37,420 nt of DNA, from NCBI GenBank assembly GCA_015491815.1, contig WFVC01000102.1, positions 1-37,420 of the forward strand, given 5' to 3'. The notes under the pieces are model-generated. The model was not told where the DNA came from, did no database searches, and was given only the letters and a program-made list of their open reading frames with translations. A program made the position numbers and the translations under genes. Of this stretch, positions 1 to 37,420 are shown piece by piece; positions within the stretch are counted from its first letter, which is position 1, and each line of letters starts with the position of its first letter. Source of the DNA: Gammaproteobacteria bacterium. GTDB taxonomy: Bacteria > Pseudomonadota > Gammaproteobacteria > UBA6429 > Thiohalophilaceae.

Positions 1-2
1 AA

Positions 3-215
<213 letters not shown>

Positions 216-228
216 AAGCGGGATAGCG

Positions 229-260
229 GGAGAGGGATAAAAATCCCTCTCCTGTTTTTA
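229..260 (+). terminator. Rho-independent terminator after first nirS
   Basis: A perfect 10-bp stem (229-238 pairs with 243-252) with an AAAA loop is followed by TGTTTTTA. It sits 13 bp after the nirS stop codon and would isolate the first nirS from the second nirS/heme d1 operon. Confidence 0.88.
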
Positions 261-360
261 CTTTATTAATATTAGTCAGGTTGCGTAAGAGGACGGCCAT
301 TTTGTCCTTATTCTAATTATTCTGTAAACAGCAGAAAGGTATGAAACTTCTGCCGGTAGT

Positions 361-374
361 TTGATATGCGTCAA
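361..374 (+). promoter_or_regulatory. FNR/Dnr-type box upstream of second nirS
   Basis: TTGAT-ATGC-GTCAA matches the FNR/CRP-superfamily consensus TTGAT-N4-ATCAA at 9 of 10 positions. Its centre is 78 bp before the chosen nirS start. A perfect 12-bp palindrome, TGTATATATACA, follows at 375-386, and a smaller dyad (331-336 with 348-353) precedes it. No good -10 is found at exactly class II spacing; TATGAT at 412-417 is the nearest convincing hexamer. The box indicates control by FNR or a denitrification-specific relative (Dnr/Nnr). Confidence 0.75.
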
Positions 375-403
375 TGTATATATACACGTTTGTATGCGCA
401 TGA

Positions 404-2173
<1,770 letters not shown>

Positions 2174-2178
2174 ACGTT

Positions 2179-3000
2179 ATGAATACTAAAAAAATAAACA
2201 ACGAGCATAAGCCCTGTGTCTATCTGGTTGGCGCCGGACCGGGAGATCCGGATTTGCTGACAGTCAAGGCCTTGCGTTTGATTCAGCGTGCGGATGTGAT
2301 TGTTTACGATCGCCTGGTTGCCGATGCGATTCTGCAGCAGATCCCATCCGGCGCTACGCGTATTTATGTGGGTAAATGCTCGGGACGGCACACCCTGGTG
2401 CAATCGGAAATCAATGCATTGTTGGTGCGCCTGTCAGAAAATGCGCGCACGATTGTGCGGCTCAAGGGAGGAGACCCCTTTATCTTCGGGCGTGGCAGCG
2501 AGGAAGCGCTTTATTTAAAAAAACACGGGATTGATTTTGAAATTGTGCCGGGGATTACCGCCGCATCAGCCTGTACCACCTATGCCGGTATTCCTCTGAC
2601 CCATCGTAGTCTGGCGAATAGCGTGGAGTTTATCAGTGGGCATGCGCAAAATGATCAGCCATTAAATTTCGACTGGCCGAGTCTGGCGGATGAAAATCGA
2701 ACGCTAGTTATTTATATGGGCGTAGCGAACATTGATCATATCAGTCAAAAATTGATTCAGGCCGGCCTGCCGGCCAGCACACCGGCGGCGGCGATTGAAA
2801 AGGGGGCGGGGCCGCAGCAGCGTCGTCTGCTGTGTGAATTATCAGAGCTTGCCGAGCAGACGCAGAAAGAAGCGCTGCAGGCGCCGGTTATCTTTGTTAT
2901 CGGAAGGGTGGTGACTCTGGCCGGTGAGCTGGACTGGTTTTCGGGTATAGATATTCCTGACTCGCCTGAGGTTGGCCATGCGCACTCCTATCCGGCCTGA
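2179..3000 (+). CDS. nirE: Uroporphyrinogen-III C-methyltransferase (SUMT) for heme d1
   Basis: SAM-dependent methylation of uroporphyrinogen III at C2 and C7 to precorrin-2, the entry to siroheme and heme d1. The protein has 273 aa with the SUMT glycine-rich motif GAGPGDPDLLT near residues 18-28, the RLKGGDPFIFGRG motif near 94-106 and VPGITAAS near 123-130. It is a stand-alone methyltransferase with no CysG dehydrogenase/ferrochelatase domain fused. Its position directly behind nirS and ahead of nirC identifies it as NirE and not a cobalamin-pathway CobA. Its 3' end overlaps the start of nirC by about 20 bases. Confidence 0.93.
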   Translation: MNTKKINNEHKPCVYLVGAGPGDPDLLTVKALRLIQRADVIVYDRLVADAILQQIPSGATRIYVGKCSGRHTLVQSEINALLVRLSENARTIVRLKGGDPFIFGRGSEEALYLKKHGIDFEIVPGITAASACTTYAGIPLTHRSLANSVEFISGHAQNDQPLNFDWPSLADENRTLVIYMGVANIDHISQKLIQAGLPASTPAAAIEKGAGPQQRRLLCELSELAEQTQKEALQAPVIFVIGRVVTLAGELDWFSGIDIPDSPEVGHAHSYPA

Positions 3001-3316
3001 ATGGTTTCTCCTGATCCTGTTATGGGGATTGTCGGCATCACCGGCGCCGGCTGCGATCAGTGATGCTCGTCAGAGCGAGCTTCTGGATTTGCTGAGGCAG
3101 GATTGCGGCTCCTGTCACGGTATGACCCTCAAAGGGGGCCTGGGGCCGGCGCTGACGCCTGAGCGAATTCAGAAAAAGTCGCCACAGATGCTGGTCGAGA
3201 CAATTCTTCAGGGACGCCCGGGAACCCCCATGCCACCCTGGTCAAAATTTATGACGCGCGAAGAAGCGCGTTGGTTAGTAGACAGCCTGTACCGGGGTAT
3301 CGAACATGCACAATAA
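2978..3316 (+). CDS. nirC: Periplasmic monoheme cytochrome c NirC
   Basis: A small (112 aa) c-type cytochrome with an N-terminal signal peptide (hydrophobic residues about 10-20, cleavage near APAA) and one heme-binding CGSCH at 43-47; a methionine in the GTPMPPW segment is the likely axial ligand. NirC serves in heme d1 maturation or as an electron donor to NirS/NirN. ATG at 2978 is chosen because GAGG at 2968-2971 lies six bases upstream; an in-frame TTG two codons earlier is less likely. The gene overlaps nirE upstream and nirF downstream (11 bases), typical of translational coupling. Confidence 0.88.
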   Translation: MRTPIRPEWFLLILLWGLSASPAPAAISDARQSELLDLLRQDCGSCHGMTLKGGLGPALTPERIQKKSPQMLVETILQGRPGTPMPPWSKFMTREEARWLVDSLYRGIEHAQ

Positions 3317-4490
3317 ATCTCATCCGACCCGCTATTTGCTGTTGGCCGCCATCCTGATGCTGCTGTCCGCCTGCGCCACACAATTGCGTGGCACGGGCGA
3401 TATGGGCGTCATTATCGAACGAGCCAGCGGCAGCGTACAGGTTATCAATACTACCCAACGCGCATCTCTTGGCCGGGTGGCCGGGCTGGGCGATCTTTCC
3501 CATGCCTCGGTGGTGTATTCCCGGGATGAACGCTTTGCCTATGTTTTCGGTCGCGATGGCGGCTTAACGAAGGTCGATATTTTAAAACAGAAAATCGATA
3601 AACGCATCATGCAATCGGGCAACAGCATCGGTGGCGCGATTTCTCAGGACGGCGGACTGGTTGCGGTTTCCAACTATGAACCGGGAGGGGTGCGCGTATT
3701 CGATGCACAGACCCTGGAATTAGTTGCGGATATTCCGGCTGTTTATATGGAAGAAAAACGTTCAAAAGTCGTGGGACTGGTCGATGCGCCGGGGCAGCGT
3801 TTTGTTTTCAGTCTTTATGATGCCGGGGAAATATGGATTGCGGATTTCAGCCAAGGTCGTGAACCGGCGATTACAAAATTTCACAAGGTGGGTAAACAGC
3901 CCTATGATGGTCTGATTTCCGGTGATGGCCGTTATTATATCGCCGGCCTGTTTGGCGAAGACGGGCTGGCGCTGCTGGATCTCTGGCAGCCGGAGCAGGG
4001 CGTTAAACGGATTCTCGATCACTATGGTAAGGGTTGGCGGCAAATGCCGGTTTACAAAATGCCGCACCTGGAAGGCTGGGCGATTGCCGATGAATATGCT
4101 TTTTTACCGGCTGTCGGTTTAAACGAAGTGCTAGTGGTTAGCCGACGTAACTGGAAAGAAGTGACCCGCATCGCCGTACACGGACAACCGGTGTTCGTCA
4201 TGGCGCGCCCGGACGGTCGTCAGATCTGGGTGAACTTCGCCTTTCCGAATAATGACACCGTTGAAGTGATCGACACCCTGAGTCTGAAAAAAATTCAGAC
4301 CCTAAAACCGGGTAAGGCGGTATTGCATATGGAGTTCACCCCGCGTGGTGAAGAGGTGTGGATTTCCGCGCGTGATGATAACCGAGTCAGCGTTTATGAT
4401 ACTGGAAACTTCAAGTTGAAAGCCATGCTCTCGGCCGAGAAACCCAGCGGCATTTTCATGACCAGCCGCGCGCATCGGATTGGACTCTAA
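3306..4490 (+). CDS. nirF: Heme d1 biosynthesis protein NirF
   Basis: A 394-aa protein with the same beta-propeller fold as the d1 domain of NirS but no heme c domain. The N-terminus is a lipoprotein signal (hydrophobic stretch, then LLSAC with lipidated Cys23), so it is predicted to be anchored in the periplasm. NirF is needed for a late step of heme d1 synthesis and is known to bind d1-type tetrapyrroles; its exact chemistry is not read from this sequence. Repeated blade motifs and the TPRGEEVW segment near the end resemble NirS/NirN. nirD begins one base after its stop. Confidence 0.92.
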   Translation: MHNKSHPTRYLLLAAILMLLSACATQLRGTGDMGVIIERASGSVQVINTTQRASLGRVAGLGDLSHASVVYSRDERFAYVFGRDGGLTKVDILKQKIDKRIMQSGNSIGGAISQDGGLVAVSNYEPGGVRVFDAQTLELVADIPAVYMEEKRSKVVGLVDAPGQRFVFSLYDAGEIWIADFSQGREPAITKFHKVGKQPYDGLISGDGRYYIAGLFGEDGLALLDLWQPEQGVKRILDHYGKGWRQMPVYKMPHLEGWAIADEYAFLPAVGLNEVLVVSRRNWKEVTRIAVHGQPVFVMARPDGRQIWVNFAFPNNDTVEVIDTLSLKKIQTLKPGKAVLHMEFTPRGEEVWISARDDNRVSVYDTGNFKLKAMLSAEKPSGIFMTSRAHRIGL

Positions 4491-4491
4491 T

Positions 4492-4977
4492 ATGGGCAGG
4501 CAAAGGCAAAAAAAAGACCGGGACAGGCAAACACGTCTGGAACATCATTTGCTGAATGATTTTCAGCATGGCCTGTCGCTGAGTCCCACGCCTTTTGCGG
4601 ATATGGCCGAGGTGCTGGGCGTCAGCGAAAATGAGGTATTAACGACCCTGCAGCAAAAAAAACAGGAAGGCGTAATCAGTCGCGTGGGCGCAGTGTTTCG
4701 TCCGAATGGCGTTGGCGCCAGCACCCTGGCGGCGATGGCGGTGGACAAAAATGAAATCGAACGTATCGCGGAAATCATCAATGGTTTCGACGCCGTCAAC
4801 CATAACTATGAACGTGAGCATGAGTATAATCTGTGGTTTGTGCTGACCGCAGAAAATGAACAGGCGCTGGCGGAAGTCATTAAAGAGATTGAACAGCAGT
4901 GCGGTTACGAGGTCATGAGTCTGCCGATGCTGGAAGATTTTCATATTGATCTGGGGTTCGACATCAAATGGACATGA
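4492..4977 (+). CDS. nirD: Siroheme decarboxylase subunit NirD (AsnC/Lrp-like fold)
   Basis: 161 aa. An N-terminal winged-helix-like region is followed by an Lrp/AsnC-type alpha-beta domain. The conserved HNYEREHEYNLWFV segment marks the siroheme decarboxylase group, which removes acetate carboxyls from siroheme to give 12,18-didecarboxysiroheme. These proteins look like transcription factors but work as enzymes. The start at 4492 lies one base past the nirF stop; a TTG four codons earlier overlaps nirF and is less favoured. The sequence resembles the third member (5531-6001) more than the second and fourth, so the four genes form two D/G-like plus L/H-like pairs. Confidence 0.88.
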   Translation: MGRQRQKKDRDRQTRLEHHLLNDFQHGLSLSPTPFADMAEVLGVSENEVLTTLQQKKQEGVISRVGAVFRPNGVGASTLAAMAVDKNEIERIAEIINGFDAVNHNYEREHEYNLWFVLTAENEQALAEVIKEIEQQCGYEVMSLPMLEDFHIDLGFDIKWT

Positions 4978-4988
4978 AGGTGACATCC

Positions 4989-5525
4989 ATGCCGGACAAA
5001 TCCTCCGAACAGGGAAAGACGACGAACCTGAGTGAGGCCGATCGTAAAGTCGTGGCCGGAATTCAGTCTGGTTTGCCGTTGGTGTCGCGTCCTTATGCTG
5101 AAATCGGCAAAGCCATTGGCATGCCGGAAAGCGAAGTGATTGAACGCGTAGCCGGTTTGCTTAAGCGCGGCCTGATCAAACGCATGGGCGTGATCGTTCG
5201 TCATCATGAACTGGGCTATCGCGCCAATGCCATGGTGGTCTGGAATATTCCGGATGAAAAAGTTTCCGAGCTGGGACAATGCATGGGCTGCTTTGAATTT
5301 GTTACGCTGTGTTACCGGCGTCCCCGCCGTCTGCCCGACTGGCCGTATAATCTATTCACCATGATTCATGGCCGTAATCGTGAAGAAGTGCTGGACAAGC
5401 TGGCTTTTCTTGTTCGTCGCTGTCATCTTCAGGATATTACTCACGATATACTTTTTTCCCGTCGCCGTTTTAAACAGCGTGGCGCGGTCTACCAGCCGGT
5501 TCTGGAAAAGTTCAGCAGCGTATAA
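4989..5525 (+). CDS. nirL: Siroheme decarboxylase subunit NirL
   Basis: 178 aa from the chosen start, AsnC-like fold, partner of NirD in siroheme decarboxylation. It carries the CYRRPRRLPDWPYNLF signature typical of the NirL/NirH branch, with SGLPLVSRPYAEIG near the N-terminus. Two upstream in-frame ATGs (4968, 4974) overlap nirD, but AAGG at 4977-4980 sits eight bases before ATG 4989, so that start is preferred. The four consecutive nirD/L/G/H genes are all intact. Confidence 0.86.
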   Translation: MPDKSSEQGKTTNLSEADRKVVAGIQSGLPLVSRPYAEIGKAIGMPESEVIERVAGLLKRGLIKRMGVIVRHHELGYRANAMVVWNIPDEKVSELGQCMGCFEFVTLCYRRPRRLPDWPYNLFTMIHGRNREEVLDKLAFLVRRCHLQDITHDILFSRRRFKQRGAVYQPVLEKFSSV

Positions 5526-5530
5526 GGCTC

Positions 5531-6001
5531 ATGACGCTTGACTCGCTGGATCGTCAAATCATCAATCAGTTGCAAACAGGCTTCCCTGTTTCAGATGAAC
5601 CTTATGCCGAGGTTGCCGCTGCGCTGGGAACGGATGAAGCCACCTTATTGGCGCGCCTGCAAATACTGCTGGATGAACGGGTGCTAACGCGTTTCGGCCC
5701 CCTGTATCGCGCCGATCGTTTAGGCGGCGCTTTCAGTCTGGTCGCCATGAAAGTGCCCGAGGATAAATTTGACGAGGTTACGGAAATTGTCAACAGTTTT
5801 CCCGAAGTGGCGCATAACTATCAACGTGAACATGCCTTCAATATGTGGTTTGTGCTGGCCACCGATAGTGAGGCGCGGGTGGCGCAGGTCAATGCGGAGA
5901 TCGAAAAACGTAGTGGCCTGCCTGTGCATAATATGCCAAAGTTGAATGAATATTTTATTCATCTTGATCTAAAAGTGGATGATCAGGATGAGCTGTCATG
6001 A
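5531..6001 (+). CDS. nirG: Siroheme decarboxylase subunit NirG
   Basis: 156 aa, NirD-like member of the AsnC-fold siroheme decarboxylases, recognised by AHNYQREHAFNMWFV (parallel to HNYEREHEYNLWFV in nirD). It acts in the cytoplasm on siroheme with NirH. Its stop codon overlaps the nirH start (ATGA at 5998-6001), indicating coupled translation. D versus G is assigned by gene order, since the paralogues are alike. Confidence 0.86.
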   Translation: MTLDSLDRQIINQLQTGFPVSDEPYAEVAAALGTDEATLLARLQILLDERVLTRFGPLYRADRLGGAFSLVAMKVPEDKFDEVTEIVNSFPEVAHNYQREHAFNMWFVLATDSEARVAQVNAEIEKRSGLPVHNMPKLNEYFIHLDLKVDDQDELS

Positions 6002-6504
6002 ATATGCAGATGACAGACCCTGAGCATCGTATAGACAGTCTGGACAGGCGCATCATCATCGCCACTCAGGACGGTTTGCCGCTGGTCTCCCGGCCTTATG
6101 CGCTGATTGCCGAGCAGCTTGATATTCCAGTTGCTGAACTAAAACAACGGTTGCAGCGCATGCAGGAGACCGGCGTGATCCGCCGTATCGGGGTGGTGCC
6201 CAATCATTATGCGCTGGGTTATCGCGCCAATGGCATGACGGTCTGGGACGTGCCCGATGAGCGCATCGACGAGTTGGGTGAACAGATCGGCGCGCTGGAC
6301 TTTGTCAGTCACTGTTACCATCGGCCGCGCAAATTGCCGGACTGGCCCTATAATCTATTTGCCATGGTGCATGCGCATACGCGGGATGAAGCCCTCGCGC
6401 ATGTCGAACAGATAGCCAAATTACTGGGCGCGCATAATCGCGCCCATGATGTGCTGTTCAGCACCCGCATTCTGAAAAAAACCGGCATGCGACTTAATCC
6501 CTGA
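5998..6504 (+). CDS. nirH: Siroheme decarboxylase subunit NirH
   Basis: 168 aa, NirL-like member with CYHRPRKLPDWPYNLF and DGLPLVSRPYALIA, matching the corresponding blocks of nirL at 4989-5525. It completes the NirDLGH set converting siroheme to didecarboxysiroheme. The start codon is embedded in the nirG stop. The nirJ start follows eight bases after its stop. Confidence 0.87.
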   Translation: MNMQMTDPEHRIDSLDRRIIIATQDGLPLVSRPYALIAEQLDIPVAELKQRLQRMQETGVIRRIGVVPNHYALGYRANGMTVWDVPDERIDELGEQIGALDFVSHCYHRPRKLPDWPYNLFAMVHAHTRDEALAHVEQIAKLLGAHNRAHDVLFSTRILKKTGMRLNP

Positions 6505-6512
6505 GGTGAACT

Positions 6513-7706
6513 ATGTTTCGAATTTCTCAACATCTGCGCGAACTGGCTGAAGACAAACTGGCGCAGCCCGATCGCCAGCCGCCGGGGCCGGTGGTGATCT
6601 GGAATCTGGTGCGCCGGTGCAATCTCACCTGCCGTCACTGTTATTCGATTTCCGCCGACAAGGATTTCCCCGGTGAACTGGCCACCGATGAGGTCTTCAC
6701 GGTGATGGATGATCTGAAACGCTTTCATGTGCCGGTGCTGATTCTTTCCGGTGGCGAACCGCTGTTGCGCGCGGATATTTTCGATATATCGAAACGCGCC
6801 AAAGACATGGGCTTTTATGTCGGCCTGTCCACCAACGGCACCATGATCGATGAGAATAATATTCAGCAGATTGCCGATATAGGTTACGACTATGTGGGCG
6901 TGAGCATTGACGGCCTGCGTGAAACCCATGATTATTTCCGCCGCAAACAGGGCGCCTTCGATGAGTCCATGCACGGCATTCGTCTGTGTCGCGAGGCGGG
7001 GATTCGGGTGGGCATGCGCTTTACCATCACCACCGACACGGCGCATGAACTGCCGGCCCTGTTGCAGTTGATGGATGAGGAAGGGGTGGACAAGTTTTAT
7101 CTCTCGCATCTGAATTACGCCGGACGCGGCAATAAAAATCGCAAGGAAGACGTGCATCATAAAATGACGCGCGAGGCGATGGATTTATTATTCGATACCT
7201 GCTGGGAGGATATCCAGGCGGGACGAACGCGGGAGTTTGTCACCGGCAATAACGACGCCGATGGCGTTTACCTGTTGTTCTGGGTGGCGCGTCATTTTCC
7301 GGATAAAGTTGAGGCCATGCGCGCGCGACTGGCGCAGTGGGGCGGCAATTCCTCAGGCGTGAATATTTCCAACATCGACAATCTCGGCAATGTGCACCCC
7401 GATACGTTCTGGTGGGATTATCATCTGGGCAATGTGCGTGAGCGGCCCTTCTCTGAAATCTGGCGGGACACGACGGATCCCCTAATGGCCGGACTCAAGT
7501 CCCGCCCCCGCCCCCTGAAAGGGCGCTGCGCCGCCTGCCGGTATTTTGATATCTGCGGCGGCAATACCCGGGTGCGCGCGTATCAACTCAGCGGCGACGC
7601 CTGGCAGGAAGATCCGGCCTGTTATCTCGATGATGATGAGATCGGTATTGAAGCCGGCGGCGCGCGCTTACAGAACCGCCCCTGGAGCCGAAAGGAAAGC
7701 GCCTGA
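6513..7706 (+). CDS. nirJ: Radical SAM heme d1 biosynthesis protein NirJ
   Basis: 397 aa. The radical SAM CxxxCxxC motif is at Cys36, Cys40 and Cys43 (RRCNLTCRHCYS), followed by the SGGEPLLR SAM-binding segment near residues 85-92. A C-terminal cysteine-rich region (CAACRYFDICGG and a further DPAC) can bind a second iron-sulfur cluster, as in SPASM-type enzymes. NirJ removes the two propionate side chains of didecarboxysiroheme on the way to heme d1. It is preceded by GAGGTGA eight bases before the ATG and overlaps nirN by one base. Confidence 0.94.
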   Translation: MFRISQHLRELAEDKLAQPDRQPPGPVVIWNLVRRCNLTCRHCYSISADKDFPGELATDEVFTVMDDLKRFHVPVLILSGGEPLLRADIFDISKRAKDMGFYVGLSTNGTMIDENNIQQIADIGYDYVGVSIDGLRETHDYFRRKQGAFDESMHGIRLCREAGIRVGMRFTITTDTAHELPALLQLMDEEGVDKFYLSHLNYAGRGNKNRKEDVHHKMTREAMDLLFDTCWEDIQAGRTREFVTGNNDADGVYLLFWVARHFPDKVEAMRARLAQWGGNSSGVNISNIDNLGNVHPDTFWWDYHLGNVRERPFSEIWRDTTDPLMAGLKSRPRPLKGRCAACRYFDICGGNTRVRAYQLSGDAWQEDPACYLDDDEIGIEAGGARLQNRPWSRKESA

Positions 7707-9253
7707 TGCGTCATCTATTTCTTTGTGGATTATTGCTGTGTGTTTCAATCTCATCGGTGCTTGCGGCGACCAATGTTGAGGGGCTTTATCAGAAACATTG
7801 CGCCGAATGTCACGGCAAGGAGCGTCTCGGCGGCATGGGCCCGGCGCTTTTGCCGGGCAATTTAAAACGCCTGAAAAAATCAAAAGCCGCCACGGTGATC
7901 CGCAAAGGGTTGCCTGCCACCCAGATGCCGGCCTGGGGGAAGACGCTGAATGATGCGCAGATCGAGGCGCTGGTGGATTATATCTATACCCCTCTGGCTT
8001 CGATGCCTGAATGGGGGATGGCGCAAATACGCGCCTCGCATGTTGTTCCTCATCCTTACCAGAGTCTGCCGGACAAACCTGTTTTCGATGCGGATCCGCT
8101 AAACCTGTTTGTGGTGGTTGAGCTGGGTGATCATCATGCGACGATTCTCGATGGCGATCGCTTTGAACCGCTGATACGTTTTAAAACCCGTTTGAATCTA
8201 CACGGCGGGCCGAAGTATTCGCCGAGCGGTCGCTATGTTTATTTTGCCTCACGTGACGGCTGGGTCAGCAAGTTCGATATGTATAACCTGAAAGTGACAG
8301 CCGAGATCCGTGCGGGTATCAACACCCGGAATATTGCCGTCTCCGGTGACGGGCGTTACGTGATGGTGGGCAACTACCTGCCGCATACACTGGTGCTGCT
8401 GGATGCGCGCAATCTCGATCCGATTAAAATCTTTCCGGTAAAAAACAACAAGGGCAAGTCTTCCCGGGTCAGCGCCGTGTATGCCGCGCCGCCGCGTGGC
8501 AGTTTCATTGCGGCATTAAAGGATATCCCTGAGGTCTGGGAGATCAGCTATCTGGATAATCCCGAACCGGTCTATACCGGCCTGATGCATGATTATCAGT
8601 TGCAGGAGGGGTTTATGGACAAGGGGCCTTTCCCGATCCGGCGCATAAAACTGGATGATTATCTGGACGATTTCTTTTTTGATCCATCCTATCGTCATTT
8701 ATTGGGCAGCGCGCGCAACAGCAAAAAAGGTCAGGTGGTGAATCTGGATGTCGGTAGAAAAATTGCTGAACTGGATTTTTCCGGCATGCCGCATTTAGGC
8801 TCAGGCATCACCTGGATCTATCAGGGGCGTCGAGTCATGGCGACGCCGAATCTCAAAAAAGCCGAAGTCAGCATTATCGACATGCAAAACTGGAAAACCA
8901 TCAAACGCATCAAAACACTGGGGCCGGGTTTTTTCATGCGCAGTCATGAAAATTCAGACTACGCCTGGGTGGATGTCTTTTTTGGTCCCAACAAAGAAGC
9001 CGTGCATGTTATCGATAAAAAGACATTAACGATCGTGAAAACGCTGCGGCCGATGCCGGGCAAGAATGCCGCGCATGTGGAATTCGATCGCTATGGGCGT
9101 TATGTTTTGCTCAGCGTCTGGGATAAAGACGGCGCCGTGATTGTCTATGACGCAAAGACACTAAAAGAAATAAAGCGCCTGCCCATGAACAAGCCATCCG
9201 GTAAATACAACGTCTACAATAAAACCCACCGTTCTGAAGGCACCAGTCATTAA
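7706..9253 (+). CDS. nirN: Dihydro-heme d1 dehydrogenase NirN
   Basis: 515 aa, a NirS paralogue with signal peptide (about residues 1-20), a cytochrome c domain (CAECH at 32-36) and a d1-type beta-propeller. It lacks the NirS HPGRGANF and LHDGGW active-site blocks, so it is not a nitrite reductase. Known NirN oxidises dihydro-heme d1 (acrylate double-bond formation) in the periplasm and hands the cofactor to NirS. It is the last gene of the d1 cluster. Only a weak, interrupted hairpin follows the stop. Confidence 0.9.
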   Translation: MRHLFLCGLLLCVSISSVLAATNVEGLYQKHCAECHGKERLGGMGPALLPGNLKRLKKSKAATVIRKGLPATQMPAWGKTLNDAQIEALVDYIYTPLASMPEWGMAQIRASHVVPHPYQSLPDKPVFDADPLNLFVVVELGDHHATILDGDRFEPLIRFKTRLNLHGGPKYSPSGRYVYFASRDGWVSKFDMYNLKVTAEIRAGINTRNIAVSGDGRYVMVGNYLPHTLVLLDARNLDPIKIFPVKNNKGKSSRVSAVYAAPPRGSFIAALKDIPEVWEISYLDNPEPVYTGLMHDYQLQEGFMDKGPFPIRRIKLDDYLDDFFFDPSYRHLLGSARNSKKGQVVNLDVGRKIAELDFSGMPHLGSGITWIYQGRRVMATPNLKKAEVSIIDMQNWKTIKRIKTLGPGFFMRSHENSDYAWVDVFFGPNKEAVHVIDKKTLTIVKTLRPMPGKNAAHVEFDRYGRYVLLSVWDKDGAVIVYDAKTLKEIKRLPMNKPSGKYNVYNKTHRSEGTSH

Positions 9254-9556
9254 AGGATGGGAACAGATAACAATTCTGTTTCCTGATGGCTGACTTCGGC
9301 TATACAAAATTCATATCTGTTCTACACTCAGTAAAAAACTATCGGTATGTCATATTTTTATTTGTCGTGTACGACGACGCAGCCTGCTTGCGAATAATCA
9401 AGGAACAAATAAATGCCCTTTTCTTCTTCTTGCACGCCACCCGATCCGCACATCAAAGTAAGAATATTAAAATATAAGAATTTTGACATATATCAAGGTT
9501 ACCCCTGCTGTTTATCTAGATATTAAAGTTCATCCTGATTCAATTATGAGTTGGTA
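9254..9556. other. Intergenic region between nirN and napF
   Basis: 303 bp. It starts with an imperfect dyad (GGAACAGA pairing with TCTGTTTCC, one bulge, 9260-9285) lacking a T-run, and ends with the nap regulatory region. One 63-codon open frame (9286-9477) has no recognisable domain and no clear Shine-Dalgarno sequence, and is not called as a gene. Confidence 0.6.
9483..9496 (+). promoter_or_regulatory. FNR/Dnr-type box of the nap operon
   Basis: TTGAC-ATAT-ATCAA matches TTGAT-N4-ATCAA at 9 of 10 positions. Its centre is 67 bp before the napF ATG. A TAGATATTAA stretch at 9517-9526 offers a -10 about 32-34 bp downstream of the box centre, as expected for a class II (-41.5) activator site. 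Confidence 0.78.
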
Positions 9557-10093
9557 ATGGCGAAAAAGACGATCAGTCGGACACAGTTTTTACGCGGTGA
9601 TTATCGCGGTCGCAATGCAATCATGCGTCCCCCCTGGTCATTGGCTGAAGATGACTTTGTGGAACAGTGCACGCGTTGCGGTGACTGTCTTAAAGCCTGT
9701 CCTGAGAATATTCTTAAACCTGGTCGCGGTGGTTTTCCACAAATTGATTTTTCAAAAGGCGAGTGCACGTTTTGTCAGAAATGTCAGCAGGCGTGCGCGG
9801 AACCCGTGTTCAGATCAACTGAGCAGCGCGCCTGGTTTTATCAAATTGAATTTACGGATCGCTGCCTGAGTAAAAACGGCGTGGTCTGCGTGACCTGCGC
9901 CGAGCAGTGTGAAGCGGCGGCGATTCATTTCGTTCCCCGTGTCGGTGCAGCGCCCGAACCGCAGCTTGATGCCGCCGCATGTACGGCCTGTGGCGCCTGT
10001 TATCAGCCCTGCCCGGTGAACGCGATTCAGTTTCAGCAATCCCCAACTATATCCGACACACAACCCAGTCAACGATTGGAGGCCTATCCATGA
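9557..10093 (+). CDS. napF: Ferredoxin-type protein NapF
   Basis: 178 aa iron-sulfur protein of the periplasmic nitrate reductase operon. Cysteine clusters are at CTRCGDCLKACP (38-49), CTFCQKCQQAC (70-80), the CVTCAEQC group (111-118) and CTACGACYQPCP (142-152), giving up to four [4Fe-4S] sites. There is no signal peptide; NapF acts in the cytoplasm, where it is linked to loading or protecting NapA before Tat export. ATG 9557 is chosen over a TTG two codons earlier. It overlaps napD by four bases. Confidence 0.92.
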   Translation: MAKKTISRTQFLRGDYRGRNAIMRPPWSLAEDDFVEQCTRCGDCLKACPENILKPGRGGFPQIDFSKGECTFCQKCQQACAEPVFRSTEQRAWFYQIEFTDRCLSKNGVVCVTCAEQCEAAAIHFVPRVGAAPEPQLDAAACTACGACYQPCPVNAIQFQQSPTISDTQPSQRLEAYP

Positions 10094-10425
10094 ATATCAG
10101 TGGCGTACTGGTTCATGCTCGACCCGAACGGGCCGAAGCCGTGAAGCAGCAGCTAATCAAGATCCCCGGAGTCGAAGTGCATGCCATCAGTCCTGAGGGG
10201 CGCATGGTGTTAACAATCGAAACCGAACATACCGGACAGATGGCCGACACGCTGGTGGCCTGTCAGAACGTGGCCCATGTGTTGTCAGCAACAATGATTT
10301 ATCACCATGATGAAGAACTGGATGAAGATGAAACCGTTTCAGTTGCCATCAATCCATCAGGCAATCCACCAGGTCTGGAAAACAAAACCGGTGTTGATTG
10401 GAACGTTCAGGAGGCGTCAAAATGA
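10090..10425 (+). CDS. napD: NapA chaperone NapD
   Basis: 111 aa, begins [13 protein letters not shown] as typical for NapD. This cytoplasmic proofreading chaperone binds the Tat signal peptide of NapA until the molybdenum cofactor is inserted. GGAGG at 10078-10082 stands seven bases before the ATG at 10090, which fixes the start within napF. The C-terminal tail (about residues 75-111) is longer than in E. coli NapD and rich in acidic residues. The stop overlaps the napA start (ATGA). Confidence 0.92.
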
Positions 10426-12926
10426 AATTGAGCAGAAGAAGTTTTATTAAGAACAACGCAATTGCCGCGACCGCAACCGCCGCCGGGATTACTCTGCCGG
10501 GTGCGGCGGCGCTGGCAAAGCATGTCGATAACAAGATCCGCTGGGACAAGGCGCCCTGTCGTTTTTGCGGCACCGGCTGTTCCGTGTTGGTTGGCACCAA
10601 AGACGGTCGCGTGGTGGCGACCCAGGGGGATCCGGATGCGCCGGTCAACCGGGGTCTGAACTGTATCAAAGGCTACTTCCTGTCCAAGATCATGTACGGT
10701 AAGGATCGGCTGACCAAACCACTGTTGCGCATGAGCAATGGCAAGTATGACAAGAATGGTGAATTCACTGAAGTATCCTGGGATCAGGCTTTCGATGTGA
10801 TGGCCGAGAAATGGAAGGAAGCGTTGAAGAAAAAAGGTCCGACCTCGGTGGGCATGTTCGGCTCAGGTCAATGGACTTTGTGGGAAGGCTATGCCGCCTC
10901 CAAGTTATTAAAGGCTGGTTTTCGTTCCAACAACCTTGATCCCAATGCCCGTCATTGTATGGCCTCAGCCGTAGGCGCTTTCATGCGCGGCTTTGGTTCC
11001 GACGAGCCCATGGGTTGCTATGACGATCTGGAACACGCCGATGTGTTTGTGCTCTGGGGGTCGAATATGGCAGAGATGCATCCGATTCTCTGGTCGCGCC
11101 TGTCCGACACCCGCCTGACCAAGGACGGTTGCGAAGTGCATGTGTTGTCCACCTTCCGTCATCGCTGTTTCGATCTGGCGGACAACGGCATGGTGTTCAC
11201 GCCGCAAACCGATCTGGCGATTCTTAACTACATCGCCAACTACATCATCCAGAACAAGGCCTATAACAAGGACTTCATTGGCAAGCATGTCAACTTTACC
11301 AAAACCGTGACTGATATCGGCTACGGTCTGCGCCCTGAACATCCGCTGGAGAAAAAGAAAACCGGCAAGGGTGGCAAGTTGAGCAAGATAAGTTTTGAGG
11401 AATACGCAAAATCGGTATCGAAGTACACGCTGGAATATACTTCCGAACTGTCCGGGGTGCCAAAGGAAAACCTGCTGCGTCTGGCAAAAGTCTATGCCGA
11501 TCCGAACAAGAAGGTGTCTTCTTACTGGACGATGGGCTTTAACCAGCACACCCGTGGCGTCTGGGTCAACGGCCTGCTTTATAACGTGCATCTGCTGATG
11601 GGCAAGATCTCCGAGCCGGGCAACAGTCCCTTCTCCCTCACCGGTCAGCCTTCGGCTTGTGGCACCGCGCGTGAAGTGGGCACCTTCGCTCATCGCCTGC
11701 CCGCCGATCTGGTAGTCAAGAAAAAGGCGCATCGTGACTTTGCCGAGAAAATATGGAAATTGCCGGAAGGCACTATTCCAGCCAAACCTGGTTATCATGC
11801 CGTGCTGCAAAACCGTATGCTCAAGGACGGCAAGCTCAATGCCTACTGGGTGATGTGTAACAACAACGTGCAGGCGGCGGCCAACTTCAATGAAGAAACC
11901 TGGCCCGGCTACCGTAATCCGGAAAACTTTATTGTGGTTTCCGATCCCTATCCGACCGTGACCGCACAGGCGGCGGATCTTATTTTACCGACCGCCATGT
12001 GGACCGAGAAGGAAGGCGCCTACGGTAATGCCGAACGTCGCACCCAGTTCTGGCGTCAGCAGGTAAAAGCGCCGGGCGAAGCCAAATCCGATCTCTGGCA
12101 ATTGATCGAATTTTCCAAACGTTTCAAGGTGGAAGAAGTCTGGCCCGCTGAACTGATTGCGAAGAAGCCTGAACTGAAAGGCAAGACCCTGTATGAAGTG
12201 CTTTATCGTAACGGCAATGTTGACAAATATCCGGCGCAAAAAATAACCGATAGCGCCGGCAATGTTTATGATAATGATGAAATGGACGCTTTTGGTTTCT
12301 ATCTGCAGAAAGGTCTGTTCGAAGAGTACCGTATGTTTGGCACGCAGGGACCAAAGAAGGGACACAATCTGGGTGAATTTGATGCTTATCACAAGGCGCG
12401 AGGTCTGCGTTGGCCGGTGGTCAATGGCAAGGAAACCCTGTGGCGCTATCGTGAAGGCTATGATCCTTTTGTCAAAAAAGGCGAGGATATAAGATTTTAC
12501 GGCAAGCCGGATGGTCGGGCCAATATTATTTTTGCACCTTATGAACCCCCAGCTGAGAGTCCGGATCAGGAATATGATCTGTGGCTGTCAACCGGTCGTG
12601 TGCTGGAGCACTGGCACTCGGGTTCCATGACCCGGCGTGTACCGGAACTTTATCGCGCCTTCCCCGATGCCGTCGTGTTCATGCATCCTGATGACGCTAA
12701 GGCGCGTGGTCTGCGGCGCGGCATGTCCTGCAAACTCAGCAGCCGCCGTGGTGAGATCACGTTGCGGGTGGAAACCCGCGGGCGTAACCGGCCGCCGAAG
12801 GGGCTGGTGTTCGTCCCCTGGTTCGATGCCGGTCGTTTGATCAACAAGGTCACGCTGGACGCCACGGATCCGTTATCCAAAGAAACGGATTATAAAAAGT
12901 GCGCAGTGAAGATCGAAAAGGTCTGA
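10422..12926 (+). CDS. napA: Periplasmic nitrate reductase catalytic subunit
   Basis: 834 aa molybdoenzyme reducing nitrate to nitrite in the periplasm. A Tat signal (SRRSFIK, residues 4-10) is followed by a hydrophobic stretch to about residue 32. The N-terminal [4Fe-4S] ligands are Cys46, Cys49, Cys53 and Cys81. The [13 protein letters not shown] block carries the cysteine that ligates molybdenum in NapA. Bis-MGD binding blocks and the C-terminal molydopterin dinucleotide domain ([12 protein letters not shown] near residue 725) are present. AGGAGG at 10409-10414 fixes the ATG at 10422. It is followed after 26 bases by napG. Confidence 0.96.
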
Positions 12927-12952
12927 CCTGTAGGTAAATCAGGATAGTCAAG

Positions 12953-13801
12953 GTGAATACACAAAGCACAAGCCGCAGCCGGCGACGGTTTCTGGCGAGC
13001 ACCGCCAGAGCCGCCGGTGGCGTCAGTCTGCTGGCGATGGGGTTGGGGACGTATGCCCGCTCGGTTCAGTCGCTGCCGGCGATGGCGGTGCGTCCGCCGG
13101 GCGCCGGCGTGGAAAAGGATTTTCTTTCCGCCTGTGTGCGCTGTGGCCTGTGTGTGCGCGACTGTCCCTATGACACCCTGAAACTGGCGCAACCCGGTGA
13201 TGGTCTGGCCAGCGGTACGCCGTATTTTACCGCCCGCGATATTCCCTGCGAGATGTGTGAAGACATTCCCTGTGTCCTTGCCTGTCCCACCGGTGCGCTG
13301 GATAAATCGCTGACCGACATTGACGATGCGCGCATGGGACTGGCGGTGCTGATCGATCAGGAAACCTGTCTGAATTTTCAGGGGCTGCGCTGTGATGTCT
13401 GTTATCGGGTTTGCCCGTTGATTGATAAAGCCATCACGCTGGATCTGCAGCACAACCGGCGCAGCAGTAAGCATGCGTTGTTCATTCCGGTGGTGCATTC
13501 CGATGCCTGTACAGGCTGCGGCAAGTGCGAGCACGCCTGTGTGCTGGATGAAGCCGCGATTAAAGTATTGCCGCATCATCTGGCCAAGGGGGAACTGGGT
13601 AAACATTACCGGCTGGGTTGGAAGGAAAAGGAAAAAGCCGGCGGCAGTCTGGTAACCCCTGATCAACCACATGAATTCAACCTGCCAAAGGGACTGGAGT
13701 ATGACTATGATGACAAAGGCTTGACGAATGAGCAGAGTGGTACGCCGTTTTCCTCGAATCCATTAGATAGTCTTAAGCGGCACGCGGAGCAAAACCCATG
13801 A
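12953..13801 (+). CDS. napG: Periplasmic ferredoxin-type quinol dehydrogenase component NapG
   Basis: 282 aa with a Tat signal peptide (SRRRFLAS, residues 9-16) and four [4Fe-4S] motifs: [35 protein letters not shown] with an upstream Cys, and [11 protein letters not shown]. NapG works with membrane-bound NapH to pass electrons from quinol towards NapC/NapB/NapA. The start is GTG at 12953 with AGGA eight bases upstream; no ATG occurs before the Tat motif. It overlaps napH by four bases. Confidence 0.93.
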
Positions 13802-14697
13802 GCGTGTCAACCTCGTATTACGGACAAACTGCGATTGCGCAGAAAGGCTGGTTGGGCGCGCACAAATGGTTGCTGTTGCGACGCGCGACTCAGTTGGGAA
13901 TTATATTGCTGTTTCTGCTCGGACCGTTGGCCGGGATCTGGATTGTCAAGGGTAATCTGGCCTCGAGTCTGACACTTGATGTTTTACCGCTAACGGATCC
14001 TTATCTGTTATTACAATCGATAATGGCGGGGCATTTGCCGGAAGCAACGGCAGTGAGTGGGGCGCTTATAGTGATTGTTTTTTATGTGCTGGTCGGTGGC
14101 CGCAGTTATTGCGCCTGGGTGTGTCCGCTCAACATTGTTACCGACAGCGCCGGTTTTTTGCGTGACCGCTGGAAATTGAAAGGCGGCGCGCATTTCTCCC
14201 GGCAGACGCGTTACTGGATGTTGGGCATGAGTCTGTTACTGGCGCTATTTACCGGCAGCATGGCCTGGGAGCTGATCAATCCGGTTTCAATGGTGCAACG
14301 CGGTTTATTTTTCGGCATGGGCGGCGCATGGCTGTTTGTCGCCGGTATTTTTATATTCGATCTTTTTATCAGCCGGCACGGCTGGTGCGGACATCTTTGC
14401 CCGGTGGGCGCCTTTTACAGCATACCGGGCATGGCTTCGGTGCTAAGAGTCTCAGCCAGCGCCCGGGAACGATGCGATGATTGTATGGACTGTTTTGCCG
14501 TGTGTCCTGAGAAACAGGTTATTCGTCCCGCGCTAAAAGGCGCGGATAAAAATATCAGCCCGGTTATTCTTTCAGAAAATTGTACTAATTGTGGGCGCTG
14601 TATTGATGTTTGCGCGCAGGATGTATTCAGATTCAGTCACCGTTTTGAACATTCAAGCCATCATTCGCTGGCGAGAAATAAGGAGGTCAGATCATGA
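13798..14697 (+). CDS. napH: Membrane ferredoxin-type quinol dehydrogenase NapH
   Basis: 299 aa with four predicted membrane segments (about residues 36-56, 85-102, 140-158, 175-195). Cytoplasmic CxxxCP motifs (CAWVCP, CGHLCP) typify the NapH/NosR/CcoG family, and two C-terminal [4Fe-4S] motifs ([12 protein letters not shown] and [11 protein letters not shown]) follow. NapH with NapG oxidises quinol, preferentially ubiquinol in E. coli, alongside NapC. The start overlaps the napG stop and its stop overlaps the napB start. Confidence 0.94.
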
Positions 14698-15173
14698 GAA
14701 ATAAATTTTACTTTAAAATAAAGGTGGGCGTTAAAGTGGGCGTCGGCGTATTGGCCGGATCATTACTGCTGACGCCATTGGCAATGGCGCAATCCGATTC
14801 TGTCACCTCTTTGCGCGGGCATCATGAACTGGATCAGGATACGGGTGCGCCGAGTGTAAAAAAATGGCAACGGGATCGCGATCCGATTGAACGTGATTAT
14901 GTGCAGCAGCCGCCACTGATTCCTCATTCCATTAAAGGTTACAGGATAAATGTTAAATTCAACAAATGCCTGACTTGTCATAGCTGGGCGAATTATAAAG
15001 AATCGGGTGCAACTAAAATTAGTCAGACGCATTTTAGCGATCGTGATCAGAATGTATTGGCGAATATCGCACCACGCCGCTATTTCTGCAACCAGTGTCA
15101 TGTGCCCCAGGTTGATGCGAAACCTCTGGTCGAGAACACCTTTAAGCCGGTTAAAAGCATTCAACATCATTAA
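14694..15173 (+). CDS. napB: Diheme cytochrome c subunit of periplasmic nitrate reductase
   Basis: 159 aa, signal peptide (hydrophobic residues about 15-31, cleavage after AMA) and two heme motifs: CLTCH at 92-96 and CNQCH at 132-136. Conserved histidines (for example in PLIPHSI and QTHFS) can serve as sixth ligands. NapB transfers electrons from NapC to NapA. AGGAGG lies directly before the ATG, inside the end of napH. Confidence 0.95.
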   Translation: MRNKFYFKIKVGVKVGVGVLAGSLLLTPLAMAQSDSVTSLRGHHELDQDTGAPSVKKWQRDRDPIERDYVQQPPLIPHSIKGYRINVKFNKCLTCHSWANYKESGATKISQTHFSDRDQNVLANIAPRRYFCNQCHVPQVDAKPLVENTFKPVKSIQHH

Positions 15174-15241
15174 GATGGCAGAGAGGTTCTGCAGCATAAG
15201 CGGCATGATGGGTTAACTTCAATCAACAGCGAGAATGAGTC

Positions 15242-15856
15242 ATGGTTGATAAACAACATACACCACAAAGTGGCGGCATTTGGGAAATGCTCAAACGTCC
15301 CAGTTCAAAGTACTCTCTGGGCGCTCTATTATTAGTCGGTATTGTTGCCGGAATAATTTTCTGGGGTGGATTTAATACAGCAATGGAAGCGACGAACAAT
15401 GAAGATTTCTGTATTTCCTGTCATGAGATGCGGGACAACGTCTACGAGGAATACAAGGATACAGTGCATTACAGCAATCGCACCGGGGTGCGTGCGACCT
15501 GCCCGGATTGTCATGTGCCGAAAGAGTGGACTTACAAGATGATTCGTAAAATACAGGCGAGTAACGAACTGTTACACAAGGCGCTGGGGACTATCGACAC
15601 GCCGGAAAAATTTGAGGCAAAACGGCTGGAGTTAGCGCGTCATGTTTGGGCGACGATGAAAAAGACCGACTCACGGGAGTGCCGCAACTGCCACAACTTT
15701 GAGTCTATGGATTACACCGAACAGGGGCGGCGCGCGGTGCGTCAGCATGAAAAAGGTCTGGCGGGTGATAAAACCTGTATTGATTGCCACAAGGGAATCG
15801 CCCACTCTCTACCGGCTATGTATGAGGAAGATCCCAGCGCCGCGATTGGTCAGTAA
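15242..15856 (+). CDS. napC: Tetraheme quinol dehydrogenase NapC
   Basis: 204 aa NapC/NirT-family cytochrome with one N-terminal membrane anchor (about residues 26-46) and four CxxCH motifs: CISCH 57-61, CPDCH 87-91, CRNCH 147-151 and CIDCH 179-183. It oxidises membrane quinol and reduces NapB. It is the last nap gene, in the same order as E. coli napFDAGHBC but without the ccm genes behind it. A 68-bp gap with no clear motif separates it from napB. Confidence 0.95.
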   Translation: MVDKQHTPQSGGIWEMLKRPSSKYSLGALLLVGIVAGIIFWGGFNTAMEATNNEDFCISCHEMRDNVYEEYKDTVHYSNRTGVRATCPDCHVPKEWTYKMIRKIQASNELLHKALGTIDTPEKFEAKRLELARHVWATMKKTDSRECRNCHNFESMDYTEQGRRAVRQHEKGLAGDKTCIDCHKGIAHSLPAMYEEDPSAAIGQ

Positions 15857-15871
15857 TACGGAGGCCTGTGT

Positions 15872-15891
15872 GCGGGAAAAGGAATTCCCGC
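15872..15891 (+). terminator. Possible weak terminator after napC
   Basis: A 7-bp stem (15872-15878 with 15885-15891) with a six-base loop lies 16 bp past the napC stop, but only TTAACTG follows. A second GC-rich dyad (CCCGGC/GCCGGG, 15920-15936) lies downstream, also without a T-run. Together they may attenuate read-through into the radical SAM operon. Confidence 0.4.
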
Positions 15892-15974
15892 TTAACTGAA
15901 ATGGATATTCACTGATATACCCGGCAGATAGCCGGGCAGGATGCAAGCCGTGGTTGTTCATCCATTTGTTTTAT

Positions 15975-15988
15975 TTGATCTGTATCAA
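15975..15988 (+). promoter_or_regulatory. Perfect FNR box upstream of the yhcC-ubiU-ubiV operon
   Basis: TTGAT-CTGT-ATCAA is a perfect match to the FNR consensus. TAAAAT at 16010-16015 is centred 31 bp downstream of the box centre, the geometry of a class II FNR-activated promoter. The predicted start near 16023 leaves a leader of about 90 bases before the radical SAM ATG. Confidence 0.87.
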
Positions 15989-16113
15989 GAACATCCCTCA
16001 TCAGCCCCATAAAATTATCCGCTCAGATAAAATGACCGTTTGAACGGATTAATCTCATTGCGTAAGACACCATCCTTAAAAAAGTCCGGCATGATTCGGG
16101 AGCCTGTTGCCTG

Positions 16114-17055
16114 ATGACAACGCTGTCCCGCTATGTTCACACCTTTGGTCAGGCGATGCTGGCGCGTCATGGAGAACGGGTGCATAAGCTGGCGATTGAC
16201 GCTGCCTTTACCTGTCCCAACCGTGATGGCAGTAAAGGCATTGGCGGCTGCACTTTCTGTAATAACCAGTCCTTCAGTCCCAATAGCCGTCAACCGGCCG
16301 CGCTCGCGCAACAGATCGAAGCAGGCCGGCAGGTGGTTCGCAAACGCACTGGCGCATATAAATATCTGGCCTACTTTCAGGCCTATACCAATACTTACGC
16401 GGATGTCGAGGAATTGCGCGCGCTGTATGATCGCGCATTAGCCGAAGAAGATGTGATTGGTCTGTCTATCGGTACGCGGCCGGACTGTGTGCCGGCGCCG
16501 GTGCTGGATCTGTTGCGGGAATACCAGCAGGCCGGACATGAAATCTGGCTGGAGCTGGGTTTGCAGTCGAGTTTTAATAATACGCTCATGCAGGTCAATC
16601 GTGGTCATGGCTATGAGGAATACGAAGCGGCTGTTAAAGCCGCGCATGCGCGGGATCTGAAAATTTGCACCCATTTGATTGCCGGTCTTCCCGGTGAGAC
16701 CGGCGAACATGTTCACGCCAGTCTGCAACGGGTGCTGGAGCTGGGCGTGGAAGGTTTGAAAATACATCCGCTGCATGTAGTTAAGGGAACGCAACTTGCC
16801 AACCAATGGCGGCGGGGGGAATTTACGCCGATAAGTCTGCACGACTATGTGCAACTGGTGGTGGAACTGGTTGAACAGACCCCGGCGGAAGTTATTTATC
16901 ATCGATTGACCGGAACCGCAGCGGAATCTATTTTGCTGGCGCCTTCCTGGTGTTCGATGAAGTGGCGGGTATTAAATGCCATTGCTGAGGAGTTGCAACG
17001 GCGCGGCAGTTATCAGGGGAAAGCATTTGGAGAACAGATGAATGGTTGCAGTTAA
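16114..17055 (+). CDS. yhcC: YhcC-type radical SAM protein (TIGR01212 family)
   Basis: 313 aa. It begins with RYVHTFGQAMLARHGERVHK and carries the cluster-binding cysteines in FTCPNRDGSKGIGGCTFCNN, i.e. an unusually spaced radical SAM motif with CTFC at its end, as in E. coli YhcC. Further radical SAM blocks include LSIGTRPDC, ELGLQSS and THLIAGLPGE. The biochemical function of this family is not established to my knowledge. It is the first gene behind a perfect FNR box and its 3' end overlaps ubiU by 14 bases. That makes a role in anaerobic ubiquinone synthesis, or another O2-independent step, plausible by association only. Confidence 0.85.
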   Translation: MTTLSRYVHTFGQAMLARHGERVHKLAIDAAFTCPNRDGSKGIGGCTFCNNQSFSPNSRQPAALAQQIEAGRQVVRKRTGAYKYLAYFQAYTNTYADVEELRALYDRALAEEDVIGLSIGTRPDCVPAPVLDLLREYQQAGHEIWLELGLQSSFNNTLMQVNRGHGYEEYEAAVKAAHARDLKICTHLIAGLPGETGEHVHASLQRVLELGVEGLKIHPLHVVKGTQLANQWRRGEFTPISLHDYVQLVVELVEQTPAEVIYHRLTGTAAESILLAPSWCSMKWRVLNAIAEELQRRGSYQGKAFGEQMNGCS

Positions 17056-18061
17056 TCATAAAATTGAACTGGTATGTCCGGCGGGCAGCCTGCCGGCCTT
17101 ACGCGGCGCGATCGATAATGGCGCCGATGCGGTGTACATGGGCTTTCGCGATGACACCAATGCGCGTAATTTTCCGGGACTGAATTTTGATGAGGCCGAA
17201 GCGCGCAAGGGCATCGACTATGCGCATGACAATGGCAGCAAGGTGTTGCTGGCGCTGAACACTTATCCTCAGCCCCAGCATTTTGAACGCTGGACCAAAG
17301 CGCTGGCGCATGCCGACAGTCTGGGCGTGGATGCGGTAATTCTCGCGGATCCCGGATTGATGCAATATGCGACCGAACACTTTCCGGATCTGCGCCTGCA
17401 TCTGTCGGTGCAGGGCTCGGCCACCAATCGCCATGCCATCGCTTTTTATCATAAACATTTCAATATTCAACGGGTGGTGCTGCCGCGAGTATTATCACTG
17501 CGACAGGTGCAAAGTGTTATCGACAGCAGCCCGGTGGAAGTTGAAGTGTTTGGCTTTGGCAGTCTTTGTGTCATGGTGGAGGGGCGTTGCGCCCTGTCGT
17601 CCTATGTGACCGGCGAATCACCGAACACCTGTGGCGTTTGTTCGCCGGCCAAAGCGGTGCGCTGGGAAGAAACCCCGCAGGGCAGACAGTCGCGTCTCAA
17701 TGGCGTCCTGATCGATCGTTACCAGAAAGATGAAGCCGCCGGCTATCCAACCCTGTGCAAGGGACGCTTCAAAGTCAAAGGCGATGACGTATTCTATGCG
17801 ATGGAAGAACCCACGAGTTTAAATACGCTGGAGATTCTACCTGAGCTGGTGAAAATGGGCGTTGCCGCGATCAAGATAGAAGGCCGCCAGCGCAGCCCGG
17901 CCTATGTAAAACAGGTGACAAAGGTGATGCGCACCGCGCTGGACCACTGTCAGCAGGATCCCGATAATTATACGCCGGATGCGGATTGGGTGAATGCACT
18001 GGACCATGTTTCTGAAGGGCGCGCCCATACCCTCGGCGCCCTGCATCGGCCGTGGCAATAA
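17042..18061 (+). CDS. ubiU: O2-independent ubiquinone hydroxylation protein UbiU (peptidase U32 family)
   Basis: 339 aa. Cys176, Cys183, Cys200 and Cys239 align at a constant offset with the four [4Fe-4S] ligands of E. coli UbiU (169, 176, 193, 232). The N-terminus (ELVCPAGSLPALRGAIDNGADAV, split here as ELVCPAGS and GAIDNGADAV) is typical of the U32 family, which is not a real protease in this branch. UbiU and UbiV form a heterodimer that hydroxylates the ubiquinone ring without oxygen, using prephenate as the hydroxyl donor in E. coli. It overlaps the radical SAM gene and is separated from ubiV by an 89-bp spacer full of hairpins. Confidence 0.93.
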   Translation: MVAVNHKIELVCPAGSLPALRGAIDNGADAVYMGFRDDTNARNFPGLNFDEAEARKGIDYAHDNGSKVLLALNTYPQPQHFERWTKALAHADSLGVDAVILADPGLMQYATEHFPDLRLHLSVQGSATNRHAIAFYHKHFNIQRVVLPRVLSLRQVQSVIDSSPVEVEVFGFGSLCVMVEGRCALSSYVTGESPNTCGVCSPAKAVRWEETPQGRQSRLNGVLIDRYQKDEAAGYPTLCKGRFKVKGDDVFYAMEEPTSLNTLEILPELVKMGVAAIKIEGRQRSPAYVKQVTKVMRTALDHCQQDPDNYTPDADWVNALDHVSEGRAHTLGALHRPWQ

Positions 18062-18062
18062 T

Positions 18063-18128
18063 GTAGGTGCGGATTTATCCGCACAGAAAACCACCGTTGG
18101 GTGGGCATATTTTCTGTGCCCACGCGGA
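18063..18128. repeat. REP-like palindromic repeat in the ubiU-ubiV spacer
   Basis: It starts with GTAGGTGCGG, the head of the repeat also seen at 19989 and 24471. It forms a stem from GTGCGGA and TCCGCAC (18067-18084). It also forms a second stem from 18081-18090 with 18110-18119, extended by CCACC/GGTGG inside, and an alternative GTGGGC/GCCCAC pairing (18101-18106 with 18118-18123). The first two stems share the GCAC at 18081-18084 and so exclude each other. Confidence 0.75.
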
Positions 18129-18150
18129 TACTAATTTTAGGTAAAGTCAG

Positions 18151-19050
18151 ATGAAATTATCCTTAGGCCCATTGCAATATTTCTGGGCAAAAGAAAAAGT
18201 AATTGAGTTTTATAAACAGGTGGAAGACTGGCCGGTGGAGATTGTCTATCTGGGTGAAGTAGTCTGCGCCAAACGCCGTGAACTTAAACTGGAAGATTGG
18301 TTACAGATTGCCAAACAACTTGAGGCAGCCGGTAAAGAGGTGGTGCTCTCAACCCTGATTCTTCTGGAGGCGGACTCGGAACTATCCCGGTTGGAGAAAA
18401 TATGCGGCAACGGAGATTACATGGTGGAAGCCAATGATATTTCGGCGGTGCATTTACTCGACAGGAAAAACAAATTTGTCATCGGGCCGCATATAAACAG
18501 TTATAACGCCGGAACATTAGCGGTGATGCATGATTGTGGCGCGCGCCGCTGGGTGATGCCGTTTGAACTGGGGCAGTCTACATTGAGGCGATTAGTGGCG
18601 GAAAAACCCGCCGCGCTTGAAACTGAAGTGCTGGTCTATGGACGTTTGCCGCTGTCATTTTCTGCGCGTTGTTTTACCGCGCGTGCGGATAACGTGCCCA
18701 AAGATCAATGTGAATTACGTTGCCTCAGCGATGGCAATGGTTTGCCTCTGCAAACGCAGGAGGGTCAGGAATTGTTTACGGTTAATGGCGTGCAATTGCA
18801 GTCCGGGGTTCCCTGTAATTTGATTGATGAAATCAATACGCTTTCCGATATGGGCGTTGAAGTATTACGGATCTCACCCGAAGCCGAATATATGCAGGAA
18901 CTTGTTGAACTTTTCTCGGCAGTGATAAAACAGGAACAGAATTCACAGGATGCGTTTGCGAGCATGCAGGATTTTCTGGGCCAACAACAATGGTGCAATG
19001 GCTTCTGGCATGAGGACGCCGGCATGGAATGGAGAGAAAAACGGAATTAA
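18151..19050 (+). CDS. ubiV: O2-independent ubiquinone hydroxylation protein UbiV (peptidase U32 family)
   Basis: 299 aa. Cys39, Cys174, Cys187 and Cys191 correspond to the [4Fe-4S] ligands of E. coli UbiV (39, 180, 193, 197). LGPLQYFW at the start and VVCAKRRE around Cys39 are typical. It is the partner of UbiU in anaerobic ubiquinone hydroxylation. The ATG at 18151 is preceded by TAGGTAAAG. It is presumably co-transcribed with yhcC and ubiU from the FNR-box promoter, though the hairpin spacer may lower its expression relative to ubiU. Confidence 0.93.
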   Translation: MKLSLGPLQYFWAKEKVIEFYKQVEDWPVEIVYLGEVVCAKRRELKLEDWLQIAKQLEAAGKEVVLSTLILLEADSELSRLEKICGNGDYMVEANDISAVHLLDRKNKFVIGPHINSYNAGTLAVMHDCGARRWVMPFELGQSTLRRLVAEKPAALETEVLVYGRLPLSFSARCFTARADNVPKDQCELRCLSDGNGLPLQTQEGQELFTVNGVQLQSGVPCNLIDEINTLSDMGVEVLRISPEAEYMQELVELFSAVIKQEQNSQDAFASMQDFLGQQQWCNGFWHEDAGMEWREKRN

Positions 19051-19180
19051 CCGGATTGAATCTGGTATAAATACAGGGGGTAATGATAAAATTAACAAAT
19101 CCGATGAAACTTATATAGAGCGGCAATGGTCAACATAATACCATTTTAACGCCACGATAAAATCTAAGGGATTTGAAAGT

Positions 19181-19783
19181 TTGAGCACATTAAAGCACCT
19201 GTTTGACAACAATCTGGCCTGGGCCAGCTCGATTAAAGAGAAAAATCCGGAGTTTTTTTCACAACTGTCGAGACAGCAAGCTCCCGAATATTTATGGATC
19301 GGCTGCTCAGACAGCCGGGTTCCCGCGAATCAAATCATCAATCTGCCACCGGGGGAAGTATTTGTGCACCGCAACATCGCCAATGTTGTTGTGCATACTG
19401 ATCTGAACTGTCTTTCGGTAGTCCAGTTTGCGGTTGATGTGCTCAAGGTCAAGCACATCATTATATGCGGGCACTACGGTTGTGGCGGGATAAAGGCCGC
19501 ATTGGAGAATCAGGAACACGGACTTATCGATAACTGGTTGCGTCATGTAAAAGATGTTTTGCGTTTTAATAAATCGGAATTTGACGGCCTTGATCATAAT
19601 GAAAAACTGGATCTGCTTTGTGAACTGAATGTGAAAGAGCAGGTTACCAATATCTGCAACACCACGATTGTCCAGAACGCATGGAAAAATGGAAAAGAAC
19701 TTTCCGTTCACGGCTGGATTTATAGTATTGAAAACGGAATCCTGAAAGATCTGGAGACCTGTGTTTCGGCAATAGACAAATAA
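19181..19783 (+). CDS. can: Beta-class carbonic anhydrase
   Basis: 200 aa. Zinc ligands Cys42 and Cys101 with His98, and the Asp44-Arg46 dyad (GCSDSR), are all present; GHYGCGG is at 97-103. The enzyme interconverts CO2 and bicarbonate in the cytoplasm, which would suit carboxylation in an autotroph (inference). The start is a TTG at 19181 with AAGGGA nine bases upstream; there is no in-frame ATG near it and the N-terminus (STLKHLFDNNLAW) matches the family. A possible -10 (TATAAAT near 19064) lies upstream. No FNR box is seen. Confidence 0.94.
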   Translation: MSTLKHLFDNNLAWASSIKEKNPEFFSQLSRQQAPEYLWIGCSDSRVPANQIINLPPGEVFVHRNIANVVVHTDLNCLSVVQFAVDVLKVKHIIICGHYGCGGIKAALENQEHGLIDNWLRHVKDVLRFNKSEFDGLDHNEKLDLLCELNVKEQVTNICNTTIVQNAWKNGKELSVHGWIYSIENGILKDLETCVSAIDK

Positions 19784-19789
19784 TAATTG

Positions 19790-19819
19790 ACTGAACGTCC
19801 TTTTCAGTTTATTTGATTT
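19790..19819 (+). terminator. Possible weak terminator after carbonic anhydrase
   Basis: ACTGAA (19790-19795) pairs with TTCAGT (19803-19808) around a seven-base loop, followed by the T-rich TTATTTGATTT. The stem is short, so this is tentative. Confidence 0.4.
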
Positions 19820-19941
19820 CAGTCCAGTCATATATGCATGGCCCAACGGCGAAAAATCTAATCTTCTCCGTTGATGAGGCGGCCCTTCTGTCATGATTCT
19901 CCCTGCCTGAAAGACAAGAGATGTTGCCTGAATGAAAACTA

Positions 19942-20117
19942 AATAGCTGTTCCTAATACCAGTACGCTTATGGAACAGCAGTGGAATTGTAGGTACGGCT
20001 TCTACCCTTCGGGTGAAATGCCCGGCAGGGTGCACAGGTGAGCCGTACAGGTACGATTGAAATCGTACCTACAACAGGCTCCGATAATACAGAGTGCACT
20101 GGTATTAGTTAGTTATT
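19942..20117. repeat. MITE-like element with terminal inverted repeats enclosing REP-like palindromes
   Basis: The 393-bp gap between the carbonic anhydrase and HIT genes holds a 176-bp block. It is bounded by inverted copies of CTAATACCAGT (19953-19963 and 20098-20108), extending imperfectly to about 20 bp. Inside lie GTAGGTACGGCT at 19989-20000 and a perfect palindrome at 20051-20072 (GTACGATT and AATCGTAC arms, ending CCTAC). No coding capacity or clear target-site duplication is visible. It resembles a non-autonomous element or a composite of REP units. The rest of the gap contains only a small CAACGG/CCGTTG dyad (19844-19873). Confidence 0.6.
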
Positions 20118-20176
20118 CAGATTTGAAACGGACGCTTCATATTTAATAGTTATCAGCGGATAAAAAGGAAAACGGA

Positions 20177-20605
20177 ATGGCGAAAATTGAACTTGATCCC
20201 ATGCTGGCCAGAGACTGCCTGATTCTTGGAGAACTCAAGTTCAGCCGGTTGCTATTGATGAATAATGCGCTGGTCCCCTGGTTTATTCTTCTGCCACATA
20301 CTGATAAAACAGAAATAATTGATTTGCCAGAATCAGAACAGGCGAGCTTGTTGAAAGAAATAAATCTGCTGTCCGCTTTTGTAAGAGAGAATTTTAAAAT
20401 TTCAAAGCTAAACATTGCTGCGATTGGCAATATTGTCAGTCAGCTTCATGTGCATGTCGTTGGCCGCGATCCATCGGATTACTGTTGGCCGAATGTGGTC
20501 TGGGGGCAGAGTGAGGGCGAGCCTTATGCGCTGGAACAGGTTAAGAATATTCGCGCGGCGTTAGCACAACAGCTCGGCGAGGCATTTAGCAGGGCGCCGG
20601 AATAA
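20177..20605 (+). CDS. HIT domain protein
   Basis: 142 aa histidine-triad protein. The motif is QLHVHVV (89-95), i.e. the usual first histidine is Gln, while the catalytic middle His91 and last His93 remain; this substitution is common in one HIT branch. HIT proteins hydrolyse or transfer nucleotide phosphoramidates and dinucleoside polyphosphates; the substrate here is unknown. AAAAGGAAAA precedes the ATG. It runs convergently with ubiT, with only 11 bases between stops and no visible terminator. Confidence 0.85.
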   Translation: MAKIELDPMLARDCLILGELKFSRLLLMNNALVPWFILLPHTDKTEIIDLPESEQASLLKEINLLSAFVRENFKISKLNIAAIGNIVSQLHVHVVGRDPSDYCWPNVVWGQSEGEPYALEQVKNIRAALAQQLGEAFSRAPE

Positions 20606-20616
20606 ATGGATGCTTT

Positions 20617-21120
20617 TTAAGAACGGATCAGTGTATTGACATGCCGCCCCAGATCCAGACGCTTGAAATGCGCAGCGAGGCGGGTGCCGATGGCTTCACC
20701 GATGAAGGCCTTGAAGTGAGCTTCAGAATCGAATTCCATCGCATCGAGCATATTTTTTAAATATAAACCATCCTCGGTATTGCCTTCCATGCTTAGGCGG
20801 CGGGCAAAAAACAGAGTATCGGGATCTTCGCTGCGGGTCGCCAGCAATAGAAAATCATCCAGTTTACCGCTGATATGAATTTCCGGCGCAGTCTGTAAAT
20901 TATCCGCCAGAAAGCGGCCATCCTGAATGCGGAAACGCCAGGTATTGCCGCTATCGGTAATTGTTAGCCAGAGGCGTTTGCCCTGTAAATATTCCAGCCG
21001 TGAACGGAAACATTGCCCCTGCAAAAGATGGTTGAAGCCGTGGCTTAACAGGCGGGAATGAACAGTGTCAGGGATGCCGCGCAGGGCGAATTTCAAAGGC
21101 CAGACTGGAAGTTTCATCAT
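20617..21120 (-). CDS. ubiT: Ubiquinone anaerobic biosynthesis accessory factor UbiT (SCP2 domain)
   Basis: 167 aa with an SCP2-type lipid-binding domain. The block ATRSEDPDTLFFARRLSMEG (near residues 93-112) and the following NTEDGLYLKN are characteristic of UbiT/YhbT. UbiT binds quinone-type lipids and replaces UbiJ in the O2-independent pathway with UbiU and UbiV. It is about 1.6 kb from ubiV, on the opposite strand, with its own FNR-like box. Two adjacent ATGs (21120 and 21117) are possible starts; the first is used here. Confidence 0.88.
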   Translation of the reverse strand: MMKLPVWPLKFALRGIPDTVHSRLLSHGFNHLLQGQCFRSRLEYLQGKRLWLTITDSGNTWRFRIQDGRFLADNLQTAPEIHISGKLDDFLLLATRSEDPDTLFFARRLSMEGNTEDGLYLKNMLDAMEFDSEAHFKAFIGEAIGTRLAAHFKRLDLGRHVNTLIRS

Positions 21121-21176
21121 CTCATTATGGGTTGTGAAGCGTTGTCGTAGACTAAGATAGACGGGGGGAAAACGAA

Positions 21177-21190
21177 CTGATCTGGATCAA
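21177..21190 (-). promoter_or_regulatory. FNR-like box upstream of ubiT
   Basis: On the minus strand the site reads TTGAT-CCAG-ATCAG, 9 of 10 matches to the FNR consensus. It is centred 63 bp before the ubiT ATG. TAGTCT (minus strand, 21154-21149) is centred 32 bp downstream, compatible with a class II site. It lies in the short gap after the FixJ-type regulator gene, so ubiT can be transcribed independently of the two-component genes. Confidence 0.72.
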
Positions 21191-21193
21191 TCT

Positions 21194-21799
21194 TTATATT
21201 TTCAGCGACATGCGCACCAGCGCCGCCAGTGAGCTGGCCTGCATTTTTTCCATTACCCGGGAGCGGTGGACTTCAACTGTTTTGATGCTGATATTCAGAG
21301 CGGCGGCGATCTGCTTGTTGGACATCCCAAGTACGATTTTATCCATCACTTCTTTCTCGCGTGCGGTAAGCGTTTCAAAGCGGGCGGTGAGCATTTCATG
21401 GATGGAACGCTGTTCCTGATGATGTTCACAGTATTGTACCGCCATATTGATGCTGTCGAGAATCACTTTGTCATCGAAAGGTTTTTCGACAAAATCAAAA
21501 ACGCCGTCTTTTAATGCTTTAACGGCCATGGATATATCGCCATGCCCGGTAATAATGATCATGGGCAGTTGAAACTGTATTTGCGAGAGCTTCTGATATA
21601 ACTCGAGACCGGAGAGTCCCGGCATCCGAATATCGGCAATAACACAACCCAGCGCCTGTTCCGGAATATTGTTAAGAAACGATTCTGCGTTTTCAAAAGC
21701 GGCGGACTCATATCCCGAGGATCTAACTAACCAGGTGAGCGAATCGCGCATGCCTTTGTCATCATCAATGATATAAATACAGAAATGTTGATTATCCAT
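21194..21799 (-). CDS. FixJ-family response regulator (REC plus LuxR-type HTH)
   Basis: 201 aa. The receiver domain has an acidic pocket at Asp12/Asp13, phosphoacceptor Asp56 (VIADIRMPG), Thr84 and Lys106. The C-terminal LuxR-type helix-turn-helix contains LTAREKEVM and SNKQIAAALNISIKTVEVHRSRVMEKM (shown here as its SNKQIAAALN and KTVEVHRS parts). It is the cognate of the histidine kinase, whose stop shares one base with its start codon. Target genes are unknown; soeABC upstream and ubiT downstream on the same strand are the obvious candidates. Confidence 0.9.
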   Translation of the reverse strand: MDNQHFCIYIIDDDKGMRDSLTWLVRSSGYESAAFENAESFLNNIPEQALGCVIADIRMPGLSGLELYQKLSQIQFQLPMIIITGHGDISMAVKALKDGVFDFVEKPFDDKVILDSINMAVQYCEHHQEQRSIHEMLTARFETLTAREKEVMDKIVLGMSNKQIAAALNISIKTVEVHRSRVMEKMQASSLAALVRMSLKI

Positions 21800-23229
21800 T
21801 ATTCATCCTTTCTTATCGGGAGAGTGAATGTAAACGTTGCGCCAGGTCGACTTGAATCAGTCACCAGTTCCAGGCTTCCCCCGTAGTGTTCGATAATTGT
21901 TTTACAGATGGAAAGCCCCAGCCCCAGTCCTCGAGTTTTCGACGTAAAGAAAGGATCAAACAAACGCAGTTGGATGTCCTCACTGACGCCCGGTCCGGTA
22001 TCATTAATGCTAATTTGAACAAAATTATCATTTTGCCTGCGCGCCTGTATTCGAATAACTCGATAATGAGTGTTGGCCTGCTCCATGGCTTCACTGGCAT
22101 TGAGTATCAGATTTGTAAGAACCTGTTCTATCTGTATGGTATCAGCCCATATAGTGGGCAGCCCGGATTCAAACTCAGTTTCAAATTCCAGTTTGTGAGA
22201 CAGAGTGGTGGCGTGAATAAAAGTGATAACGCGTTTAACCAGTGCTTTGATTTCGATTTCCTGAATATGAACTTCATCCTTTCGCACAAAGGCGCGCATG
22301 CGTTTTATAATCTCTGCAGCGCGTTCCGCCTGAGTGACGATCTGTTCAAAGACTTCGCTGGTTTCTTTGCTGGACAGGCTGGATTTCTCCAGTCGAGTTT
22401 TAGCGCCATTGGCATAAATAAGAATAGCGCCGAGTGGCTGATTAATTTCATGTGCAATTCCTGATGCCATTTCCCCCAGGGTCGCCATGCGAGTTGAATG
22501 AGCCAGCTCGGTTTGTTGTTGCCGCAGATTGGCATTGGTTTCGGCAAGGCGTTGTTTGGCGATGGTCTGCTCGGTAATGTCCTGCAGAATGCCGTAGACA
22601 GTTTCCGGTCGGCCTGCCTGATCATAAACCACTTCAGCCTGATGCCAGATATTGCGGATTACATTATTAACAGCAATAAGGCGGTGTTTGACATCAAAAG
22701 GAGCCTGTTCATAGAGAGCGCTGTTCATCGCTTCATGAAAGGCAATACGATCCTGTGGGTAGACATGTTCCAGCAGTCCCTGAAAGCTGCGATCGGTTTT
22801 GTCTGTCCGGCAACCCAGCATTTCGGCCATTTCTTCTGAACAGCTAAACTCATTGCTGATAAGGTTCCATTCCCAGAATCCTAATTTCCCCATGCGTTGA
22901 GCCTGATGCAATTGCCGACTATTTTTGCCGAGTTGCCTGCGTATGGTTTCTGCTGAGGCAATTACAGGTTCCAGTTGTGAAAGCGCAATGAGTAGCAACA
23001 GTGAGACAATGAGCGCAATAATTTCGGCGAATAATTGAGGGGAATGAAATTCGTGTCCGCTGAACTGTAAATAGAGCTCAAAGATCCGACGCAGCAACAT
23101 AAGCATAAGCGCCAGCGCCAGTAGTAACCAGGGGACGCGCCAGCCGGTTGTGCGCAGCAGGCGAAACGTCTGAATTACAGCGGCGGCCTGTAACATAATG
23201 GAGCTAATCAGAAGCGTGCCATATAGCAT
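21799..23229 (-). CDS. Membrane-bound PAS-domain sensor histidine kinase
   Basis: 476 aa. Three N-terminal membrane segments (about 3-20, 33-50, 65-85) are followed by a short coiled linker, one PAS/PAC domain (about 110-220), a HisKA domain with His260 in GIAHEINQPLGAI, and an HATPase with an N-box (LILNASEA), DTGPG and GLGLGLS glycine boxes. The layout is FixL/DctB-like. The PAS domain shows no FixL heme histidine that I can assign with confidence, so the signal is unknown. Translationally coupled to the response regulator. Confidence 0.9.
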   Translation of the reverse strand: MLYGTLLISSIMLQAAAVIQTFRLLRTTGWRVPWLLLALALMLMLLRRIFELYLQFSGHEFHSPQLFAEIIALIVSLLLLIALSQLEPVIASAETIRRQLGKNSRQLHQAQRMGKLGFWEWNLISNEFSCSEEMAEMLGCRTDKTDRSFQGLLEHVYPQDRIAFHEAMNSALYEQAPFDVKHRLIAVNNVIRNIWHQAEVVYDQAGRPETVYGILQDITEQTIAKQRLAETNANLRQQQTELAHSTRMATLGEMASGIAHEINQPLGAILIYANGAKTRLEKSSLSSKETSEVFEQIVTQAERAAEIIKRMRAFVRKDEVHIQEIEIKALVKRVITFIHATTLSHKLEFETEFESGLPTIWADTIQIEQVLTNLILNASEAMEQANTHYRVIRIQARRQNDNFVQISINDTGPGVSEDIQLRLFDPFFTSKTRGLGLGLSICKTIIEHYGGSLELVTDSSRPGATFTFTLPIRKDE

Positions 23230-23401
23230 GGTTGATCTGAATCCCTTAATCAGCTATTTCATTTAGCGTGGTTCATTTCTCTTGGACTCACTCCCCACTG
23301 CTTGCGGCGGGGTTGTTTATTTATCTTGTTGTTTTTCTGTAGTGCATTGCATGTTAGCAAATTCTACGAAGAAAATAAGGAAATTATGGGTAGCCGAACT
23401 T

Positions 23402-23417
23402 CCCCCCGAAAGGGGGG
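23402..23417 (-). repeat. GNRA-capped GC hairpin after soeC
   Basis: Six C residues and six G residues enclose a four-base loop, 8 bp beyond the soeC stop on the minus strand. There is no T-run after it, so it may act as a 3' mRNA-stabilising or attenuating hairpin between soeC and the kinase gene. The remaining 195-bp spacer shows no other clear element. Confidence 0.45.
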
Positions 23418-23424
23418 CTGGCGG

Positions 23425-24402
23425 TCAGATAGTCTGATAATAGATGTTTTGTGGATGATTGGCCTGAGCAAAGAAAAACCAGCGTTCGGCAATCAAGCCA
23501 AGATACTGGATAATAAAAGCCATAATAAGGGTGTTGCTATTTGCCTGTTCAATGCCGAACCAGAGGAACAGCAGTGGCAGGAAAAATGTCAGCAGGATAA
23601 AAATCCATTTAATCGATTTCATAAACAGGCGGGTTTTATGATGGAAAAAATCACGGGTGTTGACCGAGCCGCCCATAAAGCCCATTGATTTTTGCTGGAT
23701 CTGGTTATGGCGTACGCCGATCGCCGTTTGAATGCTGGATTTGTGTTTGATGCGGGCATTGCGAATCAGCGCGGCGCTGCGAGTGATCAGGGCGGACAGC
23801 GTGATAATGGTGGCCCAGACGCCGTAGAATTTTACCAGTCCCGGCGCGGTATAGGATGAAAAGGCGGTCGCCAGAATAAAGCCGGAAGCGGTGCCCAGCA
23901 GCAGATAGTTGATGACCGTGAGCGGGCTGGCCCATTCCTGCAGAAATTTAATCGCCGCGTAAATCATGCCGGTGCAAAGAAACAGGGCAAAGGTGGCGAT
24001 CACGCCGAGCATGCCGATGACCAGCGTCAGTTGCAGACGCGCGCCAGTCTTGCTGGTGAAAAGCATGGTATCCCATTCAAAGTAATGCATCAGGCTGTAA
24101 ACGAAAATCAGGAACATCAGCACAGGCAGGGCGATGACTTCACGGGATAACCAGGAAGTGCGCCACTTCGTCGCTGCGCGCCAGGCGCGTTCAGGATGGC
24201 CAAGATGGAATAGCGAGGCGATCAGTCCGGCAAACAAAAACACCAGCGCCAGCATCGAACCGGTGGCATAAAATTGAACGCTGTCTTCAGTGGGTAACAG
24301 CTCGACGGCGGAATAACTCTGGCCGGTAAAAATCGCCAAAAACAAACCCTGACCGACGCCGATCAGAGTGGTTAGAAAAATAACTGAAAATGCAGGATGC
24401 AT
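23425..24402 (-). CDS. soeC: Sulfite dehydrogenase membrane anchor SoeC (DmsC/NrfD-like)
   Basis: 325 aa, about eight membrane helices (for example near 8-28, 45-64, 87-107, 121-147, 155-180, 185-207, 262-282 and 286-305) in the DMSO reductase anchor family. HLGHPERAWRA after the second helix is the typical conserved block. As part of SoeABC it anchors the cytoplasmic SoeAB and delivers electrons from sulfite oxidation to quinone. It is separated from soeB by a 124-bp spacer containing a 46-bp palindrome. The SoeC assignment depends on the gene neighbourhood, as anchors of related enzymes look alike. Confidence 0.85.
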   Translation of the reverse strand: MHPAFSVIFLTTLIGVGQGLFLAIFTGQSYSAVELLPTEDSVQFYATGSMLALVFLFAGLIASLFHLGHPERAWRAATKWRTSWLSREVIALPVLMFLIFVYSLMHYFEWDTMLFTSKTGARLQLTLVIGMLGVIATFALFLCTGMIYAAIKFLQEWASPLTVINYLLLGTASGFILATAFSSYTAPGLVKFYGVWATIITLSALITRSAALIRNARIKHKSSIQTAIGVRHNQIQQKSMGFMGGSVNTRDFFHHKTRLFMKSIKWIFILLTFFLPLLFLWFGIEQANSNTLIMAFIIQYLGLIAERWFFFAQANHPQNIYYQTI

Positions 24403-24470
24403 GTTTGTCTCCAGTAGCTAGTAGCCAGGTGTTAGTTGCGAGTAACACCATAAATTTGTTGTTCAGTATT

Positions 24471-24516
24471 GTAGGTGCGGCTTCAGCCGTACATGTGCGG
24501 CTGAAGCCGCACCTAC
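24471..24516. repeat. REP-like palindrome in the soeB-soeC spacer
   Basis: A 46-bp inverted repeat with perfect 19-bp arms beginning GTAGGTGCGGCTTCAGCCG and an eight-base loop. The same GTAGGTnCGG head occurs in the repeats at 18063 and 19989. Transcribed with soeBC it would form a very stable hairpin. Confidence 0.85.
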
Positions 24517-24526
24517 AGGTTATTAA

Positions 24527-25258
24527 TTACCAACTGGTAGAATCATCTAATGTTGTCGCATCGATAGGCTCGGCGTGTTCGCGCTGTTCTTTCTTCAGCG
24601 GATTGTCTGCACGCACCAGTTCATCTTCATGAATGTGCATGCGTGTCTTACGCCGGGGCAGATAATGATTCGAAGGTTTGGTTCCCCATTCCGGCATTAA
24701 GGCATAGCCGCCTTCTTCGCGGATGGTGACGGATACTTCCGACTGCGGATCATGGACATCGCCAAACAGACGCGCGCTGGTCGGACAGGCCAGCACGCAG
24801 GCCGGTTTGCGTTCGGCTTCGGGCAGCGACTCGTCGTAAATACGATCCACGCAGAGGGTGCATTTTTTCATGACCTTCTCGTGTTCGTCGATTTCGCGCA
24901 CGCCATAGGGACAGGCCCAGGAACAGTAACGACAGCCGATGCATTTGTCATAGTCCACCAGCACAATGCCATCTTTTTCCCGTTTATAACTGGCGCCGGT
25001 GGGACACACCGGCACGCAGGGCGGTTCTTCGCAATGCAGACAGCTTTTCGGGAAGTGAACCGTTTCAGTGTAGGGAAACTGGCCTACCTCATAAGTTTGC
25101 ACTCGGTTGAAAAACGTGCCGGTTGGATCCTGTCCGTAAGGATTGTCGTCACACATCGTCCCGGCCGCGCCGGAGGTGTTCCATTCCTTACAGGACGTTA
25201 CGCAGGCGTGACAGCCGACGCAAACATTCAGATCAATAATTAATGCCAGTTGAGTCAT
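24527..25258 (-). CDS. soeB: Sulfite dehydrogenase iron-sulfur subunit SoeB
   Basis: 243 aa, DmsB-like ferredoxin subunit with four [4Fe-4S] motifs: CVGCHACVTSC (13-23), CLHCEEPPCVPVCP (73-86), CIGCRYCSWACP (106-117) and CTLCVDR with CVLACP (133-159). No signal peptide, consistent with a cytoplasmic enzyme. It passes electrons from SoeA to SoeC. The start is the ATG at 25258 (MTQLALIIDL); longer in-frame extensions run into the repeat upstream and have no support. Confidence 0.92.
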   Translation of the reverse strand: MTQLALIIDLNVCVGCHACVTSCKEWNTSGAAGTMCDDNPYGQDPTGTFFNRVQTYEVGQFPYTETVHFPKSCLHCEEPPCVPVCPTGASYKREKDGIVLVDYDKCIGCRYCSWACPYGVREIDEHEKVMKKCTLCVDRIYDESLPEAERKPACVLACPTSARLFGDVHDPQSEVSVTIREEGGYALMPEWGTKPSNHYLPRRKTRMHIHEDELVRADNPLKKEQREHAEPIDATTLDDSTSW

Positions 25259-25289
25259 AAATTGTTCCAGTTTTATATTTCCGGTAATA

Positions 25290-25373
25290 AACGCGGAGGA
25301 CGCAGAGGCGCAGAGACGCAAAGGTTTTCTATAATTTTTCTCCGCGTCTCTGCGCCTTGGCGTTCTCTGCGTT
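25290..25373. repeat. Long imperfect inverted repeat in the soeA-soeB spacer
   Basis: Left arm 25290-25323 and right arm 25340-25373 are complementary at about 28 of 34 positions, built of CGCAGAG-type words (core GGCGCAGAGACGC in both). The loop is short and T-rich. It does not belong to the GTAGGTGCGG repeat family. It fills most of the 130-bp spacer between two genes expected to be co-translated. Confidence 0.8.
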
Positions 25374-25388
25374 ATTTACACAGAGATT

Positions 25389-28289
25389 TCATTTACCCCG
25401 GGTAAATTTACCCGCAAAATAGGCCTGCCATTTACGCCGGATGCCGGTGCCGGGCAGGGCGGGCATACTATCAAACTGTGGCCAGCTGATCTTTTCATCT
25501 GTCTCGTCGGCTTTGTATACCCGTACACGCACGTCATACCAGCCGGCCTGTCCGGATAGCGGATCAGAGTTTGACAGGTGGTCGCCGTCTTCACCGGCGG
25601 GCAGTTCTTCGGCGATTAAATGATTGAGCAGGAAGCCCTGTTTCGATTCGTTCGCGTCTTTATCCAGTCCCCAGGCGCCGCTGGCTTTGCCGATTGAATT
25701 CCAGGTCCAGACGGTGCCCGGTTCAACTGCTTCACTGAAGCGACACATGCAGCGCACTTTGCCGTGCATGGATTCGACCCAGATCCAGTCGCCATCGCCA
25801 AAGCCGTGTTTCTGTCCCAGCGAGGGATGCAGATAAAGATAGTTATAGGTATGAATCTGGCGCAGCCAGGCGTTCTGCGAATCCCACGAATGGTACATGG
25901 CCATCGGCCGTTGGGTTAGCGCATTGAGCGGGTATTTATGCTTGTCCGTGAGCTGGCCTTCCAGGGTTTCAGAATAAAACGGCAGCGGATCGAAATGGGT
26001 TTCGATGCGTTTACGCAGATGCGCCGGCGGCTGTTTGCCTGCGCGTTTGCCCTGCGCGGCGAGACGGAACTTCTGCAGCACTTCCGAATAAATATGAATG
26101 TTGATTGGTTCTTCGTAACGGGTCAGCCGGTGTTCCTGCGCCCACTTCAGATAACCGCGATTCCAGTTGCGCATGTACTGGTAGGACTTGGGCAATTCGT
26201 AATGAAACACGCAGTTGTTCTTCTCATACATTTCCCACTGGCTGGGGTTGGGTTCGCCCTTCATGAACTGCTCGCCGCCCTTGCCGCGCCAGCCGGCGAG
26301 GAAGCCGATGCCGGAGCCGGGTTCGACTTCATAGTTGGTGATGAAGTCCGGGTAGTTGCGGTATTTCTTCGCGCCCTTGTCATTGACAAAGGCCGGCAGT
26401 TTCAGGCGCGCGCCCAGCTCGATCAAGACTTCCTGAAACGGTTTGCATTCACCTGTGGGCGGCACTACCGGCACGCGCACCGAATCCACCGGGCCGTCGT
26501 ATTCGGAGATCGGCCGGTCCAGCATGGACATCACGTCGTGGCGCTCCAGATAGGTGGTGTCGGGCAATATCAGATCGGCGAAGGCGGTCATCTCGGACTG
26601 GAAAGCATCGGAGACAATAATGAAGGGAATTTTATAGTCGCCGTCTTCATTTTTGTCATTGAGCATCTTGCGCACTTCGTCGGTGTTCATGGTGGAATTC
26701 CAGGCCATGTTCGACATGAAGATCAACAGGGTGTCAATCGAATAGGGATCGCCGCGATGGGCATTGGTGATCACGTTGTGCATCAGGCCGTGCGCCGAGA
26801 GCGGGTATTCCCAGGAAAAGGCTTTATCGATGCGCACCGGCTCATTGTTTTCATCCACGAACAGATCGTTCGGATCGGCCGGCCAGCCCAGCGGCATGCC
26901 GTTCAGGGGCGTATTGGGTTGCACATCCTGCGGGCCTTTCGGTGGCTTGGCGCAGGGCGGAATCGGCCGCGGGAACGGCGCTTTATGGCGGAAGCCGCCG
27001 GGGCGATCGATGGTGCCGAGCAGGGTCATCAGGATCGACAGGCCGCGAATACTCTGGAAGCCATTGGAATGCGCGGCCAGTCCGCGCATGGCGTGGAAGG
27101 CGACCGGGTTGCCGGTCACGGTGTCGTGTTCGTTGCCCCAGACATCGGTCCAGGCGATGGGCAGTTCAATTTTTTCATCGCGCGCGGTAATGCCCATTTC
27201 ATAGGCCAGACGCTTGATGGTGTCCACCGGAATGCCGGTAATGGTCGATGCCCATTCGGGCGTGTATTTTTCCACCCGTTCTTTTAATAACTGAAACGAG
27301 GGTTTGACCGGGGTGCCGTCTTCGAGGCTGAATTCGCCGAGCAGGAAAGGATCGGCTTTTTCCGTCAGGGTATTGACCGGGGAATCACTGAGACGATCCC
27401 ACCAGAGTTTGTTCTGCGGATCGTAGCAGCCTTCTTCGACTTCCATTTCCTTGATGCGCACGAACATGCCGAAGTCATCACTGGCTTCATCCAGATTCAC
27501 CAGCTCGGCGGCATTGGTGTATTGCACCAGAAAATCACGATCGTACAGACCCTGATTGATCAATTCGTGAATGATGGCGAGGAACAGCGCATTGTCGGTG
27601 CCGGGTTTGATCGGCACCCATTCATCGGCGATGGCCGAGTAGCCGGTGCGCACCGGATTGATGGAAATAAAACGGCCGCCGTTGCGCTTGAACCGGGACA
27701 GCGCCACCTTCATCGGGTTGGAATGATGATCCTCGGCGGTGCCAATCATGATGAACAGTTTGGCGCGTTCGAGATCCGGGCCGCCGAATTCCCAGAAGGA
27801 ACCGCCGATGGTGTAGATCATGCCGGTGGCCATATTCACCGAACAGAAGCCGCCGTGAGCCGCGTAGTTGGGGGTGCCGAACTGTTTGGCGAACAGGCCG
27901 GTCAGCGCCTGCATTTGATCGCGGCCGGTGAACAGGGCGAATTTTTTCGGATCGGTTTCGCGGATATGCGCGAGCCGGTCAGCGATGATCTGGAAGGTTT
28001 CCTCCCAGGAAATTTCTTCGAATTCCGCATCGCCGCGATCCGCGCCGGCCTTGCGGCGCAGCGGTTTGGTCAGTCGCGCAGGCGAGTATTGTTTCATGAT
28101 CCCGGAAGCGCCCTTGGCGCAGATCACGCCCTTGTTCAACGGGTGCTCGGGATTGCCCTGAATGTAGCGCACTTCGCCGTCACGCAGGGTGACGCGAATG
28201 CCGCAACGGCAGGCGCACATATAACAGGTGGTGTTTTTAACTTCGGTGCGGCTATCAGTTTCGCTGACAGCGGCGGTTTGAATTGACAT
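25389..28289 (-). CDS. soeA: Sulfite dehydrogenase molybdopterin subunit SoeA
   Basis: 966 aa molybdopterin oxidoreductase of the PsrA/PhsA/SoeA group. The N-terminal [4Fe-4S] ligands are Cys22, Cys25, Cys29 and Cys57, and Cys149 in GGFCSVN is the likely molybdenum ligand. There is no twin-arginine signal, so it is cytoplasmic, which distinguishes SoeA from periplasmic polysulfide and thiosulfate reductases. It oxidises sulfite to sulfate. The order soeA-soeB-soeC and the adjacent qmo-hdr genes support sulfite oxidation over related reactions. A TATAAT -10 candidate (minus strand, 28361-28356) lies about 65 bp upstream of the start. Confidence 0.9.
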   Translation of the reverse strand: MSIQTAAVSETDSRTEVKNTTCYMCACRCGIRVTLRDGEVRYIQGNPEHPLNKGVICAKGASGIMKQYSPARLTKPLRRKAGADRGDAEFEEISWEETFQIIADRLAHIRETDPKKFALFTGRDQMQALTGLFAKQFGTPNYAAHGGFCSVNMATGMIYTIGGSFWEFGGPDLERAKLFIMIGTAEDHHSNPMKVALSRFKRNGGRFISINPVRTGYSAIADEWVPIKPGTDNALFLAIIHELINQGLYDRDFLVQYTNAAELVNLDEASDDFGMFVRIKEMEVEEGCYDPQNKLWWDRLSDSPVNTLTEKADPFLLGEFSLEDGTPVKPSFQLLKERVEKYTPEWASTITGIPVDTIKRLAYEMGITARDEKIELPIAWTDVWGNEHDTVTGNPVAFHAMRGLAAHSNGFQSIRGLSILMTLLGTIDRPGGFRHKAPFPRPIPPCAKPPKGPQDVQPNTPLNGMPLGWPADPNDLFVDENNEPVRIDKAFSWEYPLSAHGLMHNVITNAHRGDPYSIDTLLIFMSNMAWNSTMNTDEVRKMLNDKNEDGDYKIPFIIVSDAFQSEMTAFADLILPDTTYLERHDVMSMLDRPISEYDGPVDSVRVPVVPPTGECKPFQEVLIELGARLKLPAFVNDKGAKKYRNYPDFITNYEVEPGSGIGFLAGWRGKGGEQFMKGEPNPSQWEMYEKNNCVFHYELPKSYQYMRNWNRGYLKWAQEHRLTRYEEPINIHIYSEVLQKFRLAAQGKRAGKQPPAHLRKRIETHFDPLPFYSETLEGQLTDKHKYPLNALTQRPMAMYHSWDSQNAWLRQIHTYNYLYLHPSLGQKHGFGDGDWIWVESMHGKVRCMCRFSEAVEPGTVWTWNSIGKASGAWGLDKDANESKQGFLLNHLIAEELPAGEDGDHLSNSDPLSGQAGWYDVRVRVYKADETDEKISWPQFDSMPALPGTGIRRKWQAYFAGKFTRGK

Positions 28290-28931
28290 TTCGCGAACCT
28301 TAATATTTATAACCCCTTTTTATGATACAGGGATTTCACTTAGTGGAGGGGCGGCATTATACGGGCCTAATTCCCTAGTCGGCTAATCAGGATTATTAGG
28401 TTTATAATAAAATACTTATATACTGATTGATATATCTGCATTGGGATAGAGTCTGTCAGATCTCAGCCGTAAGTATTCGAGCTGATTATAGCAGCTCTGT
28501 GAACAGTGGCTGCTTGAGATAATTTTACAATATAATAGTATAACGCCGCGCCGCGTATGGGCGGGCGCGATAAGTGGCTTATGATAGCGGTTATTCGCGA
28601 GTCCCGGTTGATAAGAAATACTTATGAAGTTATCCACCCTCTGATCTTAAAGCTTGAGTAGAGCAAAGGGTTATTAAGGGTAAAAATAAATTTCATTTAT
28701 AGTGAACAAGATAAATATTAATTGAGTTTCTTCTATTAATAGTTCAATGTAGCGCACCGCTACAGCCTTGCGTTCCGGGAGTCGTTTGCAGAGCGCCGGG
28801 AAGCAGAAAATAGCGGCTGAAATTTCAGGGATTCCGCAGATTCGCGGGATTCCCGTTTGGGGAAGGGGACAGGCAGCACAGCTGTTTATCGCCTTCACTT
28901 CAATAATCGACATCCGAGAGGAGTAGGGTCG
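28290..28931. promoter_or_regulatory. Divergent soeABC / qmoAB-hdrCB intergenic region
   Basis: 642 bp without a credible gene. For soeA (minus strand) there is a perfect TATAAT at 28361-28356 but a poor -35. For qmoA (plus strand) TATAAT at 28531-28536 and TATAAC at 28539-28544 follow TTGAGA at 28514-28519; spacing is not ideal. Dyads occur at 28479-28497 (GAGCTG/CAGCTC), 28570-28582 (ATAAG/CTTAT) and 28611-28625 (ATAAG/CTTAT). AAATACTTAT is directly repeated at 28410-28419 and 28616-28625. No FNR-type box was found. Confidence 0.5.
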
Positions 28932-30218
28932 ATGGCGGATATTATCGCTACCAATGAAACAATCCTTGTCGTAGGCGGGGGCATCAGTGGAATGACCGCA
29001 GCGCTTGAAGCTGCAGAGTATGGTAAACAGGTCATTCTTGTGGAAAAAGAAGCAGGCGTCGGTGGACGGGTGAGTAAGCTGTATAAATACTTCCCCAAAC
29101 TGTGTCACCCCACCTGCGGTCAGGAAATCAATCAACGTCGCATCAAGATGAACCCGAACGTTCGTCTCATGACCATGACTGAAGTGACCGAGGTGTCCGG
29201 TGAAGAAGGCAACTATTCTGTCACGCTGAAAACCAGCCCGCGTTATGTCAACAATAATTGCACCGCCTGTGGCGATTGTGCAAACGCGGTGGAAGCCGAG
29301 TTTGATGATGAAATGAATTACGGCCTGGGCAAGCGCAAGGGCGCTTACCTGCCCAGCCGCATGAGCTTTCCGCAGCAGTATGTGCTGGATCCGCGCATCA
29401 TCGGCACCCCCGACGCCAATGCGGCCAAAGAAGCCTGCAAGTACGATGCGATTGATCTGGACATGCAGGAAGAATCCACCAGCATCACTGTTGGCGCGAT
29501 TGTCTGGGCCACCGGCTGGCAGCCTTATGACGCCAACAAAATTCAGCCCTATGGCTATGACCGTTTTGACAATGTCATCACCAGTGTTGAATTTGAACGC
29601 CTGATGGATCCTCATGGCCCGACCGGCGGTAAGTTGCTGCGTCCTTCGGATGGTAAAGAAGCAAAGAACATCGCCTTCATTCAGTGCGCCGGTTCGCGTG
29701 ATCGCAACCACCTCAAACATTGTTCGCGTATCTGCTGCATGGCTTCGCTAAAACAAACCACTTATGTGCGTGAGCGTTATGGCGATGACGGTAAGTCAAC
29801 TATCTATTACATCGACATTCGCGCCATTGACCGCATTGATAACTTCTTCCAGAACGTCAAGGCCGATGAAACGGTGACCTTTATCAAATCCAAGGTCGCC
29901 AACATCGTTGAGAACAAGGAAAACAAAAATCCAGTTCTACGTGGCGTGAACACCGAAGGTTATGACCGTTATGAGAACGAACATGATCTGGTGGTGCTGG
30001 CTGTGGGCATGCAGCCCAGCGTGCCGGCAGGTGATTTCCCCATGAACGTAGTTGTTAATGAACACGGCTTCATCGAAGAAGATGAATCCAATGGCGGGAT
30101 ATTTGCTGCCGGTTGTTCAGCCGATGCGCTGGATGTGAACCGCGCAGTTCAAAGCGCCACCGCTAGCGCCTTACGCGCTATTCAGGTGGTCAATCGCGTC
30201 GCCGGTACGGAGGGTTAA
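28932..30218 (+). CDS. qmoA: Quinone-interacting oxidoreductase subunit QmoA (HdrA-like flavoprotein)
   Basis: 428 aa. FAD-binding GGGISGMTAALEA lies near residues 15-27, with the HdrA-type HPTCGQEIN block further on. The CTACGDC group shows only three closely spaced cysteines, lacking the fourth of a classical HdrA cluster, in line with QmoA having lost iron-sulfur sites. QmoA/QmoB link APS reductase (AprBA) to the quinone pool; in sulfur oxidisers this runs toward sulfite oxidation to APS. ATG 28932 is chosen because GAGAGGAG lies about eight bases upstream. qmoB starts four bases after the stop. Confidence 0.9.
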   Translation: MADIIATNETILVVGGGISGMTAALEAAEYGKQVILVEKEAGVGGRVSKLYKYFPKLCHPTCGQEINQRRIKMNPNVRLMTMTEVTEVSGEEGNYSVTLKTSPRYVNNNCTACGDCANAVEAEFDDEMNYGLGKRKGAYLPSRMSFPQQYVLDPRIIGTPDANAAKEACKYDAIDLDMQEESTSITVGAIVWATGWQPYDANKIQPYGYDRFDNVITSVEFERLMDPHGPTGGKLLRPSDGKEAKNIAFIQCAGSRDRNHLKHCSRICCMASLKQTTYVRERYGDDGKSTIYYIDIRAIDRIDNFFQNVKADETVTFIKSKVANIVENKENKNPVLRGVNTEGYDRYENEHDLVVLAVGMQPSVPAGDFPMNVVVNEHGFIEEDESNGGIFAAGCSADALDVNRAVQSATASALRAIQVVNRVAGTEG

Positions 30219-30221
30219 GCA

Positions 30222-32438
30222 GTGGCTGATGAAATGAAAATAGGCGCTTATATCTGTAAAGGTTGTGGCATCGGAGAACGACTCGATACCGCGCAGATGG
30301 CGCAAATCGCAACCCGCGACGCCAAAGCGGCCATCGCGAAAGAACATGAATTCCTCTGTAATGCCGATGGCATCAAGATGATTCAGGATGATATTGACAA
30401 CGAAGGCGTTAACCGGGTGGCGATTATCGGCTGTTCGCGTCGCGCCAAAGTTGAAGCCTTTAACTTCAAAGATGTCGCCATTACCCGCGGCAATATTCGC
30501 GAAGGCGTGATCTGGGTGCGTCCCGATACGGACGAAGCCAGAGAAACCACGCAGGACATGGCGGATGACTACGTGCGCATGGCTGTGATTGAAGCCAAGT
30601 TCTGCAAGCCGCCGACGCCGAATGAAGAAACCGCCTATAACCGCCATGTGCTGGTCGTCGGGGGTGGCGTGACCGGCATGACCGCCGCTGTTGAGATCGC
30701 GAAGGCTGGCTATTCGGCCACTATCGTCGAAAAAACCGGCGCGCTGGGCGGCGCCGCAGCAAAAAGCTGGAAACGCATTCCGCAGAAATCACCCTATGCC
30801 GATCCGGAAGACACCGGTGTCGCTGATTTGATTAAATTCATTGAAGACAGCGACAAGATCACGGTGCATCTGAATTCAACCCTGACCAAAACCTCCGGCG
30901 CGCCCGGTCGTTTTTCAGCGGATATCACCGCTGAAAGCGGGTCGACCACGACTGAAAATTTCGGTGCGATTGTACAGGCCTCGGGTTATACCGAATACGA
31001 CGCCAATCAGTTGCCTGAGCTTGGCTACGGCAAGTCTGACAATGTCGTCACCCAGGCCGAGCTGGATGCGATGGCGCTGGCCGCCGATGGCGGGCCGATC
31101 AAGACCAAAGATGGCAAAGAAGTGAAAAGCGTGGCCTTTGTTCAATGCGCCGGTCAGCGTAGTGATAAAGAAGGCCACCTGAATTACTGTTCCGGTCATT
31201 GCTGCTCGACCTCGGTCAAGCAGGCCATGTACTTCAAGGATCAGAATCCCGCGATCGACACCAATGTCATTTATACCGATCTGCGTATGCCGGGCGCCGG
31301 TGGCGAAGATTTCTATCGTAGTGGTCAGCGCAAGGGCGTCACCTTTACCAAGGGTTGTGTCACGGAAGTGGCCACCGGTGGCAGTGAGCTGGAAGTCAAG
31401 TTCAAGGATTTAATTCTGAATGAAGACACCAGCGAAAAAGTCGACCTGGTGGTGCTGGCGACCGGTCAGGTGGCAAACTCCGGTTTGAATATTGATGAAG
31501 TCGGTCAGGACGAACCGGGCGAATGGAAAACCAATCCTGAGTCAGTGCTCAACCTGAGCTATCGTCAGGGTAAGGATATTCCTCAACTGACCATGGGCTT
31601 CAATGATTCCCATTTCATCTGTTTCCCCTATGAAACGCGTCGCACCGGCATTTATACCGCCGGGCCTGTGCGTCGTCCGATGGACATGCAGCAGGCGATG
31701 GAAGATGCCGTTGGTGCGGCGATGAAAGCCATTCAGGCGGTGGAAAATGCCGGCAAGGGCCGCGCTGCGCATCCACGCGCCGGCGACCTGAGCTATCCGC
31801 AGTTCCGTCGTGAAGGCTGCACCCAGTGCAAACGCTGCACCGTGGAATGTCCCTTCGGCGCGATCGATGAAGATGAACAGCGCTTCCCGCAGTTCAACGA
31901 AGCGCGTTGTCGCCGTTGCGGCACCTGCATGGGCGCCTGTCCGGTGCGCGTGATTTCCTTCGAGAACTACTCGGTGGATTCGGTCGGTCAGCAAATCAAG
32001 AATATCGATATTCCTGATGAGTTCGAGGAAAAACCCCGTATTCTCGCATTGGCCTGTGAGAACGACGCCTATCCTGCACTGGATATGGCGGCTATGAACC
32101 GGGTGGAATACAGCGCCTTCGTGCGTGTGGTGCCGGTTCGCTGTCTGGGTTCGGTCAACCTCATCTGGATTACGGATGCGCTTAACAGCGGTTATGACGG
32201 TGCGGTGCTGATGGGCTGTAAGAAGGGTGAGAATTACCAGTGTCACTTCGTCAAGGGTTCGGAAATGGCCAGCGTGCGTATGAGCAAGGTGGATGATACC
32301 CTGCAGTCGCTGAGTCTGGAGCCTGAACGCGTGACCACCCATGAAGTCGCGATTACCGATATCGAACGCGCGCCGGAAATCATCAATGAGATGGCGGAAA
32401 CCATCGAAAAAATCGGCTTGAGCCCATTCAAGTTCTAG
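30222..32438 (+). CDS. qmoB: Quinone-interacting oxidoreductase subunit QmoB (HdrA plus MvhD-like)
   Basis: 738 aa. An N-terminal segment with ICKGCGIGE is followed by an HdrA-like FAD domain (GGGVTGMTAAVEIAKAG near residues 147-163). Two [4Fe-4S] motifs (CTQCKRCTVECP and CRRCGTCMGACP, around residues 530-575) come next, then a C-terminal MvhD-like domain with cysteines in RCLGSV and GCKKGENYQC. The start is GTG at 30222 with GGAGGG eight bases upstream. QmoB is thought to be the main contact for APS reductase. It is closely followed by hdrC. Confidence 0.92.
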   Translation: MADEMKIGAYICKGCGIGERLDTAQMAQIATRDAKAAIAKEHEFLCNADGIKMIQDDIDNEGVNRVAIIGCSRRAKVEAFNFKDVAITRGNIREGVIWVRPDTDEARETTQDMADDYVRMAVIEAKFCKPPTPNEETAYNRHVLVVGGGVTGMTAAVEIAKAGYSATIVEKTGALGGAAAKSWKRIPQKSPYADPEDTGVADLIKFIEDSDKITVHLNSTLTKTSGAPGRFSADITAESGSTTTENFGAIVQASGYTEYDANQLPELGYGKSDNVVTQAELDAMALAADGGPIKTKDGKEVKSVAFVQCAGQRSDKEGHLNYCSGHCCSTSVKQAMYFKDQNPAIDTNVIYTDLRMPGAGGEDFYRSGQRKGVTFTKGCVTEVATGGSELEVKFKDLILNEDTSEKVDLVVLATGQVANSGLNIDEVGQDEPGEWKTNPESVLNLSYRQGKDIPQLTMGFNDSHFICFPYETRRTGIYTAGPVRRPMDMQQAMEDAVGAAMKAIQAVENAGKGRAAHPRAGDLSYPQFRREGCTQCKRCTVECPFGAIDEDEQRFPQFNEARCRRCGTCMGACPVRVISFENYSVDSVGQQIKNIDIPDEFEEKPRILALACENDAYPALDMAAMNRVEYSAFVRVVPVRCLGSVNLIWITDALNSGYDGAVLMGCKKGENYQCHFVKGSEMASVRMSKVDDTLQSLSLEPERVTTHEVAITDIERAPEIINEMAETIEKIGLSPFKF

Positions 32439-32448
32439 GAGCAGGCAT

Positions 32449-33075
32449 ATGAGCAACCTGAATCAAACCATGGTAGAAAAATACCGTAACGATTTCCTGA
32501 ACGAAGTTCGGGCCAATGTGGAAGAAGGCGACTGGGTCAACATGTGCATGCAGTGTGGCGTATGCGCGGGTTCCTGTCCGCTGGGTCCCTACTGGGAGCA
32601 TCCGCCGCAGGAAATTTTCATGATGATCCGCGCCGGCAAGCGTGAAGAAGTGCTGACGTCTACGTCCATGTGGATGTGCACCTCCTGCTACAACTGTATC
32701 GCCCGCTGTCCGCGTGAACTGCCCATCACCCATATCATGCATGGTCTGGCGCATTATGCCGATCGTCTGGGGCTGGCGCCGAAGGAACAGCCGACGCGCA
32801 AGTTCGCCAACAAGTTCTGGGACAACCTGACCAAAAAGGGCCGGGTTAATGAACTCAAGCTGGGATTGGCGCTGTATTTCATGAACGGTTTTATGGAAGG
32901 CATCAAGGTAGCCATGGCTAACCAGAAACTGGGTCTGAACATGATCAAAACCAAGCGCATGAACCCGATGGAAATTATCGGTGGACATGGTGTTAAGGAT
33001 ACCAGCGGTTTACACGCGATATTGAAAAAGGCGCGTGAAATTGAACTGGCTAAAGCCGAAGAATTTAAAGGCTAG
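32449..33075 (+). CDS. hdrC: Heterodisulfide reductase-like iron-sulfur subunit HdrC
   Basis: 208 aa soluble protein with two [4Fe-4S] motifs, CMQCGVCAGSCP (33-44) and CTSCYNCIARCP (77-88). It corresponds to the N-terminal half of QmoC but has no membrane domain. Here it likely stands in for that half, accepting electrons together with HdrB from QmoAB. TAGGAGCAGGC precedes the ATG. Located 10 bp after qmoB and 11 bp before hdrB. Confidence 0.9.
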   Translation: MSNLNQTMVEKYRNDFLNEVRANVEEGDWVNMCMQCGVCAGSCPLGPYWEHPPQEIFMMIRAGKREEVLTSTSMWMCTSCYNCIARCPRELPITHIMHGLAHYADRLGLAPKEQPTRKFANKFWDNLTKKGRVNELKLGLALYFMNGFMEGIKVAMANQKLGLNMIKTKRMNPMEIIGGHGVKDTSGLHAILKKAREIELAKAEEFKG

Positions 33076-33086
33076 GAGTAAACGAG

Positions 33087-33986
33087 ATGGCGACAAAAGA
33101 ATATTCCTTTTACCCCGGCTGTTCTTCACAGAAAGGCGCTTCGGGTTCTAATTATCAGGTATCTGTCGATACCATGTGCGATGTGCTGGATATCAAGCTG
33201 AATGATATCCCTGACTGGAACTGTTGTTCGGCTTCCATCGGTTATGCCGGTGGCGGCGAGCTGCCGCGTCTGGCGCTGTCGGCACGCAACTTGGCGCTGT
33301 CCGAGCAGGCCAACCCTGATCAGGACGTGGTCGCAACCTGCGCCGCCTGCTGGCTGGCGACGCGTGAAACCAAAGAGCGTCTGCTGGATGATGACAGCCT
33401 GATGAATGAAACCAATGAAGCGCTGGCGGCCGCAGGTCTTAAAGTGGAAGCGAAACAGGACGTCCGGCACATGGTTGAAGTGCTGATTGAAGACTTCGGT
33501 TATGACGGTCTGGCGCAACACGTTAAAAAACCGCTGGAAGGCATCAAGATTGCCGGCTATGTCGGTTGTCAGACCAACCGTCCGTTTGGCATTGCGGGAG
33601 AATCATTTGAAAACCCGAAATACCTGGACAAGCTGGTAGAAACCATGGGCGCCGAGCCGGTTGAAAACTATGACAAGAAAGTGTCCTGCTGTGGTGGCGC
33701 ACTGGCTTTCTCCGAACCGGAAAAGAGTCAGGCGCTGATCAAGGACATCATCGAGTCAGCCTATGACGGCGGTGCGGAAATGATCGTGACCCCCTGCCCG
33801 GTTTGCCAGATGAACGTCGAAGTTTATCAGGATCAGATCAACGCCAAATACAAGACCAAGTTCGAAATGCCGGTTGTCTATTACAGCCAGTTGATGAGCG
33901 TGGCCTATGGCAAGGGCGTGCAGGAATCCGGCCTTAATGGTCAGGTGATTCGCGCCAAAAAGCTGGAAGACATCGCCGGCAAGTAA
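33087..33986 (+). CDS. hdrB: Heterodisulfide reductase-like CCG-domain subunit HdrB
   Basis: 299 aa with two cysteine-rich CCG domains. The first has Cys12, Cys46-Cys47 and Cys85/Cys88 (CAAC); its CC is followed by S, not G. The second has Cys161, Cys201-Cys202-Gly and Cys237/Cys240 (CPVC). In methanogen HdrB these cysteines hold noncubane [4Fe-4S] clusters. The substrate here is unknown; with hdrC it replaces membrane-bound QmoC, so the route to quinone is not explained by this cluster alone. A strong terminator follows. Confidence 0.9.
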   Translation: MATKEYSFYPGCSSQKGASGSNYQVSVDTMCDVLDIKLNDIPDWNCCSASIGYAGGGELPRLALSARNLALSEQANPDQDVVATCAACWLATRETKERLLDDDSLMNETNEALAAAGLKVEAKQDVRHMVEVLIEDFGYDGLAQHVKKPLEGIKIAGYVGCQTNRPFGIAGESFENPKYLDKLVETMGAEPVENYDKKVSCCGGALAFSEPEKSQALIKDIIESAYDGGAEMIVTPCPVCQMNVEVYQDQINAKYKTKFEMPVVYYSQLMSVAYGKGVQESGLNGQVIRAKKLEDIAGK

Positions 33987-34003
33987 GACAGTTGATACTG
34001 TTT

Positions 34004-34041
34004 AAAAAGGCCTTCCCTGTTTTACAGGGAAGGCCTTTTTT
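34004..34041. terminator. Strong, probably bidirectional terminator after hdrB
   Basis: A 17-bp perfect stem (34004-34020 with 34024-34040) has a TTT loop and a T-run on the plus strand; the A-run at its left gives a T-run on the minus strand. It therefore can end both the qmo-hdr transcript and the convergent glycosyltransferase transcript, whose stop is at 34081. Confidence 0.94.
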
Positions 34042-34080
34042 ATGCAGCGTATAAATAGCGGGTAATATTTTCTGGCAATG

Positions 34081-35301
34081 CTATGCAGAAATTTTTTGTG
34101 CAGAAAGAAGGGAATTAAAATTTTCATCCATTTTTTCTTTCTGAATAAGTTGTTGGTATAGTTGCATACTTTTGCGGGCGAAAATGGATGCGCTCCAAAG
34201 TTGCACGTAGCGACCGGCCTGTTGACGAAGAATATTCTGTAGGCGGATATCATAAAGTAGTTTAATGACTTTTCCGCCAAAGTCATGAATGTCTTCCTCG
34301 GCAATAATGCAGCCACCTTTGTCACCATCAAGCACATCAATAGTTCCCATTACGGCGGTGGAGACAACCGGCAAACCGCAAGCCAGCGCTTCAAGCAAGA
34401 CCAGCCCCTGAGTTTCTGTGCGTGAGGAAAACACAAAAGCATTGCCGGCACTATAGCAGTCCAGTAATTCCCGTTCGCGTGACATGTAGCCAATAAATAG
34501 TACATTATTGTTTAGACTGGATTTGCGAACATATTTTTGAAGTCTTTTCTCAGCCGGCCCTTCACCGGCAATGAGCAGCAGTACATCGGGTATTTGTTGT
34601 TTGACGAATGCCAGCATATCAATAAGAAAGTGAATGTTTTTTTCCAGCGCAACCCGACCAATAAAAATGAGTAAGGGACGATTGGCCGCTATATTATGGG
34701 TGCGGCGAAAACGTTCAGCATTCCCTCCTTCAAATTCATCGAGTCGCAGGCCGGTCGGGATAATACTAATATCAGTATTTACACCATATTGCCCAAGAAC
34801 ATTTTTCATGGCGCTTGAAGGAACAATGACTGCATCAAGTTGGTTGCACTGACTGACCGAGAAACGTCTGGAAAGACTGCAAAGAATACGTTTTGGAACA
34901 AAAGGGATATAGTGATGAAAGTATTCTTCAAAAAATGTGTGGTAGGTTTCCACACAGGGAACATTAAGTATGCGGGATAAATTGACGCCAAATTTATGTG
35001 CAACAAAGGGCGTCTGTATGTGAATAATATCAATTTTATTATTTTGCAGTAATTTTAATAGTTCTGGAAAACAGCTTGTTCTCATTAGCCGGTCTTCCGG
35101 ATCAAAAAATATATGCCGTGCGGGAAGACGAATAATAGAACTATCTTCATCACATTCAATCGTGGTTTTATCCGTGTAATCAGGGCAAACCAGGGTTACT
35201 TTATTCCCCAGTTTTTGGTGTTCGATGATAAAGGTTCGTATGGAAGTGGATACACCGTTTACTCTTGGAAAGTAAACATCGCTGATCATGAGAATATGCA
35301 A
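34081..35301 (-). CDS. GT4-family glycosyltransferase, diacylglycerol glucosyltransferase-like
   Basis: 406 aa, GT-B fold. The N-terminus (SDVYFPRVNGVSTSIRTF) and the TYHTFFEEYFHHYIP block resemble the 1,2-diacylglycerol 3-glucosyltransferase branch of GT4. The C-terminal donor site has the ExnE motif in RTETQGLVLLEALACGLP. No membrane segments; expected to be a peripheral cytoplasmic enzyme. It follows the PAP2 gene by 13 bp and is probably co-transcribed with it. Diacylglycerol as acceptor is inferred from similarity recalled by eye and from context; mannosyltransferase or other glycan roles remain possible. Confidence 0.8.
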   Translation of the reverse strand: MHILMISDVYFPRVNGVSTSIRTFIIEHQKLGNKVTLVCPDYTDKTTIECDEDSSIIRLPARHIFFDPEDRLMRTSCFPELLKLLQNNKIDIIHIQTPFVAHKFGVNLSRILNVPCVETYHTFFEEYFHHYIPFVPKRILCSLSRRFSVSQCNQLDAVIVPSSAMKNVLGQYGVNTDISIIPTGLRLDEFEGGNAERFRRTHNIAANRPLLIFIGRVALEKNIHFLIDMLAFVKQQIPDVLLLIAGEGPAEKRLQKYVRKSSLNNNVLFIGYMSRERELLDCYSAGNAFVFSSRTETQGLVLLEALACGLPVVSTAVMGTIDVLDGDKGGCIIAEEDIHDFGGKVIKLLYDIRLQNILRQQAGRYVQLWSASIFARKSMQLYQQLIQKEKMDENFNSLLSAQKISA

Positions 35302-35314
35302 AAATAAAACCTCA

Positions 35315-35854
35315 TCAAATAAATGTAAAACTTATAATGGAAATTAAGTAACCGATGGTAGCGCCCGCCAGCACATCGGTGGGGTAATGCAATCCCAATG
35401 CGATGCGTGACAGCGCAATCAGTGAGGCGATGGGAATAAGTAACCAGGCTGTTTGTGGATAATAATGAATACAAATCAGGCTGAAGGAAACGGCGTGTAA
35501 TGTATGGCCGGATGGAAAGCTGTATTTGTCGAGTGGCGCTGTACCCAGCTTAATATCATTTAATACCGAATAGGGGCGGGGACGTTCGGTATAGTGTTTT
35601 ATTAGTTTATAAATGAGCAGGCCGATAATGCCGACCACGGTCATTTGCAATGAAACTGTAATGGCTTCATAGCCAAAAATTAATGGTAGAGTGAGTGTCA
35701 GGGCATACCAAATAATGCCATCCCCCAATCGACTGATGATGCTAAAGAATGAGTTTAGCCAATTTCGGTGACAGACTTTGTTAATCCGCCGACAAAGGCT
35801 GGATTCAAATTCTATCGCGCGCTGCAATAATAGACTGTTGCGAATATTGTTCAT
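35315..35854 (-). CDS. PAP2-family phosphatase (phosphatidate phosphatase-like)
   Basis: 179 aa membrane protein with all three PAP2 motifs: Lys86-x6-Arg93-Pro94, Pro114-Ser-Gly-His117, and Ser149-Arg150-x5-His156-x3-Asp160. Several membrane helices (about 32-60, 68-85, 118-132, 137-150, 160-178). Such enzymes remove phosphate from phosphatidate, undecaprenyl pyrophosphate or related lipids. Between two glycosyltransferases, and behind a PhoB-like box, generation of diacylglycerol for glycolipid synthesis is a reasonable inference; recycling of C55-PP is the main alternative. Confidence 0.87.
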   Translation of the reverse strand: MNNIRNSLLLQRAIEFESSLCRRINKVCHRNWLNSFFSIISRLGDGIIWYALTLTLPLIFGYEAITVSLQMTVVGIIGLLIYKLIKHYTERPRPYSVLNDIKLGTAPLDKYSFPSGHTLHAVSFSLICIHYYPQTAWLLIPIASLIALSRIALGLHYPTDVLAGATIGYLISIISFTFI

Positions 35855-35911
35855 ATGCCACCTCTCAGGTTAAATTATTAACCGAGGGTGTGACATTTAT
35901 GTTTAAATAGG

Positions 35912-35929
35912 GTGAATAATTTATGACAA
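35912..35929 (-). promoter_or_regulatory. PhoB box upstream of the PAP2 gene
   Basis: On the minus strand TTGTCAT-AAAT-TATTCAC matches the E. coli Pho box pattern (CTGTCAT-AAAT-CTGTCAC) at 14 of 18 positions. It ends 58 bp before the PAP2 ATG. A further half-site ATGTCAC (35896-35890) lies exactly 33 bp (three 11-bp units) downstream of the first half-site. CATAAA in between could act as a -10. Confidence 0.6.
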
Positions 35930-35937
35930 AGATAAAA

Positions 35938-37071
35938 TTATTTATAAGCTGACATTAAGATATCTTCAAAGCGGTTGATGTGTTCCGGCCAGTCGATAGT
36001 TTCAGCTCGTTGTCGAGCCTGAACCCGGATAGAGGCATGCTTTGTTTTTTCTTCTAATAATGTAATCGCCGTTTTAATATAGGCTTGCTGATCTCCCAGC
36101 GGTGAGACATAGCCGTTAACTTTGTGTCGAATATGTATGCGCGCGGCGGCATAATCATAGGCGAGCACCACCAGTCCACTGGCCATCGCTTCAAGGGTGA
36201 CATTGCCAAAGGTTTCGGTTTCACTTGGAAATAGAAAAATATCCGCAGAGGCATAATAACGCGCCAGTGATTTTCCACGATGTATGCCACAGAAAATAAT
36301 GTCCGGATTACATCGTTGCAGTTCACTGTATAAAGGCCCATCACCGACAATGACAAACTTTAGTTTATTGTCCTTGTGCAGCATTTCGCGATAGGCGTTA
36401 ATCGCGAGCTGTATGTTTTTTTCATGCGCCAGTCGACCGACATAAAGCAATACCGAGTCGGTTTCATTCGCTCCCCAGTCCCGCCTTATTTTATGGCAAC
36501 GTTTATCAGGGTTAAACAGTTCACAATCTACTCCACGACTAAATATATTGACGGCATGAATGCCGATTTGTTTGAGTTCTTTGGCTAATGTTGAATTAGG
36601 GGCGAGGGTCAGCGCAGTGCGATTGTGAAATTTTCGCAGATAATTAATGGTAAGGGACTTAAATAAACCCAGTCGATAGTGAGTGGTGTAGGAGTGAAAA
36701 TTAGTGTGAAAGCCGCTTATGACCGGGATCTTGAGTTTTTCAGCAGCCGCGACCGTGCGATGACCCAATGGCCCTTCTGTTGCGACATAAACAACATCCG
36801 GACGATCGCTGTTCCAGTCTTTTATCAGTTGACGTTTAGAAATAAAGCCCATACGCAAGCCCGGATAACCGGGTATTCCCATACTCGGAACCAGTTGAAC
36901 TTCCGGGCTGTTACAACATCCGGGGCGATCATATTTATTTTGTCGGGGACGAATGAGACTTACGCGGTGATTTTTGTTAAGCAAGCCTGTTACCAGACGC
37001 GCCAGCGTCATGGCTACTCCATTCACCTCTGGCGCATAGGTTTCAGTCACCACACAGATATGCAATATCAT
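35938..37071 (-). CDS. GT4-family glycosyltransferase (first gene of Pho-box operon)
   Basis: 377 aa, GT-B fold. It begins VVTETYAPEVNGVAMTLAR, a typical GT4 N-terminus, with GFHTNFHSY in the acceptor half and a donor-site ExnE motif in SETETFGNVTLEAMASG. Related GT4 enzymes transfer mannose or glucose to lipid or lipid-linked acceptors; the sugar is not decidable here. ATG 37071 is chosen since GAGG sits four bases upstream and the family N-terminus begins there; an in-frame extension to 37269 would cross the regulatory box. It is followed after 83 bp by the PAP2 gene. Confidence 0.82.
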   Translation of the reverse strand: MILHICVVTETYAPEVNGVAMTLARLVTGLLNKNHRVSLIRPRQNKYDRPGCCNSPEVQLVPSMGIPGYPGLRMGFISKRQLIKDWNSDRPDVVYVATEGPLGHRTVAAAEKLKIPVISGFHTNFHSYTTHYRLGLFKSLTINYLRKFHNRTALTLAPNSTLAKELKQIGIHAVNIFSRGVDCELFNPDKRCHKIRRDWGANETDSVLLYVGRLAHEKNIQLAINAYREMLHKDNKLKFVIVGDGPLYSELQRCNPDIIFCGIHRGKSLARYYASADIFLFPSETETFGNVTLEAMASGLVVLAYDYAAARIHIRHKVNGYVSPLGDQQAYIKTAITLLEEKTKHASIRVQARQRAETIDWPEHINRFEDILMSAYK

Positions 37072-37420
37072 TTCCTCGCTATGAATGATTTCGAATGGTG
37101 AAGGCCCAAGGTTAAAGAAACGTGACGTCTGGGTGACAGTCTGATGACAGATGCTTGAACAATTCGAATTTCGCTGGGTAATGTGCAATATGAATCTGAA
37201 TAGAGCTGGATGATGTCCGGCGTTGTTCTTTAACAAAGGGGCTGGCGTTTTAGCCTGTTGGATTGTCAAAAAGGTGAGGCAAGATGGCGGATAAGTCTGG
37301 ATAACTATTGAGCAAGATGATACGCAACTACTATTACTAAGGTCATATGGCTAAAGTTTAAACATTAATTATAATGTTTTAAACTTAGAATAAGTCTGGA
37401 ATAACAACGCTTTAATTACC
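37072..37420. other. Right-end region upstream of the glycosyltransferase operon
   Basis: 349 bp to the window edge. It holds the tandem PhoB box at 37122-37150. Beyond about 37290 it becomes AT-rich, and no gene could be supported on either strand. Confidence 0.5.
37122..37150 (-). promoter_or_regulatory. Tandem PhoB box upstream of the first glycosyltransferase
   Basis: On the minus strand CTGTCAT-CAGA-CTGTCAC (37150-37133) matches the E. coli Pho box pattern at 16 of 18 positions. A third repeat, ACGTCAC (37128-37122), follows in the same 11-bp register. The core box ends 62 bp before the ATG. No excellent -10 is seen; TTTAAC about 17 bp downstream of the core is a candidate. Confidence 0.74.

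Follow-up and report, generated by a model that had tools for sequence, protein, structure and literature searches.

The operon on the minus strand near the end of this stretch of DNA encodes a GT4 glycosyltransferase (GTB), a PAP2 lipid phosphatase and a second GT4 glycosyltransferase (GTA), in that order. It raises the question of whether a sulfur bacterium remodels its membrane lipids when phosphate is scarce and, if so, which enzyme supplies the diacylglycerol. Lipid remodelling by PlcP and Agt is known in Pseudomonas aeruginosa (PA3219/PA3218/PA0842; PMC8528852), in marine bacteria (PMC4796936) and in Methylosinus trichosporium OB3b (PMC9239053). The original prediction placed the operon in this context, with the PAP2 enzyme in the place of PlcP. 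From the sequence evidence we conclude with good confidence that GTB, PAP2 and GTA make up a PhoB-controlled membrane-lipid remodelling operon, which very probably lets the bacterium swap phosphorus-containing membrane lipids for sugar lipids. The operon is a variant of the PlcP–Agt system that includes a PAP2 of its own and a pair of dissimilar GT4 enzymes, and PAP2 is more likely a second source of diacylglycerol alongside PlcP. Pathways of this kind are already known; what is new here is that the PAP2 protein has the charge pattern of a cytosol-facing enzyme.

The window, i.e. the whole stretch of 37,420 nucleotides that was analysed, makes up the entire contig C102, so that the far upstream region of the operon is cut off. 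The draft genome comprises 2.62 Mb in 206 contigs and is ~93% complete. The positions of the genes and boxes in the original prediction are borne out by the sequence (Table 1). The intergenic gaps measure 83 bp 5' of PAP2 and 13–25 bp 5' of GTA, for which there are two candidate start codons, TTG at 35301 and ATG at 35289. An inverted repeat bordered by runs of A and T lies between the operon and its convergent neighbour and is a probable bidirectional terminator. Sigma-70 promoter scans gave matches no better than chance level.

Table 1 Features of the lipid-remodelling operon and the associated plcP locus. Positions refer to the window unless another contig is named.
Feature	Position	Strand	Basis and remarks
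Pho box array 5' of GTB	37122–37161	−	Core box 1 at 37133–37150 plus half-site pairs; kept in three congeners; shuffles
GTB, GT4 glycosyltransferase, 377 aa	35938–37071	−	Pfam GT4 domains
Pho box 5' of PAP2	35890–35929	−	Core box 2 at 35912–35929 plus half-site at 35890–35896; kept in three congeners; shuffles
PAP2 lipid phosphatase, 179 aa	35315–35854	−	Pfam PF01569
GTA, GT4 glycosyltransferase, 402–406 aa	34081–35301 or 34081–35289	−	NCBIfam profile ranking and orthologues
Inverted repeat, probable bidirectional terminator	34005–34041		Read from sequence
PlcP homologue	G000:C28:2344–3219		Homology; divergent from OlsF-like gene; other contig than operon

Control by PhoB is the firmest part of the whole reading. 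Box 1, CTGTCATCAGACTGTCAC, lies 61 bp ahead of the GTB start (37071) and box 2, TTGTCATAAATTATTCAC, lies 57 bp ahead of PAP2. The scores originally given for the two boxes, 16/18 (with W allowed at A/T positions) and 14/18, stand. Box 1 has no mismatches to YTGTCAYN4YTGTCAY and is flanked by overlapping half-site pairs 11 bp to either side (37122–37139 and 37144–37161), in an 11-bp register. Box 2 has two mismatches and an additional in-register half-site, ATGTCAC, at +33. With up to three mismatches allowed, the 18-mer occurs once in the window, compared to 0.03 occurrences expected by chance. Pattern scans of the 2.6-Mb genome with YTGTCAYN4YTGTCAY found four perfect sites, namely box 1 and the sites upstream of ppk, pstS and pstC, together with two one-mismatch sites upstream of phoB. 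Box 1 thus ranks with the pst and phoB boxes of this genome. Box 2, taken by itself, does not stand out in the genome, with 177 sites at up to two mismatches compared to 136 for the reversed control. The boxes of both promoters are nevertheless conserved in related genomes: they are kept in three congeners, where the PAP2 box lies 57–61 bp before PAP2 with one mismatch. When the GTB, PAP2 and PlcP promoters were shuffled, the pattern found in all four genomes was obtained in 0 of 3000 shuffles. Across 80 GTDB loci, boxes with at most one mismatch precede 16 of 97 system genes compared to 11 of 226 other genes (p = 0.0009), and with at most two mismatches the counts are 26/97 and 18/226 (p = 1.5e-5), an enrichment upstream of system genes with odds of about 4. 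The genome-wide rank of box 1 and the phylogenetic footprints thus lend good support, at the level of sequence, to the proposed PhoB control. Three overlapping Pho-like half-site pairs in an 11-bp register also occur at G000:C99:5604–5643 (L251 1105–1144), where the tandem overlaps the start of a small-protein ORF and no lipid gene is present.

The surroundings of the genes differ between groups of relatives. Sister genera (G013, G014, G017, G010) have a single operon GTB–plcP–PAP2–GTA, whereas plcP is missing from the operon in the bacterium's own genus; in other sister genera (G019, G008, G021, G023, G034) plcP–agt is convergent with PAP2–GTA. The 270-aa protein read here as PlcP is, in keeping with the description of that enzyme, a calcineurin-like phosphoesterase remote from LpxH. 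When GTDB was scanned with the GTA profile, at least 579 relatives came up, and cultured ones that carry GTA include Thiocapsa, Allochromatium and Sulfuriferula. The neighbourhood survey covers the best 80 of these loci, which were selected for their similarity to GTA and so do not represent a random sample. Nearly all of the 80 come from Gamma- and Betaproteobacteria, and in 39 at least one of PlcP, PAP2, GTB and Agt lies no further than about 5 kb away (PlcP in 26, PAP2 in 21, GTB in 16 and Agt in 5). OlsB is another recurrent neighbour of GTA among the 80. In Chromatiaceae-type loci (e.g. L186, L204, L218) GTA stands head-to-head with divergent PstS/PstA genes. The plcP, agt, ols and pst neighbours and the ranking of the glycosyltransferase profiles support the proposed glycolipid-remodelling role well. 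Pho-controlled lipid remodelling would thereby extend to uncultured sulfur-oxidising Gammaproteobacteria and, with GTA head-to-head with pst genes, to purple sulfur bacteria. Features shared with the PlcP–Agt system are the Pho-box promoters, GT4 enzymes with glycolipid-synthase-like profiles, a PlcP homologue in the genome, the adjoining plcP in sister genera and ornithine-lipid genes nearby. The present system differs in that plcP lies outside the operon and a PAP2 is built in, and in having two unlike GT4 enzymes, the first of which, GTB, probably stands in for Agt.

The PAP2 protein belongs to the PAP2 superfamily by motif and by fold. The KX6RP–PSGH–SRX5HX3D motif is complete (K86-x6-RP, PSGH at 114–117 and SR-x5-H-x3-D at 149–160), its residues are kept in the family alignment, and five TM helices are predicted. 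The nearest solved fold to the AlphaFold2 model (pLDDT 92) is that of LpxE (6EBU, TM 0.76/0.82), and the model also matches PgpB. In fold, catalytic motif and length the protein resembles Aquifex aeolicus LpxE and other five-TM PAP2 phosphatases, but unlike LpxE it has diacylglycerol-type glycosyltransferases as its genomic context and an inverted distribution of charges, with K/R-rich N-terminus and catalytic side and almost no such residues opposite. The N-terminal segment has a mean of 7 K/R. The helix 1–2 loop, the helix 3–4 loop and the C-terminus lie on the other face from the active site, and their summed K/R count is 0–1 in 22 of 22 PAP2 homologues, compared to 5–10 at the equivalent places in 19 control PAP2 enzymes (15 paralogues from related genomes, E. 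coli YbjG, PgpB and LpxT, and A. aeolicus LpxE). According to the positive-inside rule, the K/R-rich side of a membrane protein faces the cytosol. The charge pattern together with this rule predicts that the PAP2 active site faces the cytosol, an orientation that would be unusual for the PAP2 family.

Charge counts and the structural model give the cytosolic topology about even odds, and the same about even odds apply to phosphatidate as the substrate, which is suggested by the context. Equally balanced, in our judgement, is the fuller reading that these proteins form a widespread and so far undescribed PAP2 subfamily, which would face the cytosol, convert phosphatidate to diacylglycerol in the inner leaflet and hand it to the co-encoded glycosyltransferases, opening a de novo sugar-lipid pathway alongside salvage by PlcP. 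Promiscuity is common among PAP2 enzymes. Because the genome also encodes PgpA, BacA and a second PAP2 at other loci, the operon PAP2 would be dispensable for the PgpA/BacA housekeeping steps. The strongest competing explanation is that PAP2 faces the periplasm and acts on undecaprenyl diphosphate or lipid A 1-phosphate, saving or recycling phosphate with no direct feed to the glycosyltransferases. Such an enzyme would agree with the description of PAP2 members as all periplasm-facing (PMC6748449), with LpxE as nearest solved fold and profile match, and with the top NCBIfam match, an undecaprenyl-diphosphatase (71 bits, under the cut-off). We nevertheless regard it as unlikely, as the charge distribution is opposite to that of LpxE, YbjG, PgpB, LpxT and the 15 paralogues and the gene is tightly linked in operons to diacylglycerol-type glycosyltransferases and PlcP. 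The model makes a sharp prediction, namely a cytosol-facing PAP2. In a search of open-licence papers, none was found that describes a cytosol-facing PAP2, and none that joins PAP2, PlcP and Pho control.

PAP2 as a substitute for PlcP, the key novelty claimed in the original prediction, does not hold, because a PlcP homologue is encoded elsewhere in the genome. All four members of the genus have this homologue at the other locus, with a conserved Pho-like box of its own, and plcP and PAP2 lie side by side in the sister operons. The protein is 48–49% identical to the operon-type PlcP in this genome and the three congeners, and it keeps the Metallophos domains. In a tree it stands apart from LpxH; it also falls outside the PlcPs of the sister-genus operons and groups with those encoded in other remodelling clusters (support 0.989 with L192). 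The Pho-like box lies 32 bp before plcP, has two mismatches and is kept in the genus. By homology, the genome encodes a putative PlcP-type phosphoesterase with a Pho-like box, as the PlcP–Agt pathway calls for. A PlcP-free remodelling route with PAP2 as the only source of diacylglycerol is accordingly very improbable, even though plcP is absent from the operon of this genus and present in that of the sister genera, and even though Sebastian et al. (PMC4796936) suggested that cyanobacteria, in which PlcP is absent, make diacylglycerol via phosphatidate phosphatases. In the simplest history, plcP would have moved out of the operon, or another copy would have taken its place.

The plcP-like gene and an OlsF-like gene form a divergent pair (C28 2344–5246; L143/L252) with Pho-like boxes in the gap, and the same arrangement is present in the three congeners. 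The second of these boxes, towards olsF, has two mismatches. The OlsF-like protein (620 aa) resembles the bifunctional ornithine lipid synthase OlsF (NF052615), with a nearly full-length match and E about 1e-130, but differs from the members of that family in scoring 434 bits compared to a cut-off of 620, and its gene sits on another contig than the operon.

In the mechanism that we propose, phosphate starvation would cause PhoB to bind both box arrays and turn on GTB, PAP2 and GTA. Diacylglycerol would come from existing phospholipids, cleaved by the PlcP encoded elsewhere, and from phosphatidate, dephosphorylated by PAP2. A PAP2 active site on the cytosolic face would release diacylglycerol into the leaflet in which UDP-sugar glycosyltransferases work, at the place where UDP-sugar-dependent GT4 enzymes need it. 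GTB would then add the first sugar to diacylglycerol, which is the job of Agt in other bacteria, and GTA would add a second sugar or make a second glycolipid. The PlcP/OlsF locus, with its similar boxes, would contribute ornithine lipids.

The roles of the two glycosyltransferases are suggested by profile ranking and by their distribution. The top NCBIfam profile for GTB is N-acetylglucosaminyl phosphatidylglycerol synthase (150 bits, cut-off 480), which also ranks first for the Agt-like proteins adjoining plcP. For GTA the top-ranked curated family is the Acholeplasma-type alpha-monoglucosyldiacylglycerol synthase (NF049988), which matches over nearly the full length; unlike the members of that family GTA reaches 134.5 bits compared to a cut-off of 400. 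The scores of GTA, GTB and the Agt-like proteins are all far under the curated cut-offs and give a ranking, not family membership, and hence they do not allow sugar donor, acceptor or transfer order to be assigned. Orthologues of GTB occur at 75% in the genus and 47–58% in the family, and those of GTA at 43–78% in 21 of 57 related genomes. An Agt orthologue of the plcP-linked type, found at 53–71% in other relatives, is absent from this genome, where GTB, at 36% to Agt, is the sole candidate. GTB and an Agt-like glycosyltransferase occur together in none of the 21 genomes that have either one, which argues that GTB does the job of Agt. GTB thus probably takes the role of the first diacylglycerol glycosyltransferase, GTA may be a second sugar transferase or an alternative diacylglycerol glycosyltransferase, and glycosylation of diacylglycerol by the two enzymes is likely. 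That they instead build O-antigen or exopolysaccharide, the Pho boxes being incidental or those of a phosphate-regulated surface polysaccharide, is hardly credible despite the great breadth of the GT4 family and the scores below cut-off, as glycolipid-synthase families rank first for both GTA and GTB but for none of eight control GT4s from the same genome group (where polysaccharide or other families come first), the operon has no accompanying polysaccharide genes, and the genes found nearby in relatives are plcP, agt, olsB and pst. Profiles clearly indicating O-antigen or exopolysaccharide synthesis, which the original prediction named as a refutation, were not obtained for the two enzymes. 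Two candidate glycosyltransferases and one phosphatase can thereby be named as additional parts of the pathway. Just upstream of GTA, several genomes have a gene that by eye is diacylglycerol-kinase-like and has no NCBIfam hit (e.g. in L182, upstream of 647).
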